Positions 1-64,000 of a DNA stretch of 64,000 bases are shown here, piece by piece (the first letter of the stretch is position 1; each line of letters starts with the position of its first letter). Location: contig DASZWD010000004.1 of the NCBI GenBank assembly GCA_035546775.1, positions 1 to 64,000 on the forward strand. Reading direction: 5' to 3'. The notes beneath the pieces are model-generated. The model was not told where the DNA came from, did not search any database, and was given only the letters and a program-made list of their open reading frames with translations. The DNA comes from Acidimicrobiales bacterium (lineage in GTDB: Bacteria; Actinomycetota; Acidimicrobiia; Acidimicrobiales; JACCXE01). The position numbers were made by a program, and so were the translations under genes.

Positions 1-980
1 GCCTCGAGCGCCGGGATCGACGAGTGGCGGGCGTGCAGGAATGCCGCGCCCTCCTCGGCGTCGGTGGTCGCCGCGGTAAAGGTGGCGCCGGCGGCGGTGC
101 AGGCGGCTTCGGCGCGCGCGACGTCGTCGCCCGCCGACGCGCTGTCGGACTGCACGATCAGCAGCGCGCCGGCGTCGGTGTCGAGGCCCATGCGCAGGTG
201 GGCTTCGACGGCGCGGATCGTCGTGCGGTCCATCATCTCGACAAGCGAGAACTCCGCGACCTTGTCGATTGCCAGCACGGCTTCGCCTGCGGTCTCTGCC
301 GTCGGGAATACGGCGACGAGCGTTGCCGGCGGTTTGGGCGCCGGCCGCAGGCGCACGGTTACCTCCACGACGACGGCGAGGGTGCCTTCACTTCCGACGA
401 GCAGCTTGGTGAGGTCGAGCCCGGCGACGTTCTTGCGACACACGGACCCGGTCTCGATGATCGAACCGTCGGCCAGCACCGCTTTCAGCGCGGCGACGTG
501 GTCGCCGGTCACGCCGTATTTCACGCAGCAGGCGCCGCCGGCGTTGGTGGCGACGTTGCCGCCGATCGAACAGATCGCACGCGAAGAAGGGTCGGGCGCA
601 TACCACAGGCCGTGCTCGGCGACGGCCGCCGCGAGGTCGCCGTTGAGCACGCCAGGTTCCACGGTCGCCGAGCGCTGCGCGACGTCGATCGACAGGATCC
701 GGTTCATCAACGCCGTCGACAGCACGATGCAACCGTCGACGGCATTGGCCCCGCCGGCGAGCCCCGTGCCCGCGCCGCGCGTGACCACCGGCGTTTTTGT
801 GGCGCTCGCGATCTCGAGCGTGGCCACCACGTCGTCGATCGAACGCGCCCGCACGACCGCCAGCGGCTTGCCCGCCGTGGCGGTGAGCGCACGGTCGTGG
901 CGGTACTGGTCCATCACGTCCGCATCGGTGACGACGCGGTCGGCTTCGAGCCGCGCCAGGAGTTGGTCGACTACGGACAC
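1..980 (-). CDS. FAD-binding oxidase, GlcD / D-lactate dehydrogenase type (C-terminus cut off)
   Basis: Partial minus-strand gene running off the left edge; about 326 N-terminal residues are present. The product resembles FAD-linked 2-hydroxyacid dehydrogenases of the glycolate oxidase GlcD group, which oxidise glycolate or D-lactate. Visible family marks are the FAD-binding PP-loop GAGTGLAGGANAV, then SIGGNVATNAGG, then GLDLTKLLVGSEGTLAVV, and near the edge FLHARHSSIPALE, typical of the start of the GlcD cap region. The GTG at 980 is chosen because the protein then begins just before the usual leading helix; it overlaps the stop of the upstream phosphatase gene by 10 bp, so the two are probably co-transcribed. 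The exact substrate cannot be told from the sequence. Confidence 0.85.
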   Translation of the reverse strand, partial: MSVVDQLLARLEADRVVTDADVMDQYRHDRALTATAGKPLAVVRARSIDDVVATLEIASATKTPVVTRGAGTGLAGGANAVDGCIVLSTALMNRILSIDVAQRSATVEPGVLNGDLAAAVAEHGLWYAPDPSSRAICSIGGNVATNAGGACCVKYGVTGDHVAALKAVLADGSIIETGSVCRKNVAGLDLTKLLVGSEGTLAVVVEVTVRLRPAPKPPATLVAVFPTAETAGEAVLAIDKVAEFSLVEMMDRTTIRAVEAHLRMGLDTDAGALLIVQSDSASAGDDVARAEAACTAAGATFTAATTDAEEGAAFLHARHSSIPALE

Positions 981-1456
981 CGCATCAGCGTAGGACCGAG
1001 TTCCCAGGCATCCGGCATGCGCAGGTCGCGCCAAAACGCGAACGGCTCGGTGAGCACGCCCCGGGACAGCAGCCACGCGGTCATCACCGTGCCGTGCGTG
1101 ACCACGACGGACTGCCCGTCGACGGCGCTGCCGAAGCGGTGCACTGCATCGGCGAATGGCTCCCATCCGTCGACGCGCTCGCCGGCGAACCACCGCTGGG
1201 CATCCCGCGCCATGGCGTCGCCGTCGTCGTACCACGGCCGCCCCACCTCGCAGAACGCCTCCGACGTCCTGACCGGCCCGAGTCCGAGCGCCTCGGCGGT
1301 CGCGATTGCCTTGCGCTCGGTGCTGGCGAGTACCCGCGTCCCGCGGAGGCGGGAGCCGAGTTCCGTCGCGGCCTCACGGGCCCCATCGGCCAAGTCCCAC
1401 TCCGCCGGCGGGATCGTCGGGTCGACGAGGGGCTTGGCGTGGCGGACGAGGATCAC
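971..1456 (-). CDS. histidine phosphatase family protein (phosphoglycerate mutase-like)
   Basis: A 161-aa protein beginning VILVRHAKPL, in which RHA is the catalytic RHG-type motif of the histidine phosphatase superfamily. The second superfamily histidine is in VVVTHGTVMTAW near residue 120. ST-ERK (residues about 55-60) fits the usual second arginine region. GTG at 1456 places the RHA motif at the extreme N-terminus, as is normal; an open frame continues upstream but has no family sequence. It is divergent from uppS with only 17 bp between starts and overlaps the downstream FAD oxidase. The substrate is unknown; members dephosphorylate small phosphometabolites or phosphoproteins. Confidence 0.8.
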   Translation of the reverse strand: MILVRHAKPLVDPTIPPAEWDLADGAREAATELGSRLRGTRVLASTERKAIATAEALGLGPVRTSEAFCEVGRPWYDDGDAMARDAQRWFAGERVDGWEPFADAVHRFGSAVDGQSVVVTHGTVMTAWLLSRGVLTEPFAFWRDLRMPDAWELGPTLMRCP

Positions 1457-1461
1457 GCGCG

Positions 1462-1467
1462 TACTCT
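1462..1467 (+). promoter_or_regulatory. candidate -10 element of a leaderless uppS transcript
   Basis: The hexamer TACTCT ends exactly 6 nt before the GTG of uppS and there is no ribosome binding site between. It fits a TANNNT -10 box with transcription starting at the start codon. Several other first genes in this window show the same geometry. No convincing -35 box is seen. Confidence 0.4.
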
Positions 1468-1473
1468 CGCGCC

Positions 1474-2199
1474 GTGCCGACGAACATCCCCAAGGGAATC
1501 GACAAGAAGCGGATTCCCCGCCACGTCGCGTGTGTGATGGACGGCAACGGGCGGTGGGCGACCAAGCGTGGGTTGCCGCGCACCGAGGGCCACGCCGCGG
1601 GCGAAGAGGCGTTGTTCGACACCGTCGAAGGCGCGCTCGACCTCGGGCTCGACTGGCTGACGGTGTACGCATTCTCGACGGAGAACTGGAAGCGCCCCGT
1701 CGACGAGGTCCGCTACCTCATGGGGTTCAACGAACGCATCCTGACGGACCGTCGCGACGAGTTGCACGGCCGCGACGTCCGCATCACCTTCGCCGGCCGG
1801 CGCGACTGGCGGGTGCCGAAGCGGCTGCTGAAGCGAATGGACGAGGCCGTCGAGCTCACGAAGAACAACAAGGCGATGACCCTCACGATCGCGTTCAACT
1901 ACGGCGGGCGCGCTGAGATCGTCGACGCGGTGCGTCAAATCGCCGCCGAGAAAATCAAGCCGGAGAAGATCGACGAGAAGACGATCCGCGAGCGCCTCTA
2001 CGTGAAGGGCATGCCCGATCCGGATCTCGTCGTGCGCACGTCCGGCGAGTTCCGTATCAGCAACTTCCTGCTGTGGGAGTTGGCCTACAGCGAGCTGGTG
2101 TTCACCGACGTCCTGTGGCCTGACTTCCGCCGCGAGCATCTCTTCGACGCCGTGCGCGAGTACCAGAATCGCGAGCGTCTCTTCGGGGGCGCGCGCTGA
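1474..2199 (+). CDS. uppS: isoprenyl transferase (cis-prenyl diphosphate synthase)
   Basis: A 241-aa cis-prenyltransferase that condenses isopentenyl diphosphate units onto an allylic diphosphate to make the polyprenyl (undecaprenyl/decaprenyl) carrier lipid for peptidoglycan and glycan synthesis. Region I MDGNGRWA is at about residues 23-30 with the catalytic Asp, followed by TVYAFSTENWKRP. The C-terminal RTSGE and SNFLLWELAYSELVFTD signature is complete, and length is normal. GTG 1474 gives the usual short leader before MDGNGRW. A recO gene follows and overlaps its stop, a common actinobacterial pairing. The chain length of the product cannot be read from the sequence. Confidence 0.95.
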   Translation: MPTNIPKGIDKKRIPRHVACVMDGNGRWATKRGLPRTEGHAAGEEALFDTVEGALDLGLDWLTVYAFSTENWKRPVDEVRYLMGFNERILTDRRDELHGRDVRITFAGRRDWRVPKRLLKRMDEAVELTKNNKAMTLTIAFNYGGRAEIVDAVRQIAAEKIKPEKIDEKTIRERLYVKGMPDPDLVVRTSGEFRISNFLLWELAYSELVFTDVLWPDFRREHLFDAVREYQNRERLFGGAR

Positions 2200-2909
2200 T
2201 CCGGAGCTACTCCGATCGTGCGGTCGTCCTGCGGACGGTGCCGCTCGGCGAGGCCGACCGCATCGTCACGCTGATGACCGAGAATCATGGCCGCGTGCGC
2301 GCCGTGGCCAAGGGCATCCGCCGCACCACCTCGAAGTTCGGTTCGCGCCTCGAACCGACGACGCACGTGTCGCTCCAGCTGTACCTCGGACGCGAGCTCG
2401 ACACGATCACCCAGGCCGAGACCATCTCGCAGCTCGGCAACATTCGCGACGACCTTCACCGCTTCGGGCGTGCCAACGTGATGCTGGAGACGGTCGACCA
2501 GGTGGCGCTCGAACGCGAGCCCAACAATGCGCTGTACCGGATGCTCGTCGGTGCGCTGGCGGAACTCGATCGCGACGACGCGCCGCTCGTGTTGGCCGGC
2601 TTCCTCCTCAAGCTGCTGGCGCTCGAAGGCTTCCAACCGCAGCTCGACGAGTGCGTCGCCTGCGGTGGTGTGTCGAACCTCGTGGCCTTCGACCTCGACG
2701 ACGGCGGCCTGCGCTGCGTCGACGACCGCCGCGGCCTCGCCGTCGACTACGAAGCCATCTTCCTCATGCGCCGGATGCTCGGCGGCGACCTCGCCGGCGC
2801 CCTGCGTGAACCGGAGTCACCGGCGACGGCCGAAGCCGAGGCCGTCGCCGTCGGCCTCGTCGAGCACCACATCGAAAGGCGTTTACGGGCGGCACGCACT
2901 CGTCTGTAA
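2196..2909 (+). CDS. recO: DNA repair protein RecO (probable CTG start)
   Basis: RecO, the single-strand annealing and RecR-partner protein that helps load RecA at gaps in the RecFOR pathway. The N-terminal OB-fold strand VVLRTVPLGEADRIVTL and the GRVRAVAKGIRR segment are typical, and the C-terminal helical part with LDECVACGG is present. The first in-frame ATG/GTG/TTG codon is GTG 2238, which would remove the first strand of the OB fold. The family N-terminus begins about 14 codons earlier, where the only plausible initiator is CTG 2196 overlapping the uppS stop as CTGA. I therefore give 2196 (237 aa); a conventional start would be 2238 (223 aa). Confidence 0.85.
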   Translation: MIRSYSDRAVVLRTVPLGEADRIVTLMTENHGRVRAVAKGIRRTTSKFGSRLEPTTHVSLQLYLGRELDTITQAETISQLGNIRDDLHRFGRANVMLETVDQVALEREPNNALYRMLVGALAELDRDDAPLVLAGFLLKLLALEGFQPQLDECVACGGVSNLVAFDLDDGGLRCVDDRRGLAVDYEAIFLMRRMLGGDLAGALREPESPATAEAEAVAVGLVEHHIERRLRAARTRL

Positions 2910-2920
2910 CCTGCGTCGCC

Positions 2921-3034
2921 ATGCCGTCGCCCGAACTACGGAGGTGCGCCCATCGGCGCACCGACAAGAAGAGACTGCAGCAATTTCGCCAGGCCGTAGG
3001 CCTGCGCGAAGCGGCTCTGCGCGGTGCGAGGTGA
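2921..3034 (+). CDS. possible 37-aa basic small ORF ahead of glyQS
   Basis: A short frame starts at ATG 2921 and stops at TGA 3032-3034, overlapping the GTG of glyQS as GTGA. The peptide is strongly basic. It occupies nearly the whole recO-glyQS gap and could be a leader peptide that couples translation into glyQS. No clear ribosome binding site precedes it and I know no matching family, so it may be chance. Confidence 0.2.
   Translation: MPSPELRRCAHRRTDKKRLQQFRQAVGLREAALRGAR
2943..2962 (+). other. 8-bp perfect hairpin in the recO-glyQS gap
   Basis: GGTGCGCC and GGCGCACC form a perfect stem around the 4-nt loop CATC. No run of T follows, so it is a poor intrinsic terminator; it could pause transcription or shape the glyQS leader. 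No T-box anatomy (specifier loop, TGG bulge) was recognised around it. Confidence 0.4.
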
Positions 3035-4347
3035 GCAACTCGCCCGAACTAATGGAGCAAGTCGTCAACCTGTGCAAGCGGCGCGGGTTCGTCTTCCCCT
3101 CGGCGGAGATCTACGGAGGCTTCCGGTCGACCTACGACTACGGCCCTCTGGGCGTGCTCATGTTGCGCAACGTGCGCGACGCGTGGTGGCGCGACATGGT
3201 CCAGACGCGTACCGACGTCGTCGGCATCGAGGCGTCGATCCTGTCGCCGCCGGCGATCTGGGAGGCGAGCGGCCACCTCAAGACGTTCACCGACCCGCTC
3301 GTCGACTGCAAGAACTGCCAGTCACGCTTCCGCGAGGATCAGCTGCCCGAGGACCGCGTCTGTCCGAGCTGCGGCGCCAAGGACAACTTCACCGAAGCCA
3401 AGCCCTTCCACCTGATGTTCAAGACCCATGCCGGGCCGGTCGAGAACGAGGGCGCGATCGCCTACCTGCGTCCGGAAACCGCGCAGGGCATGTTCGTCAA
3501 CTTCGCCAACGTGATGACGACGTCGCGGCTGAAGCCGCCTTTCGGCATCGCCCAGATCGGCAAGTCGTTCCGCAACGAGATCACCCCCGGCAACTTCGTG
3601 TTCCGCACGCGCGAGTTCGAGCAGATGGAGATGGAGTTCTTCGTCCCGCCCGCCGAGGCCGACAAGTGGTTCGCGTACTGGGTGCAGAAGCGTTACGAGT
3701 GGTACCTCGACCTGGGCATGTCGTCGGAATCGTTGCGGCTGCGGCCCCACGATGCCGAGGAGCTGTCCCACTACTCGTCAGGCACAACCGACGTCGAATA
3801 CGACTTCCCGTGGGGGTGGGGCGAGCTCGAGGGCATCGCCAACCGCGGCAACTACGACCTCACGCAGCACTCGCAGCACTCGGGCGAGAAACTCGAGTAT
3901 TTCGACCAGGCCAGCGGCGAGCGCTACACCCCGCACGTCATCGAGCCGGCGGCCGGCGCCACCCGCACGATGATGGCGTTTCTCATCGACGCCTACACCG
4001 AAGACGAGATGGACGGCGAGAAGCGCACGCTGCTGCGGCTGCATCCGCGCCTCGCGCCCTACAAGGTCGCAGTGCTGCCGCTGTCGAAGAAGGACACGCT
4101 GACGCCGCTGGCCAAGGACATCCATGCTCAGCTCGCGCAGAACTGGATGGTCGACTACGACGAGACGCAGTCCATCGGCCGTCGCTACCGCCGCCAGGAC
4201 GAGGTGGGCACGCCGCTGTGCGTCACGGTCGACTTCGACTCGCTCGAGGACAACGCCGTCACCATTCGCGACCGCGATACCGCCGAGCAGGTGCGTGTCC
4301 CGATCGCGGAGATCGTTCCCGCCGTGCGCGACAAGCTGGGCTTTTGA
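3031..4347 (+). CDS. glyQS: glycine--tRNA ligase, single-chain alpha2 type
   Basis: A 438-aa class II synthetase that charges tRNA-Gly. It is the eukaryote/archaea-like homodimer form, not the two-subunit glyQ/glyS form. It shows the N-terminal KRRGFVFPSAEIYGG, a zinc site CKNC...CPSC (about residues 92-115), motif 2 around FRNEITPGNFVFRTREFEQ with QMEMEFF, motif 3 near GATRTMMAFL, and the anticodon-binding domain from about residue 340 (APYKVAVLPL...GRRYRRQDEVGTPLCVT). GTG 3031 overlaps a possible upstream leader ORF; ATG 3052 is an alternative seven codons later. Confidence 0.95.
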   Translation: MSNSPELMEQVVNLCKRRGFVFPSAEIYGGFRSTYDYGPLGVLMLRNVRDAWWRDMVQTRTDVVGIEASILSPPAIWEASGHLKTFTDPLVDCKNCQSRFREDQLPEDRVCPSCGAKDNFTEAKPFHLMFKTHAGPVENEGAIAYLRPETAQGMFVNFANVMTTSRLKPPFGIAQIGKSFRNEITPGNFVFRTREFEQMEMEFFVPPAEADKWFAYWVQKRYEWYLDLGMSSESLRLRPHDAEELSHYSSGTTDVEYDFPWGWGELEGIANRGNYDLTQHSQHSGEKLEYFDQASGERYTPHVIEPAAGATRTMMAFLIDAYTEDEMDGEKRTLLRLHPRLAPYKVAVLPLSKKDTLTPLAKDIHAQLAQNWMVDYDETQSIGRRYRRQDEVGTPLCVTVDFDSLEDNAVTIRDRDTAEQVRVPIAEIVPAVRDKLGF

Positions 4348-4370
4348 GGACAACGATTCCCAACAATTCC

Positions 4371-4398
4371 TAAAGCCGTTGGGTAATGGCACCGATAG
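4371..4398 (+). promoter_or_regulatory. possible FliA/WhiG (sigma-28)-like promoter
   Basis: TAAA at 4371-4374, a 16-nt spacer, then ACCGATAG at 4391-4398. This resembles the sigma-28 consensus TAAA-N15/16-GCCGATAA (6 of 8 in the -10 part). A clear Shine-Dalgarno AGGAGA at 4413-4418 follows, ahead of the ATG at 4425. If real, the two response regulators belong to a motility or development-type sigma regulon. Confidence 0.35.
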
Positions 4399-4424
4399 GT
4401 CGATAGACCCTCAGGAGAGAGCCC

Positions 4425-4811
4425 ATGTCTGACGCGACCAATCGGCAACCCACAGCCGTCATCTGTGACGACGACGCAATGAGTCGTCAGATCGCGCGGG
4501 CGGTGTTCGAGAAGGCCGGCTTCCGCGTCCTCGCGGGCGTCGGTACTGCGCTCGAAGCCCTCGACATGGTCCTCGACCATCATCCTGACGTCCTGCTGCT
4601 CGACTTGGTCATGCCCGGCATGTCCGGCGAGGAGATCCTGCCCTCGATCAAGGCGAGTTCGCCCGAGACGCAGGTGGTCATCTACTCGTCTTACGACCCG
4701 ACGTACGCCGTCAAGAGCGGTGCCATGTTCGTCGTGTCGAAGGGCCAGCACGGGAAGCTCGAGTCGACGATCGAGCGGTTGGCGGAGACTCCTCACCCCA
4801 TCGCCGGCTGA
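4425..4811 (+). CDS. receiver-only response regulator (first of a tandem pair)
   Basis: A 128-aa protein consisting only of a CheY-like receiver domain. The acidic cluster DDD (15-17), phospho-acceptor Asp60 in LLLDLVMPGMSGEE, and the conserved Lys106 in VVSKGQ are all present, so it should accept phosphate. It has no output domain, so it probably acts by protein-protein contact or as a phosphate relay. The following gene, 6 bp downstream, is a paralogue of equal length with the same LAGV-xxA-x2-AL spacing, suggesting tandem duplication. No cognate kinase is adjacent; a hybrid kinase lies about 15 kb away. Confidence 0.9.
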   Translation: MSDATNRQPTAVICDDDAMSRQIARAVFEKAGFRVLAGVGTALEALDMVLDHHPDVLLLDLVMPGMSGEEILPSIKASSPETQVVIYSSYDPTYAVKSGAMFVVSKGQHGKLESTIERLAETPHPIAG

Positions 4812-4817
4812 TCCGCC

Positions 4818-5204
4818 ATGAGTCACTTCTCGAACGACGGAGAACCGCGTCCAAAAGCCCTCGTCTGCGACGACGATCCCATGATCCGCCGTCTCGTGCG
4901 CGAAGTGGCGGAACGCTGTGGTTACGACATCCTCGCCGGGGTCGACAACGCCGTCGACGCACTGTCGCTCGTGATGGAGCATCGACCCGAAGTGCTCGTG
5001 CTCGACCTCGCGCTGCCCGGCATGGGTGGCGAAGAGGTCATCGCCGCGCTCCACGACCAGCCGGGCACGACGGTGATCGTGCACTCGGCGCACGATCCGC
5101 GCTTCGCCGTCAAGGCCGGCGCCCGCACGTTCGTCTCCAAAGGCAACGTCGCGCTGCTGGAGAAGACGCTGCTCAAGGTGCGCGGCGCCGAAATCTCTGC
5201 CTGA
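4818..5204 (+). CDS. receiver-only response regulator (second of a tandem pair)
   Basis: A 128-aa CheY-like receiver with acidic DDD (18-20), phospho-acceptor Asp63 in VLVLDLALPGMGGEE and Lys108 in FVSKGN. It starts 6 bp after the preceding paralogue and lacks its own strong ribosome binding site, so the two are likely translated from one transcript. The two differ mainly on the exposed helices, as expected if they have diverged in partner choice. Target and kinase unknown. Confidence 0.9.
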   Translation: MSHFSNDGEPRPKALVCDDDPMIRRLVREVAERCGYDILAGVDNAVDALSLVMEHRPEVLVLDLALPGMGGEEVIAALHDQPGTTVIVHSAHDPRFAVKAGARTFVSKGNVALLEKTLLKVRGAEISA

Positions 5205-5247
5205 GAGACCACACCCGCACTCTGACGGAGATCCTTGTCGTACGTCA

Positions 5248-5253
5248 TAGGCT
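5248..5253 (+). promoter_or_regulatory. candidate -10 element of ppdK (leaderless geometry)
   Basis: TAGGCT lies 9 nt before ATG 5263 and there is no Shine-Dalgarno between. A 6-bp stem (5246-5251 with 5260-5265) would pair across the start codon if a longer leader were made. Confidence 0.35.
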
Positions 5254-5262
5254 TTGAGCCCT

Positions 5263-7914
5263 ATGGCCTACGTCTTCGCGTTTGATCACAAGCACCGCAA
5301 GCCCCCGATGTCGCTCAAGGACCTCCTCGGCGGCAAGGGCGCAAACTTGGCGGAGATGACGTCGGTACTGAACCTGCCGGTCCCGCCCGGGTTCACCATC
5401 ACGACCGACGCTTGCCGGGCGTACATGCACAGCGGCTGGCCAACGGGCCTCGACGCCGAGATCGCCAAGGCCGTCGCCAAGCTCGAGAAGCAGATGGGCA
5501 AGCGCATCGGCGACCCGGTCGACCCGCTGCTCGTGTCCGTGCGCTCGGGCGCCAAGTTCTCGATGCCCGGCATGATGGACACCGTCCTCAACCTCGGGCT
5601 CAACGATCTGTCGGTCGACGGGCTGGCCAAGCAGACCGACGACGAGCGGTTCGCCTACGACTCGTACCGCCGCTTCATCTCGATGTACGGCCGCATCGTT
5701 CTCGACATCTCGGGTGAACCGTTCGAGCGCCTGCTCGACACGGCCAAGGAGTGGGACGGCGTCACGTCCGACTCGGCGATCAGCGCCGACACGCTGCGGC
5801 GGCTGTGCGAGCGCTACAAGGACGTCGTCAAGCAGGAGACGGGCAAGCCGTTCCCGCAGACGCCCGAGGCGCAGCTGCGCGGCGCCATCGAAGCCGTGTT
5901 CCGCTCGTGGAACGGCGCCCGCGCCATCGCCTATCGCGACCGCGAGCACATCAGCCACGAACTCGGCACGGCCGTCAACGTGCAGGCGATGGTCTTCGGC
6001 AACCGCGACGACGACTCCGGCACGGGCGTGGGATTCACCCGCGATCCCGCCACCGGCGCGCCCGGCGCCTACGGCGACTTCCTCGTCAACGCCCAGGGCG
6101 AAGACGTCGTGGCCGGCATCCGCAACACCGAGCCGCTGAGCGCGATGGCCAAGCATTTCCCGGCGATCCACAAGGAGCTGCTGGCGATCTTCGACCGGCT
6201 CGAGAAGCACTACCGCGACATGTGCGACACCGAGTTCACCATCGATCAGGGCAAGCTCTACATGCTCCAGACCCGCGTCGGAAAGCGCACCGGCGCCGCC
6301 GCGCTCCGCATGGCCGTCGACATGGTGGGCCAGAAGGGCAGCTGGAAGATCAGCAAGGAAGAGGCCGTGTCGCGCGTCACCGCCGACCACCTCGACTCCG
6401 TGCTCCACGCCCAGTTCCAGCAGACGGATCTGCCCGTGATCGCCACCGGTTTGGGCGCCTCGCCCGGCGCGGCTGTCGGTCACGCGTACTTCTCGGCCGA
6501 CGACGCCGCCGCCGCGGCCGCCAAGGGCCACCGCGTGGTGCTGGTGCGCACCGAGACGTCGCCCGAAGACGTCCACGGCATGATCGTGGCCGAGGGCATC
6601 CTCACCTCGCGCGGTGGGTTGGTCTCGCACGCCGCGGTCGTGGCCCGCGGATGGGGTAAGCCCGCCGTCGTCGGCGCCGAGGCGCTCAAGATCGGTCCCA
6701 AGTCCTTCACCGTCGGCGGCGTCACCGTCAACGAGGGCGACGTCATCTCGATCGACGGCGGCGACGGCCGCGTCATCAAGGGCGAGGTCGGCGTCACCCA
6801 GGGCGAGCCGCCCGCCGAATTCAAGACGTTGCTCAGCTGGGCGGATCAGATCCGCAAGGGCAAGGTCGGCGTGCGGGCCAATGCCGACACCGGCGCCGAC
6901 GCCGCCGTGGCGCGTCAGTTCGGCGCCGAAGGCATCGGTCTGTGCCGCACCGAGCACATGTTCCTCGCCGAGGACCGCCTGCCCGTCGTGCGCCGCATGA
7001 TTCTCGCCGACACGCCCGACGAGGAAGCCGCCGCGCTCGAAGAACTGCGCCAGGCGCAGAAGGCCGACTTCGTCGAGATCCTCGAGGCGATGGACGGCCT
7101 GCCCGTCACCGTGCGGCTGCTGGACCCGCCCCTGCACGAGTTCCTCCCCAAGACGGAGGACCTGCTGATCAAACAGGCCACGAGCGGGCTCAGCGCCGAA
7201 GAAGAACGCTTGCTCGAAGCCGCCGAGGAGTGGAAAGAGTTCAACCCGATGCTCGGCACCCGCGGCGTGCGCCTGGGCGTCGTGAAGCCCGGCCTCTATG
7301 CCATGCAGGTGCGGGCGCTTATGGAAGCGGCGGCCGAGCGCGCCAAGGCCGGCGGCAAGCCCGTCGTCGAGGTGATGATCCCACTGACGGTGAGCGGTCC
7401 CGAGCTGGCCCTCGCCCGCTCGTGGGTCGAAGAGGCGATCGCCGAGTTCGCCAGTTCGGAAAAGGCTGGGAAGAAGATCAACGTCATCATCGGCACCATG
7501 ATCGAGACGCCGCGCGCCGCGCTGCGCGCCGAGGAGATCGCGCAGCACGCCGACTTCTTCAGCTTCGGCACCAACGACCTCACGCAGATGACCTTCGGGT
7601 TCTCCCGTGACGACGTCGAGGGCCGCATGATGACCGCCTACCTCGACCAGGGTCTCCTGCCGCGCAACCCGTTCGACACCCTCGACCAGGCGGGTGTGGG
7701 AGAGCTCGTCTCGCTCGGCGCCAAGCGGGGCCGCAAGACCAAGCCCGCGCTCAAGCTCGGTGTGTGCGGCGAGCACGGTGGTGATCCCGAGTCGATCGAG
7801 TTCTTCGTGAACCAGGCGGCGCTCGACTACGTCAGCTGCTCGCCCTACCGCGTCCCGATCGCCCGCTTGGCGGCCGCGCAAGCAGTGGTCGGTACCTCAG
7901 GCCAGACAAAGTGA
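5263..7914 (+). CDS. ppdK: pyruvate, phosphate dikinase
   Basis: An 883-aa enzyme that interconverts pyruvate + ATP + Pi and PEP + AMP + PPi. The N-terminal ATP-grasp region carries GGKGANLAEM and SVRSGAKFSMPGMMDTVLNLG. The phosphohistidine domain has GGLVSHAAVVARGWGKP, with the catalytic His in the middle. The C-terminal PEP/pyruvate TIM barrel has GTNDLTQMTFGFSRDD and the catalytic Cys in GVCGEHGG. Size is standard. ATG 5263 is preferred over an in-frame TTG at 5254 because the family N-terminus starts here (AYVFAFDHKHRK). The next gene overlaps the stop by GTGA, so an S9 peptidase shares the transcript. PPDK supports gluconeogenic or anaplerotic carbon flow. Confidence 0.97.
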   Translation: MAYVFAFDHKHRKPPMSLKDLLGGKGANLAEMTSVLNLPVPPGFTITTDACRAYMHSGWPTGLDAEIAKAVAKLEKQMGKRIGDPVDPLLVSVRSGAKFSMPGMMDTVLNLGLNDLSVDGLAKQTDDERFAYDSYRRFISMYGRIVLDISGEPFERLLDTAKEWDGVTSDSAISADTLRRLCERYKDVVKQETGKPFPQTPEAQLRGAIEAVFRSWNGARAIAYRDREHISHELGTAVNVQAMVFGNRDDDSGTGVGFTRDPATGAPGAYGDFLVNAQGEDVVAGIRNTEPLSAMAKHFPAIHKELLAIFDRLEKHYRDMCDTEFTIDQGKLYMLQTRVGKRTGAAALRMAVDMVGQKGSWKISKEEAVSRVTADHLDSVLHAQFQQTDLPVIATGLGASPGAAVGHAYFSADDAAAAAAKGHRVVLVRTETSPEDVHGMIVAEGILTSRGGLVSHAAVVARGWGKPAVVGAEALKIGPKSFTVGGVTVNEGDVISIDGGDGRVIKGEVGVTQGEPPAEFKTLLSWADQIRKGKVGVRANADTGADAAVARQFGAEGIGLCRTEHMFLAEDRLPVVRRMILADTPDEEAAALEELRQAQKADFVEILEAMDGLPVTVRLLDPPLHEFLPKTEDLLIKQATSGLSAEEERLLEAAEEWKEFNPMLGTRGVRLGVVKPGLYAMQVRALMEAAAERAKAGGKPVVEVMIPLTVSGPELALARSWVEEAIAEFASSEKAGKKINVIIGTMIETPRAALRAEEIAQHADFFSFGTNDLTQMTFGFSRDDVEGRMMTAYLDQGLLPRNPFDTLDQAGVGELVSLGAKRGRKTKPALKLGVCGEHGGDPESIEFFVNQAALDYVSCSPYRVPIARLAAAQAVVGTSGQTK

Positions 7915-9908
7915 GTCCGGCAGCGCGGCGTCTCGGATTCCAGCCCGAGGACGTCGGGCTGCTCGTCGACGTCAGCGATCCGCGGGTGTCACCCGACGGG
8001 GCGACGGTGGCCTACGTCGTCACCACGATCCACCTCGACGCCAACGAATACCGGTCGCGCATCTGGCTCGTCGGTACCGACGGGCTGAGCGAACCGCGTC
8101 CGTTCACTTCGGGCGCGGCGCGCGATCGGGTTCCGCGGTGGTCGCCCGACGGCGCGCGGCTCGCCTTCGTCAGCCACCGCGAGGAGGGCGGCAGCCAGCT
8201 CTACACCCTGCCCGTCTTCGGTGGCGGCGAAGCGGTGTGCCTCGCATCGTCGCCCGAGGAGATCGACGACGTCGCCTGGTCGCCTGACGGCGCCACCGTG
8301 GCGTTCGGCGCGCGTCAGGGCGACACCGAGCGCGCCGCCAAGGTGAAGGCCAAGGACCAACCGCCGCGGCGCATCCGCCACCTGTATTACAAGTCCGACG
8401 GCGCCGGCTACGTCCTCGATCGGCCACGGGCCATCTTCACCGTGCCCGCCGACGGGACGACGAAACCCGAGCGATTGACCGACGGGCCCTGGGGCGACTC
8501 GGGGTTGGCGTGGTCGCCCGACGGCAAGTGGATCGCGTTCGCGTCGGCGCGCCACGACACCTGGGACATCGATCGCGCCGTCGACCTGTGGCGCGTGCGC
8601 GCCGACGGGTCGGCAGCCGCCGAACAGCTCACCGAGACGGGGTTCAACTTCGGGCGCCCGGCGTACTCGCCCGACGGCTCGGACCTGGCCTTTGTCGGCG
8701 CGCCCACCGGTGTGCTGCCGGCCAACAGCCAGGTGGGCGTGCTCGAGGTGTCGACCGGTGACGTGACGATTCTCACTCCGTCGCTCGACCGTCACTGTCT
8801 GCCCTACCTCTGGGGCGCGCGCGAGCCGGCGTGGGACGGCGAGTACTTGTGGTTCACCGCCGAGGACCGCGGCAACCAGCCGCTGTACCGGGTGCACGCC
8901 GACCCCGACGAGGACGACCCGCCGGGTCCCGAGTTGATGGTCGACGGCGATCGCATCGTGAGCGGCTTCGACGTGCGCAACGGTGTCACCGCTTTCGTGT
9001 GGGGATCGCCGACGACGCAGTTCGAGTTGTCGGTGCTCGTCGACGGCGTGGAGAAGCAACTCACCCGCCACGGCGAGCGCCTGCTGACGCTGCGCCAGAT
9101 CCAGGAACCCGAGGCGTACACGGCGACGTCGAAGGACAAGACGAAGGTGCCGTGCTGGGTCATCCCGCCCGTCGGCGCCAAGGCCGGCAAGAAGTATCCG
9201 ACGCTGCTGCACATCCACGGCGGCCCGTTCACGCAGTACGGCAACAAGCTGTTCGACGAGTTCCAGGTCGCGGCCGGTGCCGGATACGCGGTGATCTACT
9301 GCAACCCCCGTGGCTCGTCGGGCTACGGCGAAGCGTGGGGACGCGCCGTGCGCGGCCGAAACGCGCCGGTCGAGCCCGGAACCGGGTGGGGCAGTGTCGA
9401 CTACGAAGACGTGATGGCGGCCGTCGACGCCGCGGTCAAGCAGTTCGACTTCGTCGACGGCGATCGCCTCGGCGTGCTCGGTGGTTCGTACGGCGGTTAC
9501 ATGACGTCTTGGATCGTCGGCCACAGCAAGAAGTTCAAGGCGGCGGTTTCTGAGCGCTCGGCGAACAACCTGGCGCTGATGGAGGGCAACTCCGACATCG
9601 CCACCGCGTTCTTCGGCTACCACGGCAAGTCGGTGACGGACGACCGTGATGAGTACATCCGCCAGTCGCCGACGACGTACCTCGACAAGATCACGACGCC
9701 GCTTTTGATCATGCACTCCGACGACGACTGGCGCTGCCCCATCGCGCAGGCCGAAGAGCTCTTCGCCGGCCTGCGCTGGCTCGGCCGCGACGTCGAGATG
9801 GTGCGCTTCCCGGGTGAGGGCCACGAGATGTCACGGTCGGGGGCACCGCGCCACCGCGTCCAGCGCTTCGAGATCGTGCTGGAGTGGTTCGACCGCTACC
9901 TGAAGTAG
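7911..9908 (+). CDS. S9 family peptidase (prolyl oligopeptidase / acylaminoacyl-peptidase-like)
   Basis: A 665-aa serine peptidase. The N-terminal part (about 1-380) contains repeated WSPDG/YSPDG segments of a TolB/PD40-type beta-propeller that gates substrate access. The C-terminal alpha/beta hydrolase domain has the nucleophile in GGSYGGYM (Ser526), an acid in IMHSDDDWRCPI and His in GEGHEMSR, so the triad is complete. Upstream of it, HGGPFTQYG forms the oxyanion region. No signal peptide is seen, so it is likely cytoplasmic and acts on short peptides. It overlaps ppdK by 4 bp. The exact specificity (acyl-amino acid or dipeptidyl) is not determined. Confidence 0.92.
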   Translation: MSPAARRLGFQPEDVGLLVDVSDPRVSPDGATVAYVVTTIHLDANEYRSRIWLVGTDGLSEPRPFTSGAARDRVPRWSPDGARLAFVSHREEGGSQLYTLPVFGGGEAVCLASSPEEIDDVAWSPDGATVAFGARQGDTERAAKVKAKDQPPRRIRHLYYKSDGAGYVLDRPRAIFTVPADGTTKPERLTDGPWGDSGLAWSPDGKWIAFASARHDTWDIDRAVDLWRVRADGSAAAEQLTETGFNFGRPAYSPDGSDLAFVGAPTGVLPANSQVGVLEVSTGDVTILTPSLDRHCLPYLWGAREPAWDGEYLWFTAEDRGNQPLYRVHADPDEDDPPGPELMVDGDRIVSGFDVRNGVTAFVWGSPTTQFELSVLVDGVEKQLTRHGERLLTLRQIQEPEAYTATSKDKTKVPCWVIPPVGAKAGKKYPTLLHIHGGPFTQYGNKLFDEFQVAAGAGYAVIYCNPRGSSGYGEAWGRAVRGRNAPVEPGTGWGSVDYEDVMAAVDAAVKQFDFVDGDRLGVLGGSYGGYMTSWIVGHSKKFKAAVSERSANNLALMEGNSDIATAFFGYHGKSVTDDRDEYIRQSPTTYLDKITTPLLIMHSDDDWRCPIAQAEELFAGLRWLGRDVEMVRFPGEGHEMSRSGAPRHRVQRFEIVLEWFDRYLK

Positions 9909-9925
9909 GGCGCACACCCCGGCGG

Positions 9926-9931
9926 TAGCCT
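9926..9931 (+). promoter_or_regulatory. candidate -10 element of dnaG
   Basis: TAGCCT is 9 nt upstream of ATG 9941, in the 32-bp gap after the S9 peptidase gene. There is no clear Shine-Dalgarno, matching the leaderless pattern seen elsewhere in the window. Confidence 0.35.
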
Positions 9932-9940
9932 CACAGGCGG

Positions 9941-11716
9941 ATGGGCATCCTGGCGGAGGACATAGCGCGGGTACGCGAGGCGACCGACTTCGTCGCCGTG
10001 GCGTCCGAGCGCATGGCGTTGCGCAAGGTTGGAACGCGGTGGACCGGTCTGTGCCCCTTCCATGCCGAGAAGTCGCCGTCGTTCTCGATCAACCAGGAGT
10101 TGCGCGTCTACCACTGCTTCGGCTGCCAGGCGTCGGGCGACGTCATCACGTTCGTGCGCGAGACCGAACATCTCGACTTCGCGGCGGCCGTGGAGAAGCT
10201 GGCGGCGAAGGCCGGCATCCAGCTGCGCTACGACAGCGGCGGCAACGACGGGGAGGGCCGCAAGAAGCGCGACGCGCTCTACGCCGCCATGGAGAAGGCG
10301 GTCGCCTACTACCACGAGCAACTGCTGACGAGCCCCGACGCCCGCAAGGCCCGCGACTACCTCAAGGAGCGCGGCTACAACTCCAAGATCGCCGCCCAGT
10401 TCAACATCGGCTGGGCGCCCGACGCGTGGGACAAGTTGGCGCGTCACCTCAAGATCACCGACAAGGAACTCACCGACACCGGCCTCGGCTTCGTCAACCG
10501 CGCCGGCAAGCAACAGGACTTCTTCCGGGCGCGCGTCGTGTTCCCGATCTACGACACGTCGGGCCGGCCGGTCGCCTTCGGCGGGCGTGTCCTACCGGGC
10601 TCGAGCGATCCGGCGAAGTACAAGAACTCGTCGGAGACGCCGATCTACTCCAAGCGCCGCATCCTCTACGGGCTCAACTGGGCCAAAGAGGACGCGGTCA
10701 AGAGCGGCGAGATCGTGGTGTGCGAGGGCTACACCGACGTGATCGCCTTCTACCTCGCCGGGGCGCCGCGCGCCGTCGCCACCTGTGGCACGGCGGTCAC
10801 CGAGGAGCACCTGCGCACCCTGCGCGTGTTCGCGCCGCGCATCGTGCTGGCCTACGACGCCGACGCCGCCGGCCAGGCCGCGGCCGAGCGCTTCTACGCC
10901 TGGGAGCGCGACCTCGACTTGTCGCTGCACGTGCTGGCGTTGCCCAAGGGCGCCGATCCCGCCGACCTGGCGCGGCGCGATCCCGCGGCGTTGCGCCAAG
11001 CGCTGAGGGATGCCCGCTCGTTCCTCGATTTCCGCGTGCAGCGCGTTCTCGACGCCAGTGACCTTCGCAGCCCCGAGGGTCGAGCGAAGGCGGCGGAAGG
11101 CGCGCTCGAAATGGTTGCCGAGCACCCAAACGAAACCACTCAGGGCATCTACATCGGAAAGATCGCACAGCAACTCGAGATCCCCGAACCCGTGCTTCTT
11201 GCAAGCTTCAAACGACGCGGCTCGAAGATGGTCGTACCGCCAGTGAAGCCGCGTGTCGTCATCGAAGGCCCCGAGACCGAAGCGCTCAAGGTGGCGATCC
11301 ATCGCCCCGAAGCCGTCGCCGGCAAGCTGCACGAGGTGCTCTTCACCGATCAGGCGCACCACGACGCATTCCTGGCGCTGGCCACGGGCGCGCCCCTCCA
11401 CGAGGCGATCGAGCAGGCACCGCCCGAGGCCGCGGCGCTGCTGCGTCGCTTGGCGGTCGACGACGTCGACGCCGATCCCGACGACGTGCTCGCCGGTCTC
11501 GTGCGCGTCGCCGCCGACGCCGCGGCGGCCCGGCTCAACAAGTCCCTGGCGCAGGGCGCGGACTACGCCGAGGTCGCGCCGACCATCGCGTGGCTCAAGC
11601 AGACCCGCGAACAGCTCCAGGACGACGAACTCCGTTCAGAGGCGACCGTGGCATTGGTAGCGTGGCTGGCGCACGTTGCCGAACCGGCTGAGGACGAAAG
11701 GGGGGAGGACGAATGA
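9941..11716 (+). CDS. dnaG: DNA primase
   Basis: A 591-aa replicative primase that makes RNA primers for the DNA polymerase holoenzyme. The N-terminal zinc ribbon ligands are Cys38, His41, Cys59 and Cys62 (CPFH...CFGC). The TOPRIM core is at about residues 260-330 with [11 protein letters not shown] and the acidic [13 protein letters not shown]. The C-terminal region is the helicase-interacting part and is divergent, as usual. rpoD follows with a 4-bp ATGA overlap, preserving the dnaG-rpoD half of the macromolecular synthesis operon, so primase and the main sigma factor are co-expressed. Confidence 0.96.
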
Positions 11717-13023
11717 GCGACGCATCCATGCCCGTTCCGTCCTTCCCGCTCGACATCCCCGCCGACGAGGTCGAGGCGCTGCTGGCGTTGGCCCGGGTGA
11801 AGGGCGTGCTGTCGTCGGAGGACTTGGTCAGCGCCCTCAAGGACGTCGAGCTCACGCCCGAGCTGATCAACGGCGTCGTGGAGTGGGTCACGAGCGCCGG
11901 CATCCGCTACGAGGACATCGACGCCGTCGATCGCGCCAGCGCCCAGGACGTCCTCACCGAGGAACCGGCGCCCGCCAACGACGCCGTCGTGCGCCAGCTG
12001 CGCGTCGACCGCCCCAAGAAGCCGCGGGCGCCGCGCGCGGCGCGGGGGAGCGCGGCCGACGTCCCCTACGACGACGGGCGCGGCGGCGCCGGCGACCCGG
12101 TGCGCATGTACCTCAAGGAGATCGGCAAGTTCCCGCTGATCACCGGCGAGGAGGAAGTGCGCCTGGCCCAGCGCATCGAGGCGGGCCTCGCCGCCCACAC
12201 GCAACTGGCCGAACTCGACGAGAAGTACGGCGACCGCGCGTCGATCCCGACCGAGGAGCGCCGGCCGCTCGAGCGCACCGTCGCCGACGGCCTCGTCGCC
12301 AAAGGTCAGCTCACCAACGCCAACCTGCGCTTGGTGGTGTCGATCGCCAAGCGCTACCGCAAGGGTGCGATGCAGTTCCTCGACCTGATCCAGGAGGGGA
12401 ACATCGGCCTGATGCGCGCCGTCGACAAGTTCGACTGGACCAAGGGCTTCAAGTTCTCGACGTATGCCACGTGGTGGATCCGCCAGTCGATCACCCGCGC
12501 CATCGCCGATCAGGGCCGCACCATCCGCATCCCGGTGCACATGGTCGAGACGATCAACAAGGTCCTGCGGGTGCAGCGCCAGATGCTCCAAGAGCTGGGT
12601 CGCGAGCCGACGATCGAGGAGCTGGCGACCAAGCTCGAGGACATGTCGCCTGAGAAGGTGCGCGACATCCTCAAGATCAACCAGGACACGGTCTCGCTCG
12701 AACAGCCCGTGGGCGACGAGGACGACTTCTCGCTGTCCGACACGATCTCCGACGACTCGGCCGAAGTCCCCGCCGACTACGCCACCCGCATGATGCTGAC
12801 CGCCGCGGTCACCGAAGCTCTCGACCAGCTGTCGGACCGCGAGCGCGACATCATCAAGCTGCGCTTCGGCCTCGACGGTGGCGAGATGCGCACCCTCGAA
12901 GAAGTGGGCCGCGAGTTCGGCGTCACCCGCGAGCGCGTCCGCCAGATCGAGTCGAAGACCCTCGCCAAGCTGCGCCACCCCATCCGGTCCCAGGGCCTGC
13001 GCGGCTTCCTCGAAGAGGAGTAA
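11713..13023 (+). CDS. rpoD: primary RNA polymerase sigma factor (RpoD/SigA)
   Basis: A 436-aa group-1 sigma factor. A region 1.1-like N-terminus ([17 protein letters not shown]) is present, followed by region 1.2 ([17 protein letters not shown]), region 2 ([27 protein letters not shown] cut here for length: residues about 200-260, including the -10-binding and melting segment [13 protein letters not shown]), region 3, and region 4.2 with the helix-turn-helix [20 protein letters not shown]. The presence of region 1.1, the basic/Ala-rich linker and the dnaG linkage mark it as the housekeeping factor. A second, shorter sigma-70 is encoded at 16358-17308. A long inverted repeat directly after the stop probably ends the operon. 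Confidence 0.95.
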
Positions 13024-13029
13024 GCATCG

Positions 13030-13076
13030 TTCTGTGAAGGATCGCATGCCCTATGGGCGGAAAATCCTTCACAGAA
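13030..13076 (+). terminator. long inverted repeat after rpoD, likely terminator
   Basis: A perfect 13-bp stem (13030-13042 with 13064-13076) encloses a further 4-bp GCCC/GGGC stem with a TAT loop. The sequence after it is not T-rich, so termination may depend on the strong hairpin alone or on a factor. It separates the dnaG-rpoD operon from the two tRNA genes. Confidence 0.6.
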
Positions 13077-13105
13077 GTGGGGTCTTGCTAAATTGCAACC
13101 TCCCT

Positions 13106-13178
13106 TCCGGGGTGGCGCAATCGGCAGCGCGGTTGACTGTTAATCAATAGGTTCTGGGTTCGAGTCCCAGCCCCGGAG
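13106..13178 (+). tRNA. tRNA-Asn (GTT)
   Basis: A 73-nt cloverleaf. The acceptor stem TCCGGGG/CCCCGGA closes with discriminator G13178, the anticodon GTT is at 13139-13141 in loop CTGTTAA, and the T-loop is TTCGAGT. No CCA is encoded. Confidence 0.95.
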
Positions 13179-13206
13179 CTCAAATTCGTAGAGTGCCTCG
13201 CAAAGC

Positions 13207-13280
13207 GGGGCGGTAGCTCAGTTGGTTAGAGCAGAGGACTCATAATCCTTGGGTCGCAGGTTCGAGCCCTGCCCGCCCCA
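13207..13280 (+). tRNA. tRNA-Met (CAT), elongator-like
   Basis: A 74-nt cloverleaf with acceptor GGGGCGG/CCGCCCC, discriminator A13280 and anticodon CAT at 13241-13243 in loop CTCATAA. The perfectly paired first acceptor pair and ordinary anticodon stem argue against an initiator tRNA. A CAT tRNA-Ile precursor is less likely given the overall match to elongator Met tRNAs. Confidence 0.88.
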
Positions 13281-13300
13281 CCTGTACCCTTTCCCTCACC

Positions 13301-14272
13301 ATGGGTTGGTGTCACGAGTTCGGTCCGCAGATCGCTGAGACCTGCGAACACCCGATGACCGCGTATGCGGACCACTGCGAATGCACGGTCTGCGGCACGG
13401 TGTGCACGGGTCGGTTCGCCGGATGCGGTGCCGTGTGGGCCCGCGGTCCGCGGGAGGTGTCGGTCAACGCGCCGCGCCTGATCCGTGAGGACGCGCCCAA
13501 AATCGAGTCCGAACGGTGGCGGTTGCCGCTCGAGGCGGTGGCGTCGTCGCTGGGTCTGCCGTCGATTCCCGAGGCCGAGCCCGAGCCCGTGCCCACCACC
13601 GAGCCCGCGCTGTCGCTCGTGCTGGACACGCCGGCGTTCGACACGGCATCCGACACCGCCGAACCGGATCCGGAGCACGCCGACGCGTCCGAGCCGCCCG
13701 CGGCCACGTTGACGAGTCTCGAAACGCCCGACGTGACGGCGCGCTACGCCGTCGCCCAGCTGAGCGAGCTCAACGCTCGTGTCGCCGGCCTCACCGAGGA
13801 CACGCTCGGCCGCACCGAAGAAGCGCTGACCAAGGTCGCCATGCAACTCGAGCGTCTGGCCTCGCAGCGCGAGATCGACCTCACCGAGCAGGCCGCCGGG
13901 ATCTTCGGCGCGGTGCAGGCGGGCGCCGACGCCCTCGCCGAGTTCAGCCAGAAGGTCGGCGAGGTCACCGAGGACCTGCGTCTGATCCTCACCGACGCCC
14001 TCAAGGCCATCGGTGGCACCGACGGCCTCGCCGCGTGGGTGGCCGCCAGCGCCGCCGAGGTGACCGAAACGCGCGAGGAGTTCCTCGCCTCCCTCGGGCG
14101 GATCGAGCGCGACATCACGCTGCTGCGCCGTCGCGCCAACGCGGAGGCGAAGGAAGCCAAGTCGCCCAAGCCGGCCAAGCTCGACGACGACCAGCTGACG
14201 CTCATCGTCGACGCCGTGACCGACGCCGTGCTCGCCGCCCTCGAACATAACGGCGGCCGGCGCCGCCGCTAG
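13301..14272 (+). CDS. hypothetical protein: Cys-rich head and long helical body
   Basis: A 323-aa protein of no family I recognise. Residues 1-50 hold many Cys/His (CHEF, CEHP, HCECTVCGTVCTG, GCGAVW), which looks like a small metal-binding knuckle. Residues about 80-150 are Pro/Glu/Ala-rich and probably disordered. Residues about 150-290 are predominantly amphipathic helix (repeated LTEDTLGRTEEALTKV-type heptads), then a Lys/Ala linker and a basic Arg-rich tail. It begins 20 bp after tRNA-Met and is convergent with the next gene. The layout suggests a scaffolding or nucleoid/cell-pole protein, but that is only inference. ATG 13355 is an alternative start that would delete half of the Cys cluster. 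Confidence 0.7.
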   Translation: MGWCHEFGPQIAETCEHPMTAYADHCECTVCGTVCTGRFAGCGAVWARGPREVSVNAPRLIREDAPKIESERWRLPLEAVASSLGLPSIPEAEPEPVPTTEPALSLVLDTPAFDTASDTAEPDPEHADASEPPAATLTSLETPDVTARYAVAQLSELNARVAGLTEDTLGRTEEALTKVAMQLERLASQREIDLTEQAAGIFGAVQAGADALAEFSQKVGEVTEDLRLILTDALKAIGGTDGLAAWVAASAAEVTETREEFLASLGRIERDITLLRRRANAEAKEAKSPKPAKLDDDQLTLIVDAVTDAVLAALEHNGGRRRR

Positions 14273-14282
14273 CCCGGCGGTC

Positions 14283-14852
14283 TTACCCGTCCAGCCAGAC
14301 GGGCGCGTTCTCGAGCAAGTGGTTCGAGACCGCAAGGCAGCGGTCGAGCACGCCGCACAGCAACTCCTCGCCGCCGAAGATCTTCGCCAGCGACAGCAGT
14401 TGCTTGGCCACCACCGTCAAACGGCGTTCGGCCGCATCGGTGGCCGACGGGATCGAGTCGATCGCCGAGACCTCAACCGGCAACTCGATTCCGCCGACGC
14501 CGGCGAGGTCGATGGCGAGGCGCAGCAGGTCGGGACCGTGCGGCAGCGGCGGGAGCGACCACGTGAAGGTCAGCGGGAAGTAGAACTCGTCGGGGGGTTG
14601 CGCGTCCTCGTCGTCGTCGTCGAGGGCCATGACGGCGTCCTCGAACGCGAGCATGACGCGGGGATCGAGTTCGAGGGCGAGGTGCAGGTCGACGGGGCCG
14701 CCGCAGCCCGCCTCGGGGTGCAGTTCGACTTCCCATGCCTGGCGCAGCGAGTACGTCTCGACGAAGTGCCGCTCGTCGTGCACGTGGAAGCCGTGGTCCA
14801 CGGCATGGTCCTTGAGTTCGGCCACGAATCCCGGCACGTCGATGACAGCCAT
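14283..14852 (-). CDS. conserved hypothetical protein
   Basis: A 189-aa acidic soluble protein with no signal peptide, membrane segment or recognised motif. It starts MAVIDVPGFVAEL with a GGAGGCG ribosome binding site just upstream. It contains an acidic stretch DDDDEDAQPPDEF near residue 85, followed by aromatic strands (FYFPLTFTW), suggesting an alpha/beta domain with an acidic loop. It is divergent from the inositol-phosphatase-like gene (97-bp gap) and convergent with the coiled-coil protein. Function unknown. Confidence 0.65.
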   Translation of the reverse strand: MAVIDVPGFVAELKDHAVDHGFHVHDERHFVETYSLRQAWEVELHPEAGCGGPVDLHLALELDPRVMLAFEDAVMALDDDDEDAQPPDEFYFPLTFTWSLPPLPHGPDLLRLAIDLAGVGGIELPVEVSAIDSIPSATDAAERRLTVVAKQLLSLAKIFGGEELLCGVLDRCLAVSNHLLENAPVWLDG

Positions 14853-14934
14853 CAGCAAGCGCCTCCGGCGCTGGCCGATGACTCGGCCGCAGTACCCGTT
14901 GGTTCGCTCGCAGGCTCGCTCACGACCCAGATCG

Positions 14935-14940
14935 TACGCT
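14935..14940 (+). promoter_or_regulatory. candidate -10 element, inositol phosphatase-like gene
   Basis: TACGCT lies 9 nt before GTG 14950. There is no ribosome binding site, so the geometry again fits a leaderless or near-leaderless transcript and supports the GTG start. Confidence 0.4.
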
Positions 14941-14949
14941 GGCGGCCCC

Positions 14950-15693
14950 GTGACGAATGAAGCGCTCCTGCAACTGCTCGACGAGGCCGCCGACGCGGTC
15001 AAGCGCGCCGTCGCCGACCTGACCGACTGGGGTCTCGCCGGCACCCGTGCCGGCCAGTACAAATGCGACCTCGCCGCCGACGCCGCGGTGCTCGACGTGC
15101 TGGCGAAAGGCAACGTCGGGGTGTTGAGCGAGGAGAGCGGGCTCACCGACGCCGACCGCGCCATCGTCGTCGTCGTCGACCCCATCGACGGATCGACGAA
15201 CGCTGCCGCCGGCTTGCCGTGGTTCGCTACCAGCCTGTGCGCCGTCGACGGCGACGGCCCGCTCGCCGCCGTGGTCGTCAACCAGGCAACCGGCACCCGG
15301 TACCGGGCGACGCGGGGCGGCGGGGCGACCGTCGACGGTCAGCCCACCCGGCCGCTGCGCGCCCCCGAACTGGCCGACGCGTTCGTCGGCCTGTCGGGGC
15401 TGCCCGACCACTGGCTCGGTTGGCGGCAGTACCGCTGCCTCGGTGCGGCCGCGCTCGACATCTGCGCCGTGGCCGCCGGCGTGCTCGACGCCTTCATCGA
15501 CTGCACGCCGCGTCCCGCGCACGGCGCCTGGGACTACATGGGGGCGCTGCTCGTGTGTCAGGAGGCAGGCGCGGTGGTTGCCGACCGCTACGGCGAGGAC
15601 CTCGTCGTGCTCGACCACGACGCCCGTCGCTCGCCGATCGCTGCCTCGTCACAGGCCCTGCTCCAACAATGCATAAATTCCCTGAATAAATGA
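14950..15693 (+). CDS. inositol monophosphatase family protein
   Basis: A 247-aa Mg-dependent, Li-sensitive-type sugar phosphatase. Metal-binding residues are visible as EESG (about 60-63), DPIDGST (about 77-83) and the later Asp of WDYMGALLVCQEAGA (about 197). The family includes inositol-1-phosphatase, histidinol phosphatase HisN and CysQ/fructose-bisphosphatase-like enzymes; sequence alone does not choose among them. Mycothiol and phosphatidylinositol synthesis in actinobacteria need such a phosphatase. A weak stem (15701-15718) follows the stop. Confidence 0.88.
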   Translation: MTNEALLQLLDEAADAVKRAVADLTDWGLAGTRAGQYKCDLAADAAVLDVLAKGNVGVLSEESGLTDADRAIVVVVDPIDGSTNAAAGLPWFATSLCAVDGDGPLAAVVVNQATGTRYRATRGGGATVDGQPTRPLRAPELADAFVGLSGLPDHWLGWRQYRCLGAAALDICAVAAGVLDAFIDCTPRPAHGAWDYMGALLVCQEAGAVVADRYGEDLVVLDHDARRSPIAASSQALLQQCINSLNK

Positions 15694-15699
15694 TTGACG
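15694..15699 (+). promoter_or_regulatory. possible -35 box of the whiB7-like leader, next to an AT-rich patch
   Basis: TTGACG is directly preceded by an unusually AT-rich stretch (15671-15693) in an otherwise very GC-rich region. Known whiB7 promoters have an AT-rich WhiB7 site just upstream of the -35 box, so the arrangement suggests autoregulation. No good -10 box could be fixed at 16-18 nt, and a stem at 15701-15718 overlaps the spacer. Confidence 0.3.
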
Positions 15700-15799
15700 G
15701 AATCACGCACATGTGATTGAGTCGGACATCCCCGGAATTTGCTGTCTTCGGGGCCGCCGCGCCCGACCTAACCAAACCATCACGAGGTAACCAATTCCA

Positions 15800-15946
15800 A
15801 TGCTCACTTGGACGATCTGCGCAATTGCAACGGCGACGTACGCCGATGCCACGCGCACGCGCGTCTTCGTGATGCCGTCCATGGGAGACCACAAGGTCAA
15901 TCTCAAGGATGGTGCCGGCCTCAGGGGAGTCCGAAGTTCTGGGTAA
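15800..15946 (+). CDS. upstream ORF (48 aa) in the whiB7-like leader
   Basis: ATG 15800 opens a 48-codon frame ending at TAA 15944-15946, with GAGG at 15784-15787 as a possible ribosome binding site and in-frame ATGs at 15872 and 15881. It lies in the 347-bp gap before the WhiB gene and stops 27 nt before a strong terminator. Its last codons contain GGCCTC (15917-15922), which can pair with GAGGCC (15975-15980) in the terminator's left arm. This is the layout expected of a translation-sensing attenuator, as described for whiB7/wblC leaders. The peptide itself shows no recognised stall motif. Confidence 0.5.
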   Translation: MLTWTICAIATATYADATRTRVFVMPSMGDHKVNLKDGAGLRGVRSSG

Positions 15947-15973
15947 GCAACCCGCAACTTCGTTAGGACCCTC

Positions 15974-16010
15974 AGAGGCCACCGGGAAATCCCGGTGGTC
16001 TCTTTGTTTT
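15974..16010 (+). terminator. intrinsic terminator / attenuator upstream of the whiB7-like gene
   Basis: A 13-bp stem (15974-15986 with 15991-16003, one G-T pair) with an AAAT loop is followed by TTGTTTT. It is the most convincing rho-independent terminator in the window, and it sits 31 nt before the start codon of the WhiB gene, not after a gene. It therefore most likely acts as a conditional terminator. Confidence 0.8.
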
Positions 16011-16040
16011 CCAGCGACGAATCCAAATGGGGGAGTACGG

Positions 16041-16337
16041 ATGTACGAACAATCGCAACAATGGACAGAACCTGAGGCGCCCACCGTCCCGAAGTGCCAG
16101 GACGGCGCAGCCACCATGGTTGGCCTGTTCTTCTCGGAACAACTCGACGACATCGCCACCGCCAAGGCCATCTGCAACACCTGCGCGCTGCAGGAGCGCT
16201 GCCTCGACGGTGCCCTCGCCCGGCGCGAGCCGTGGGGCGTGTGGGGTGGTCAGCTGTTCTTCAACGGCAAGGTCCTCGCGTTCAAGCGGAAACGAGGCCG
16301 GCCGCGCAAGGACGAACAGGTTCCGCTCACCGCGTAG
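16041..16337 (+). CDS. whiB7: WhiB7-like transcription factor with AT-hook
   Basis: A 98-aa iron-sulfur regulator of the Wbl family. The four cluster cysteines are Cys19, Cys45, Cys48 and Cys54; the turn motif GVWGG is at 66-70; and the C-terminus has the AT-hook KRGRPRK (84-90), which is characteristic of WhiB7/WblC. WhiB7 binds region 4 of the primary sigma factor and AT-rich DNA, switching on intrinsic antibiotic resistance and redox genes. ATG 16041 has GGGGGAG about 5 nt upstream. The leader with uORF and terminator matches the known attenuation of whiB7 genes. It is convergent with a sigma-factor gene. Confidence 0.88.
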   Translation: MYEQSQQWTEPEAPTVPKCQDGAATMVGLFFSEQLDDIATAKAICNTCALQERCLDGALARREPWGVWGGQLFFNGKVLAFKRKRGRPRKDEQVPLTA

Positions 16338-16357
16338 GTCGGGCCGAATGAAGCGCT

Positions 16358-17308
16358 CTAGCCAGCTTTCCGGGCTCTGGCAGCCGCCAGGGCCTGGAGC
16401 TGGCGCAGGTTCGACGGCGTCGCGGGATGACGCAGCTTCGTCATCGCCTTCGCCTCGATCTGCCGGATGCGCTCGCGCGTCACCTTGAAGCGCTCGCCGA
16501 GTTCCTCGAGCGTGCGCGGCTCGTCGCCGTCGAGACCGAAGCGCAACTCGAGCACCTCCCGCTCGCGCGGGTGCAGCGTCGCCAACGCGATGTGGAGGTG
16601 CATGCGGTCGTCGTCCTGCTCGGCCTCGAAGAAGCCCTTCTCCGATTCCGGATCGGCGACCGTGTCGATCAGCTCGCGGTCCTCGTCCTGGGCGAGCGAC
16701 AGCGACAGCGGGTCGGGCGTGATGCGCTCGGCCGCCGCCACCGCTAGCTCGGTCATGCCGGTGGATTCTGCGATCTCCTGGCGCGTCGGCTCCTTGCCGG
16801 TTGCCTCGCGCAAGGAATTGCGCGCCCGCTCGACCGCCGCTGCGGCGTCACCGACACGTGTCGGCACGCGAATCGTCCGGCTCTTCTCGGCGATGGCGCG
16901 GCCGATGGCCTGTCGGATCCACCACGTGGCGTACGTCGAGAACTTGTAGCCCTTGGTGTGGTCGAACTTCTCGACGGCGCGGATCAGCCCGAGGTTGCCT
17001 TCCTGCACGAGATCGAGCAGTGGCATACCGGCGCGCTGGTAACGCTTGGCGATGTTCACCACCAGGCGCAGGTTCGACACGATGAAGGCCTGCTTGGCGT
17101 CGTCGCCGGCGCGCACTGTCTGGCGCAACCGCCGCTTCTCCGCCGGGGTGAGGGTCGGGCTCTCCAGCGCGGTGATCGCGACCTGGCCCTCCGCGATGAG
17201 CGTCGCCAGGCGGACTTCGTCGGCGGCGGTCAACAGTTGGTGCGCGGCGATTTCGCGCAGGTAGCGACCCACCAGGTCGTCTGCCGCGTCACCCTCTCCT
17301 CGCGCCAT
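16358..17308 (-). CDS. RNA polymerase sigma-70 factor, group 2 (SigB/Hrd-like)
   Basis: A 316-aa sigma factor lacking region 1.1. Region 1.2 (DLVGRYLREIAAHQLLT), region 2 ([40 protein letters not shown]), region 3 (ATGKEPTRQEIAESTGM) and region 4.2 (RTLEELGERFKVTRERIRQIEA) are all present. Its -10 and -35 recognition residues resemble RpoD closely, as in stress/stationary group-2 factors. It is convergent with whiB7 and divergent from a kinase/phosphatase regulator. The start ATG 17308 has the hexamer TACCGT 6 nt upstream. Confidence 0.92.
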   Translation of the reverse strand: MARGEGDAADDLVGRYLREIAAHQLLTAADEVRLATLIAEGQVAITALESPTLTPAEKRRLRQTVRAGDDAKQAFIVSNLRLVVNIAKRYQRAGMPLLDLVQEGNLGLIRAVEKFDHTKGYKFSTYATWWIRQAIGRAIAEKSRTIRVPTRVGDAAAAVERARNSLREATGKEPTRQEIAESTGMTELAVAAAERITPDPLSLSLAQDEDRELIDTVADPESEKGFFEAEQDDDRMHLHIALATLHPREREVLELRFGLDGDEPRTLEELGERFKVTRERIRQIEAKAMTKLRHPATPSNLRQLQALAAARARKAG

Positions 17309-17314
17309 CGCGAA

Positions 17315-17320
17315 ACGGTA
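17315..17320 (-). promoter_or_regulatory. candidate -10 element of the group-2 sigma gene
   Basis: On the minus strand TACCGT lies exactly 6 nt before ATG 17308, with no ribosome binding site, which fits a leaderless transcript. Confidence 0.4.
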
Positions 17321-17345
17321 CCGGCGGCGTCGGCAAGTTTAGGGG

Positions 17346-19484
17346 ATGCAATTTTCGGGCAACAACAGCGGGGGCAATGAAGGAGCCGGGAAAAGTTGCA
17401 GGCTTGTGAAGGCTGAGCAGGGATTCTCTGCGGACCCTGGCTCTATTCGTGCTGCGAGACAATTCGTTCGCGAGACGCTCGGTGATCTTCCCGAAGACTT
17501 CGTCGACGACGTGCTGCTCCTCGTTTCCGAGTTGGCGACCAACTCGGTCCGTCACGCCCACTCCGGCTTCGACCTGACGATCGAGCTCGACCCGCGCTCG
17601 CTGCGCATCGAGATCACCGACGAGGGTGGCGACCTGCCGCGGAAGCGCTCGCCGCTCATGGACGAGCCGTACGGTCGCGGGCTCCACATCGTCGACTCGC
17701 TGGCCGAGAGCTGGGGGGTCGGTCTGGCGGCCGATGGCGGCAAGACGATCTGGGTCGTCGTGCCGGTGCCCTTCGCCGAGGCCGTCGAAGTCGCCCTGGG
17801 TCCGCAAGCGACGGGTCTCCAGCGCCCGCAGTTCGACGACCTGGTACCGCGCTGGCTCTTCGGTGTGCCGCCGGGCTGGCTGCGCGTCGCCGCCGGCTTG
17901 CTGGTGCCCGTGCTGGTGTTGCCCGCCCTCCAGGCGATGGACGACCCGACGCGAGTACGCCCCAGCGCGTTCCTCGCGATCCTGCTCGTCGCCGTCACGT
18001 GCACCGCGGGCGCGCTCGCCGTGGCGATCACCGGTCTCGGCGTCGTCGCCGAGTTCTGGTATTTCGGGTTGACGCCGTCGCGCACGTGGCACCTGACCGA
18101 ACGCGGCGTCACGAGCATCGTCGGCATGTCGCTGCTCGTGGTGGCGCTCGCCGCGCTGGCGTACCGGCTCGAACGCTCCGTCGACGAGGTGCGTTCGCTC
18201 GACGTGGAACTGCGCGAGGACGCCGAGGCGCAGGCCGAGAGCCGCCGCCGCGCCGAGCGCATCGCGTCGCAGGCGGAAGCGGTGCTGTCGATGAGTTCAG
18301 TGCTCGCCCGCGCCCGCTCGGTGCGCGCCGTCGCCGAAGCCGCGCTCCACGAGATCAACATTCCGTCGGCGCCGATCTTCGGCAGCGTCGCCATCGTCGA
18401 GCACAACCGGTTGCAGGTGATCGCGTCGCGTGGCGCGTCGCCCGAACTGATCGACGAACTCGAACACATCGACGTCGAGCGCAGCACCTGGCTGCGCGCC
18501 GTACTCAACGGCGAGGCGGCCTACGTCGAAGACCGCGCCGAGTTCGCGGCGCGCTACCCGGCGGCGCTGTCGCTGCAGATGTTCGACAGCGGTTCGTGGC
18601 TGGTGTCGCCCTTCCGCGCCGACGAGACGCTCGGGTTGCTGTCATTGCACTTCGACGACCCGCAACCGCTCAAGGAGTACCGCCTCTATTTCGCCCTCGT
18701 CAGCGAACTCATCGGTCGATGGCTGGAGCGGGCCCGGTGGGCCGAAAGCCAGCGCCGGTCGCACGCGCAACTGGAGCAGGCGTTCGCCGAACGCGACCGC
18801 ATCGCCCGCACGCTGTCGACCAGCCTGCTGCCGCCGGTGCTGCCGCGGCTGCCCGGCTTCGCCGCCGCCGCCTGGCTCGTCCCCGCGAGTCCTGACGAAG
18901 TCGCCGGCGACTTCTACGACCTGTTCGCCGTCGAGGACGGTTGGGTCGCCGTGCTCGGCGACGTGTGCGGCAAGGGCGCCGAAGCCGCGGCGGTCACGTC
19001 ACTGGCCCGCTACGCGTCCCGGGCCTCGGCGCTCGAGAACCCCGACACCGCCCACATCGCCCGCGTCGCCAACCAGGCGCTCGTCGCCGAGCCGTCGGAT
19101 CTGTTCTGCACCGCGGCGATCGTGCGCTACACCCGCCAGACCGGCACGGTGGCCGTCACCCTCGCCGGGCATCTCCAGGCGCGCATGGTGTGCGACGGCG
19201 AGGTGCAGCGTCTCGGCCGCTTCGGCGCCGCCCTCGGGTTGGGCGACGACTCGCCCCGCGTCGAGCGCTACCGGATGCCGCCCGGCGCCATGGTCGTGCT
19301 CTTCAGCGACGGCATCGTCGAGCGCGACCCGGCCTTCGGCGAGCGCGAGCTCGACGCCTTCCTCGCCGAGACCAAGGGCTACGACGCGGCGCGCCTGTCG
19401 GTCGAGCTGCGCGCCCTGGTGGATCGGCTGACGCCCAAGCATCCTGACGACGTCGCCGTCATGGTCCTGGAGCGGACCCACTAG
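17346..19484 (+). CDS. membrane regulator: RsbW-like ATPase + TM + GAF + PP2C/SpoIIE phosphatase
   Basis: A 712-aa multidomain signalling protein. Residues about 25-145 form an RsbW/SpoIIAB-type HATPase (DVLLLVSELATNSVRHA is the N-box; DEPYGRGLHIVDSLA the G-box). Residues about 178-275 contain hydrophobic membrane segments, followed by a coiled coil (275-320). Then comes a GAF-like sensor (about 325-470) and a C-terminal SpoIIE/RsbU phosphatase (about 490-712; DEVAGDFYDLF, LGDVCGKGAEAA, LFSDGIVERD). Such proteins control anti-sigma antagonists of the STAS type. An ATPase at the N-terminus and phosphatase at the C-terminus of one chain is an unusual order. GTG 17406 is an equally possible start. 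Confidence 0.85.
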   Translation: MQFSGNNSGGNEGAGKSCRLVKAEQGFSADPGSIRAARQFVRETLGDLPEDFVDDVLLLVSELATNSVRHAHSGFDLTIELDPRSLRIEITDEGGDLPRKRSPLMDEPYGRGLHIVDSLAESWGVGLAADGGKTIWVVVPVPFAEAVEVALGPQATGLQRPQFDDLVPRWLFGVPPGWLRVAAGLLVPVLVLPALQAMDDPTRVRPSAFLAILLVAVTCTAGALAVAITGLGVVAEFWYFGLTPSRTWHLTERGVTSIVGMSLLVVALAALAYRLERSVDEVRSLDVELREDAEAQAESRRRAERIASQAEAVLSMSSVLARARSVRAVAEAALHEINIPSAPIFGSVAIVEHNRLQVIASRGASPELIDELEHIDVERSTWLRAVLNGEAAYVEDRAEFAARYPAALSLQMFDSGSWLVSPFRADETLGLLSLHFDDPQPLKEYRLYFALVSELIGRWLERARWAESQRRSHAQLEQAFAERDRIARTLSTSLLPPVLPRLPGFAAAAWLVPASPDEVAGDFYDLFAVEDGWVAVLGDVCGKGAEAAAVTSLARYASRASALENPDTAHIARVANQALVAEPSDLFCTAAIVRYTRQTGTVAVTLAGHLQARMVCDGEVQRLGRFGAALGLGDDSPRVERYRMPPGAMVVLFSDGIVERDPAFGERELDAFLAETKGYDAARLSVELRALVDRLTPKHPDDVAVMVLERTH

Positions 19485-19532
19485 CGCTCGACGCCCAGCC
19501 AGTACCCTGGCGCCCCGCACCTTCACACAAGC

Positions 19533-19606
19533 GGGCGCATAGCTCAGTTGGCTAGAGCGCTGCCCTTACAAGGCAGATGTCGGGGGTTCGAGTCCCTCTG
19601 CGCCCA
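19533..19606 (+). tRNA. tRNA-Val (TAC)
   Basis: A 74-nt cloverleaf with acceptor GGGCGCA/TGCGCCC, discriminator A19606, anticodon TAC at 19567-19569 in loop CTTACAA, and T-loop TTCGAGT. CCA is not encoded. Confidence 0.95.
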
Positions 19607-19655
19607 CAAGCGATCGTTGTCCTTCCGTTGGGCCGGCCCTCGGCACGCCGTTGGG

Positions 19656-21236
19656 ATGGCGTCGATACGTTCGGTGAGGGTGCGCAACGAGACGTCGTGG
19701 GAGCCGGGCATCGACGACGCCCCCGCGCATGTGGCCGGTGTCGTCGAGGCGATTCTCAACGGGCTGCCCGCGCTGATCGGTTACTGGGACGCCGACCTGC
19801 GCAACCAGCTCGCCAACCAGGCCTACGTCGACTACTTCGGGTTGACGCCGGCACAGATTCACGGCCGTCACATCCGCGAGGTGCTGGGCGAGGCGTTGTA
19901 CGCCAAGAACCTGCCGTTCTTGGAGCGGGCGCTGGCGGGCGAACGGCAGATGTTCGATCGGGAGATCCCGACCCCGAACGGCGAGAAGCGCTACACGCAG
20001 GCGTCCTACATCCCCGACATCGTCGACGGGCGCGTGCGCGGCATCGTCGTGCTCGTCACCGACATCTCCCAGCGCCGCATCGCCGAGCAGGAAGCAAAAG
20101 AGGCCCGCCTGGCGGCCCAGGCGGCCAACCGGGCGAAGACCGACTTCTTGGCCTGGGTGAGCCATGAGTTCCGTACGCCGCTGACGAGCCTGCTCGGTTT
20201 CACCGCCTTGTTGCGCCGTGACGACCTGTCGTCATCTGCGCTCGAGGACGTCGCCCACATCGAGCAGGCGGCGCGTCAGCTGTCGGCGATGGTGGACGAC
20301 CTGCTCGACAGCGCCAGCTTGGCCAGCGGACGGTTGTCGCTCAAGCCGACGACGGTGCGCGTGAGTGCCGTGCTCGGCGCGGCCGTGAACCTCGTGCGAC
20401 CGCTGGCCGAGGAACGTGGCGTCTCCTTGGCGATGGTCCCCGGCGCCATCGGCGACGCGACGGTGTGGGCCGACCCGGACCGGCTGAAACAAGTCGCACT
20501 CAACCTGTTGTCCAACGCCATCAAGTACGGCGCACGCGAGGCGCCGGTCACGGTCAGCGTCGACGTGGCTGATCGCGCCGTGATGCTGCGCTTCGCCGAC
20601 ATGGGCACGCCGCTGACGCCGCTCGAGTGCGAGATGATCTTCGAACCGATGGTGCGTTTGTCCGGCACGGCCGAGAAGGGCACCGGCCTCGGGCTGCCGT
20701 TGAGCCGCAGCCTGATCGAGGCGATGGGCGGCACCCTGACCGTCACCCCCGGCGACGAACGGGGCAACACCTTCGTGGTGACGTTGCCCCGCGCCGACGA
20801 CGCCGGTGGTGAGGGACGCGCCGCCGAGGCGTCGCCGGCCTCGACGCGGGCGTTGCGATTGAAATCGAATCTGGCGCACATCCTCTACGTGGAAAGCAAC
20901 GTCGACAGCCTCGGGCTGGTGAGCGCCATGCTCGCCCGCTTCGCGGATGTCGACGTCATTCCCGCATCGCAGGGCCACATGGCGATCGACCTGGCGCGGG
21001 TGCACGTACCCGATGCGATCCTGCTCGACGTCGATCTGCCCGACATCGGCGCGCTCGAACTCGTCCGCCTGCTGCGCTCTGACGAACGCACGCGCGACAT
21101 CCCGATCGTCGCGATCGCGGCGGCCGGCTCGCACCCGACCGCCGACGAGCTGGCCGACGCCGGCATCAAGGTGGTGCTGGCGAAGCCGTTCACGATCGAG
21201 GATCTGTTTCTGGCTCTCGACGCGTTGTCGGACTGA
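19656..21236 (+). CDS. hybrid sensor histidine kinase (PAS-HisKA-HATPase-REC)
   Basis: A 526-aa soluble hybrid kinase. A PAS domain (about 25-140; ALIGYWDADLRNQLANQAY) is followed by a helix leading to the HisKA H-box SHEFRTPLTSLLG (about 168). HATPase N-box NLLSNAIKYG and G-box GTGLGLPLSRSL follow, and a C-terminal receiver (about 405-526) has phospho-acceptor Asp in ILLDVDLPD and Lys in LAKPF. No membrane segment is present, so it senses a cytoplasmic cue. ATG 19656 is used because a longer open frame would run through tRNA-Val. Its 3' end overlaps the convergent glycosyltransferase gene by 47 bp. The receiver-only proteins at 4425-5204 are conceivable partners. Confidence 0.9.
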   Translation: MASIRSVRVRNETSWEPGIDDAPAHVAGVVEAILNGLPALIGYWDADLRNQLANQAYVDYFGLTPAQIHGRHIREVLGEALYAKNLPFLERALAGERQMFDREIPTPNGEKRYTQASYIPDIVDGRVRGIVVLVTDISQRRIAEQEAKEARLAAQAANRAKTDFLAWVSHEFRTPLTSLLGFTALLRRDDLSSSALEDVAHIEQAARQLSAMVDDLLDSASLASGRLSLKPTTVRVSAVLGAAVNLVRPLAEERGVSLAMVPGAIGDATVWADPDRLKQVALNLLSNAIKYGAREAPVTVSVDVADRAVMLRFADMGTPLTPLECEMIFEPMVRLSGTAEKGTGLGLPLSRSLIEAMGGTLTVTPGDERGNTFVVTLPRADDAGGEGRAAEASPASTRALRLKSNLAHILYVESNVDSLGLVSAMLARFADVDVIPASQGHMAIDLARVHVPDAILLDVDLPDIGALELVRLLRSDERTRDIPIVAIAAAGSHPTADELADAGIKVVLAKPFTIEDLFLALDALSD

Positions 21237-23022
21237 CGGACCGCCACGCCCACAGCGCGCTGGCGGCGGCAAGCAGCCAGGCGACGACGGCCCAACCTGT
21301 GGGCCAGTCACGAACGAGGGCGAGGGGCCAGTTGGGGTGGTCGGGGTGGAACAAGGCGTCGAAGCGCCGCTGCGCCGGATGGGGTTGGGCGCAGTAGGCC
21401 GAGGCCACCGGTGTGGCCGTGCGGTGGTGGGCGGTGGCGCTGAGCCGGAACCCGGCGGGTACGTCGACGTCGACGGCTCGCGCCGGTGCTGCAACGGGAT
21501 AGAAGGCGAACGTGCCGCCGCCGGCGTCGACGCGGGTGACCGTCGGTGTCGGCATCGGCGCGCTGGCGAACTCGATTCCCACGCCGGCGATGACGCAGTT
21601 GGCCTCGAGATGCACGCGTAGGGGACTGGCGACGGACCCGTCGCCCCGGGTGTTGCCGACGACGGGCGTGAGCGGACCGATGGCGCCGCGCGTGTAGGTG
21701 CCGAGGACGTAACGCGAGTCGTCGGCGCGTTCGAGGGTGACGCCGACGGCGACGAGCAGCGCGACGATCGCGAGCCCGACACGCGGCCGGCGGAACACCG
21801 TGCAGGCCGCCGCGGCGATGGCGACGAGCAGCGCCGGCAGCGTGGGGTAGAGGTGCCGGCCCACGACCGAGGACGATCCGCCGAACACGTAGGCGATGAT
21901 CCCGATCATCAGCAGCAACCCGAGCGGGATCGCCACGCTCATCCACGCGAGACCAAGGGCGTCGCGCGTCGGGCGGCGGCGCAGGTGGAAGACCGCGCCC
22001 GCGAGCAGGATGGCGCCGCCGCCCAGCGTCCAGAACACCGCCGCGTGGCCGATGCGGGTGACGCCCAGTTGGGGCGACCAGAACGCGGTCACCGCGCTCT
22101 TGAGGTGCATCACGACGCCGTGGAGGGTGCGCGGCACCGGCGGCTGGAGGGGACCGGTGATCTTGTCGACGGCGGCCGACGCGCTCCAGGCGTGGTACGT
22201 CGCCCGGTTCCACAGCAACCACGGGATGACGAAGACGGCCGCGACACCTCCCGCTTGCGCGCCCCACGCGACGTAGCGGCGCGCCACCGCGCCACGGGTC
22301 CACAGCGGGCCGAGGGCGCCGAGGGCGACGAGGGGGATGGCGACGAGGCCGGTGGTCTTGGCCAGCACCGACAGGCCGACGAGTGCGCCGACGCCGATCG
22401 CCGAGCGGGCCTGGAACCCCTTGTTCCACGTGCGCGCCGTCAGCCACAGCGCGGCTGTCACCAACGGCATCACCAGCGCGTCGTTGGTGACGTTGGCGAC
22501 GTTGGCGTTGAAGCCGCCGACGAACACCAGGGCGCCGCATGCCCCGAGCGCGATCTCAGGCCGGTCGGGGAACACCTCGCGGGCCAACAACCACGTCAAC
22601 GGAATGGCGCACAGCGCCATCAGCAGCGTGACGACGCGCAGGATGTAGAGCGTGGCCACGCCGCCGTAGCCGTGCAGCAGCTTCCACGGCACGGCGAGCA
22701 CCGCGTAGTACAGCGGCGGCTGCACGCCCTCGTAGCTCTGGGCGAAGGCACCCCACCGCGGGTCGTGGTTGTCGACGGTGACGGGGGAGGGGCGCCACTG
22801 CGACGTGGGCGACTCCTTGGCCAGTTCGAGTATCCGGGTGTCGACCCGATCGCGGCCGACCTTGGGCGGCGCGCCGTGGTCGCCCATCGCGGTGACGTAG
22901 TCGACGTGGGCCGCCTCGTCGATCGGGCTCATGACCTCGGTCACGGCCACCCACCAGCCGCCGCGCAGCAGTCCGACTGCCATCACGGCGGTGAGCGCCA
23001 ACGCTTGGGTCCGCCGATCCAT
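21190..23022 (-). CDS. integral membrane glycosyltransferase-like protein (GT-C fold)
   Basis: A 610-aa membrane protein with about ten or more hydrophobic segments. The first extracytoplasmic loop contains SPIDEAAHVDYV and later QPPLYYAV, the acidic DE-x2-H signature of polyprenyl-phosphate-dependent GT-C enzymes (arabinosyl/mannosyltransferase-like, and DUF2142-type proteins). The C-terminal 150 residues form a soluble beta-rich domain ending with one more membrane helix. It probably adds a sugar to a cell-envelope component on the outer face, but donor and acceptor are unknown. It is divergent from a class A PBP gene, suggesting a shared envelope role. Confidence 0.7.
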   Translation of the reverse strand: MDRRTQALALTAVMAVGLLRGGWWVAVTEVMSPIDEAAHVDYVTAMGDHGAPPKVGRDRVDTRILELAKESPTSQWRPSPVTVDNHDPRWGAFAQSYEGVQPPLYYAVLAVPWKLLHGYGGVATLYILRVVTLLMALCAIPLTWLLAREVFPDRPEIALGACGALVFVGGFNANVANVTNDALVMPLVTAALWLTARTWNKGFQARSAIGVGALVGLSVLAKTTGLVAIPLVALGALGPLWTRGAVARRYVAWGAQAGGVAAVFVIPWLLWNRATYHAWSASAAVDKITGPLQPPVPRTLHGVVMHLKSAVTAFWSPQLGVTRIGHAAVFWTLGGGAILLAGAVFHLRRRPTRDALGLAWMSVAIPLGLLLMIGIIAYVFGGSSSVVGRHLYPTLPALLVAIAAAACTVFRRPRVGLAIVALLVAVGVTLERADDSRYVLGTYTRGAIGPLTPVVGNTRGDGSVASPLRVHLEANCVIAGVGIEFASAPMPTPTVTRVDAGGGTFAFYPVAAPARAVDVDVPAGFRLSATAHHRTATPVASAYCAQPHPAQRRFDALFHPDHPNWPLALVRDWPTGWAVVAWLLAAASALWAWRSVSPTTRREPETDPRS

Positions 23023-23031
23023 GGCAGGCCG

Positions 23032-23037
23032 ACGTTA
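23032..23037 (-). promoter_or_regulatory. candidate -10 element of the glycosyltransferase gene
   Basis: On the minus strand TAACGT lies 9 nt before ATG 23022. It faces a second TANNNT hexamer for the divergent PBP gene only 4 bp away, so the two promoters would have to share a 34-bp intergenic space. Confidence 0.35.
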
Positions 23038-23041
23038 GCTA

Positions 23042-23047
23042 TAGCGT
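23042..23047 (+). promoter_or_regulatory. candidate -10 element of the PBP gene
   Basis: TAGCGT lies 9 nt before GTG 23057, without a ribosome binding site, in the 34-bp divergent gap. Confidence 0.35.
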
Positions 23048-23056
23048 TGTCGCGCT

Positions 23057-25225
23057 GTGCAGATTCTTGGGCGCTTGGTTCGAACTGCAGCGATCGCCGG
23101 AGCGCTCTTGGCGATTGGCCTGCTGATCCTGATTCCTCAGGCGCGCGCCTTCACCGGCGACTGGACGACCTCGAAGGGCCAGGCGCTGGCCCAGATGAGC
23201 GAGCTGAGCGAGCGCTCGGCGGTCCTGCGCCGCGACGGGACGGTTCTCGCCTATCTCCACGCCGACGAGAACCGGGCGCCGGTCAAGCTCTCGCAGGTAC
23301 CCGACGCCGTCGTTAACGCCGTCATCGGCGTCGAGGACGACCGCTTCTGGAAGCACCACGGGATCGACCTGCGCGGCATGTTCCGCGCCCTCGCCACCAA
23401 CGTCAAGTCGGGCGAAGTCCGCCAGGGCGGCTCGACGCTGACCCAGCAGCTGGTGAAGAACTCGCTGCTGACGCCGGAGAAGACCGTCGACCGCAAAGTC
23501 CGCGAGGCGCTGCTGGCCTGGCGCCTCGAGGACCACAACACCAAGAAGCAGATCCTCGAGCGCTACCTCAACACGGTGTACTTCGGCAACGGCGCCTACG
23601 GGGTCCAGGCGGCCGCCGAGGTGTACTTCGGCAAGAAGGCGTCGCAGCTCGACGAGGGCGACGCCGTTCTGCTCGCCGGCCTCATCCGCAACCCGGTCGG
23701 CTACGACCCCATCAAGTATCCGGCGGCGGCCAAGGCGCGGCGCAAGGTTGTCGTCGACCGGCTCGTCACCGAAGGCGTCATCACCCAGGCGGCGGGTGAG
23801 CAGGCGCTGGCGCGTCCGTTGCCGAGCAACGTGCAGAGCCTGGAGAAGACGCCCAACGACTACTTCGTCGAGGAGGTCAAGCAGGCGCTGCTGCACGACC
23901 GCCGCCTCGGCGAGACCGAGTCCGAGCGCTACAACGCGGTGTTCAAGGGTGGGCTGCGCATCTACACGACGCTCGACCCCGCCGTCGCCGACGCCGCGCA
24001 GCACGCCGTCGACAACATCCTGCCCGACACCAACGGCAAGTTCACCGCCGCCGTCGCGTCGATCGAACCGTCGACCGGCGCGGTGCGCGCCATCGTGGGC
24101 GGCAAGGACTTCGAGTCGCAGAAGTTCAACCTGGCGACGCAGTCGCACCGCCAGCCCGGATCGTCGTTCAAGGCGTTCGACCTCGTGGCCGCGCTGCGCG
24201 AGGGTTACGGCCCCAACACGAGCGTGGACGGCACGTCGCCCTGCACCGTGCAGTTCCCCGACAACCCGCCCTACAAGCTGCAGAACTCCGAAGGCGAAGG
24301 CGGCGGTGTCATGAGCCTGACGGAGGCGACGGCGGGTTCGATCAACTGCGCCTACGTGCGCCTGGCGTCGGTCGTGGGGCTCGACAAGATCGAACAGGCG
24401 GCACACGACCTTGGCGTCACGTCCGACCTCAAGGTGCACGGCCACAACTGCAACTGCCTGACGCCGGCGATGGCCATCGGCGGCCTCGAGACGGGCGTGT
24501 CGCCCCTCGAGATGGCCTCCGCGTACGCGACGCTCGCCGACGACGGCGTGTACCACAAGCCGTACTTCATCGAGAAGGTGCTCGACCGCCACGGCAAGGT
24601 GCTGTTCCGCGGCGCGTCGAAGGGCGAGCAGAAGGTGTCGACCCAGATCGCGCGTGAGGCCGTGTCGATGCTGCGCACCGTGGTCACCAACGGCACCGGG
24701 ACCGCGGCCAACCCGGGTCGGTGGATGACCTTCGGTAAGACCGGCACCACGTCGGACTTCACCGATGCGTGGTTCGTCGGCTCGACGCGCCAACTCACCG
24801 CCGCGGTGTGGATGGGCTCGCCGGTGGGCGCGATCTCGATGGATCACGTGGGAGGAGTCGGCCGCGTGTTCGGCGGTACGTACCCGGCGCGCATCTTCGG
24901 ATCCTTCATGCGCACCGCGATGGCCGGGCGTCCTGCGCTGGCGTTCCCCGCTCCCGACCCAAAGCAGATCGGCAACCGCCAGATGCACCTCAGCCCGACG
25001 GCGACGACCGGTGTGACCGACACCGTCGTGCCGGGCGACGTCCAGGTCGGCGAACCGGGCGTCACCATCGGCGACGGCAACCCGGGCCACGACGGGGGCG
25101 GTGGCGGCGGCCCGCCGACGACCAAGCCGCCGAAGAACCCGCCGCCGACGCAGCCGCCGCCCACCCAGCCGGGCTGCCAGGAGCCGGACAACTGGCCCGA
25201 CAACTACCCGCCGTTCTGCTCGTGA
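23057..25225 (+). CDS. class A penicillin-binding protein (glycosyltransferase/transpeptidase)
   Basis: A 722-aa bifunctional PBP of the PonA/PBP1 group that polymerises lipid II and cross-links peptidoglycan. One N-terminal membrane helix (about 8-28) precedes the GT51 domain with EDDRFWKHHGID (Glu93), RQGGSTLTQQLVKN and YFGNGAYGVQAAAEVYFGK. The transpeptidase has SSFK (nucleophile Ser near 368), SIN in GSINCAYVRL and KTGTT near residue 560. The C-terminus is a Pro/Gly-rich tail with PPTTKPPKNPPPT-type repeats. The following zinc-ribbon gene overlaps the stop (GTGA). Confidence 0.94.
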   Translation: MQILGRLVRTAAIAGALLAIGLLILIPQARAFTGDWTTSKGQALAQMSELSERSAVLRRDGTVLAYLHADENRAPVKLSQVPDAVVNAVIGVEDDRFWKHHGIDLRGMFRALATNVKSGEVRQGGSTLTQQLVKNSLLTPEKTVDRKVREALLAWRLEDHNTKKQILERYLNTVYFGNGAYGVQAAAEVYFGKKASQLDEGDAVLLAGLIRNPVGYDPIKYPAAAKARRKVVVDRLVTEGVITQAAGEQALARPLPSNVQSLEKTPNDYFVEEVKQALLHDRRLGETESERYNAVFKGGLRIYTTLDPAVADAAQHAVDNILPDTNGKFTAAVASIEPSTGAVRAIVGGKDFESQKFNLATQSHRQPGSSFKAFDLVAALREGYGPNTSVDGTSPCTVQFPDNPPYKLQNSEGEGGGVMSLTEATAGSINCAYVRLASVVGLDKIEQAAHDLGVTSDLKVHGHNCNCLTPAMAIGGLETGVSPLEMASAYATLADDGVYHKPYFIEKVLDRHGKVLFRGASKGEQKVSTQIAREAVSMLRTVVTNGTGTAANPGRWMTFGKTGTTSDFTDAWFVGSTRQLTAAVWMGSPVGAISMDHVGGVGRVFGGTYPARIFGSFMRTAMAGRPALAFPAPDPKQIGNRQMHLSPTATTGVTDTVVPGDVQVGEPGVTIGDGNPGHDGGGGGGPPTTKPPKNPPPTQPPPTQPGCQEPDNWPDNYPPFCS

Positions 25226-25929
25226 GCACCCAACTGCTGGTCATCCAGGACACCGACCTCGCGATTGACGACCTGCGCCGTCGCCTCGGTGTGTTGCCCG
25301 AGCGCGCCGCGGCGCACGCGTTGAACGAGCGCCGCCACGCGGCCGAAGCCGAAATCGTCCGTCTCGAAGGCGACCTCGAAAAGCTCGCCGCCGAGGAGGC
25401 GTCGATCGAAGAACAGCTCGCGACCGTCGAGGCGCGCGCCAAGGCGCTTGACGACGCGCTGCGTTCGCCCGGATCCGCGACCCGTGACGCCCAGGCGATC
25501 ATCCACGAGATCGACCAGCTGCGGGCCCAGGCCGACGGGTTCGAGGAGGCGGGATTGGCGTTGCTCGAACAGCGCGACGCCCTCGCTGCCGAGCAGGCGC
25601 ACAACCAGCAGATCCTCGACGAGGTGGCGACCGAGGCCCCGATCGTGCTCGCGGCGCTGCAAGAGGCCGAAGGCGAGGGCGGCAAGGAGCTCGCCGCGCT
25701 CGAAGCCGAACGCGCCGCGCTGGCCGCCAAGGTCGACGCGGCGGTGCTGGCCAACTACGAGCGGCTGCGCGCTCGCTTCGACGGCATCGCCGTCGCCCGC
25801 GTGCACGGCGGCGTGTGCACCGGCTGCCACCTGTCGCTGTCGGCCGCCGACCTCGACCAGTTCAACCGGCTGGCGGTCGGGCAGCACACGACCTGCGAAG
25901 AGTGCGGTCGCTTGCTCATCCGCGAGTAA
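25222..25929 (+). CDS. zinc-ribbon coiled-coil protein (C4-type)
   Basis: A 235-aa protein: residues about 10-165 are a long antiparallel coiled coil rich in Ala/Glu, and the C-terminus is a four-cysteine zinc ribbon, CTGC and CEEC (about 198-228). This is the conserved bacterial family (DUF164-like) often encoded next to RNase H or phosphatase genes; its biochemical role is not firmly established, though nucleic-acid binding has been suggested for relatives. GTG 25222 overlaps the PBP stop. A small membrane protein and a histidine phosphatase gene follow in the same direction. Confidence 0.8.
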   Translation: MSTQLLVIQDTDLAIDDLRRRLGVLPERAAAHALNERRHAAEAEIVRLEGDLEKLAAEEASIEEQLATVEARAKALDDALRSPGSATRDAQAIIHEIDQLRAQADGFEEAGLALLEQRDALAAEQAHNQQILDEVATEAPIVLAALQEAEGEGGKELAALEAERAALAAKVDAAVLANYERLRARFDGIAVARVHGGVCTGCHLSLSAADLDQFNRLAVGQHTTCEECGRLLIRE

Positions 25930-25939
25930 GCATCCCGGC

Positions 25940-26365
25940 GTGTTCTTCTGGTACGCCGCGTTCGCGGTGCTCGGGGCGTGGGCCGTCCTGCGCGACGCGC
26001 GCTTCGACTACCGCCTCATCGCGCTCGGCGCGGTGTTGCCCGAACTCATCGACGCTCCGGTCGGGCACCGGGCGCTGGCGCACACGCTGGTCTTCGCCGT
26101 CGGCTCGCTGGCGCTGGTGATGCTGTTGACGATCAACCGGCGGTCGCTGCGCAAGCACCTCATCGCCATTCCGATCGGGTTCTTCGCCCACCTCGTGCTC
26201 GACTTCGTGTGGGTCGACAAGTCGCTGTTCTGGTGGCCCGGCTTCGGCAGCTGGGGGTCGACCGGCATCGTGCCGGCGATGCCGTGGCTCGTGGTGCGCG
26301 AGGTCATCGGGGTCGTCGGCGCGGTCGTCGTCCTTCGCCGCTGGCGAGACGGCAGACTCGCGTAG
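25940..26365 (+). CDS. small membrane protein, DUF457/YdjM-like metal-dependent hydrolase family
   Basis: A 141-aa protein with four or so hydrophobic segments and histidines placed as in the YdjM/DUF457 membrane-bound hydrolase-like family (PVGHRALAHTL and GFFAHLVLDFVW). The start GTG 25940 is 10 bp after the previous stop. Function of the family is poorly known; the His/Asp positions suggest a metal site within the membrane. It lies between a zinc-ribbon gene and a phosphatase gene and is probably co-transcribed with both. Confidence 0.65.
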   Translation: MFFWYAAFAVLGAWAVLRDARFDYRLIALGAVLPELIDAPVGHRALAHTLVFAVGSLALVMLLTINRRSLRKHLIAIPIGFFAHLVLDFVWVDKSLFWWPGFGSWGSTGIVPAMPWLVVREVIGVVGAVVVLRRWRDGRLA

Positions 26366-26367
26366 CG

Positions 26368-26976
26368 ATGTTGATCCTTGCCCGACACGGTCGAACCGCG
26401 GCCAACGCCCAGCGCCTGCTCCTCGGGCGGCTCAACATCCCCCTCGACGACCTCGGCGCCCGTCAGGCCGCCGCGGTCGGCGCAGCGCTGGCCCGCTCGG
26501 TGAAGCCGGTGCGGGTGATCGCCAGTCCGCTCGGGCGCACCATCGAGACCGCCGGTGCCATCGCCGCGGCGTGCGGCGTCGCCCAGGTCGAAACCGACGA
26601 ACGCTGGATCGAGGTCGACTACGGCCAGTACGACGGCGAACCGCTCGCCGAAGTGCCCAGCGAGGTGTGGCAGCACTGGCGCTCGGACTCGGCGTGGACG
26701 CCGCCCGACGGTGAGTCGCTCGCCGATGTCGGCGTGCGCGTGCGCGCCGCCTGCGAGGAGTTGATGGCCGAGGCGGCGCACGAAGACGTGGTCGTGGTGA
26801 GCCACGTGTCGCCGATCAAAGCGGCGGTTGCCTGGGCCGTCGGCACCGGCGATCAGGCGGCGTGGCGCCTCTTCTGCGACGTGGCGTCGATCTCCCGCAT
26901 CCGCACCACCGGCGACCAGCCGACCCTCGTGTCCTGGAACGAGGTCGCCCATTTGGACGGCGTCACCACCGACTAA
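26368..26976 (+). CDS. histidine phosphatase family protein
   Basis: A 202-aa member of the phosphoglycerate-mutase-like superfamily. LILARHGRTAANAQ gives the catalytic RHG with His at residue 7, IASPLGRTIETA carries the second Arg, and VVVVSHVSPIKAAV supplies the second catalytic His near 147. It starts 2 bp after the DUF457-like gene. In many actinobacteria such a phosphatase is encoded beside the zinc-ribbon protein, sometimes fused to RNase HI (cobC-like); no RNase H part is present here. Substrate unknown. Confidence 0.85.
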   Translation: MLILARHGRTAANAQRLLLGRLNIPLDDLGARQAAAVGAALARSVKPVRVIASPLGRTIETAGAIAAACGVAQVETDERWIEVDYGQYDGEPLAEVPSEVWQHWRSDSAWTPPDGESLADVGVRVRAACEELMAEAAHEDVVVVSHVSPIKAAVAWAVGTGDQAAWRLFCDVASISRIRTTGDQPTLVSWNEVAHLDGVTTD

Positions 26977-26977
26977 G

Positions 26978-28450
26978 TCAGGTCGAGGGGATCCAGCGGC
27001 CGTCGGTGCCGCGCGTGTAGTTGAGCCAGACGGTGCGGGTGCCGGCGGCGGCGCGCACGAGGGCGTTCTCCCAGCCGTTGGCGGGCAGCGAGTAGTGCGA
27101 GCCGGGGAACTCGCGGGCGCAGGCGGTGGCGCCGCTTGACTGCGGCGCAGCGAGCGCCGTGACGCGCCAGGTGTCGGGGTTGACCATGCACACGAAGGCG
27201 TGCGGCTGGCCGCAGTCGTCGGTGTGGAACCCCGCGTCGGCGATCGAGGCCGCGCACGCCGGCCCGGCGCCGTTGGCCGCCGGTTCCTTCGGCGCCCATG
27301 ACCACACGATGGCGGACAGGCGCGGGTCTTCGGGCGTGAGCTGGTCGAAGCCGATGAGCGTCACGCCGCAGCGCGCCATGGCGCCCGCCTCGCGGGTCGT
27401 GAGTTGACTCGACGACCCGCCCACCATGGCCGACAGCCACGTCGAGTCTTCGTACCAGCGCACGACGGCGTGACCGGCGCCGGTGCGGGCGCGCTCCGCG
27501 GGGCAATCGGTCTTGAGTCCGGGGTAGTCGTCGCCCGCACCCGACGACGACTCGACCCAGTTCGACGACGCGCCGCGCTCGTGCACCCACGTGCCCCACG
27601 CCCCCGGTCCGCAGTTGCCCACGATGATCACGCGATGGCCCGCGGCGCGGATCTGCGCGGGTGTGGTCGACGTGTCGAGCGGCGCGCACCGGTGACCCGC
27701 CGGCGGGCGCGCCACCAAGTCGCCGAGGCCCTCGCGGATCTCCTTGGCCGCCGTGGCGTGGGCGACCTTCGAGGAGCCCAGTTGGTTCTCGAGATAGAGC
27801 AGCACGACCTGGTTGCTGTTCTGCGGTTCGTTGAGCCACTGGCGCAGCTCCTTGAGGCCGTCGGGGAACGGCCGGTCGGCCGAGCAGCCGGCGTCGACCC
27901 CGATCACCTGCGTGCCGTGGCACAGCACCACCGCCTGGCCGAAGTTCTTCACTTTGCCGTAGGGCGACGGGAACCAATGCAGGTCCATCTCGATGGCGCG
28001 CACGTCCATCGTGAGTTGGTCGCGGATGCTGTAGATCTGGTTCGGGTCCTGGTTCGTCAGGGTGGGGTAGTAGGCGGACGCGTTGAAGGTGTTGTGGGTG
28101 TGGGGGATCGTCGCCCGCGCCAACGCCACGTTGTCGTCGATGTCGCGCTGCAACGTGAGGGCGCGATGCGTCCAGCCGCCGAGGTACGTCGACAGGTGGC
28201 CCTCGCCGGTGCGGCGGCCGTCGAGCGTGTAGCACGCCCCGTTGAGGTCGAGGTCACGGCACCGGTTGGCGGGGCCGCGTACGAGTTGTTCGCCGGTGCG
28301 GCATGCCCGCTCGCCGACCTGCGGCGTCGAGCCGACAGTGGCTCGGCAGGCGGCGACGACATCGGCGCCGGTCGGCCGCGCTTGGGCCGGCGACGCCAGC
28401 GCGACCAGCGCGATCGCCACGAGTACAACCAACCGCCGCCCCCAAGCCAT
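26978..28450 (-). CDS. secreted PI-PLC-X-like phosphodiesterase family protein
   Basis: A 490-aa protein with a clear signal peptide (MAWGRRLVVLVAIALVALA, cleavage after PAQA at about 24). The mature part resembles the PLC-like phosphodiesterase TIM barrel: IPHTHNTFNA carries a candidate catalytic His, RAIEMDLHW the metal-binding Glu/Asp, and VVLCHGTQV a second His. Many paired cysteines fit an extracellular protein. The last 130 residues (CGQPHAFVCMV, SLPANGWENAL) look like a separate lectin-like module. The substrate could be a phospholipid or glycerophosphodiester. ATG 28450 has TACCCT 6 nt upstream. Confidence 0.75.
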   Translation of the reverse strand: MAWGRRLVVLVAIALVALASPAQARPTGADVVAACRATVGSTPQVGERACRTGEQLVRGPANRCRDLDLNGACYTLDGRRTGEGHLSTYLGGWTHRALTLQRDIDDNVALARATIPHTHNTFNASAYYPTLTNQDPNQIYSIRDQLTMDVRAIEMDLHWFPSPYGKVKNFGQAVVLCHGTQVIGVDAGCSADRPFPDGLKELRQWLNEPQNSNQVVLLYLENQLGSSKVAHATAAKEIREGLGDLVARPPAGHRCAPLDTSTTPAQIRAAGHRVIIVGNCGPGAWGTWVHERGASSNWVESSSGAGDDYPGLKTDCPAERARTGAGHAVVRWYEDSTWLSAMVGGSSSQLTTREAGAMARCGVTLIGFDQLTPEDPRLSAIVWSWAPKEPAANGAGPACAASIADAGFHTDDCGQPHAFVCMVNPDTWRVTALAAPQSSGATACAREFPGSHYSLPANGWENALVRAAAGTRTVWLNYTRGTDGRWIPST

Positions 28451-28853
28451 GGGCCAAGGGTACGCGCCGGGGTGACGGATTAGCCGTCGAGCTGGGCGAG
28501 CATTGGGCACGGTCGGGGTACAGCCAGCCTTCGACGATGCGATCACCATCGGCGCGCCACACCGAGCAGCCGGTGTAGCTGATCGATCGATCGCCCGCCG
28601 CCGTCCCCTCGATGCGCCAGTGCACGAGGAGGCGGTCGGGTGCTTCGGCGGCGGCCAGCACGTCGGCGCGGTAGTCGGGCAACAACCCGAAGAACCCGTC
28701 GATCATCGAGCAGTAGGCGTCGACGCCGCCCAACTCCGCGCCACCCGGGACGTGCACGACGACGTCCTCGGCGAGGAACCCGCGATGCCCGCTCGTGTCG
28801 TGCCGATTCTCCGCGGCGGAGAGTTGCTCCCAAAGTTCCCGGCAGGAAGCCAT
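28254..28853 (-). CDS. SnoaL/NTF2-like protein, reading frame shifted at the 3' end
   Basis: As read, this frame codes 199 aa. Residues 1-117 form a SnoaL/NTF2-like fold (MASCRELWEQLSAAENRHD, VVHVPGGAELGG, VHWRIEGTAAGD, IVEGWLYPDRAQ), a small cone domain used by ketosteroid isomerase-like enzymes and many binding proteins. After DRAQ the sequence becomes arginine-rich nonsense that overlaps the start of the phosphodiesterase gene by 197 bp. A one-base insertion near 28503 would instead give MLAQLDG and a stop at 28480-28482, a natural ending. So the gene most likely ends at 28480 and carries a one-base deletion or sequencing error. The start has TAGCGT 6 nt upstream. Confidence 0.6.
   Translation of the reverse strand: MASCRELWEQLSAAENRHDTSGHRGFLAEDVVVHVPGGAELGGVDAYCSMIDGFFGLLPDYRADVLAAAEAPDRLLVHWRIEGTAAGDRSISYTGCSVWRADGDRIVEGWLYPDRAQCSPSSTANPSPRRVPLAHGLGAAVGCTRGDRAGRAGVAGPSAADRRRCRRRLPSHCRLDAAGRRAGMPHRRTTRTRPRQPVP
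28457..28462 (-). promoter_or_regulatory. candidate -10 element of the phosphodiesterase gene
   Basis: TACCCT on the minus strand lies exactly 6 nt before ATG 28450, with no ribosome binding site. Confidence 0.4.
28501..28505 (-). other. probable one-base deletion (frameshift) in the SnoaL-like gene
   Basis: Minus-strand reading gives CAA-TGC here, while CA(G)-ATG would continue in the frame MLAQLDG-stop. Everything downstream in the unshifted frame lacks family features. Either a real mutation or a base-call error. Confidence 0.55.
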
Positions 28854-28859
28854 CGCCCA

Positions 28860-28865
28860 ACGCTA
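28860..28865 (-). promoter_or_regulatory. candidate -10 element of the SnoaL-like gene
   Basis: TAGCGT on the minus strand lies exactly 6 nt before ATG 28853. It ends 10 bp before the left attachment repeat of the mobile element. Confidence 0.4.
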
Positions 28866-28874
28866 GTGACGACG

Positions 28875-28908
28875 TGGTGACGGTGAGTCGGCCTGTAAGC
28901 GGGATTCT
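28875..28908 (+). repeat. left attachment site: displaced 3' end of rnpB
   Basis: A 34-bp copy of the rnpB 3' end (minus sense: ...AGAATCCCGCTTACAGGCC then GACTCACCGTCACCA). It differs from the right copy only at 28891 (G versus A at 44822). With this base the RNase P helix P1 would be fully Watson-Crick, so this copy is likely the original chromosomal end. Confidence 0.88.
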
Positions 28909-29011
28909 TCTCTGGCGGCTTCGTGACCTGCGCCGTCGCGGCGATGTGGCCTGCTACCTGCGAATCCGTTACTCCGCATGTCGCGCTGTTGTGCGCTGTT
29001 GCGCACCCTCG

Positions 29012-29032
29012 CGTGTCACGTTTGTGTCACGG
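29012..29032 (+). repeat. left subterminal repeat, possible integrase/Xis arm site
   Basis: Two direct GTGTCACG copies spaced 11 bp (29013-29020 and 29024-29031), 104 bp inside the left att repeat. A nearly identical 21-bp block occurs in the same orientation 49 bp inside the right att repeat (44737-44757; 20 of 21 identical). One-turn spacing suits a DNA-bending or integrase arm-binding protein. The stretch 28909-29142 holds no gene otherwise. Confidence 0.5.
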
Positions 29033-29142
29033 AGTGAGGCTCCGGGCGGACGATCGTGCGGTAACAGTACGTCGGGAAGGCGCCGCCTCCGTGGTGCAGG
29101 TGTGCGGCCATTTCGGATCGTGCTTAGTGGCATCATCGTGAC

Positions 29143-29541
29143 GTGGCAGACGAGTTGTTGCTTGAGCCCTCTCGACGATGTCCCGAGTGCGATTCGGACA
29201 ACTGGGTGATGGACGAGGGCGACCTGCCAGACTCCACGGAGGCGACGGCTGGTACTGCCGTGTGCAACTTGTGCAGCCACCGGTGGGGTCCGTTCGTGCA
29301 ACTTCTCACGCGACGTGAGCTGCAAACGAGCTACCAATTTGACTGTCCGAGTTGCGGGCCTGGTGGTCTTCTCTGGGTCGATACAGAAACGGTCGCTCAG
29401 CTCCCGAAGGACGCGATAGTCCACACGCTCGAGGTGGGCCACATGGCTCATGGCGAGCCATCGTGCCGCGTCGTGCGCGCTCAGTGGACGAATGTCCCGA
29501 ACACCGACAGGCCCAGCCTTCGCGCCGTGCAGACGTCTTAG
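29143..29541 (+). CDS. hypothetical protein with two zinc-knuckle pairs
   Basis: A 132-aa protein starting GTG 29143, the first gene inside the left end of the element. CPEC (13-16), CNLC (41-44) and CPSC (68-71) plus a later Cys at 107 suggest one or two zinc ribbons like those of small DNA- or RNA-binding proteins. No catalytic domain is seen. It is convergent with the large 551-aa protein gene (87-bp gap with no gene). Function unknown; it might be a regulator of the left-arm cargo. Confidence 0.6.
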   Translation: MADELLLEPSRRCPECDSDNWVMDEGDLPDSTEATAGTAVCNLCSHRWGPFVQLLTRRELQTSYQFDCPSCGPGGLLWVDTETVAQLPKDAIVHTLEVGHMAHGEPSCRVVRAQWTNVPNTDRPSLRAVQTS

Positions 29542-29628
29542 TCCCGTGCGCTGCGGCGGCCGGCCTCAACCACATGGAGTTGCCGCCACGCCTTCGTTGA
29601 TTGCGTCCCGGCTTCGGCGCGAGAAGAC

Positions 29629-31284
29629 CTACCGAAAGAGGTGGCTGCGCGTTGCTCGAACGTATTCCTCGAAGCCGTCACGCGTGTAGGACGGAGGAAA
29701 CAATGGGCCCGTCAGCCGATACACCAAGGCGCTGAGGGACTCGTCACCAGCACCGAAGGCGAGTTCCGCGAGTGCTGTCTCCACCGGCAGGACCCCACGC
29801 TCGGCGACCGAGATCATGTACTCGTACTCCGTGAGACCGCACACCATCGGGAGTAGCACCTGATCCGTGCGAAACAGCTGCTCCGTCTCGATGCATTCAT
29901 CGAGCAACGCTCGCAGCGCGATTGACCACTGGAACGGTTCGTCGAGAACCAGTAGCGGCAGATACGGCGCGGAGGCCGGCACTTCATCTCCTTCTATGGC
30001 GAACATCCCGGAGCGATGGTCAGTGATGGACCTGTCGAGCTGGCGCAGCTTTCCCTTGAGATCCTCGACGTAGGCAATGAAGCTCGTTCGGTCGCCTACC
30101 TCGAACACGGCGCGAGGAGGGCGGCCAGCTCGACACTCGACGAATACGCGCGCCTTTCGCGTCTCGTGGTTGACCGCGATCATGACGTCAGATGACTTCC
30201 TTCGAGCTGCCTTTCGCCCGTACTCCACCTCACCGGACACGACGAGGTCCGGGCTGGACAGTGGTCGCGTCACTTCAACGCAATACGACTCGAACATTCG
30301 CCCGAAGTGAGTTGTAAGCGCGCCAGTGTGGTCACCGGCGTCGCGGTGAAGCATCCAAAAGATGCCTGTGGTCGCGCGCTCGATCGCGAACCGCAAGCAG
30401 GCGGGGACGAGCAGGTCTGGTCCGCAGGGAAGGAGCGGCGTCTCGGCGAAGTCGTAGAAGCACCAATAAGTGGGCTCCTGGCCTGAGATGTCGGAGCGCG
30501 TTGGTTGGAAGGTGAGTTGGTCGAGAACTGCCACGGCGAGTTCTGGATCGACCGTGGTCTCGCTGAAGTAGCTCGTTGTGTTGAAGACAGGATTCGCACC
30601 GGAGAGTTTGATGTCGAGCAGCATCAGTGCAGGGGCCATCGCGATCGCGCTGAAAAGGCCGGCGCTGATCCCGAAGTTGCGAAGGCAATATTCGTCAACG
30701 GTTTCCAAACCGGAGGGCCAGTCGCTAGTGGGGGTCAGCCAGAGCCGGTACGCACGACCGCCTACGCTCACCGCGGAAGCGGTCTTGTTGATTTCTGCCG
30801 CGCGCATGGCGTACATCGCCATGTCGACGAGATCCCACTTGTCAGGGTCGGACGCGCCCAACAGATCTCGAGCGTCGTTGACTTGCGCGGCAGCCAACAC
30901 GAAGTCTTGGACGCGCTCTCCGTCTTGGAAAGACGTACCAGGGCCCTCGACTCCCATTGCAAGCGCGAGTCGTTCCAGTGCCATGAGTTGGCCTGGAAAG
31001 AACAGCGCGTCGTACCTGCCTGCCTCGTGTCCAGCGGCGAGGTCAGCCTCGAACGCCGCCGCTGTATCAGGCGGAAAGATCTCGCGAATTAGGTCGCGCT
31101 GCGACTCAAGCGTTGAACCGCGGTCCGATTGTTCGAGCGTGACGCTCAGTCGCGCCGCCGCCTGCACCGCGTCAATCACCGACATGCCGCTGACAATCGC
31201 AGCGAGCGACTCTGGCGTACCAGGCGCACCGAAATGCTCGCCGCTGGCCCCGACGGCCATCTGACTCATTCGCCGTTCGGCCAT
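29629..31284 (-). CDS. uncharacterised 551-aa protein with a nuclease-like C-terminal half
   Basis: I do not recognise the family. The N-terminal 300 residues are helical with no motif. The C-terminal half contains HFGRMFESYCVE (Glu332), then SSDVMIAVN (Asp366), then ARVFVECRAG (Glu383, Arg385). The order E...D...ExR, with strands in between, resembles the core of PD-(D/E)xK restriction-like nucleases, with Arg instead of the usual Lys. A REase-like fold is thus possible, but the active site is atypical. It lies in the left arm among other unknown proteins. Start ATG 31284; ATG 31269 is an alternative. No ribosome binding site is clear. Confidence 0.65.
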   Translation of the reverse strand: MAERRMSQMAVGASGEHFGAPGTPESLAAIVSGMSVIDAVQAAARLSVTLEQSDRGSTLESQRDLIREIFPPDTAAAFEADLAAGHEAGRYDALFFPGQLMALERLALAMGVEGPGTSFQDGERVQDFVLAAAQVNDARDLLGASDPDKWDLVDMAMYAMRAAEINKTASAVSVGGRAYRLWLTPTSDWPSGLETVDEYCLRNFGISAGLFSAIAMAPALMLLDIKLSGANPVFNTTSYFSETTVDPELAVAVLDQLTFQPTRSDISGQEPTYWCFYDFAETPLLPCGPDLLVPACLRFAIERATTGIFWMLHRDAGDHTGALTTHFGRMFESYCVEVTRPLSSPDLVVSGEVEYGRKAARRKSSDVMIAVNHETRKARVFVECRAGRPPRAVFEVGDRTSFIAYVEDLKGKLRQLDRSITDHRSGMFAIEGDEVPASAPYLPLLVLDEPFQWSIALRALLDECIETEQLFRTDQVLLPMVCGLTEYEYMISVAERGVLPVETALAELAFGAGDESLSALVYRLTGPLFPPSYTRDGFEEYVRATRSHLFR

Positions 31285-31473
31285 TCTCCATTCTCGGCGA
31301 CCAGTCGGTCGAACGTATGTTCTTTCAGGTTCACGAGTAGCAATACAATCTGAGGAAGTGCCTTCGCGAATTCCTGAGGTCCGTCGCCGCTACCAGCGAC
31401 GAGCCAGGTCTGCGGCGACCTTGCGGCAATCGTCCCGCTGCACGCCTGAGCTTCCGTCGGACGAAGGGGCAGG
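31285..31473. other. gap between the 551-aa and 253-aa genes
   Basis: 189 bp without a supported gene. A minus-strand frame stays open through it and ends at 31266, overlapping ATG 31269 as ATGA, but it has no convincing start or family sequence. The AT-rich part 31320-31350 probably holds the promoter for the 551-aa gene. Confidence 0.35.
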
Positions 31474-32235
31474 TCACTCCTCAGGACTCCCTTCGCCAAT
31501 AAACAACGTCGGGTCAATTGTTCCCGGCACCACGCGGAGGGGCGGCTGGCGTTCGTAATAGAACCCCGGCGGCTTGCACTCCGCGTCGCCGTTTGGCGTC
31601 CACGCTTTGTGACCAAGTGCTTCGTTCCCGAGTACCGCGAGGTCGCGAATAACCAGGCGAGCTCTCGCGATGTTTTCAAGGGCACCATCGGGGTTTCCGA
31701 ACTCGAGATCCAAGCTTATTACCAGCGCAAGAGTCGTGTACTGACCGAGGTGGGTGAGGAACGCGTCATCGTCAATCCTGCTCGCGAGAACGCGGACCGA
31801 CTGCAGGGCGTTTTTCGCCGGCGAGAACGCCGCTACCGCTTCGCTCTTGAACGCGGCAGTCAGCTTCCGAGCGTCGCCATTGAACGGATCAGTCGGCTTG
31901 CCGTCGGCCCAGCGCGACAAGACCAGCGATGCCGCGTTCAAGGCGGTGAGGTGGTCACCGTCGAGCAGTTCGAGAAGCGAGAGAACCGCCGCCTCGGACC
32001 GCACCTTCCGACGTTCACGCCGCTCGATCCGACCTCCGAACAACAGCGTCACGAGCCCAACTCCGACGCCACCTGCTATCGCGCCAAGGGTGGCGCCGAG
32101 GATGCCCGCAGCAAATGGCTTGTCCCACTTGACGTCATGAAGCACGTAGGCCCACAACGCGACTCCTGCGGCGACAAGCACGAGCGCGATGGTCACGCGC
32201 AGAGCCCACTTCTTCACAGAACGCACGCTAGGCAA
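31474..32235 (-). CDS. hypothetical membrane-anchored protein, 2 N-terminal TM helices
   Basis: A 253-aa protein with two hydrophobic helices (about 12-30 and 41-66, the second Gly-rich: AGILGATLGAIAGGVGVGLV) followed by RRERRK and a cytoplasmic helical domain of about 180 residues. No catalytic motif recognised. The topology, two short TM helices plus soluble domain, is common among effectors and sensors of mobile-element defence loci, but nothing here proves that. The start codon is TTG 32235; GTG 32226 and 32217 are alternatives. It is divergent from the HEPN-motif gene. Confidence 0.55.
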   Translation of the reverse strand: MPSVRSVKKWALRVTIALVLVAAGVALWAYVLHDVKWDKPFAAGILGATLGAIAGGVGVGLVTLLFGGRIERRERRKVRSEAAVLSLLELLDGDHLTALNAASLVLSRWADGKPTDPFNGDARKLTAAFKSEAVAAFSPAKNALQSVRVLASRIDDDAFLTHLGQYTTLALVISLDLEFGNPDGALENIARARLVIRDLAVLGNEALGHKAWTPNGDAECKPPGFYYERQPPLRVVPGTIDPTLFIGEGSPEE

Positions 32236-32307
32236 CGGCGGAAAGGCCGTCGCTCGGCATCTTGGTGAGGTCGCGCTGCGTCACTGCTCAGTTGGGTCGA
32301 ACAGTCG

Positions 32308-32313
32308 TACGTT
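32308..32313 (+). promoter_or_regulatory. candidate -10 element of the HEPN-motif gene
   Basis: TACGTT lies exactly 6 nt before GTG 32320, the same leaderless geometry as in chromosomal genes. Confidence 0.4.
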
Positions 32314-32319
32314 TGGAGC

Positions 32320-33390
32320 GTGCCACCGCTGACGTCTCCGCTCATACCGGCGCCCGACGAACTAAACGGGCTCAGGTCGGCGATGCGCGACATTCAGGTT
32401 TCTATCGCGAACTATCAACGCGCCTGCACAGGCGTTGGCGTGGACGCGGAGACGCTCGCGACGCCGGTTCGAACGCTCGTCGTTTTTGTAGAAGTCCTGA
32501 ACGAAGTGCTCTGCAAAGACTTCTCCGGTCAAGCGTTCTACCGGTCGCTTTTTGACTCTCCCGCTGATCCGCGTGTCGAGCTCATTGAGGCGTTCAGATA
32601 CGTCCGGAACGTTGGGCAACACCTCATTCACCCGGTCGCGCCCGATCCGACCGCTGCAGTAGGTGGAGTGGGGCTGGGGTTTCGTACGTTCGCCACATGG
32701 CAACCTGTGCCTGCGCCCGTCCACGCGCGCCTACGCGCAAGCACGCAGAAGCTAAAGGTGCATTTCGACACGCATCTCGTCGGAAAGGACGTCATTGAGA
32801 CGACCCTGGATGCGGCGAAGTTCTTCTGGCAGGTTTGCCCCGACCTTGTTCACCGGGACTCCAATTCCGAGTGGACCGGGTTTCCACTCCGCCACCAGGC
32901 CGGTGTCTCGACTCGCTTGCATCCGGAGGAGCCTGTTGACCGTGCAGCAGCTCTCGCGTGGATGGCGACGCGACGGCCGGGTGGAGACTTCCGAGTTGTG
33001 TGCGGCTGCCTTCATGATGCAGGAGGTCCCATCGTGTTCGGACTCACCCTGCGACACGGCTGCGCCTTTACTCCGTTCTTCGAAACACCCGAACAGGTCG
33101 AGGCTGACATCGCGACGGGCTACGCGTACTACGAGGCTGAAATTGAACCCAACATGTCGATCTGCAGCTCGCTGCACGACGTGAGCGGACCCTTCCCCTC
33201 GGTGTGGTGCAGCAACGACCTGCCGCCGACATGGATCGGCTTGCCGATTGCGAAGCCCCGCACGGGCTCCGAATGGTCGTCGTTCGAGACAATTGACTTC
33301 TGGCGTTATCAATGGTTGGGCGAGGGCGACCCCCACGGCTTCCTCACGAGGCGAGAGCGTCGATTGAGCGCGTGGTTTCCTCTCAACTGA
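32320..33390 (+). CDS. hypothetical protein with a HEPN-type R-N-x3-H motif
   Basis: A 356-aa protein. In a helical N-terminal domain the segment FRYVRNVGQHLIHPV contains Arg96-Asn97-x3-His101, which matches the RNase motif of HEPN domains (R-x4-6-H, with N/D/H after the Arg), as found in abortive-infection and toxin RNases. The C-terminal 200 residues are mixed alpha/beta with several conserved-looking Trp/Cys and no known motif. A HEPN RNase role is thus inferred from one motif and helical context. It sits between two putative membrane-anchored proteins in the element's left arm. Confidence 0.6.
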   Translation: MPPLTSPLIPAPDELNGLRSAMRDIQVSIANYQRACTGVGVDAETLATPVRTLVVFVEVLNEVLCKDFSGQAFYRSLFDSPADPRVELIEAFRYVRNVGQHLIHPVAPDPTAAVGGVGLGFRTFATWQPVPAPVHARLRASTQKLKVHFDTHLVGKDVIETTLDAAKFFWQVCPDLVHRDSNSEWTGFPLRHQAGVSTRLHPEEPVDRAAALAWMATRRPGGDFRVVCGCLHDAGGPIVFGLTLRHGCAFTPFFETPEQVEADIATGYAYYEAEIEPNMSICSSLHDVSGPFPSVWCSNDLPPTWIGLPIAKPRTGSEWSSFETIDFWRYQWLGEGDPHGFLTRRERRLSAWFPLN

Positions 33391-33408
33391 CCGGCAACCT
33401 CTGGGGAC

Positions 33409-33918
33409 TCAGGCGCGAAGGCGCGAGGGGTCGACTCCCTGCTTCGAGAACTGACACTTGCCCGCGCCGACTGTTCCGCGACCTCGTAGCTGGAACCTGT
33501 CAGGAAGTTGAGTCTGGGCCAGGTCAACGAGCTCGAGGACGTCCGCGACGTCGAAGACCCATCGCGCCACGTCTCCAACCTCGAGCCGACAAGGGATTCG
33601 GGGGTTTCGCGGTGGGTTGACCTCGCCATATGCGATCGTCGGACCAACTCCCACGCTGCATTCCGTGATGGTGACCGGTAGCCGGCCTACGTTCGTTATC
33701 TCGACCATCAGTGCCGGGATGGAGTCCCTCGCCGTCGGCTTCGAGACATCGAACGAAGCGATCGGAAACGACGCGTACGTCGTACCGTTGATCCACGCAC
33801 CGCGAAGCTCAACTGTCGCTCGTCCGGAAGTCAAAAAATGACTCGCGATGTTCCATCCCAGCGATAGTGCGCCTGTCAGCGCGCCGATGATGCCGAGAAC
33901 GAGCGCGGCCGCGCTCAA
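33409..33918 (-). CDS. hypothetical protein, one TM helix plus beta-sandwich
   Basis: A 169-aa protein with an N-terminal hydrophobic helix (about 3-25, LVLGIIGALTGALSLGWNIA) and a beta-strand-rich remainder (VELRGAWING, ALMVEITNVGRLPVTITECS) that looks Ig-like. No signal cleavage site is obvious, so it is likely anchored. Start is TTG 33918. Similar small TM-plus-beta proteins are frequent hypotheticals in actinobacteria. It is convergent with the HEPN-motif gene and 40 bp before the 3' neighbour's end. Confidence 0.5.
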   Translation of the reverse strand: MSAAALVLGIIGALTGALSLGWNIASHFLTSGRATVELRGAWINGTTYASFPIASFDVSKPTARDSIPALMVEITNVGRLPVTITECSVGVGPTIAYGEVNPPRNPRIPCRLEVGDVARWVFDVADVLELVDLAQTQLPDRFQLRGRGTVGAGKCQFSKQGVDPSRLRA

Positions 33919-33958
33919 TTCTGTTGCCTTCTCGCAGAGTCACGAATCAGCATCGCCG

Positions 33959-35626
33959 TCACTCCTCGTCCGTCACTCGAAGCTCACGAACAACCGAGAC
34001 ATGTTGCGCTAACTGAACCGCTTCTTCGAGGATCTCTCCGATCGGTACTCGTCGGCGTGAATGCCTGCTCACAAGCCGGCGCTCGAGAACGGGCCACAAA
34101 GCGTCGGCCAGCATTGGCTTCGTGATCGTGACGCTGCGCCATTTCCTCCAGATCGACTCAACGTTGCGGTCGCCGGCTCGATGCCGTGCAACTCGCCCGG
34201 TTAGCTCGACCACGGGCGGCGAAGCGGTCCTCGCCAAGCTTCGAATGCCCCGCGCAAGTTCTGCATCACTGAAATGGGAGAACTCGAACGGTCCACCGTC
34301 ACCCCACGTGCGCACAACTACTAGATGCTCGAGATCGCTTCGCATCTTCGGAGTGCGCACTTCGCTCGGCACGGAACCAAGTATCTCGTCAACGACCTCT
34401 TGACGTTTACGCTCGCAAAGTTCTGGCGTCGCATATCCGTGCTCCGCATCGACTGCGATCACTAAGGCAGTCAATCGCCGGAGAACTCGAGCGCCCCGGA
34501 ACCCATTGGGGTCGAGCAACGGCACGGCTAGAGCACGGCCGAGTAGACGAACGTCTCCTCCGACGCCTTTCAAGTTCACGAACTGGATTAAGCCTTGACG
34601 TTCCTCAACCCCCATTAGCGCCAGGACTCGCGGCGCGAGCTGCATCTCCGTTTCGCCTTCCAATGCAACAACCACGGCGGGCGTCTCGCTGAGCCGGAAG
34701 TCGAGCAATGTCTCCGCACGCTCACGCGCATCAACCACCAGACGACTGTGGCGCGCCTCGCGCCACTCGGTTGACACCGGCTTGAGTTCGGGTGCACGCC
34801 CGCACGCAGCTAGATCCTCTCGGAACAACAGCAGGTGCTCGGCGGCGATCCGAAAGTCCATTGCAATCAGCGCGTCGAACCGAAGGTCGCCCCACTTGCT
34901 CGGTGCACCGATACGAGCAACTCGTCCCCATTTCCCCAACGGGTCGAACCAATCCGCCGTGCGAAGAAGATGCTCGGCCTGAGAGAGGACAACGTCTGGC
35001 TTCGCAGCCAAGCGACGCCACTCGGGCATTGGTTCGATGCCGTCGACGTGTGAATACAAATCGTCCGACGGCGACCGGAGCGTGGCCAGAACCTGAGGGC
35101 GATACCTAGACGCAAGTAGTTCGAGTGCGACCGCGAGGTTCCGGGACTGAGTCATCACCTCTTGAACCTCGACCGATGCCCGAGGCAGGGTCCATTCGAT
35201 GTCGTCACCCACTCGGCGGCCTTGGAAGCCTGCGGCCAGATCGCGCAATTGTCTGACCGCAAGCAGTTGGTACTCCGAATACCGGACGTCGCGATCGTGC
35301 GCGTTACGAGGCCACCGGCGAAACGCGTGCTGTGCGGGGTCCGTAACTCGGCCCTCAGCGGCAGCGCGCCGCACTTGCCACTCACCCGTGTGCGAGCGTG
35401 CCTTGCTGTCGGTTCGGATCGGAGGCGCTACGCGACTCGGCCAGACGCGGAGGAGCGGGACGAGCAAGCCGCGCCGATGAAACTGTTCGAGCTGACCTGG
35501 CCGAAGCCGAAGCCCGCGCTTCTCAGCCTCGCGCTCGAACTCTCGCTCGCCCAGCAATCGCGTTTGCGAAAGCGTCCATCGGTCACGCAGCAGCCCAAGC
35601 GTCGAGGCAACGGCTGGAGCGACCAT
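33959..35626 (-). CDS. putative TOPRIM-domain protein with MerR-like N-terminus
   Basis: A 555-aa protein. Residues about 10-60 (LSQTRLLGEREFEREAEKR, then LEQFHRRGLLVPLLRV) look like a MerR-like winged helix. In the C-terminal half, VVVALEGETEMQLAPRVL (Glu near 322) and LTALVIAVDAEHGY (Asp near 392, Glu near 394) have the order and spacing of a TOPRIM fold, like the OLD-family nuclease domain (EGxTE...DxD/E). No ATPase Walker motif is present in the same chain, unlike true OLD proteins. It might be a nicking or nucleotide-binding effector. Start ATG 35626 precedes the HTH; further in-frame ATGs exist at 35698 and 35737. Confidence 0.6.
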   Translation of the reverse strand: MVAPAVASTLGLLRDRWTLSQTRLLGEREFEREAEKRGLRLRPGQLEQFHRRGLLVPLLRVWPSRVAPPIRTDSKARSHTGEWQVRRAAAEGRVTDPAQHAFRRWPRNAHDRDVRYSEYQLLAVRQLRDLAAGFQGRRVGDDIEWTLPRASVEVQEVMTQSRNLAVALELLASRYRPQVLATLRSPSDDLYSHVDGIEPMPEWRRLAAKPDVVLSQAEHLLRTADWFDPLGKWGRVARIGAPSKWGDLRFDALIAMDFRIAAEHLLLFREDLAACGRAPELKPVSTEWREARHSRLVVDARERAETLLDFRLSETPAVVVALEGETEMQLAPRVLALMGVEERQGLIQFVNLKGVGGDVRLLGRALAVPLLDPNGFRGARVLRRLTALVIAVDAEHGYATPELCERKRQEVVDEILGSVPSEVRTPKMRSDLEHLVVVRTWGDGGPFEFSHFSDAELARGIRSLARTASPPVVELTGRVARHRAGDRNVESIWRKWRSVTITKPMLADALWPVLERRLVSRHSRRRVPIGEILEEAVQLAQHVSVVRELRVTDEE

Positions 35627-35918
35627 TAGTGACACCCGCGATGGCAGAGACGATGCGGGCGAAGGTTTAGCTCGTCGACTGGGTCGTTGCGCCGTCATGC
35701 GGCAAGTCTCGTCACTGCGGCGCCAGCGGCAAGACAATGCGGCATTTCGTGTTCGAGCCAGTCGCGGCCACTGGCCCCGGCTGCAAACCGTCGTCGTCGC
35801 TGAATGCGTACCCTGTCGGCGAAGACCCCGGTGGGCCCTGCCGACAGAGGCATCCTGCCGGGGTTATTGCTTGCTTGTCCACATCACGTTCGCGACGTGG
35901 ACCTTCGAGATCAATCGC
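35627..35918. other. 292-bp gap with an inverted repeat
   Basis: No gene supported. ACCCCGG (35825-35831) and CCGGGGT (35858-35864) form a 7-bp stem with a 26-nt loop followed by TATTGCTTG, which might terminate transcription. The right part abuts the end of the PIN toxin gene. Confidence 0.35.
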
Positions 35919-36353
35919 TTACCTCGACTCGACGACTTCGTACGCGATGCCGAATTGGGCGGCCGCGGCTCGAACGAGCGGAGCATCCGTGCGCACGACT
36001 ATGTCACCTCCGACAGCGATTGCTGTCGCGATCGCGTCCGCAGCGAGCATGTTCAGCTGCCGATCCGTCTCGAGCGTCGTCATGATCGGGATCAGCTTGC
36101 GGTAGTCGAGCAGCCCCACACTCGGCGGAAGCGCGTCAAGGTGTTCTTGCACCTGCACCTGTTCGGGCTCACCGAGAGCGCGGAACGCTGCCGTCAGCGC
36201 ACCTTCGAGCCGATTGTTCAGCAGTGCGTTCGCGAGCCGGTAGTACCAGCAGCCGGTGGTGAACACTTCTCCGGATTCAAATGCCTGCTGCATCGCGGGC
36301 TCGGCGACGCCGGCGAGCACCTCCAGGAGCGCGAGATCGTCGACGACGATCAA
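35919..36353 (-). CDS. PIN-domain protein, probable VapC-like toxin
   Basis: A 144-aa protein with the PIN-domain layout: acidic start LIVVDDLALLEVL (TTG start 36353), a middle helix bundle, then LAADAIATAIAVGGDIVVRTDAPLVRAAA, where the Asp residues of ADAIA and RTDAPL match the metal-binding acids of VapC RNases. VapC toxins cleave tRNA or rRNA. It follows a 92-aa gene by 15 bp in the order expected of antitoxin-toxin. TTG is the only start that matches the family N-terminus. The antitoxin is not of a family I recognise. Confidence 0.7.
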   Translation of the reverse strand: MIVVDDLALLEVLAGVAEPAMQQAFESGEVFTTGCWYYRLANALLNNRLEGALTAAFRALGEPEQVQVQEHLDALPPSVGLLDYRKLIPIMTTLETDRQLNMLAADAIATAIAVGGDIVVRTDAPLVRAAAAQFGIAYEVVESR

Positions 36354-36368
36354 CTTGGGCGGCGTCCG

Positions 36369-36647
36369 TTACGCGAGGTCAGGATCGTGTTCCGCGATCG
36401 TTGCGACAGCTTCCGCGAAGGTGCCATCGGCCACGATCTTGGCGAACGCCTCGCGGAAAGCGGGTGTGGTCTCGATGTGCTTGCCGGGAAGAGGATGAAG
36501 CGATCCATCTTTCTCGGCGGCAGCCCGGGCGCGTTCGACTGCTTGTCTCAGGGACGGGTAGCGGTCGAGATCCAGTGCCACGCCCAAATTGTACCGGTGA
36601 CCTGGGACGCTGAGGTTCACGCTGATTCGCACAGCGGCCCGGTCCAT
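36369..36647 (-). CDS. probable antitoxin of the PIN toxin
   Basis: A 92-aa protein beginning MDRAAVRISVNLSVPGHRYN from ATG 36647 with GAAGAGA upstream. It has a short beta-strand start, then helices rich in Ala/Arg/Glu and an acidic end. Size, order and 15-bp spacing before a PIN gene make it the likely antitoxin; the fold might be ribbon-helix-helix-like but no standard VapB/Phd/RHH signature is clear. It is divergent from the small gene before the relaxase. Confidence 0.6.
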   Translation of the reverse strand: MDRAAVRISVNLSVPGHRYNLGVALDLDRYPSLRQAVERARAAAEKDGSLHPLPGKHIETTPAFREAFAKIVADGTFAEAVATIAEHDPDLA

Positions 36648-36728
36648 CGCCGTCTCTTCACGCGCTGAGGATTCCGCTGAGGGTGTTGTCGCATCCTGAC
36701 GGTGCTCCGCGAGCGCCGGAGGTTTCCC

Positions 36729-37064
36729 GTGGCGACGACCGACACCCCGAAGCTGATCACTGGCCCGCAAGCCGCTCGCTTGCTGCGGACTGACTGGTCG
36801 ACGGCGTGTGACCTGGCACTCGCCTTGCTCGAAGCACGCGGCACCGAACCACTGGCCGTCCCGCTCATCTGCAGGACGAAGCGCATACCGGTTGCCGCGC
36901 CGGGCCGACGGTACGCGGCCAACGACCTTGCTGCGACCTGGACCTTCGGTCTTGATCGTCGACGCCGGCCTCGCACTCGCACCTGCCCATCGCTGTCGCC
37001 TTCAACCTCAACTCTTGATCGCGCCTGCAAACAGCTCAGCCTGTTCGACGGCCCCGAGGCTTGA
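36729..37064 (+). CDS. small putative DNA-binding protein preceding the relaxase
   Basis: A 111-aa basic protein starting GTG 36729 with GGAGG just upstream. LITGPQAARLLRTDWSTACDLALALLEARG looks like an excisionase/MerR-type helix-turn-helix (cut here: residues 9-38). The C-terminus ends QLSLFDGPEA after an Arg/Thr/Ser-rich linker. Position directly before a relaxase gene suggests an accessory oriT-binding or regulatory protein. Not assigned to a family. Confidence 0.5.
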   Translation: MATTDTPKLITGPQAARLLRTDWSTACDLALALLEARGTEPLAVPLICRTKRIPVAAPGRRYAANDLAATWTFGLDRRRRPRTRTCPSLSPSTSTLDRACKQLSLFDGPEA

Positions 37065-37149
37065 CCCCAATGGCTCAGCGACCTCTCCCGCCCTCGGAAC
37101 CAACAACGACAGACGAGTGCAAACGGGTTCGCTGTGTGGGTGGTGTGCG
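37065..37149. other. short non-coding stretch before the relaxase, candidate oriT region
   Basis: 85 bp without a gene between the small DNA-binding protein and the relaxase, with a G/T-rich end (37133-37149). MobF origins often lie next to the relaxase gene. No recognised nick-site sequence was found, so this is only a candidate by position. Confidence 0.2.
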
Positions 37150-39831
37150 TTGACCGTACGTGTGACCACGCTGAAGGGCGCGTCCGCGGGCGCGTATTAC
37201 ACCGAGGAGCTTGGCGGCTACTACGTCGACGGCGGCGAACCCGCGGGCCGGTGGTGGGGGAGCGGCGCGGAACGCGAGTTCGAGCTGTCCGGCGACGTCG
37301 ACGCCGACGAGTTCCTCGCGCTGATGGCCGGACGCGATCCGGCTACCGGTGCGTTGCTCGGTCGCGCGTATGGCGAGCGGTCGGCCCGTGGCTACGACAT
37401 CACCTTCTCGGCGCCGAAGTCCGTGTCAGTCGTCTGGGCCGTTGGCGAACCGGACCTGAGGGCCGAGGTTGCGGCTGCGCACGACGCGGCGGTGGAGGCG
37501 GTGCTGAGCTTCGTCGAGCGCCACGCCCATGTCCGGCCGTCCATCGGGGGCCAGGTGGTCGTGGTCGACGGTCGCGGTCTTGCTGTTGCCCGGTTCCGCC
37601 AGCACACGAGCCGCGCGTTGGATCCGCAGCTACACACCCACGCCGTCGTCGTCGCGAAGGTGCGAGCTCCCAACGGCGGCTGGTACGCCCTCGACGCCCG
37701 CCTGATCAAGCACGACCAGCGGGCGTTGTCGGCGCTGTACCACGCAGGCTTGCGAGCCGAGCTCACGCGCCGGCTGCGCGTCGAGTGGCGCGATCCGGTC
37801 AACGGGATCGCAGAGATGGCCGGCGTTCCTGACGAGGTGCTCGACCGGTTCTCCCGTCGAGCGGGAGATGTCGAGGCACGCCTGCAGGTCAAGCTCGACC
37901 GATTTCGCGAGACGCTGAGCCGTGAGCCCATGGCGCGTGAGCGGTGGCGGCTGGAACGGGAGGCGGTTGTCGACTCGCGCCCGTCCAAGCCGAAAGGTCG
38001 CGCGGCCAACGAACTGCGCGACACGTGGCGGCACGAGTTGACCGAAGTCGGGGTCCAACCTGAGACGTTGATCGCCGCAGTGACCGACAGACGACAGGGT
38101 CTCCCGCTAGACGCGGCCGACACCTCGCGGATGCGACTCTTCGCCCTCGCGGACCTTGCTGAGCGTCAGTCGGGCTGGAGGCCAACCGAACTTGTCGGCG
38201 CCGTCGCCCGCGCCACGCCAACAACAACCTCGGAGCGCGCAGATCAGCTTGTTGCCCGCATCGAAGAGGTTGCCGAAGAGGCCATTGCGAGGCAGCTTGT
38301 CGACCTCGGGCCCGAACTCGACGAGCGCATTCCCGTGCGGTCCGACGGCCGCCCCATCACTGAATCGGCGCTCGATCGCCGGCTCACGCTCCCTTCGATC
38401 ATCGAGCAGGAGGAAGCTCTCGTGGCCTGGGCCGAACGACGCTGGGCGTCGCCGGGCACGCCGGCCCACCTCACCGGCGTAGAGGTCGAAGAGCTTGATG
38501 CCGCGCAGCGCGTCGTCGCGGCAGCGGTCGCAGGCACAGCACCGCTGGTCTGTGTCGTTGGGCCGGCCGGCGCAGGAAAGACAACGGCGCTGCGCCCAGC
38601 GGTGCGCGCGCTCCACGCGGCCGGCGTCACGGTTTTCGGTGTCGCGCCATCTGCCTCGGCGGCCGCGGTGCTTGCCGGCGAGACCGGCATGAACGCCGAC
38701 ACCGTCGACAAGCTGCTGCTCGAACACCAGCGACATGGCGGTCCCGTGGCGGCCCGCTACCGGCTCCCAGCGGGATCGACGCTCGTCGTAGACGAAGCCT
38801 CGATGCTCGGCACCCCACGTTTGGCCGCGCTTGCCGGTCTCGCCGACTTGAACAGGTGGCGGGTCGCACTCGTCGGCGACCCGCACCAGCTTTCTGCCGT
38901 GGACCGGGCCGGCATGTTCGCCCACTTCGTTGAAACTGGACCTGCGATCGAACTCGAACGCATCCACCGATTCGACCAAGCCTGGGAGCGTGCAGCCAGC
39001 AAACGGCTGCGCGCCGGCGACCGCGATGTGCTCGCTCTCTACGAAGAACACGGACGAATCGCCGGAGGCACCCGCATCGAGATGGAGCGCTTCGCCGCGA
39101 GGCGTTGGTGGGACGCGCATCAACGCGGCGAAAGCGCGCTCATCGTCACGCCGGCAAACGAGGCCGCGCGGCGACTCAACGGCACGATCCAGACGATGCG
39201 TCACGACGCCGGCCAACTCGGAAGTCGCTACGTCGAGACGAGCGAAGGCCTTCGTTTCTTTGTTGGAGACCGAGTCGTGACTCGACGCAACGACCGAACG
39301 CTGCGAACCGACCGGGGCGTGATGGTCCGCAACCGCGCAGAGTGGACGATCTTCGGCATCGACCAGCGCAAGCTCACGCTCACGGTTCGCAACGCGGACG
39401 GGAGGGTGAGCCTGCCCTCCAAGTACGTCGCGGCCTACCTCGACCTCGGCTACGCGCAGACGATTCACGCCGCACAGGGCCGGACGGTGGACCGCTGCAT
39501 CCTCGTCGCCGACGACATGATCGACGGCCGCGGTGTATACGTCGGTATGACGCGAGGCCGACGGACCAACGACGCGCTCGTCGTCACCGACGCGAACCGA
39601 GACGCTCTCGATGTGCTCGGTGCCGCCATCTCCAAAGCGTGGGACGATGAGCCCGCGATCGAAACACGGCAGGAACTCGCCGCGCTCCAACGTGATGCGA
39701 ACCGACTCGCGCGACGGTTTGGTGAGGAAGCGAGCGCTCTCGTTCAAGACCACTTCCGCTCTGCGGTTGGCGTCGACGCGGCGAAGGCTTTCAGCCGTAG
39801 CGCGGTCGAGGATTTCGGCGCAGAACTGTGA
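37150..39831 (+). CDS. MobF-family relaxase/helicase (TrwC/TraI type)
   Basis: An 893-aa conjugative relaxase. N-terminal TrwC domain: catalytic Tyr pair near 16-17 (GAYYTEELGGYY), and the metal-binding histidines in DPQLHTHAVVVAKV near residue 160. From about 450 it is a superfamily 1 helicase: Walker A GPAGAGKTT near 470, Walker B LVVDEASMLG near 545, and a C-terminal UvrD-like motif TIHAAQGRTVDR near 771. It nicks one strand at oriT, stays attached to the 5' end and unwinds DNA for transfer. TTG 37150 gives the usual TVRVTTLKG beginning; GTG 37162 is an alternative. No TraD/TrwB coupling protein accompanies it. Confidence 0.92.
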   Translation: MTVRVTTLKGASAGAYYTEELGGYYVDGGEPAGRWWGSGAEREFELSGDVDADEFLALMAGRDPATGALLGRAYGERSARGYDITFSAPKSVSVVWAVGEPDLRAEVAAAHDAAVEAVLSFVERHAHVRPSIGGQVVVVDGRGLAVARFRQHTSRALDPQLHTHAVVVAKVRAPNGGWYALDARLIKHDQRALSALYHAGLRAELTRRLRVEWRDPVNGIAEMAGVPDEVLDRFSRRAGDVEARLQVKLDRFRETLSREPMARERWRLEREAVVDSRPSKPKGRAANELRDTWRHELTEVGVQPETLIAAVTDRRQGLPLDAADTSRMRLFALADLAERQSGWRPTELVGAVARATPTTTSERADQLVARIEEVAEEAIARQLVDLGPELDERIPVRSDGRPITESALDRRLTLPSIIEQEEALVAWAERRWASPGTPAHLTGVEVEELDAAQRVVAAAVAGTAPLVCVVGPAGAGKTTALRPAVRALHAAGVTVFGVAPSASAAAVLAGETGMNADTVDKLLLEHQRHGGPVAARYRLPAGSTLVVDEASMLGTPRLAALAGLADLNRWRVALVGDPHQLSAVDRAGMFAHFVETGPAIELERIHRFDQAWERAASKRLRAGDRDVLALYEEHGRIAGGTRIEMERFAARRWWDAHQRGESALIVTPANEAARRLNGTIQTMRHDAGQLGSRYVETSEGLRFFVGDRVVTRRNDRTLRTDRGVMVRNRAEWTIFGIDQRKLTLTVRNADGRVSLPSKYVAAYLDLGYAQTIHAAQGRTVDRCILVADDMIDGRGVYVGMTRGRRTNDALVVTDANRDALDVLGAAISKAWDDEPAIETRQELAALQRDANRLARRFGEEASALVQDHFRSAVGVDAAKAFSRSAVEDFGAEL

Positions 39832-40790
39832 CCGATGGCCAACACCGCGTGCCAGAACGCAACTCCGGGGGCAGTCCGCGAGAACGCGATGGTCGGAGCA
39901 GACCCTCGACCATCGTGGCCGTCCGCCCTCCTGGTCACAGCCCCACTGTTCGGTGCGCTCCGTCGGCGCACACTCGCGCGCAGTACGGTCAGGCGGTGGC
40001 TGGGGATTCTCCGATCTTCATCGGTGTTTGTAGCGGCAAGGGCGGCGTCGGAAAGTCGACGGTCACCGTTAACCTCGCTCTGGCGCTGCGGGACCTGCGT
40101 ATGAGTGTCGGAGTAATTGATGCCGACTTCTACGGGCCGGACATCCCGCGGATGCTGAACATCACACGCAAGGTCGAGACACGCTTCGTGACCCTGTGGG
40201 ATAGCCCGCAGTCAAAGAGAGGTCGCCCCCTGTCGCCCGTCGAATGTTTGGGCATCAAGGTCGTTTCGGCACAGTTCCTTATGGGCGAGGCGCAGAGCTT
40301 TGCGGTTACTGGCGGATTCGCAGGAATGCTCCTCGACCGGTTCGTCAACCACGTCGACTGGACCGGGACCGATGTCGTGCTCATCGACCTTCCTCCGGGG
40401 ACCGCCGACCTTCAACAGCGCGCGACCGCTCTGCCGGGGATGGCGGGTTGCCTCGTAGTGACCACGCCGCAAGACGTCTCGCACCTCGACGCGAGAAAGC
40501 TCCTCAGCCTGCTGCGGTATCGCGGAGTGCGCGTTCTCGGCGGCGTTGAGAACATGGCCGCCTTCCGCTGCCCGTGCTGCGACGCCGAGATCGCCTTGTT
40601 CAGGCCGACCCCGCCTGACCGGGCAATCTGGTCCGCTTCGGTACCGAACCTCGCCTCGATCCCGTTCCACACAGAGGTAACCGACGCCGACCACTCGGGT
40701 GTCCCCGTCGTCGAACGCGCCCCCGATAGCGCGCCCGCATCTGCCTTCGCTGACTTGGCCCGGCATGTCAGCGCGCTCATCGGCGGCTGA
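39828..40790 (+). CDS. Mrp/NBP35-like P-loop ATPase
   Basis: The frame overlaps the relaxase stop as GTGA and codes 320 aa. The first 56 residues are basic, low-complexity and may be untranslated: GTG 39996 would start the protein just before GVCSGKGGVGKSTVTVN. The domain has the deviant Walker A SGKGGVGKST, Walker A' VIDADFYGPDIPR, VLIDLPPGTAD and a CPCC pair (near 245) like the CxxC of Mrp iron-sulfur carriers. ParA-like partition ATPases share the fold, but DADFYGPDIPRM and CxxC favour Mrp. Its role in a mobile element is unclear: cluster carriage or modified-peptide chemistry are both conceivable. Confidence 0.8.
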   Translation: MTDGQHRVPERNSGGSPRERDGRSRPSTIVAVRPPGHSPTVRCAPSAHTRAQYGQAVAGDSPIFIGVCSGKGGVGKSTVTVNLALALRDLRMSVGVIDADFYGPDIPRMLNITRKVETRFVTLWDSPQSKRGRPLSPVECLGIKVVSAQFLMGEAQSFAVTGGFAGMLLDRFVNHVDWTGTDVVLIDLPPGTADLQQRATALPGMAGCLVVTTPQDVSHLDARKLLSLLRYRGVRVLGGVENMAAFRCPCCDAEIALFRPTPPDRAIWSASVPNLASIPFHTEVTDADHSGVPVVERAPDSAPASAFADLARHVSALIGG

Positions 40791-40857
40791 CAAAGTCCAC
40801 GTTTTCGCGGGCATCGCAAGGTGCTCCGCTCGACATCGCTGCGTTGGCACAGGGCGA

Positions 40858-42072
40858 CTATCGAGCGGCCGCCCAGTGTCCGCTGAACGTCGTCCACTCT
40901 CTTGAAAGGACGATTTCCGCCTGAGAGCCGCCGGCGGTGGGACGCCGTTCCGCCCGGAGACGGACATCGGCAGGTGACGGACGTCCTGCTTCGTGCCAGC
41001 GTCTCAGAGCGTCCGCAATCTGACTCGTCGGTGCCGGCGTACCGAATATGGAAACGACCAGGTTCTCTTTCACACGACCGACGACAGACAGACTCGTCCC
41101 CTCGAAGAGAGCCGGGCTCCAACCTGTCGCACTCGGCTTCGAAACGGCGCCGTAATTGCCGGCTGGCGTGACCACGGCCAGGTGAATCGGCGGCTCCGCG
41201 TCGCGCCAGCCGACGCTCACGGTGCAATATCCGTCCAGATGCAAGGCGAGCCATAGCGCCAGACTTCCGTACATCTCGTCCGCCGATGCCTCAAGACCAA
41301 CGTCGCGCACCACCGGCTCGGCGGAGAGCATCTCTCGGATCGCGGGACCGTCGACCTCGTCGTCAATCGTCACCGCGATGCCTCGAGTCACGGCCGTCGT
41401 CGCTGGTTGGCTGAAAGGCCCGCGAAGCCGCATGAAGCCGCAGGGCCGAACAGAGGAACTCTCCATTACGTCGTTGCTGGTCTTGTCGAACGCGATGGAG
41501 ACCTGGGGCCCGCGGAGAGAAAGCGGCGCAACCACACGCCCGCCAACAACAAGTTGCTCCCACCAGCTCGGCGGGATGTCCCAGATGCCGACCGTGGCGA
41601 TGATGCGGTCGTAGCTCGCGCCGTCGGGATCGCCAAACATCCCGTCGCCCAAAATCACTTCAACGTCGCTTGCCCCTGCTGAGTGGAGGTGTGCTTGCGC
41701 GCCAAGAACGATGTCGTCGTCAATGTCGATCGTGCGGACGCGTCCCGCTGAGCCGACGAGGTGCGCCAACAACGCGGCGTTGTATCCAGTACCAGCGCCG
41801 ACTTCGAGTACATGGTCGCCGAGTTGCACGTCGAGCTGCTCAAGCATGATGGCCACGATCGCGGGCTGCGAGGCGGAACTAATAGCGCGACCGTCATGGA
41901 GCTTCATCGGAATTGCTACGTCCGCGTACGCCGTTTCAAGAGGCACCTCCGGAACAAAGAGGTGGCGGGGGACGGCGCGCAACGCATCGATAACTGTCGC
42001 GCTCCCGAGCACTGCTGAGTCGATCAGCGCATCAACCATTGCACCGCGAAGGCTCTCGGAGTTGTCAGCCAC
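40858..42072 (-). CDS. PCMT-like methyltransferase (resembles the FxLD-system methyltransferase)
   Basis: A 404-aa protein starting GTG 42072. Residues about 10-200 are a protein-L-isoaspartate O-methyltransferase domain: VPRHLFVPEVPLETAYAD, SSASQPAIVAIMLEQL, then the SAM-binding HVLEVGAGTGYNAALLAHL. The extra C-terminal domain of about 190 residues is typical of the actinobacterial enzymes that act on RiPP precursors (FxLD-type), not of repair PCMTs. I found no FxLD precursor peptide or lanthipeptide enzyme nearby, so it may be an orphan or protect/modify another protein. It is convergent with the Mrp-like gene. Confidence 0.75.
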   Translation of the reverse strand: MADNSESLRGAMVDALIDSAVLGSATVIDALRAVPRHLFVPEVPLETAYADVAIPMKLHDGRAISSASQPAIVAIMLEQLDVQLGDHVLEVGAGTGYNAALLAHLVGSAGRVRTIDIDDDIVLGAQAHLHSAGASDVEVILGDGMFGDPDGASYDRIIATVGIWDIPPSWWEQLVVGGRVVAPLSLRGPQVSIAFDKTSNDVMESSSVRPCGFMRLRGPFSQPATTAVTRGIAVTIDDEVDGPAIREMLSAEPVVRDVGLEASADEMYGSLALWLALHLDGYCTVSVGWRDAEPPIHLAVVTPAGNYGAVSKPSATGWSPALFEGTSLSVVGRVKENLVVSIFGTPAPTSQIADALRRWHEAGRPSPADVRLRAERRPTAGGSQAEIVLSREWTTFSGHWAAAR

Positions 42073-42250
42073 TCATCCATTGAAGCGCGAGTGAGCTCCT
42101 CGAGCGTTCGGAATCACATCTCATCTCGTCACTGTCGCGCGGAAATGCGCGGTCGATCTTCGGCCGACCTGGGTGGACCTACCTCGCCGAATGCCGGCTG
42201 AGCGCGGAACTCGTCGCGCTTTTCGGCTCGCGATCGTACGTGGAACGGGC

Positions 42251-42508
42251 ATGGGACAACTCGCACTCATGACCGTTGACGAACTCGCCGAGCTCCTGAA
42301 CGTTTCCGTGCATCACGTTCGTCGGCTCGTCTACGAGCGCCGCATCCCATTCCTCAAGATCGGCAGCCGCGTGCGATTCGAGGCGAGCGCGGTGGAGGAG
42401 TGGCTGGCGACGCTGAGAGTTGACACGTACGCGTCAATGAACGGTCTTGCCCACTTGGCAGAGACGCGTCCACGATCGCAACCAGGCGCCCGCGGCCGCG
42501 CCCGATGA
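42251..42508 (+). CDS. excisionase-like HTH protein
   Basis: An 85-aa protein with an AlpA/Xis-type winged helix: LMTVDELAELLNVSVHHVRR, then YERRIPFLKIGSRVRF and VEEWLATL. It lies immediately upstream of the integrase, whose start is 22 bp after its stop, so the pair should be co-expressed. Such proteins bend attachment-site DNA and steer the integrase toward excision. The doubled GTGTCACG repeats near both ends of the element are candidate binding sites. Confidence 0.8.
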   Translation: MGQLALMTVDELAELLNVSVHHVRRLVYERRIPFLKIGSRVRFEASAVEEWLATLRVDTYASMNGLAHLAETRPRSQPGARGRAR

Positions 42509-42530
42509 AGCGTGTGTGAAGGAGAAAGCG

Positions 42531-43631
42531 ATGGCGAGCATTGACGCTTGGAGGAACGACAAGTGGCGCGCCCGCTGGCGTGATCCTGACGGGAGGAGCC
42601 GGTCGCAGGTCTTCGACCGGAAGATCGACGCGAGCAACCACCTCAAGGCGATTGAGGGCGACAAGGTGCGCGGCCACTACATCGATCCTGATGCAGGACG
42701 CCAGACGTTCGAGTCGTTCGCCGACGAGTGGGCCGCGGCGCAGGACTGGAAGCAGACGAGCCGAGACGCCTGGGGCGCGCATCGGCGTCGGCTCGTCGCT
42801 CGCGTCGGCTCGAAGTCGCTCGCCTCGATCGATCGGCTCGTGCTCCAGTCGGTGCAGCGCGACCTCAGCGCGACCTATGCCCGTTCGACGACCATCACCA
42901 CGATGGCGTACGCGCGGATGATCCTTCGCGCCGCGCACGTTGCCGGTCGCATCGGCCGCGATCCAACTGTCGGGTTGCGCAACCCGCGCGCCGGCGTCGG
43001 TGACACCAACGGTCGCGTGTCCCCGAACGAGGTGCCTACGCGTGAAGAGGCCATCTCGTTGCTCGAGGCAGCGCCCGCGCCGTACCGGGCGGCGATCGCG
43101 CTCGGCATCGCCGGGCTGCGCGTCGGGGAGGTGCTCGGCATGTGCGGCGACCGCATCGACCTTGCGAGCGCGCGGGTAGTCGTCGATCAGCAGTTGCAAA
43201 CGATGGCGGGTGTTCTGGGCCTCACGACGCCAAAGCGCGAGAAGACGCGGACGATCGTCGTGCCCGCCGTCGTGGCGACTGAGCTTCGCCGCCACCTTCG
43301 TGACCACGAGGCAGAAGGTCTGTTGTTCCGGGGGTTGCGTGGCGCGCCGATGCTGCGCCGCGATCAGTTCTACGCGTCAGCGTGGCGACCGGCGCTCCGC
43401 GGCGCCGGGCTGAGCGCGGACCGGTTCAAGTTCCACTCGCTGCGGCACTTCTGCGCCTCGACATTGCTCGCCGAGGGAGCGCCGCTGTCGGCTGTCGCGG
43501 GTCATCTCGGTGACACGGTCGAGACCGTCAGTCGAACCTACGTCCACTGGCTGCGTGACGACCGCAACGTGCCCGCTGCAGTGCTCGACCGGGTGTTGGC
43601 GCCGACCCCGGCGGAGGCGGCGACGATCTGA
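42531..43631 (+). CDS. int: tyrosine recombinase / integrase
   Basis: A 366-aa phage-type integrase. The N-terminal arm- and core-binding domains (about 1-150) begin with IDAWRNDKWRARWRDPDG. The catalytic domain has Arg near 196 (IAGLRVGEVLGM), the beta-hairpin Lys in TPKREKTRTIVV, HSLRH near 302, His in VAGHLGD and nucleophile Tyr near 336 in VSRTYVHW. ATG 42531 has AAGGAGA at 42519-42525. It sits 1.2 kb from the right end, the usual place. The inferred target is the 3' end of rnpB. Confidence 0.94.
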   Translation: MASIDAWRNDKWRARWRDPDGRSRSQVFDRKIDASNHLKAIEGDKVRGHYIDPDAGRQTFESFADEWAAAQDWKQTSRDAWGAHRRRLVARVGSKSLASIDRLVLQSVQRDLSATYARSTTITTMAYARMILRAAHVAGRIGRDPTVGLRNPRAGVGDTNGRVSPNEVPTREEAISLLEAAPAPYRAAIALGIAGLRVGEVLGMCGDRIDLASARVVVDQQLQTMAGVLGLTTPKREKTRTIVVPAVVATELRRHLRDHEAEGLLFRGLRGAPMLRRDQFYASAWRPALRGAGLSADRFKFHSLRHFCASTLLAEGAPLSAVAGHLGDTVETVSRTYVHWLRDDRNVPAAVLDRVLAPTPAEAATI

Positions 43632-43637
43632 TGGCTT

Positions 43638-43940
43638 CTAGTGGTTGTGGTGCTCTTGATAAGCCGCGATTGAACGCTCGAGCTTCGTGATCAGGTCGTC
43701 GATCACTTTCGGGAGCGCGACGCTGCCGTCGTAGTAGTTGGCGTGCGTGATGCGCACGGTAGCGAGCGAGTCTGACCCGACGAGGACGACTTCGATGTCC
43801 TTCCGGTCACCGAACTCCCGCTCCTTGTGCGCGTAAGCGGCTACTGCGCTTTCACTGTCGAATCCGAACGAAGTCTCCTCGAGGAGCTTTCCTTGCGTGT
43901 GATCAAACACGAGGAGGAAATGCTGAATTTGGCTAGCCAT
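43638..43940 (-). CDS. 100-aa partner of the alarmone synthetase (possible antitoxin)
   Basis: A small soluble protein (MASQIQHFLLVFDHTQGKLL...) overlapping the 3' end of the RelA/SpoT-like gene by 8 bp, so it is translationally coupled to it. It appears to be alpha/beta with a central strand DIEVVLVGSDSLATVRITH and a C-terminal helix. No family recognised. Toxic small alarmone synthetases are typically encoded with a small neutralising protein, and its position fits that. The remaining gap to the convergent integrase is 6 bp. Confidence 0.6.
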   Translation of the reverse strand: MASQIQHFLLVFDHTQGKLLEETSFGFDSESAVAAYAHKEREFGDRKDIEVVLVGSDSLATVRITHANYYDGSVALPKVIDDLITKLERSIAAYQEHHNH

Positions 43941-44715
43941 TTTTCAACTCCTCCTGAGATCGACGCAGAATCGAGAACACCTCGTCTCGACGTTCTTGCA
44001 GTGTACGCAACAATTCCTCGGGAATTATCTCTCCGCGCTCGTCAACCGCCATCGCTTCTGAGATGTCCCTGAAGTACTCCTTGACGATCGGCGGAGCCTC
44101 GCCCGACTTGAGGTCGATACCCGTCTGGGGGCCGAGAAGCTCCTGGGTAATCGCCCACTCGTGCATGACTTTGGTGCGCAGTTGAACCTCGACTCGGCAG
44201 TCGTTGTATCTGAGAATGACGTGGATGCCTCGGTATCCGGTGCTCTTCGGGTCGACGATGTAGTCCTTGAAGGTCAGGTAACCACGTCGACGCATGAGCT
44301 GCGTCTGAACCCGCCGCACTTCGTCGATCGACGCGAGAACAGCGCGACATCCGGCGATGTCTTGCATGCGAGAGAGCAACATCTTCGGCTCGCGGCCCAG
44401 TTTGTTGACGATCGTGATGCCGCGCTTGAGGCGCTGAGAAACCTCGAGGTCCTGGCACTTCTGAGTACGGACCGTGGATCGAAGACCGTTGGTAGCGACG
44501 ATCAGTGGCCGCTGGTGCGCGGCGCGGAAGGCGACCATGACCTCAAAGGCCTCGTCAACCTTGCGCGAGGTCTCCGTACCGTCGTCGAAACGGACGTCGC
44601 CGAACTCCCCGTTGAAGTACGCGCGAATCGTCGCTCCGGCGCGATTGATCTGCTCATTCGAGAAGCCTTCGACCACTGCCCAAGTAAAGGCGACGCGGCG
44701 AATGAGCGCGCGCAT
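43933..44715 (-). CDS. RelA/SpoT-domain small alarmone synthetase-like protein
   Basis: A 260-aa protein with an isolated RelA/SpoT nucleotidyltransferase domain and no HD hydrolase, TGS or ACT domain. RMQDIAGCRAVL (116-127) carries the conserved Asp, KDYIVDPKSTGYRGIH (150-165) is the G-loop, and VEVQLRT (175-181) plus HEWA (185-188) hold the catalytic Glu and ATP-site residues. It might make (p)ppGpp or ppApp, or pyrophosphorylate tRNA like toxSAS enzymes. Its place as the last cargo gene beside the right att site and its overlap with a 100-aa gene favour a toxin-antitoxin or phage-defence role, but that is inference. Confidence 0.82.
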   Translation of the reverse strand: MRALIRRVAFTWAVVEGFSNEQINRAGATIRAYFNGEFGDVRFDDGTETSRKVDEAFEVMVAFRAAHQRPLIVATNGLRSTVRTQKCQDLEVSQRLKRGITIVNKLGREPKMLLSRMQDIAGCRAVLASIDEVRRVQTQLMRRRGYLTFKDYIVDPKSTGYRGIHVILRYNDCRVEVQLRTKVMHEWAITQELLGPQTGIDLKSGEAPPIVKEYFRDISEAMAVDERGEIIPEELLRTLQERRDEVFSILRRSQEELKNG

Positions 44716-44736
44716 TTCGAGGCACTCTCGAGTCGA

Positions 44737-44757
44737 CGTGTCACGTGTGTGTCACGG
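44737..44757 (+). repeat. right subterminal repeat, partner of 29012-29032
   Basis: CGTGTCACG, TGT, GTGTCACGG: the same doubled GTGTCACG block as at the left end, same orientation, one mismatch in the middle. It lies 49 bp inside the right att copy and upstream of the alarmone synthetase gene. Confidence 0.5.
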
Positions 44758-44805
44758 CAGCCGTTGAGCCGGCCTTTGACCCACGTTTCCGCAGGTCACA
44801 GGCCC

Positions 44806-44839
44806 TGGTGACGGTGAGTCGACCTGTAAGCGGGATTCT
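44806..44839 (+). repeat. right attachment site within the 3' end of rnpB
   Basis: The 34-bp copy that completes the present rnpB gene. Its base A44822 puts a G-U pair into helix P1 where the left copy would give G-C, so this copy probably came in with the element. Confidence 0.88.
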
Positions 44840-45158
44840 GTCCGCCGTTACCGGCGGGGTGGCCATCCATCTATGCGGCCCACCTGAGGAATAGCTGGGC
44901 CAGCCTCCTCGATTTGGCCTTGCTCCGAGTGGGGGTTACCGAGCCGCCCGGGTCGCCCCGGACGCTGGTGCGCTCTTACCGCACCGTTGCACCCTTGCCT
45001 GTGCCCCGAAGGGCCATCGGCGGTCTGTTCTCTGTTGCCCTGTTCCGACACGTCGCCGCGTCCTGACTCGCATCAGCACCCTGCCCGTTGGAGTCCCGAC
45101 TTTCCTCGACATTCGTTACGAATGCCGCGGCCACCCGGCCGACTCACCGTCGCCCACC
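44808..45158 (-). ncRNA. rnpB: RNase P RNA, bacterial type A
   Basis: The catalytic RNA that removes 5' leaders from pre-tRNA. On the minus strand the 5' part has GAGGAAAGTCGGGACTCC (conserved region I), the middle has the type-A features, and the 3' part has TAGATGGATGGCCACC followed by GACAGAATCCCGCTTACAGG. Helix P1 pairs 45140-45151 with 44810-44821 and continues three more pairs. About 350 nt, normal length; ends are approximate by a few nt. Its 3' end is the integration site of the mobile element to its left. Confidence 0.93.
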
Positions 45159-45198
45159 ACTTTACCTGATCCACTTTTCCTACTAACCTGGTGGAGTT

Positions 45199-46113
45199 AT
45201 GCATATCGACTTGCTGGTGGCGGTGGCGGGACTCCTCGTGGGCTTTGTGGTCGGCCTCACGGGGATGGGGGGCGGCGCGCTGATGACGCCGATCCTCGTG
45301 CTGCTGTTCAACGTGCAGCCGCTGGCGGCCGTCTCGAGCGACCTCGTTGCGGCGGTGATCATGAAGCCGGTCGGCGGGTTGGTGCACGCGCGACGCGGCA
45401 CCGTCGACATGCGCCTCGTCCGCCTGCTGTGCCTGGGGTCGGTGCCAGCGGCGTTCTGCGGCGTGCTGGTGCTGAAGTCGTTCGGCTCGGGTGATCATCT
45501 CCAGGACGTCATCAAGAAGATCCTCGGCGTCGCTCTGATGGTGGCGGCGACCGCCATCATCGGCAAGGCGCTGGTGCAGCGGGGCCGGCGGATGCACGTC
45601 GACATCCGCGACGTGCACATGAAGACGCTGCCCACCATCGGTATCGGCGTGCTCGGCGGCTTCGTCGTCGGCATGACGTCGGTCGGGTCGGGCTCACTGA
45701 TGATCGTGCTGCTGCTGATGCTGTACCCGTCGCTGTCGGCGGCCCAGCTCGTCGGCACCGACCTCGTGCAGGCCGTGCCGCTGGTGCTGTCCGCCGCGCT
45801 CGGCCACATCCTCTTCGGCGACTTCCAGCTCGGGCTGACGGCGTCGCTGCTCATCGGGTCGATCCCCGGCGTCTACCTCGGTGCCCGTGCGTCGGCCAAC
45901 GCGCCCGACACCATCATCCGCCCGGCGCTCGTGACGGTGCTCGTGCTGTCGGGCCTCAAGCTGCTCAACGCCAGCAACGCCGTGCTCGGTGGCGTCATCG
46001 CCGTGGCGCTCCTCGTCGGCGCCGCGCTGTTCGTGCGGGCTAGGTCACGATCGCAGTCGAGCGACGTTCTCCCGTCGGTCGAACTTCAATCGAACTCGGA
46101 AGCTGTGCTTTGA
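45199..46113 (+). CDS. sulfite exporter TauE/SafE family (TSUP) permease
   Basis: A 304-aa integral membrane protein with eight or so helices in two repeats, each beginning with a Gly-rich segment: VGLTGMGGGALMTPIL and VGMTSVGSGSLMIVLL. This is the TSUP family signature; members move sulfite, sulfoacetate or other small organosulfur anions. GGAG lies 7 nt before ATG 45199. Its 3' end overlaps the convergent rad50/sbcC gene by 74 bp. Substrate unknown. Confidence 0.85.
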   Translation: MHIDLLVAVAGLLVGFVVGLTGMGGGALMTPILVLLFNVQPLAAVSSDLVAAVIMKPVGGLVHARRGTVDMRLVRLLCLGSVPAAFCGVLVLKSFGSGDHLQDVIKKILGVALMVAATAIIGKALVQRGRRMHVDIRDVHMKTLPTIGIGVLGGFVVGMTSVGSGSLMIVLLLMLYPSLSAAQLVGTDLVQAVPLVLSAALGHILFGDFQLGLTASLLIGSIPGVYLGARASANAPDTIIRPALVTVLVLSGLKLLNASNAVLGGVIAVALLVGAALFVRARSRSQSSDVLPSVELQSNSEAVL

Positions 46114-48283
46114 CGTCGTCGGCGTGGGTGACGACCAGCACCTGACGGAACCGCGTCTGCAGGCCGTTGAGGGCTTGCAACAGGCGCACACGCCGGCCGG
46201 CGTCGAGCGGGCCGAACACCTCGTCGAGCACGAGCAGGCCGACGGCGCCGCCTGACTGGAGCGTCACGCACTCGCTGATGGCGATGCGCAGCGCCAGGTT
46301 CGCCAGGTCGACTTCGGAGCCGCTGAAGCGCTTGAGGTCGAAGGTGTGGTTCTGGTCGGTGATGCGCACCTCGAAGCTGTCGGACAGGTCGAGCGTGTCG
46401 TAGGTGCCCTCGGTCATGTCGCTGAACAGGGCGCGGGCGTGGCCGGCGAGGCGCGGGCCGACCGAGGCGGCTTCGCTGTCCTTGAACGCGTTGAGCAACT
46501 CGCCGAGACGACCCAGCAGGCGGGCTTCGACCTTCTGCGGCTCGATGCGGGCGTGCTGTTCCTGCGCCCGGGCGTAGGCGAGGTCCTTCTCCTGCGCCCG
46601 GCCCCGCGCCTGGCCGAGTGCGACCGCCGCGGCCTTGGCGCGCTCGGATGCCTCGGCGGCCGCGGCGGCGGTGACACGCCGGGTCTCGTCGGCCTCGGCC
46701 AGACCGGCGGCGGTGAAGCCGTGTGCCTTGGCGGCGGCGCGGCGCGCCTCGAGGTCGCGGGCGACCTCGTCGCGCTCGCGCTGCGCAGTGGTGAGCTCGG
46801 CGGCGACGACCTCGGCGCGGCTGAGTTCGCCGACGAGCTGCTGGGCGCGCCGGTCGGCCTGCTCGCACGCCGCCAGTCCGGCGGCGAGCTCCTCGCGCCC
46901 CGCGGCGGCTTCCCGGGCGCGGGCGAGCGCGTCGGCGGCGGCGCGCTCGGCGGCGACGAGCTTGGCCGCGTTGTCCCACGCGGCGCGCGCTGCCGCCAGC
47001 TCACGCTCGGCGACCTCGGCCGCGGCGGCGAGCGCCTTCGCCTCGGCTTGGGCCGCCTTGGCCTTCGCAGTGGCGTCGCTCGCCGCGTCGCGCGCCGCGG
47101 CGACTTCGGCGACGCGGTGGGCCCGCACCTCTGCGAACGCATCGCCCAGCGGCTGGCCGCAGGTCGGGCAGTCGGCGTCGCCTTCGAGGGCGTCGGTGCG
47201 CTCGAGGTTCGCCTGCGCGGCGCGGAGGTTGGCTTGCAGCGCCTGGGCGGTGGCGACCAGGCCCGCCGCCGTTTCCGCGGCAGCCGACGCCGCTTGGCGC
47301 GTCGTGATCGCGGCGGTGTCGTCGGGCGGTTCCGCGGAACCGCTTTTGGCGAGCGCGGCGGCCGCGGCGTCGAAGGTGGCCTGCGCCTTGGCCAGGGCGG
47401 TCACGGCGGCGTGCGCCTCGCGGGCGGCGCTGAGCGCGGCCGCGGTGTCGCCGAGGGCGGCCAGCTCCTCGCGGGCGGTGGCGAGTGTGGCGGCGTGCGC
47501 TTCGAGCTTCTGCACGTCGGCGTCGAGCTTGTCGAACTGCGCCTTGACCCGCTTGCCCTCTTCGATCGTGCTGCTGATCTCGGCGAAACGCTCGCGGGCC
47601 TCTTCTGCCTTCTCGACGGCGACGCGGGCGACCTCGTCGGCGGTGATCTGCTCGGCCTCGGCGACGCCCGCCTTGGCCATGGCGTCGTCGCGCTCGGTCG
47701 CCAGCGCTTCGAGGTCGGAGGCGACGCCCTCGATCGACTCGAGGATCGCGGCGGCGTCCTTGGCGTCGCGGCGCACGTTCTTGACCGCCGCTTCGATCGG
47801 CGTGATGCCGAGCAGGTCGAGGACGAGGCGGCGGCGGTCGCCCGGCTGCTGGGCCGAGAGCGCCGCGAGCTGCTTCTGCTCGGCGAACACCGACGCCAGG
47901 AAGCCCTTCTCGTTCATGCCGATGACCGACTGCACGTAGCGGGACACGTCGCGCGCCCCGATGGCGACCTGCTGGCCGTTGCAGTGCATGACGGCGTCGT
48001 GCTTCGGCTTGAGCCCGCCTTTGAGCGTGCGGCGCGCCACGTAGGTCTGTCCTTCGTGCTCGAAGGTGATCTCGACGACGCACTCGTCGTTGACGCCGGT
48101 GGTGCGCACCTCCTCGACGGGCCCGCGGGCGTGGCCGTACAACGCCCACGGAATCGCCTCGATCAGGTAGCTCTTGCCGGCGCCGTTGGGGCCGTAGACC
48201 CCGACGAGGCCTTCGGGCAGGTCGAGCTCGCACACGCCCTCGTACACCCGGTAGTTCTGGAGGTAGAGGTGGCGGACGATCAT
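46040..48283 (-). CDS. sbcC: SbcC/Rad50-type SMC-like ATPase
   Basis: A 747-aa DNA double-strand-break ATPase, shorter than E. coli SbcC and nearer in size to archaeal Rad50. Walker A GPNGAGKS is near 35, long Ala/Glu coiled-coil arms span about 170-600, and the zinc hook CPTCG sits at about 371-375, near the middle. Signature FSGSEVDLANLALRIA and Walker B GLLVLDEVFGPLD are near the C-terminus. With the SbcD/Mre11 nuclease encoded upstream (ATGA overlap) it tethers and processes DNA ends. Last gene of the nurA-herA-sbcD-sbcC operon. Confidence 0.93.
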   Translation of the reverse strand: MIVRHLYLQNYRVYEGVCELDLPEGLVGVYGPNGAGKSYLIEAIPWALYGHARGPVEEVRTTGVNDECVVEITFEHEGQTYVARRTLKGGLKPKHDAVMHCNGQQVAIGARDVSRYVQSVIGMNEKGFLASVFAEQKQLAALSAQQPGDRRRLVLDLLGITPIEAAVKNVRRDAKDAAAILESIEGVASDLEALATERDDAMAKAGVAEAEQITADEVARVAVEKAEEARERFAEISSTIEEGKRVKAQFDKLDADVQKLEAHAATLATAREELAALGDTAAALSAAREAHAAVTALAKAQATFDAAAAALAKSGSAEPPDDTAAITTRQAASAAAETAAGLVATAQALQANLRAAQANLERTDALEGDADCPTCGQPLGDAFAEVRAHRVAEVAAARDAASDATAKAKAAQAEAKALAAAAEVAERELAAARAAWDNAAKLVAAERAAADALARAREAAAGREELAAGLAACEQADRRAQQLVGELSRAEVVAAELTTAQRERDEVARDLEARRAAAKAHGFTAAGLAEADETRRVTAAAAAEASERAKAAAVALGQARGRAQEKDLAYARAQEQHARIEPQKVEARLLGRLGELLNAFKDSEAASVGPRLAGHARALFSDMTEGTYDTLDLSDSFEVRITDQNHTFDLKRFSGSEVDLANLALRIAISECVTLQSGGAVGLLVLDEVFGPLDAGRRVRLLQALNGLQTRFRQVLVVTHADDVKAQLPSSIEVRPTGERRSTAIVT

Positions 48284-49395
48284 TCGGCTTCGGTGACGGC
48301 GTTGGCCAAATAGTCCTTGCCGCGCTCGACGATGGCGTGGCGGTCGACGCCGATCAGTTCCTGGGGCTTCATCCACTCCTCGAAGCGCGCCTGCACCCCG
48401 CTGAGCTCGGGCAGGTTCTGCACCTGCACCCCGGCGTGCATGAGCCGGGCGTCGACCTTGACGCGCAGGCACTGCGTGCTGGCCTCGCGCCACACCCGCG
48501 GGTCGGTCTGCACCCACACCTCGGGGGCGACGCCCTCGACGATGACCTTCACCACCGCGCCTTCGGGGGCGCTGGCCACCGCCGCCGCGACCCGCTCGGT
48601 CACCTCGTCGGGACCGAGGCCGAGGGCGTGGACGACGTCGGGCATCACCATCGGGCGGCGGCCGCCGAGGGCCACGTGCTTCATGGCGCCGGTGTCGGTC
48701 TCGAGGACGACGACGCCCTTGGGGGTGTCGTACTCGTCGGAGAAGTCGAAGCCGTCGGTGGCTCCCGCGTACCACATGCCCCGGTTCACTTCTTTGAACG
48801 TGTGGTAGTGGCCGAGCAGCACGAGGTCGCAGTCGAGCAGCGACGCGTCGACGGTGATCTCGTTGAGGTCGGCGAACTTGGGCTCGACCTGGGTGAGGCG
48901 CGGGTGGGTGAGCAGCAGGTTGACGCGGTCGTTGCTGCGATTGGCCTTGACCGCGGCGAGCGCTTCGAGCGTCTGGTCGACGTTGGCCATCTGCGGCACG
49001 CAGTGGACCCGCAGGCCGGGGTACTCGAAGGTGCGGTACTCGAAGCCGGGCGCGAAGTTGAACCCGGTGAAGACGTCTTCGAGCGGGCGGTACGGGGTGC
49101 CGGTGCCGACGACGCGGGGCGTGTCGTGGTTGCCGCTGATGCTGACCAGCGGGATCCCGTGCTCGCGAATCTTGCTCAGCTCCCGCTGGGCGACGAGATA
49201 CGAGCGGTACGACGGGTTGGGGCGATCGAAGATGTCGCCGAGCCACACGAACAGGTCGGGCTGCTGCTCGAGCGCCAGGTCGACGCTGCGGCGGAACGAG
49301 TCGTCGAAGTCGAGCTCGCGGGTGTTGACGCCGTTGGTGGTGTCGGGTCCGCTGATGCGGCCGAGGTGCGCGTCTCCCAACGCGACGATGCGCAT
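48280..49395 (-). CDS. sbcD: SbcD/Mre11-type nuclease
   Basis: A 371-aa calcineurin-like phosphoesterase. Motifs in order: GDAHLGRI (motif I with Asp/His), WLGDIFDRPN (II), SISGNHDTP (III), LLLTHPRL (IV) and LLGHYHTFKEV (V), giving the full two-metal site of Mre11. It nicks and degrades ends held by Rad50/SbcC. It overlaps herA upstream (TGATG) and sbcC downstream (ATGA). The C-terminal capping part is divergent, as usual. Confidence 0.92.
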   Translation of the reverse strand: MRIVALGDAHLGRISGPDTTNGVNTRELDFDDSFRRSVDLALEQQPDLFVWLGDIFDRPNPSYRSYLVAQRELSKIREHGIPLVSISGNHDTPRVVGTGTPYRPLEDVFTGFNFAPGFEYRTFEYPGLRVHCVPQMANVDQTLEALAAVKANRSNDRVNLLLTHPRLTQVEPKFADLNEITVDASLLDCDLVLLGHYHTFKEVNRGMWYAGATDGFDFSDEYDTPKGVVVLETDTGAMKHVALGGRRPMVMPDVVHALGLGPDEVTERVAAAVASAPEGAVVKVIVEGVAPEVWVQTDPRVWREASTQCLRVKVDARLMHAGVQVQNLPELSGVQARFEEWMKPQELIGVDRHAIVERGKDYLANAVTEAE

Positions 49396-50975
49396 CAGTC
49401 CAACATCGCCGAAACGTTCACCGACGCCTCCGGGCGCGGCTCGGGCGGGGGCGTGGCGTCGCGCAAGGCGTTGGACCACAGGTCGATCGTGGCGGGCACG
49501 GCGAAAGGCGTGTCGACGCCGGCGAGCAGGCACTCGCCGGGCATGAGCGTCTGGATCTCGGTGTGCAGCGCCGAGAGGTCCTGCTTGGCCGAGCCGCGCA
49601 GGATGTTGCGGTCGCGCTCATCCGCGAGGCCAAGGATGAAGAAGGTGTTGAACTGGCTGAGGAGCTCCGCATCGACCAGCTTGGGCTGCTGGGTGACGGC
49701 GACGAGGCCGACCTTGAACTTGCGGCCTTCGCGCGCCACGCGCGGGAACACGTTCACATCGGCGTCGTTGGCCTTGGCCAGCACGCGCTGGGCCTCTTCG
49801 AGCACCACCGCGACGGTGGGCAGGCTGGCGTGGGCGTTGCGGTCGTCGAGGAATTGCTGCTGCCACGACTCGAGCACCCGGCGCGTGAGGAACGACGCCA
49901 CCAGCAACTCTTCGGTCGAGTCGAAGCCGCTGGCGTCGACGAGCACGACCTTGCCCTCGCGCAGGTCGCGTTCGATCTGGTTGGCCACCGACACGTCGGC
50001 ATCGGCGCTGATGGCGTCGAGGTTGCAGATGCGCCGCGCGCGGCGGTGCAGGACCTGGAGCGTCGACAACGCCACGGACTTGCCGAGGTCGATGTCGCGG
50101 AAACCCACGAGGTCGTCGAGCTGCGCGAAGGGCAGCAGCCACGACAGGCCGGGGTACTGCGACGAGTAGAAGCGTTCGAGTTCGAACAGGCCTTCGGTCT
50201 GGGCGCGCGACGTGTCGCCCGTGGCGGTGCGCAAATCGTCGCTCGTCATCTCGCCGAGCGACACCCGCAGCGCGGACACGTTCGGCGCCTTGACGCTCGA
50301 GTACGTGCGCAGCCGCCGCTGCGCCCACGGGTGACGGGCCAGTTCGCTGCGGTACTCGCCGTGCGGGTCGATGATCAGCAGGCCGTAGCGGCCGTTGGCC
50401 TGCATGGCGGCGCCGGCGAGCACCATCATCAGGTTCGACTTGCCCATGCCGGTAGTGGCGAACACGCCGACGTGCTTGGCCAGGCTCTCGCCGCTGATGC
50501 CGACGGGCACGTCGACGGTGGTCTCGCCCGAGCGCAGCACGCCGACGTGCAGGTCGCCCATCGAGCGTTCGAGGAACGCCAGGTCGGTGGCCTCGGGCGA
50601 CACCACGCGGGAGAACTGCGTCGGCAGCGACTTGGGCTTGCGGAACTCCTTGCCATCGGGAGTGAGGTAGCCGAGGCAGCGGCAGTCGGCGACGCGGTAC
50701 GTCCGTCGTTCCGCCTCGTACAGCGGGTGGGCGCCGGCGTCGTCGCGGGCGTCGTCGGCCAGCATGGTGCCGGCGACGCGCTCGGCCCAGCCCGGCTCGC
50801 GGTGCTCGTGGCCGTAGGTGACGTCGACGACGCGGAACAGATAGCGGCGCCTGGTGGCGTCGTCGATGGCGACGAGCAGCTCGCCGAGGAACAGGTCGTC
50901 GTCGGGCGCGGCGCGGAACACGCCTTCGAGGACGTTCTTGCCGAACAGCCGGCCGCGGGTGTGGGCCGTCGTCAC
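49395..50975 (-). CDS. herA: HerA-family bipolar DNA translocase
   Basis: A 526-aa hexameric ATPase of the HerA/FtsK superfamily. An N-terminal HAS-barrel-like beta region (about 5-130) is followed by Walker A ATTGMGKSN (173-181), IIDPHGEYR, Walker B VAVVLEEAQRVL (about 388-399) and VTQQPKLVD. HerA pumps DNA and activates the NurA nuclease for 5'-strand resection together with Mre11-Rad50. GTG 50975 overlaps the nurA stop (GTGA). The neighbouring nurA and sbcD genes make a repair role much more likely than a phage-defence one. Confidence 0.9.
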   Translation of the reverse strand: MTTAHTRGRLFGKNVLEGVFRAAPDDDLFLGELLVAIDDATRRRYLFRVVDVTYGHEHREPGWAERVAGTMLADDARDDAGAHPLYEAERRTYRVADCRCLGYLTPDGKEFRKPKSLPTQFSRVVSPEATDLAFLERSMGDLHVGVLRSGETTVDVPVGISGESLAKHVGVFATTGMGKSNLMMVLAGAAMQANGRYGLLIIDPHGEYRSELARHPWAQRRLRTYSSVKAPNVSALRVSLGEMTSDDLRTATGDTSRAQTEGLFELERFYSSQYPGLSWLLPFAQLDDLVGFRDIDLGKSVALSTLQVLHRRARRICNLDAISADADVSVANQIERDLREGKVVLVDASGFDSTEELLVASFLTRRVLESWQQQFLDDRNAHASLPTVAVVLEEAQRVLAKANDADVNVFPRVAREGRKFKVGLVAVTQQPKLVDAELLSQFNTFFILGLADERDRNILRGSAKQDLSALHTEIQTLMPGECLLAGVDTPFAVPATIDLWSNALRDATPPPEPRPEASVNVSAMLD

Positions 50976-51964
50976 GAGGCGCGCTCCATCATGCGGTGGC
51001 GATCGGTGAAGGCGCGGTGCAACACGTCGGCGCGCACCCCGGCGACGTGCAGCCGCTCCTCGATGCTCATCCACGCTTCCTCGCGCAGCCACGGCGGGCA
51101 GGCGGCGAGCCGGTCGGCGACGGTGAGCGGATACGGGTAGCCGGGGAAGGCCGCGTCGTCGGCGACGGTGGCCACTTGGGCGACGGCGAGTTCGGGGTCG
51201 GCGCCGGGCCCGACGTCGAGGCGGAACGAGTACGGCGCGTCGGGATCGAGGCGGGCGGCCACGACGGTGAAGGGCACGCCGGTTTCGGCGGGGGAGTGAC
51301 CGACGCGGGCCCACCAGCGGGCGCGGGCGCCGAGGGTGATCTCGGCCTCGGCCTCGAGCTGGCCGATGAGGGGTGCGCCGCCGCGGGCAAGCGACGTGTG
51401 CTTGGTCACGCCGACCACAGTGACACCCCGCTCGGCCGCCCCCGTCAACAGGTCGGTCACCCAGCCGACGGGCAGGCGCGGGTCGGGCCGCAGGTCGCCG
51501 TCGACGAGCACGAGCGCGCCGGCGCACGCCTCCTGAATGGTGCGCTCGATACCGTCCCACTCGATGCGCTCGCGCAGGAGGTTGACGTCGATCGCGGTGT
51601 TGGCCGGCAGCGCCAGGCCACCGTCGAGCCGGGCGAGTTCGACGGCGCGCTGGCCGAGGCCCACGAGGTGGGCCCGCAGCTCGCCCTCGTCTTCCACCTT
51701 GGCCACCCGGTCGACGAAGCAGCACCGCCCGGCGCGCACCACGTAGACCTGCAGGCAGCGGGCGTCGCGCACCAGCGCCTGGCCGCCGTCGACGGCCCAC
51801 ACCTCGGGCGGCGCGGCGGGCGCGGGGGTGAGCGGGCGCGGCACGAGGTCGCCGTCGATGACCAGATCGCCGTCGTCGGAGTCGGTCGCCACGCCGGCCG
51901 TGCCGGCCAGGATCGCGGCGAGGCGCTCGGCCACGTCGTCTAGCGGTGCGGCTCCCAACGGCAT
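50972..51964 (-). CDS. nurA: NurA-family 5'-3' nuclease
   Basis: A 330-aa protein with the NurA domain: an acidic strand WAVDGGQALV (Asp59) and GALVLVDGDLRPDP (Asp155, Asp157) as metal-binding acids, plus late TVVGVTKHTSLARG and PFTVVAARLDPDAPYSFRLD segments typical of the RNase H-like NurA fold. It pairs with HerA to resect DNA ends. First gene of the four-gene operon; ATG 51964 has GACAAT 6 nt upstream and GGAGG immediately before it. Confidence 0.85.
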   Translation of the reverse strand: MPLGAAPLDDVAERLAAILAGTAGVATDSDDGDLVIDGDLVPRPLTPAPAAPPEVWAVDGGQALVRDARCLQVYVVRAGRCCFVDRVAKVEDEGELRAHLVGLGQRAVELARLDGGLALPANTAIDVNLLRERIEWDGIERTIQEACAGALVLVDGDLRPDPRLPVGWVTDLLTGAAERGVTVVGVTKHTSLARGGAPLIGQLEAEAEITLGARARWWARVGHSPAETGVPFTVVAARLDPDAPYSFRLDVGPGADPELAVAQVATVADDAAFPGYPYPLTVADRLAACPPWLREEAWMSIEERLHVAGVRADVLHRAFTDRHRMMERAS

Positions 51965-52002
51965 CCTCCGATTGTCGCAGGACGGTGTGACAACCTCGTG
52001 CC

Positions 52003-52296
52003 ATGGTCCTGGAGATCACGACGTTTCGCCTGCTCGCCGACGTGGACGACGAGTCGTTCCTGGCGGCGGACAAGGCCGTGCAGACCGAGGTCTTCCCCAA
52101 CTCGCAGGGTTATCTGCGGCGCACCACGGCCAAAGCGGACGACGGCGAGTGGCTGGTGGTGGTTCTGTGGGCCGACGAGCCCGACATCGACGAGTTCAAC
52201 GCGCGCATCGTCAGTGACCCGATCCAACTCGCCTTCGACGAACTCATCGACCGCGGCACCATCCGCACCAAGCGCTACACAGACATCGGCGGCTGA
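52003..52296 (+). CDS. small conserved protein, possible ABM-like dimeric alpha/beta barrel
   Basis: A 97-aa protein beginning MVLEITTFRLLADVDDESFLAAD and containing WLVVVLWADEPDIDEFNA (cut), a pattern seen in antibiotic-biosynthesis-monooxygenase-like ferredoxin-fold proteins. No cofactor ligand is evident. It is divergent from nurA (38-bp gap) and convergent with a VOC protein gene. Function unknown. Confidence 0.6.
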   Translation: MVLEITTFRLLADVDDESFLAADKAVQTEVFPNSQGYLRRTTAKADDGEWLVVVLWADEPDIDEFNARIVSDPIQLAFDELIDRGTIRTKRYTDIGG

Positions 52297-52303
52297 CACA
52301 CGG

Positions 52304-52657
52304 TCACTGCTGCACGAGGGTCAGCGGGTTGCCTTCGGGGTCGGTGATGAAGGCGATGGTCGGGCCGCCGGGGACGTCGAAGGGGTCTGATTGCTTGGAA
52401 CCGCCGAGTTCGACGGCGCGCGCCAACGAATCGCCGATGTCGCGCACCTGCACGTAGAGCGAGAACCCGAGGCGCTCCGGGTGCTGCGCGATGTGGCCGC
52501 CGGGACCGGGCTCGGGGCCGCCGATGCCGGGCTCGACCGTCATGATCGGACCGTCGCCGATCTTCCAGTTGAACAGCGCGCCGTAGAACGCCTTCATCGC
52601 TTCCGCGTCGCGCGCTTCGAGCGCCCAGTGCACAACGGGACGAGCCCAGTCAGCCAT
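52304..52657 (-). CDS. VOC-family (glyoxalase-like) protein
   Basis: A 117-aa vicinal-oxygen-chelate protein: VVHWALEARDAEAMKAFYG, then LFNWKIGDGP, GFSLYVQVRDI and ITDPEGNPLTLVQQ. This is the group of small glyoxalase/bleomycin-resistance-like proteins that bind a metal or small ligand; the C-terminal EGN-PL is typical. ATG 52657 has TATTCT 6 nt upstream. Ku begins 17 bp away on the other strand. Substrate unknown. Confidence 0.8.
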   Translation of the reverse strand: MADWARPVVHWALEARDAEAMKAFYGALFNWKIGDGPIMTVEPGIGGPEPGPGGHIAQHPERLGFSLYVQVRDIGDSLARAVELGGSKQSDPFDVPGGPTIAFITDPEGNPLTLVQQ

Positions 52658-52663
52658 TCGGCA

Positions 52664-52669
52664 AGAATA
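52664..52669 (-). promoter_or_regulatory. candidate -10 element of the VOC gene (overlaps that of ku)
   Basis: On the minus strand TATTCT lies exactly 6 nt before ATG 52657. The overlapping plus-strand hexamer AAGAAT (52663-52668) lies 6 nt before the Ku ATG, so the two divergent genes may share one AT-rich box. Confidence 0.4.
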
Positions 52670-52674
52670 CGGGC

Positions 52675-53478
52675 ATGCCTCCGCGTTCACTTTGGAGCGG
52701 CGCGATCAGCTTCGGCTTGGTCAACGTGCCCGTGAAGATGATGACGGCCGTGTCGCCCAAGGACGTCCGCTTCAACCAGCTGCACGCCAAGGACCACAGC
52801 CGCATCCAGCAGAAGCGGTTCTGCGCCGAGGAAGGCGTCGAGATTCCCTTCGACGAGATCGTCAAGGGCTACGAGGTGCGTCCCGGCCAGTACGTCGTCA
52901 TCGAGCCCGAAGAGCTCGACGGCCTTGACCCCGTCGCTACCCACACCATCGACATCCTCGAGTTCGTCGACCTCGACCAGATCGACCCCGTCTACTTCGA
53001 CCATCCGTACTACCTCGTGCCCGACACGCGGGCCGAGAAGGCCTACGCGCTGCTCGCCCGCAGCCTCGAGAGCACCGGCAAGGTCGGCATCGCCAAGTTC
53101 GTGATGCGCACCAAGGAGTACCTGGCGGCGGTTCGGGCCTCGCAGGGCGCGCTGGTCATCTCGACGTTGCTCTACGGCGACGAGGTCGTGCCGATCGAAA
53201 CCCTCGACGTGCCCGGCATCGAAACCGAGCTGTCCGAGCGCGAGCTCAAGATGGCCGAAGCGCTCATCGAATCGCTGACGGAGAAGTTCGACCCCGACCG
53301 GTACGAGGACACCTACCGCGAGAAGGTGATGGAACTCATCCGCCAGAAGGACGAGGGCGAGGAGATCGTCGTGCACGCGGACGTCGAACCGCCGACGAAG
53401 GTCGAGGACCTCATGGCCGCGCTCGAAGCGAGCGTGCAGGCCGCCCGAGACAAGCGTGCCGCCGCCAGCGAAGGTTGA
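52675..53478 (+). CDS. ku: Ku protein (non-homologous end joining)
   Basis: A 267-aa bacterial Ku that encircles DNA ends as a homodimer and recruits LigD. SLWSGAISFGLVNVPVKM, the Ku-core motif VVIEPEELDGL and the STLLYGDEV segment are all present. The C-terminal tail is short and Lys-poor, a minimal Ku. It overlaps the LigD polymerase gene by 23 bp, so both are made together. No ligase-domain LigD is in the window, so sealing must come from elsewhere. Confidence 0.95.
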   Translation: MPPRSLWSGAISFGLVNVPVKMMTAVSPKDVRFNQLHAKDHSRIQQKRFCAEEGVEIPFDEIVKGYEVRPGQYVVIEPEELDGLDPVATHTIDILEFVDLDQIDPVYFDHPYYLVPDTRAEKAYALLARSLESTGKVGIAKFVMRTKEYLAAVRASQGALVISTLLYGDEVVPIETLDVPGIETELSERELKMAEALIESLTEKFDPDRYEDTYREKVMELIRQKDEGEEIVVHADVEPPTKVEDLMAALEASVQAARDKRAAASEG

Positions 53479-54367
53479 GGTCGACGTCGCCGGCCGGCGA
53501 CTCACGCTCTCCAACCTCGACAAGGTCCTCTACCCCGAGGCGCACTTCACCAAGGCGGAGGTGATCGACTACTACGCCCGCATCGCGCCGGTGATGGTGC
53601 CGCACCTCGCGGGCCGGCCGATCACGTTCAAGCGCTATCCCGACGGCGTCGACGGCAAGTACTTCTTCGAGAAGAACGCGCCGAGCCACACGCCCGAGTG
53701 GGTGCCCACCATGACGCTCGCCGGCGGCGAGCGCGACGGCTCGTCGGTCATCAACTACCCGCGCATCGAAGAACCCGCGGCGCTGGTGTGGGCCGCCAAC
53801 CTGGCAGCCATCGAGATTCACCCCGGTCTGGCCCGCGCCGACCACATCCGCCAACCCGACCACGTTGTGTTTGACCTCGACCCGGGCGAGGGCACCGACA
53901 TCGTCGAGTGCTGCCAGGTCGGCCTGTGGTTGCGCGACGCCCTCGGCGATCTGGGCTTGCGGGCGTGGCCGAAGACGAGCGGCAGCAAGGGTCTTCAGGT
54001 GTACGTGCCGCTGCACACGCCGTGTGACTTCGAAGACACGCGGGCGTTCTCGCTCGCCATCGCGCAACTCCTCGAGAAGTGGCACCCCGACCTGATCGTG
54101 ACGACCCAAGAGAAGGACAAGCGCAAGGACAAGGTCCTCATCGACTGGCTCCAGAACGCGTCGTTCAAGACGACCATCGGCGTGTACTCATTGCGCGCCC
54201 GGCCCCAGCCGACGGTGTCGACGCCCGTCACCTGGGACGAAGTGGTCGCCGCCGACTTCGCGGACGATCTGTGCTTCACCGCCGCCGACGTGCTCGCCCG
54301 CGTCGAGCAGCACGGCGACCTGTGGGCCGAGATATTGACCGTCGAACAACGACTTCCAGGCATGTAG
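53456..54367 (+). CDS. ligD: stand-alone LigD polymerase (primase-polymerase) domain protein
   Basis: A 303-aa archaeo-eukaryotic primase-like polymerase that fills gaps and adds ribonucleotides during end joining. The metal-binding FDLDPGEG is near residue 140, KTSGSKGLQVYVPL near 175 and LIDWLQN near 225; NLDKVLYPE at the N-terminus is diagnostic of LigD-Pol. It lacks the ligase and phosphoesterase domains found in mycobacterial LigD. GTG 53456 lies inside ku. pafB follows 12 bp downstream. Confidence 0.92.
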   Translation: MPPPAKVEVDVAGRRLTLSNLDKVLYPEAHFTKAEVIDYYARIAPVMVPHLAGRPITFKRYPDGVDGKYFFEKNAPSHTPEWVPTMTLAGGERDGSSVINYPRIEEPAALVWAANLAAIEIHPGLARADHIRQPDHVVFDLDPGEGTDIVECCQVGLWLRDALGDLGLRAWPKTSGSKGLQVYVPLHTPCDFEDTRAFSLAIAQLLEKWHPDLIVTTQEKDKRKDKVLIDWLQNASFKTTIGVYSLRARPQPTVSTPVTWDEVVAADFADDLCFTAADVLARVEQHGDLWAEILTVEQRLPGM

Positions 54368-54370
54368 TTT
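54365..54370 (+). promoter_or_regulatory. candidate -10 element of pafB
   Basis: TAGTTT overlaps the LigD-Pol stop codon and lies 9 nt before ATG 54380, with no ribosome binding site. It could give pafBC its own leaderless transcript. Confidence 0.35.
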
Positions 54371-54379
54371 GCGAGCCGC

Positions 54380-55294
54380 ATGGACAAGGTCGAGCGGCTC
54401 ACCAACATCGTCGCGTTGCTGCTGACGACTCGCCGCCCGCTCACCCTCGACGAGATCGCCGACGAGGTCGGCGGCTACCCCGAACGCGGCGAGTCGCGCC
54501 GCGCCGCGTTCGAGCGCGACAAGAAGACGCTGCGGGCCGAAGGTGTGCCCCTCGAAGTCGTGCCGCAGTCCGACGGCGGGAGCGCCTACCGCATCGACCC
54601 CGACGCCTACTACCTGCCGGCGCTCGACCTCACCGACGACGAGCGCGTCGCGCTCAACCTTGCAGTGGCCGCCGTCAACATCGACAACGACAGCGGCCGC
54701 GACGCCCTGTGGAAGCTGGGAGAAGGTGCGAGCAGCGGGCCGTCGCTCGCCGCGCTTCCCACCGACGACGGCTTGATCGACTTGTTCGACGCGTGGCGCC
54801 GCCGCGCCCCCGCCTTCTTCGACTACCGCGGTGAGCGCCGCGAAGTGCACGTGTGGGGTGTCGCTTTTCGCAACGGCCGCTGGTACGTCTCGGGGTGGGA
54901 CGCCGGGCGCCAGCACGAACGGCTCTTCCGCGTCGATCGCATCGACGGCGCGGTGGTCGTGGGCGACGACGGCACCGCCACGCCGACGCCGAGCGGGTTC
55001 GACCTCGCCGGTGCGCTACCCGGTCGCCAGTTCAACATGTATCCCCAGGACGACCTCGAAGAGGTCCTCGTCGACGTCGACGCCGGTTGGGCGCGCGGCG
55101 CCATCAACGACCTCGGCGAAGACTTCGTCGTCGAGCGACGCGACGACGGCTCGATCCGCGTGCGCCTGCACATCACGTCGCGCGACGGGTTTCGCTCGTG
55201 GCTCTACGGCTACCTCGACCACGCGGTGGTCGTCTCGCCGCCCGAAGTCGTCGCCGACTTCGTGGCGCACCTGGAGGAGTTGGCCCGTGGCTGA
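54380..55294 (+). CDS. pafB: WYL-domain regulator, PafB-like
   Basis: A 304-aa transcription factor: N-terminal winged helix (VERLTNIVALLLTTRRPLTL cut; residues 4-60), a middle helical part, and a WYL domain with WGVAFRNGRWYVSGWDAGR near 155-175, followed by a WCX-like C-terminal extension. It is paired with a second WYL regulator overlapping by 8 bp, as in mycobacterial pafB-pafC, whose products act together to activate the LexA-independent DNA-damage regulon. The position beside ku-ligD and near nurA-herA-sbcDC is consistent with that function. Confidence 0.85.
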   Translation: MDKVERLTNIVALLLTTRRPLTLDEIADEVGGYPERGESRRAAFERDKKTLRAEGVPLEVVPQSDGGSAYRIDPDAYYLPALDLTDDERVALNLAVAAVNIDNDSGRDALWKLGEGASSGPSLAALPTDDGLIDLFDAWRRRAPAFFDYRGERREVHVWGVAFRNGRWYVSGWDAGRQHERLFRVDRIDGAVVVGDDGTATPTPSGFDLAGALPGRQFNMYPQDDLEEVLVDVDAGWARGAINDLGEDFVVERRDDGSIRVRLHITSRDGFRSWLYGYLDHAVVVSPPEVVADFVAHLEELARG

Positions 55295-56225
55295 GCGCGA
55301 CCCCGGCCTGCGCTTCCGGCGGCTGCTGGCGATGGTCACGTGGCTGGCGGCGCGCCAGAACGCCAAGCTGAGCGAGATCGCCGAGCAGTTCTCGATGAGC
55401 GAAGACGACGTCGAGCGCGACCTGATGCTGGTGTCGATGTGCGGCCTGCCGCCGTACTCGCCCGATCAACTCATCGACGTGCTGATCGTCGACGACGTCG
55501 TCGAGGCGCGCATCCCCGAGTACTTCCACCGCCCCCGCCAGCTGACGGCCAACGACGCGCTGTCGTTGCTCACCGCCGGCCGCACGCTGCTGGCGGTGCC
55601 GGGCAACGAGACGTCTGGTCCCTTGGCGCGGGCGCTCGACAAGCTGTCGGCGTCGCTCGGCGGCGCCGACGGCGGCGTCGCCGTCGAACTCGACGCCCCG
55701 TTGCTGCTCGACGAGGTGCAGCGCGCTGTCGACAACGTCGAGCAGATCGAGATCACGCACTACTCCGCGGCCAAGGACACCATCTCGACGCGCACCGTCG
55801 ACCCGATCTCGGTGTTCAACGACGCCGGCCACTGGTACCTCGAAGCGTTCTGCCATCAAGCCGACAAGGTGCTGACGTTCCGCGTCGACCGCATCGAGGC
55901 GCTGCACCCCACCGGCAAGGCGCCGGCGCGCCCCAAGAAGTCCCAGCAGAAGGGCCACGTGCAACCCGCACCCGGGGCTGACACCGAAACCGTCACCATC
56001 ACCGTCGGCCCGCATGGGCGCTGGGTGACGGAGAACTATCCGGTCGAGTCCGTCGACGAGTTGAAGAGCGGAAAGCTGCGCATCACGCTGACGGTGTCGG
56101 GCGACGCGTTCCTCGACCGGTTGCTGCTGCGCCTCGGCCCCGACGTCGTGGTCAACCGCCCCGCGGCCAAGAAGGACGCGCTGGCCAAGGCGGCCAGGCG
56201 CGTGCTGGCGCGCTACTCGGCCTAA
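55287..56225 (+). CDS. pafC: WYL-domain regulator, PafC-like
   Basis: A 312-aa WYL transcription factor starting GTG 55287. The N-terminal helix-turn-helix lies in RRLLAMVTWLAARQNAKLSE and IAEQFSMSEDDVERD. The WYL core includes EITHYSAAKDTISTRTVDPI and GHWYLEAFCHQADKV, and a WCX-type domain ends the protein. It forms a natural pair with the preceding pafB. A stretch of Lys/Pro-rich linker (residues about 212-225) separates WYL and WCX. Confidence 0.85.
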   Translation: MAERDPGLRFRRLLAMVTWLAARQNAKLSEIAEQFSMSEDDVERDLMLVSMCGLPPYSPDQLIDVLIVDDVVEARIPEYFHRPRQLTANDALSLLTAGRTLLAVPGNETSGPLARALDKLSASLGGADGGVAVELDAPLLLDEVQRAVDNVEQIEITHYSAAKDTISTRTVDPISVFNDAGHWYLEAFCHQADKVLTFRVDRIEALHPTGKAPARPKKSQQKGHVQPAPGADTETVTITVGPHGRWVTENYPVESVDELKSGKLRITLTVSGDAFLDRLLLRLGPDVVVNRPAAKKDALAKAARRVLARYSA

Positions 56226-56289
56226 ACTGCCCAATCGGAGCCCGAGACCCCGTCTCCGCGTATTGGATCACGCGCGGAATGGGGCATTC

Positions 56290-56607
56290 ATGGAATTCGG
56301 GATCGGCATGACGTCGGCGTATGGCCGCACGACGCTGGCCGTGAGCGGCGACATCGACGCGGCCACGGCCGCACCGCTGCGCTCCGCACTGTCGACGGTG
56401 GCCGAGATCGGCGACGGAGAGATCTACGTCGACATGGCGGAGGTCACCTTCATCGAGTCCGCCGGACTGGCGTGCCTGCTCGAAGCGCACGCGGCGGCGA
56501 CCGCCGCGGGCAAGAAGCTCGTGGTCGTCCAGCCGTCACGGGTGGTGAGTCGCCTGCTCAAAGAGGCGGGCGAGCTCGAGCGCCTCAGTCCAGATCCTCG
56601 ACCTTGA
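56290..56607 (+). CDS. STAS-domain protein (anti-sigma factor antagonist-like)
   Basis: A 105-aa single STAS domain: LAVSGDIDAATAAPLRSAL, then IYVDMAEVTFIESAGLACLL, where the Ser of ESAGL is the residue phosphorylated by RsbW-type kinases. Such proteins release sigma factors from their anti-sigma when dephosphorylated by PP2C enzymes. A membrane protein with both an RsbW-like and a PP2C domain is encoded at 17346-19484 and could act on it. It overlaps the 3' end of the convergent GAF-ANTAR gene by 23 bp. Confidence 0.88.
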   Translation: MEFGIGMTSAYGRTTLAVSGDIDAATAAPLRSALSTVAEIGDGEIYVDMAEVTFIESAGLACLLEAHAAATAAGKKLVVVQPSRVVSRLLKEAGELERLSPDPRP

Positions 56608-57313
56608 TCCGCCCGTCGATGATGGAGGCGGCGACGTCGACGAGCTTGTGGCGATTGCCGCGGGCGTAACGGCGCAGGGCGTCGAACGCCTTTTCCATCG
56701 GCCAGCCCGTCTGGCCGGCGATCACGCCCTTGGCCTGTTCGATCACGACGCGGCTGTTCAACGCGTCGGCGAGCTGGTTGGTGACGGCCTGTTGCTCGAC
56801 CACCGCGCGGTGTTGCAACACCGTGAGCGTCGCGACGTCGGCGAAGGACTGCGCCACGACGAGATCGTCGGGCGAGAAGCCGTCGACCTCGCAGTCGAAC
56901 ATGCCGAGCACGCCGATGAGCCCGCCGCGGGTCCGCAGCGGCAGCGAGTGCACGGAGCGGAAGTTCATCGCCAGCGCGGCCGCGGCGAACAGCGGCCAGC
57001 GCCGCAGTTCGTCCTGGAGGTCGGCGGCGCCGACCGACGTGCCGCTGTGGAACGCCTCGTAGCACGCGCCCTCCTGCGCCTGGAGGGCGATCAGCTCGAC
57101 GAGCTGTACCTCGTCCGACGACGACGCCACCAGCTTGAGTTCGCCGTTGCCGGTGGCGAGCAGGAGGCCCGCCGCATCGGCTCCCAGCACGTCGACGCAA
57201 CTCGTGGTCACGATGGTCAGCAGGTCGATGACGTCGAAGTCCTCGACGAGGGTGTCGGTCAGTTCGACGAAGACGCGCGCGATGCGCGCTTCGCGAGAAG
57301 GCTCGTCAGTCAC
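56585..57313 (-). CDS. GAF-ANTAR domain RNA-binding regulator
   Basis: A 242-aa protein. A GAF domain (about 25-165; VDVLGADAAGLLLATGNGE, VHSLPLRTRGGLIGVLGMF) is followed by a C-terminal ANTAR helix bundle (about 180-235; NQLADALNSRVVIEQAKGVI and AFDALRRYARGNRHKL). ANTAR proteins bind paired hairpins in nascent RNA and block termination. GTG 57313 begins the family sequence. No ANTAR hairpin target was recognised in the immediate neighbourhood. Confidence 0.9.
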   Translation of the reverse strand: MTDEPSREARIARVFVELTDTLVEDFDVIDLLTIVTTSCVDVLGADAAGLLLATGNGELKLVASSSDEVQLVELIALQAQEGACYEAFHSGTSVGAADLQDELRRWPLFAAAALAMNFRSVHSLPLRTRGGLIGVLGMFDCEVDGFSPDDLVVAQSFADVATLTVLQHRAVVEQQAVTNQLADALNSRVVIEQAKGVIAGQTGWPMEKAFDALRRYARGNRHKLVDVAASIIDGRIKVEDLD

Positions 57314-57330
57314 ACGGATCCTGTACCCAA

Positions 57331-58167
57331 TCAGTCGCTGGTAAGGATCACGACCTCTTCTTCGGGCGACGCGTGGGGCGTGACCACTCGGGCCAGCGCC
57401 TCGTTGGTGCCCTCGCCGGTGTCGATCTCGAACCACAGCGGTGCGTCGCCGAACGCGTAGAACGTCGCCAGGTGTGACAGCAAGGCGCGGGTGATGGCAT
57501 CCGCGTCGCGATGGGACTGGTCGAGCGGACCCACGAGCGCGATATCGGCGGCAACGTTGGGGTCGTCGGATGCATGCGCCACGCCGACACCGATCACCTC
57601 GCCCGCCGCGTCGCGCACCAGCGCCATGTGCTGCGCCCCCGCCGCCATCGCGTCACGCACGTACTTGCGCCGCAGCACCGCCGGCGGGTCCCACCGGTGC
57701 GAGTCCATGTACAGCACGGCGAGCGCGTCGAGGAACTCGCGGGTGGCGTCGCCCTCGATCGCTTCGACGGCCAGGCCGGTGTCGCCGGTGAACTTGTAAG
57801 CCGCGACCTTGTAGGTGGCCGACCGGATGCGTTCCTTGAAGCCGGTGGCGATGGCCGCCGCGATGCCGGCGGTGTCGTCAGCCGGGATGCGCACCTTCAG
57901 CGGGTTCCGGCGGCCGCGCACGGCGTTGTAGAGCGCGCTCGCGTCGTCGCTGCCGGCTGGATACACCGCCGCCAAGTCGCGTTGGGGGTGCGCGCGGTGG
58001 CGCATGCGCGCCGCGAACGCCAGCACCTCGTCGCCGTCGACCAGCACGACGTGGGCGTCGGCGCCGTTGACCCAATCGTGCAGGTCGCGCAGCAGCGGCG
58101 GCATGGCGGCGACCATGCGGTCGATCGCCTGGGCATCGCGAAAGGTCGCCTTGCGGATGCGCCTCAG
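57331..58167 (-). CDS. GNAT-like acetyltransferase (probable CTG start)
   Basis: A 278-aa protein whose N-terminus IRKATFRDAQAIDRMVAAMP looks like the first strand and helix of a GNAT domain, with a second GNAT-like half near MALVRDAAGEVIGVGVAHA. That suggests a tandem GNAT fold. No substrate clue. The family start has no ATG/GTG/TTG; CTG 58167 overlaps the glpK stop as CTGA, the same arrangement as recO. A conventional start would be ATG 58116, which loses the first beta strand. Last gene of the glp operon. Confidence 0.6.
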   Translation of the reverse strand: MRRIRKATFRDAQAIDRMVAAMPPLLRDLHDWVNGADAHVVLVDGDEVLAFAARMRHRAHPQRDLAAVYPAGSDDASALYNAVRGRRNPLKVRIPADDTAGIAAAIATGFKERIRSATYKVAAYKFTGDTGLAVEAIEGDATREFLDALAVLYMDSHRWDPPAVLRRKYVRDAMAAGAQHMALVRDAAGEVIGVGVAHASDDPNVAADIALVGPLDQSHRDADAITRALLSHLATFYAFGDAPLWFEIDTGEGTNEALARVVTPHASPEEEVVILTSD

Positions 58168-59618
58168 AACTCGACTCCGGAGAGCTCGGGGATCGTCTTG
58201 GCCGCGCGGGCCACGGCTTGCTTCCACCGGTCGCGTTGCGACGGGCGGCCCGACGGTGTGACGACGTGCGACGGCTGCCAGCGCGCCGCGAGATCGGCGA
58301 TGGAGGCGATGGCGCCGATGGCGACGAGCGCCAGATAGGCGGCGCCGAGCGTCGTCGCTTCGCGTTCGGGCGACACCTCGATCGGGCGGCCGCAGGCGTC
58401 GGCGAGGGCTTGCACGAAGGTGGCGTTGCCCGACATGCCGCCGTCGACGTGGATGGCGCGCAGCGGTTGGCCGAAGTCGGCTTCGGCGGCCTCGACCAGG
58501 TCGGCGCCGCGGTGGGCGATGCCTTCGAGCACGGCGCGCACGACGTGGGCGCGGGTCGAGCCGCGGGTGAGGCCGAACAGGCCGCCGCGAGCGCCGAAGT
58601 CCCACTCCGGCGTGCCCAAGCCGAGCAGGGCGGGCACGAACCACACGTCGCCGGTGTCGGCGACGGACGCGGCGACGGCGTCGGACTCCTCCGCGGTCGC
58701 GATGACGCCGAGGTCGTCGCGCAACCACTCGACGCACGTGCCCGCCGACAGCATCACGCCTTCGAGGCCCCACACCGTCTCGCCGGCGTGGCGCCAGGCG
58801 ACGATGGGGAAGCAGCCGGCGGCCGAACGCGTCGCCTTGGTCGGGCGATCGAAGCCGGTGACCACGTCGAGCATCCCGCCGGTGCCGAAGGTGATCTTGG
58901 CGACGCCGGGCTGCACGCAGCCCTGACCGACCAGCGACGCCTGCTGATCGCCCACGAGGGCGGCGATGGGCGGGTGGCCGGGGAGGAAGGTGGCGGTGCC
59001 GCACACGCCGGCGGTGTCGACGATCGTGGGCAGCAACGTGTGCTGGATGCCGATGGCGGAGAGCACGGCGTCGTCCCAGCGCGTGACGCTGGTGTCGACC
59101 ATACCGGTGACGCCGGCGTTGGTGGCGTCGATTACGTGGGTGTCGCCGCCCGACAGCGACCACGCGATCCACGAGTCGACCGTGCCGAAGCACAAGTCGC
59201 GATCGCGCTCGGCGTCGAACTGGTTGAGCAACCAGCCGACCTTGGTCGCCGACACGTTGGGCGCCACCCGAATGCCTTGGCCCTGCAGCACGAGGCAGTC
59301 GACCACGGTGCGCAGATCCTGCCAGCCGATGCCGGGCCCGACCGGCTTGCCCGTCATCCGATCCCACACCACCGTCGATGCCCGCTGGTTGGTGATGCCG
59401 ACGGCGTCCACGCCGCTGGCGCCCGCGTCGCGCAGCGCCTCGAGCGCGGTGTGACGCGCCGCGTCGGCCACGGCGTGCGGGTCGAACTCGACCTGGCCGG
59501 GTTCCGGTGACGCCGGCAGCGTCGGCACCTGGTGCAAGCCCGCGACCTTGCCGTTCTCGTCGACCACCGACGACCGCACCGACGACGTCCCGACGTCGAC
59601 GACGAGCACACGCTTCAT
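58164..59618 (-). CDS. glpK: glycerol kinase-like FGGY carbohydrate kinase
   Basis: A 484-aa FGGY kinase that phosphorylates glycerol to sn-glycerol 3-phosphate. VVDVGTSSVRSSVVDENG is the first phosphate-binding loop, GITNQRASTVVWDRMTGKP the family signature, and GDQQASLVGQGC and ITFGTGGMLDV complete the active site. Context (glpD, alkyl-DHAP synthase-like oxidase) strongly favours glycerol over other polyols. ATG 59618 overlaps the small membrane protein gene (ATGA). Confidence 0.9.
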   Translation of the reverse strand: MKRVLVVDVGTSSVRSSVVDENGKVAGLHQVPTLPASPEPGQVEFDPHAVADAARHTALEALRDAGASGVDAVGITNQRASTVVWDRMTGKPVGPGIGWQDLRTVVDCLVLQGQGIRVAPNVSATKVGWLLNQFDAERDRDLCFGTVDSWIAWSLSGGDTHVIDATNAGVTGMVDTSVTRWDDAVLSAIGIQHTLLPTIVDTAGVCGTATFLPGHPPIAALVGDQQASLVGQGCVQPGVAKITFGTGGMLDVVTGFDRPTKATRSAAGCFPIVAWRHAGETVWGLEGVMLSAGTCVEWLRDDLGVIATAEESDAVAASVADTGDVWFVPALLGLGTPEWDFGARGGLFGLTRGSTRAHVVRAVLEGIAHRGADLVEAAEADFGQPLRAIHVDGGMSGNATFVQALADACGRPIEVSPEREATTLGAAYLALVAIGAIASIADLAARWQPSHVVTPSGRPSQRDRWKQAVARAAKTIPELSGVEF

Positions 59619-59950
59619 TTCGGACGGAACCCCTTCTCGGCGAGGAGGCCGCCGAGGCAGCCGAACCCGATACCGATCTGCAGGATGACCAGCGCGGTGA
59701 GTACCGCGGCCAACGACAGGTCGCCCTGCACGGCTTGGAACAGCAACGCTCCGACGAGCACGACGCCGAGCCCGCTGCCCGCCGCGATCGCCGCGTGCCA
59801 GAACGGGTTCGGCGGCCTGTCGCGCGCCGCGGCGTACCCGCCGAAGCTCGAGCCGAAGAAGAGCGCGGCGACGAACACCAACCAGAACGACGAGTCGGTG
59901 TTGCGCAGCGCGAGCGCGATCGCATACGCGGGCGCGACGAACATCAGCAC
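59615..59950 (-). CDS. small membrane protein in the glp operon
   Basis: A 111-aa hydrophobic protein with four likely helices (LMFVAPAYAIALAL, FWLVFVAALFFGSSFGGYAA, IAAGSGLGVVLVGALLFQAV, AVLTALVILQIGIGFGCLGG). No known motif. Start GTG 59950 is the first conventional codon; the frame stays open to CTG 59992, which would overlap the oxidase stop. It lies between the oxidase and glpK, so a role in membrane lipid metabolism is plausible but unproven. Confidence 0.6.
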   Translation of the reverse strand: MLMFVAPAYAIALALRNTDSSFWLVFVAALFFGSSFGGYAAARDRPPNPFWHAAIAAGSGLGVVLVGALLFQAVQGDLSLAAVLTALVILQIGIGFGCLGGLLAEKGFRPK

Positions 59951-59982
59951 GCCCAGCGCCCCGCGGCGAACGGCAACGGCGT

Positions 59983-61494
59983 CTAGTGCCAGGGGACCGG
60001 TCCCCACGTCGACGGGAAGAACTTGCCGGGGTTGAGGATGCCGTTGGGGTCCAGCGCCGCCTTGATGCCGCACAGCACGTCGTAGCCGGGATGGCCGAGG
60101 GCGTCGACCAGGAAGCGCGAGCGGTTGAGCCCGACGCCGTGGTGGTGTGACAGCGCACCGCCGTGGGCCAGCACGGTGTTGGTGATCAGGTCCCACGCCG
60201 CGTTGTAGTAGCCCTCGACGCCGCCCGTCTCCTGACTCGGCTGGCCGGCCCACGTGAAGTACAGGCAGGCGCCGTCGGTGTAGGCATGGCTCTGGTGTGA
60301 CGTCACGGCCACGGTGCCGGGCAGGGCGTCCATGGCGGCGACGACCGCGTCGTAGATGGCCGGTAGGTCGCGCCAGCGGCCCGAGATCTCGGTGGTGTCG
60401 ACGACGAGGCCGTTGCGCACGGCTGCCTCCAACCCGGCGACGTCGTTGCGCCGCTCGAGCCAGTGGTCGACGAGATGGGCGTCGAGCAACTCGGCGCCTT
60501 CCCTGGCGCAGGCGTCTTCGGCGACGGCCAGGTTGGCGGCCACGAGCGGGGGCGCGGCTTCGTCGAGCACGAGCAGCACGCACTGACCCCGCGGGGTGGC
60601 GAAGTGCCGGCGGCTCTCGCGGGCGTCGTAGAGGCGCAGCACGGCCGGGTTGGCGTCGGCCCGCAGGATGAGGCGGCACGCTTCGAGGCCGGCGGCGAAC
60701 GACTCGAACCCGAAGGCCGCCTTGGCCTCGCCGGTGGGGACGGGGTGGACCCGCATCTGCACTTCGGTGATGACGCCGAGGGTGCCTTCGGAGCCGACGA
60801 ACAACTGGTTGAGGTCGGGGCCGACGGCTTGGCGCGGGCCGCGCCCGCCGGTGTGCACGACCGTCCCGTTGGCGAGCACGACCTCGAGGCCCCGCACGAT
60901 GTCTTCGATCTTGCCGTAGCGCGTCGAGTACTGGCCGGCGCCGCGGCACGCGGCCCAGCCGCCGACGGTCGACAGGTTGATCGACTGCGGCCAGTGCCCA
61001 CACGTCAGGTTGTGGGCGGCGCGCAATTCGTCTTCGAACACGTCGCCGAAGGTGCCGGCGCGGGCGGTGACGAGCAGCGACGCGTCGTCGACGTCGACGA
61101 TGCCCGTCATGGCGGTGAGGTCGAGACCCACGCCGCCGAAGACCGGGATCGACGCGCCGCACACGCCGCTGCGCCCGGCGACGGGCGTCACCGGGACGTG
61201 GGCGTCGTTGCAGATGCGCAACACCGCCGCCACTTCGTCGGTCGACGTCGGGCGCGCCAGCACCCCGGCGCGCGCCGGCGTCTCGCCGTGCAGCGCCCAG
61301 TGCATGGCGACGGGCCACCAGTCGCGGCCGGCTTCGGCGATGGCGTTGGCGTCGTCGACGGTGGCGCACGCGTCGCGCAGGCGCGTGACGACGTCGCCGG
61401 GGATCGTGACGGCGGCCGACGCGAAGCGGGCGGTGACGTCGGAGCCGGCGAAGGCGATCGGGGGCGTCGGCGCGCCGCGGTTGGTCGCACTCAT
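59983..61494 (-). CDS. FAD-binding oxidase, alkyl-DHAP synthase-like
   Basis: A 503-aa protein of the vanillyl-alcohol-oxidase-type FAD family. GRSGVCGASIPVFGGVGLDL is the PP-loop, LFVGSEGTLGVITEVQMRV follows, and near residue 445 SHHHGVGLNRSRFL is the histidine-rich signature of alkyldihydroxyacetonephosphate synthases. Those enzymes exchange the acyl chain of acyl-DHAP for a fatty alcohol, the first step of ether-lipid synthesis. Flanking glpD and glpK genes supply or remove glycerol-3-phosphate/DHAP. Actinobacterial relatives are often only annotated FAD oxidases, so the substrate is not certain. Confidence 0.82.
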   Translation of the reverse strand: MSATNRGAPTPPIAFAGSDVTARFASAAVTIPGDVVTRLRDACATVDDANAIAEAGRDWWPVAMHWALHGETPARAGVLARPTSTDEVAAVLRICNDAHVPVTPVAGRSGVCGASIPVFGGVGLDLTAMTGIVDVDDASLLVTARAGTFGDVFEDELRAAHNLTCGHWPQSINLSTVGGWAACRGAGQYSTRYGKIEDIVRGLEVVLANGTVVHTGGRGPRQAVGPDLNQLFVGSEGTLGVITEVQMRVHPVPTGEAKAAFGFESFAAGLEACRLILRADANPAVLRLYDARESRRHFATPRGQCVLLVLDEAAPPLVAANLAVAEDACAREGAELLDAHLVDHWLERRNDVAGLEAAVRNGLVVDTTEISGRWRDLPAIYDAVVAAMDALPGTVAVTSHQSHAYTDGACLYFTWAGQPSQETGGVEGYYNAAWDLITNTVLAHGGALSHHHGVGLNRSRFLVDALGHPGYDVLCGIKAALDPNGILNPGKFFPSTWGPVPWH

Positions 61495-63008
61495 GCGTGC
61501 TGTGCCTGGTCTTCGGCGGCGGCGATGCGGCGGAACTCGTCGACCTGCGCGCGCACGTCGTCGGGTGACCAGCCGAGGTCGGGGGCGATCAGCGCGGCCA
61601 CGTCGGGCGCGGCGGCGACCGCGGCGTCGCGGTCGAGCAGGAGGGCGCGGGTGCGCCGGGCCAGCACGTCGGTCAACGACACCACCATTTCGTGGCGGGC
61701 GGCGAACACCGCGTCGGCGCGCCGGTACTCGAGGCCGGCGACGAGGGGCGCGGCCAGGTCGTCGGTGCGGGCCAGCGCGTCGACCTCGGCGCGGTCGTCG
61801 AGCAGCTTGAAGCGCTTCGTCTTGCAACGCGTCTTCACGCCGAGGTGTTTGGTCACGACATCCACGGTGTCCTCCGCCATCTGCCTATACGTGGTGAGCT
61901 TGCCGCCCGTCACCGTCACCATGCCGGCGGGCGACGTGGTGACGCTGTGCCGGCGCGACAGGTCGGCGGTGCGCGTCGACTTGGCATCGGCGATCAGGGG
62001 GCGCAGGCCGGCCCACGTGCCGATGACGTCGTCGTTGGTCACCGTTGCGGTGGTGGCGGCATTCACGGCCCGCAAGATGTACTCGACGTCTTCGGCGGTG
62101 CAGGTGGGGTTCTCGATCGGGCCGTCGTAGTCGGTGTCGGTGGTGCCGAGGTACACCTTGTCGCCCCACGGCACCACGAAGATCGAGCGGCGGTCGCCGG
62201 GCACGTTGAGCACCACCGCGATGTCGGCGGGCACCTTGTCCTTGCTCACCGTCACGTGCACGCCCTTGGCCGGGCGGATGTGGACGGGTTCGGCGGAGCC
62301 GTCGAGGCGTTGCAGGTGATCGGCCCACACGCCCGTGGCGTTGACGACGCAGCTAGCGCGGATGGTCGTGCCGTCCTCGAGCACGGCGCCGCGGATGCGG
62401 CCGCTGTCCTTGAGCAGCGACGCGACGGGCGCGTAGTTCGCCACCACCGCGCCCTGCTGCGCCGCGGTGCGGGCGATGGTGAGCGTGAGGCGGGCGTCGT
62501 CGGCGCGGGCGTCCCAGTACAGGAACGCCGAGGCGAGGCGGTCGGGGCGCAGCGTCGGCAGGTGGGCGAAGGCCTCGTCCTTGGTGAGCTTCTTGTAGCG
62601 ATGACCGATGCGGATGCCGCCGGTGAGGTCGTAGGTCCGCAGGACGCCTGAGTAGATCTTCGACAGCGCGGCGTTGCCGGCGCTGTCCTTGCCGAGAATC
62701 GGGATGAGGAAGGGGAGCGGGGAGACGAGGTGCGGCGCGTTGTTGAGCAGCCGCTGGCGCTCGTGCAGGTTCTCGTACACGAGGCGGAACTCGCGCTGGT
62801 TCAAGTACCGCAGGCCGCCGTGCACCAGCTTCGAGGACTTCGACGACGTGCCCGACGCGAAGTCGCCCTTGTCCACCAGGGCGACGGACAGGCCGCGGGT
62901 GGCGGCGTCGAGGGCGACGCCGGCGCCGGTGATGCCGGCGCCCACGACGAGCATGTCGAAGGAGTCGGTGCCGAGACGCGCCAGGTTCTCGGCCCGATCA
63001 AACCTCAT
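61491..63008 (-). CDS. glpD: glycerol-3-phosphate dehydrogenase, FAD-dependent
   Basis: A 505-aa enzyme oxidising glycerol-3-phosphate to DHAP at the membrane. The N-terminal Rossmann motif DMLVVGAGITGAGVALDAA, KGDFASGTSSKSSKLVHGG and YLNQREFRLV are the classical GlpD signatures, and FVVPWGDKVYLGTTDTDY and VTGGKLTTYRQMAED follow. ATG 63008 overlaps the upstream exchanger gene by 11 bp, and the stop overlaps the alkyl-DHAP synthase-like gene (ATGA). Part of a five- or six-gene operon. Confidence 0.94.
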   Translation of the reverse strand: MRFDRAENLARLGTDSFDMLVVGAGITGAGVALDAATRGLSVALVDKGDFASGTSSKSSKLVHGGLRYLNQREFRLVYENLHERQRLLNNAPHLVSPLPFLIPILGKDSAGNAALSKIYSGVLRTYDLTGGIRIGHRYKKLTKDEAFAHLPTLRPDRLASAFLYWDARADDARLTLTIARTAAQQGAVVANYAPVASLLKDSGRIRGAVLEDGTTIRASCVVNATGVWADHLQRLDGSAEPVHIRPAKGVHVTVSKDKVPADIAVVLNVPGDRRSIFVVPWGDKVYLGTTDTDYDGPIENPTCTAEDVEYILRAVNAATTATVTNDDVIGTWAGLRPLIADAKSTRTADLSRRHSVTTSPAGMVTVTGGKLTTYRQMAEDTVDVVTKHLGVKTRCKTKRFKLLDDRAEVDALARTDDLAAPLVAGLEYRRADAVFAARHEMVVSLTDVLARRTRALLLDRDAAVAAAPDVAALIAPDLGWSPDDVRAQVDEFRRIAAAEDQAQHA

Positions 63009-64000
63009 CGCGTGCCAGCTCCTCGTAACTCGTGCGGAAGCCGTCACGCATCAGCGGGATGAAGGCGTCGCGTTGGACGTAGAACTCTCGGGCGGCAAGC
63101 AAGAGGTAAATGATCGCGGTTCCGACCCGCATGCGGCCATGTATCGACTCGGGCCCCACGGCGTTGACGACGAACTGCGCCGCGAACAGCCCGAACAGCT
63201 GCCACGCCTCGCGCGTCGACATCGACAGGTTGCTCAAGACGGCGACGGCGAATGCGGACTGCGCAGCGGTCAGAAACAGCTCCTCGCGCTGCAGGGCGTC
63301 GATCGGCAGGCCGTGCCAGGACCCGGAGGCGGCGGCGAAGGCGAGCGGGAGCGTGCCGACCAGCAGCGTCCACTGGTTGACCTTCGACGACACCAGCGTC
63401 CCCAGGCCGCCGTTGGTGTTGAGCCGCCAGGCGAACAGTCCGGCGACGAGGAGCTCGGGCGCCTCCGAGGCCAGGGGAGCGAGCCACTGCACGAGGAGGA
63501 ACTCGCTCACGCCCAGGCGGGCCCCCGTCCCCACGAGCGCTTCGGCGAAATGCTCGGCGCACAGCAGGATGACGCCGGCCGCCGCGATGAAGCACCCGAC
63601 CACCGTGGCGCGGCGTCGCGCCGTCGTGAACGACCCGATCCAGGCGGCGGGGCCGACGAGGTCGGGCTCCTCGGGCGGCGCTTTGGAGATGCGGATCGTG
63701 TAGGCGACGAACAACCCGACCAGCACGGCGGCGTCGAAGATGGTGATCGAGCGGCGCAGGGCGATGAACAGCGAGTACGCGGTGGCCACGGCGAGGTAGG
63801 CGAGCTCGACGGCGTGCGAGCGGTCGAGCTGCATTTCCCGGCCGCGCTCACGCTCGCCCCGCTTGGCGTACTGACGCCACGCCAGGAACACCACGAGCGC
63901 CCACCCGACGCCGATGAGGAGGCGGTTGGCGCCCGTCATGTTGGCCAGGGCGAGGGCGCAGGGCGACTCCTTGCCGACGTCGTGGGACGGACAGGCCTTG
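62998..64000 (-). CDS. sodium/calcium exchanger-like membrane protein (5' end cut off)
   Basis: At least 334 aa; the frame continues past the right edge of the window. It is a multi-helix membrane protein with the two alpha-repeat type motifs of the Ca/cation antiporter superfamily: ALALANMTGANRLLIGVGW and WLAPLASEAPELLVAG. An ATG at 63939 lies inside the first repeat, so the real start is upstream of 64000. It is first of the visible genes of the glp operon. The ion specificity cannot be told. Confidence 0.75.
   Translation of the reverse strand, partial: KACPSHDVGKESPCALALANMTGANRLLIGVGWALVVFLAWRQYAKRGERERGREMQLDRSHAVELAYLAVATAYSLFIALRRSITIFDAAVLVGLFVAYTIRISKAPPEEPDLVGPAAWIGSFTTARRRATVVGCFIAAAGVILLCAEHFAEALVGTGARLGVSEFLLVQWLAPLASEAPELLVAGLFAWRLNTNGGLGTLVSSKVNQWTLLVGTLPLAFAAASGSWHGLPIDALQREELFLTAAQSAFAVAVLSNLSMSTREAWQLFGLFAAQFVVNAVGPESIHGRMRVGTAIIYLLLAAREFYVQRDAFIPLMRDGFRTSYEELARDEV

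Follow-up and report, generated by a model that had tools for sequence, protein, structure and literature searches.

The 64,000-nucleotide stretch analysed here (the window) carries a gene for a 98-residue WhiB7-type protein, preceded by a leader that holds an upstream open reading frame (uORF) and two overlapping RNA hairpins (Table 1). The four conserved cysteines of the protein lie at residues 19, 45, 48 and 54, followed by a GVWGG motif at residues 66–70 and an AT-hook, KRKRGRPRK, at residues 82–90. The protein scores above the Pfam cut-off for Whib (PF02467), and its top PDB match is M. tuberculosis WhiB7 (7kif, E 3e-18), in an alignment that spans the AT-hook; matches to WhiB1 (E 1e-5) and WhiB3 (E 2e-4) are weaker. 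A C-terminal AT-hook (KRPRGRPRK) is confined to class V among Wbl proteins (PMC6282962). Six WhiB genes are present in the genome, and only the one in the window encodes an AT-hook, the other five having none. The four cysteines with a G(V/I)WGG motif, the C-terminal AT-hook and WhiB7 as nearest protein, a closeness to WhiB7 over other Wbl proteins that was judged from the PDB E-values, are the sequence features of WhiB7/WblC (class V Wbl), and by sequence the window protein is a true WhiB7. Class V proteins hold a [4Fe-4S] cluster and bind region 4 of the primary sigma factor.

Of 296 genomes from the same class, taken to be Acidimicrobiia, 151 contain a relative of this WhiB7 (E <= 1e-10). 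The closest, L251, comes from the same genus and is identical in sequence to the named record L037; another named relative, L038, is 69% identical, and its annotation as Acidimicrobiaceae is the basis for the class assignment. Within the same taxonomic order, genomes G157, G002 and G027 contain two or three whiB7-like genes, some of them in tandem; at the copies L080, L082, L086 and L090, no terminator was found by the criteria used. An in-frame N-terminal extension of the window WhiB7 to 15909 is disfavoured, because the terminator would then fall inside the coding sequence and because the Shine-Dalgarno sequence fits a start at 16041. Two genes for sigma-70-type (RpoD/SigB-like) sigma factors lie near whiB7, at 11713–13023 (+) and 16358–17308 (−), one of them convergent with it; mycobacterial WhiB7 acts by binding the primary sigma factor. 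Elsewhere in the window, an RNase P RNA of bacterial class A was annotated at 44811–45146 (−) (Rfam, 225.8 bits).

Table 1. Features of the whiB7 locus, with window coordinates and the basis of each assignment.
Feature	Coordinates	Strand	Basis
AT-rich tract AATAAAT, putative WhiB7 AT-hook site	15685–15691	+	conserved core ATAAA 15686–15690
−35 box TTGACG	15694–15699	+	TTGAC conserved in leaders
Probable weak −10, TTGAGT, 17-bp spacer	15717–15722	+	inferred from position only
uORF, 48 codons, ATG to TAA, MLTWTICAIATATYADATRTRVFVMPSMGDHKVNLKDGAGLRGVRSSG	15800–15946	+	frame-keeping indels, conserved position
NCGCGN element (ACG CGC, uORF codons 18–19), candidate RNA polymerase pause site	15851–15856	+	NCG bias
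Antiterminator 5′ strand	15911–15944	+	fold; cognate pairing test, 96 leaders
Antiterminator 3′ strand	15950–15983	+	fold; overlaps terminator left arm from 15974
Intrinsic terminator hairpin, 13 bp, loop AAAT	15974–16003	+	scan, covariation
Terminator U tract TTGTTTT	16004–16010	+	sequence
Shine-Dalgarno of whiB7, GGGGGAG	16029–16035	+	sequence; outside both hairpins
whiB7	16041–16337	+	Pfam Whib PF02467 match, PDB match, AT-hook

A phosphatase-like gene upstream on the same strand ends at 15693, and its TGA stop codon (15691–15693) abuts the −35 box, so that the putative AT-hook site lies inside the 3′ end of its coding sequence. Of 117 class leaders, 95 have TTGAC between positions −330 and −130 relative to the terminator. 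In these 95, the pentamer spanning −8 to −4 relative to TTGAC is 89–97% A/T at its five positions, compared with 20–55% for the bases just outside this pentamer and 20–36% for the three bases between it and TTGAC; the pentamer is placed exactly 3 bp upstream of the box. An AT tract together with TTGNC was present in 103 of 118 class leaders, against 5% of shuffles. The −10 region shows a weak A/T enrichment in the leader alignment, and a consensus scan of the window leader identified no sigma-70 promoter, its −10 being poor. In mycobacteria, an AT-rich motif adjoining the −35 box is required for WhiB7 to activate its own promoter (PMC3905903). The original prediction took an AT-rich patch by the −35 box to suggest autoregulation; the pentamer recurs across the class, and because it stands 3 bp from the −35 box and matches the mycobacterial site, autoregulation of WhiB7 is likely here by analogy.

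Downstream of the promoter, a 13-bp-stem terminator had been predicted ahead of the WhiB start, and covariation among the leaders of relatives had been named as a check on it. The hairpin is present, with arms at 15974–15986 and 15991–16003 (AGAGGCCACCGGG-AAAT-CCCGGTGGTCTCT), and its region folds at −28.7 kcal/mol (z −4.2), with no shuffle as stable. A scan detected a strong hairpin followed by a U tract in 101 of 135 homologous leaders, a set that includes three loci of other WhiB proteins (L039–L041), whereas a hairpin of any strength appeared in 16% of shuffles; the recurring core reads AGGCCGYCGGG...CCCGGCGGCCT. Covariation was assessed with MAFFT and a pair count on 47 terminators, four of them from outside the class. 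Two-sided changes occurred at 11 of the 13 pairs, 91.6% of cells pair, and cells with two-sided changes numbered 60 compared with 13.5 in shuffles; none of 500 shuffles reached any of the five covariation measures. A pair table anchored on 'GCC' mixed registers and was discarded in favour of this pair count. No Rfam covariance model hit the leader at gathering score, the only matches being at chance level (E 1–2).

The 48-codon ORF proposed ahead of this terminator is likewise found at a conserved position. We required a uORF to have at least 20 codons, a Shine-Dalgarno-like sequence and a stop 12–45 nt before the terminator; 100 of 117 class leaders contain one at this place, compared with 10% of dinucleotide shuffles, and the other 17 had none by these criteria. 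The stops are mostly 23–29 nt before the hairpin, and in the window the TAA at 15944–15946 precedes it by 27 nt. Between the window and its same-genus relative, the uORF differs by indels of 3, 21 and 6 nt, all of which keep the frame. When close relatives were compared in pairs, 19 of the 28 indels within uORFs had a length divisible by three, and substitutions at codon positions 1, 2 and 3 number 85:92:98; the frame is therefore kept while the peptide is largely free to change. These comparisons are evidence, from sequence alignment, that the conserved feature is the frame of the uORF and not its peptide, which is new here.

The 3′ part of the uORF forms one strand of an antiterminator. Its blocks are GGU (15911–15913), GGCCUC (15917–15922), GGGG (15924–15927), GUCC (15929–15932), GAAGUU (15933–15938) and UGGGU (15940–15944). 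The second of these (GGCCTC in DNA) pairs with GAGGCC (15975–15980) in a helix that extends to 15932/15966, with an extra outer pairing of GGU with ACC (15981–15983) and inner stems of 15933–15938 with 15956–15961 and 15940–15944 with 15950–15954. A single long hairpin of −39.2 kcal/mol (z −3.9), more stable than any shuffle, is formed by the region 15905–15985, and the uORF stop codon lies at the apical loop of the antiterminator (15911–15983). The pairing of GGCCTC, continuing to 15932, with the left arm of the terminator was found as the original prediction gave it and extends further. When the 3′ portions of the uORFs from 96 non-redundant leaders were paired with terminator arms, cognate pairs reached −28.1 kcal/mol, compared with −23.5 kcal/mol when arms were permuted (z −14; 0 of 2000 permutations); for the window uORF the cognate arm came fourth among the 96, and a decoy segment further upstream showed no cognate preference in the same test. 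GAGGCC and ACC serve in both the antiterminator and the terminator. The expectation of mutually exclusive hairpins holds for the GGCCUC/GAGGCC and GGU/ACC pairings and has to be relaxed for the inner hairpin (15924–15973), which can coexist with the terminator.

The conservation of these elements, seen in the covariation of the terminator, the position of the uORF and the cognate pairing of the antiterminator, excludes chance. A terminator that merely serves the upstream phosphatase-like gene, beside a fortuitous uORF, would fit the position and strand of that gene; a conserved promoter nevertheless separates the gene from the hairpin, and the uORF position, the antiterminator and its cognate pairing are retained in genomes across the class, so that the comparative data contradict this explanation and leave it a negligible chance. 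Control of translation, with the leader hiding the whiB7 ribosome-binding site, has in its favour that hairpins do exist upstream of the start codon. It is nonetheless highly improbable: the Shine-Dalgarno sequence lies outside both structures, and a U tract directly follows the conserved hairpin.

The competition between the two structures was explored in a fold model in which a ribosome was represented by a mask. With the mask on the stop codon, the terminator had a probability of 1.0 once fully made, and with the mask at codon 20 the antiterminator reached 0.68; with the mask at codon 5, the terminator was still at 0.99 once the whole of it was made. Before the right arm was made, the antiterminator stood at 0.98–0.99 when the ribosome was absent or stalled early, and a ribosome on the stop codon alone left a 6-bp outer helix in place. 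The codon-5 result and this persistent outer helix mean that the static fold model is not quantitative. Over the whole region, the terminator state (−53.7 kcal/mol) is 3.6 kcal/mol more stable than the antiterminator state (−50.1 kcal/mol), which means that antitermination has to be under kinetic control, as it is in other attenuators, and the outcome will be decided by folding during transcription.

We consider it very probable that the whiB7 leader is a ribosome-controlled transcription attenuator with positive autoregulation; the sequences show its elements, how well these are conserved and the competition between the two hairpins, and from there we infer termination, a response to ribosome stress and the autoregulatory loop. 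RNA polymerase would start just downstream of 15722 and transcribe the uORF. In unstressed cells, the trailing ribosome would reach the stop codon at the apex of the antiterminator and melt that hairpin; the left terminator arm would then be released to pair with the right arm, and transcription would end at about 16004–16010. The trigger would be a slowing or halt of uORF translation within about the first 32 codons, caused by ribosome-targeting drugs or by amino-acid shortage. On such a stall, 15911–15944 would pair with 15950–15983 ahead of synthesis of the right arm, pre-empting the terminator and allowing whiB7 to be transcribed. The AT-hook of WhiB7 would then bind the AT tract at 15685–15691 and, together with the primary sigma factor, boost its own promoter and those of resistance genes. 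The Shine-Dalgarno sequence of the window uORF, GAGG, is 12 nt from its ATG, and we counted this against the attenuator, together with the poor −10 and the 17 class leaders that lack a uORF.

The uORF could instead sense one charged tRNA, for example that for alanine or threonine, rather than translation stress in general. Alanine makes up 14% of uORF residues in the class and 6 of the 48 codons in the window, and starvation for alanine is another signal that induces mycobacterial whiB7 (Poulton 2024, cited in PMC13236596 and PMC11550727). The uORFs contain no run of a single codon at a fixed place, however, and the equal substitution over codon positions implies that no residue run is kept, which makes such an amino-acid-specific attenuator unlikely. 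It overlaps with general attenuation, because any stall would work.

A second specific signal might reside in the arginine codons of the uORF. Arginine occupies one aligned column in 93% of 79 uORFs and recurs at +2 in 17 of 52 (p 6e-5), and the window has R-T-R at codons 19–21, which would suit a drug-specific arrest peptide whose R-x-R (of the macrolide +x+ type) stalls the ribosome. The second arginine is nevertheless missing from most uORFs. In addition, the codon before the arginine is NCG whatever residue it encodes (Ala, Pro, Thr or Ser): before CGN, NCG and other NCN codons stand at 37:2 at this place and at 415:761 elsewhere in uORFs (p 1.6e-14). NCG being kept at the wobble base whatever the residue, selection here acts on nucleotides. 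With the uORF peptide unconserved and substitutions equal over codon positions, an arrest peptide is weakened as the main sensor, and we regard it as decidedly improbable.

The resulting element, NCGCGN, is found 54 nt (IQR 53–56) after the uORF start, at codons 14–24 across the class uORFs, and its distance from the −35 box varies widely. No consistent pairing partner for it was identified upstream or downstream in the leaders, and an unseeded motif search in the uORFs returned nothing useful; with a seeded motif, 50% of held-out uORFs scored above the 95% shuffle level. In an alignment on the arginine codon, which was thus itself selected for Arg codons, G is found at −10 (81%) and −2 (84%), with C at −1 and G at +1 and no G at −11. 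The first four of these agree with core positions of the E. coli elemental pause consensus. The reading of NCGCGN that we favour, though at well below even odds, is a site where polymerase would pause to await ribosome loading, synchronising transcription with translation as in the trp leader. We found no mention of the element in the literature covered, from which Lee 2022, the primary paper on wblC riboregulation, was missing.

For Mycobacterium and Streptomyces, whiB7/wblC attenuation is established (PMC4128351, PMC11550727, PMC13236596): a uORF that is translated to its end brings about termination, and one whose translation is impeded allows read-through. The window leader belongs to these known uORF attenuators as far as sequence can define them, every sequence-level trait having been found: a class V WhiB7 product, an ORF ahead of an intrinsic terminator with conserved frame and position, a mutually exclusive antiterminator (folds and cognate pairing) and an AT-rich site by the −35 box (A/T positions). 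The same design was searched for in Actinomycetia, here the inferred class of the mycobacterium-like genome G364 and its relatives. Mycobacteria and streptomycetes both belong to Actinomycetia. Of 93 leaders, 86 had a terminator whose 5′ arm contains GCC, and 79 combined such a terminator with a uORF ending about 12–31 nt before it; none of 1000 permutations reached the cognate pairing. NCGCGN was not clearly seen there, with a mild excess at a similar distance. The attenuator thus appears, from these leaders, to be common to Acidimicrobiia and Actinomycetia. The original prediction had seen a fit to the ribosome-stalling control of mycobacterial and streptomycete whiB7 in a more distant lineage; the class-wide conservation of the architecture and its presence in Actinomycetia agree with this, and stalling by antibiotics would be the expected input. 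What is new is the reach of the attenuator across the class, the conservation of frame rather than peptide and, possibly as a new sub-feature, NCGCGN.

The occurrence of the same design in both classes points to an attenuator that dates back to their split. The leader should switch on whiB7, the antibiotic-stress master gene, when protein synthesis stalls, and it places drug-sensing whiB7 control in a little-studied actinobacterial class known here mostly from metagenome-assembled genomes. Two questions become testable: whether the uORF, with its frame kept and its peptide free, monitors translation itself, and whether timing is set by a polymerase pause built into the leader. Conservation of the leader can further help to locate whiB7 regulons in environmental genomes.

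The window leader shares with the attenuators of whiB7 in Mycobacterium and wblC in Streptomyces a long leader, a uORF, an intrinsic terminator and an antiterminator, and with mycobacterial whiB7 an AT-rich site by the −35 box (PMC3905903). In Actinomycetia, too, GGCC opens the left arm of the terminator, and uORF stops are mostly placed 20–27 nt ahead of it. The terminator core of the class, in contrast, is usually GGCCGCCGGG (GGCCACCGGG in the window) and not GGCCGCGGA or GGCCACGGA, and the class uORF usually has about 50–65 codons (48 in the window), whereas that of Actinomycetia is often longer. In trp-type leader attenuators, too, the position of the ribosome on the leader ORF picks one of two exclusive hairpins; the whiB7 leader differs in having no regulatory codon run and in targeting an antibiotic-stress transcription factor instead of a biosynthetic operon. 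The uORF attenuators of ABC-F and erm resistance genes resemble it in their input: drug-impeded translation of the leader ORF causes antitermination there (PMC12421871), as would be the case here. Those systems, however, control one resistance gene through very short or arrest-specific leader peptides, whereas the window uORF has 48 codons and an unconserved peptide and controls a regulator.
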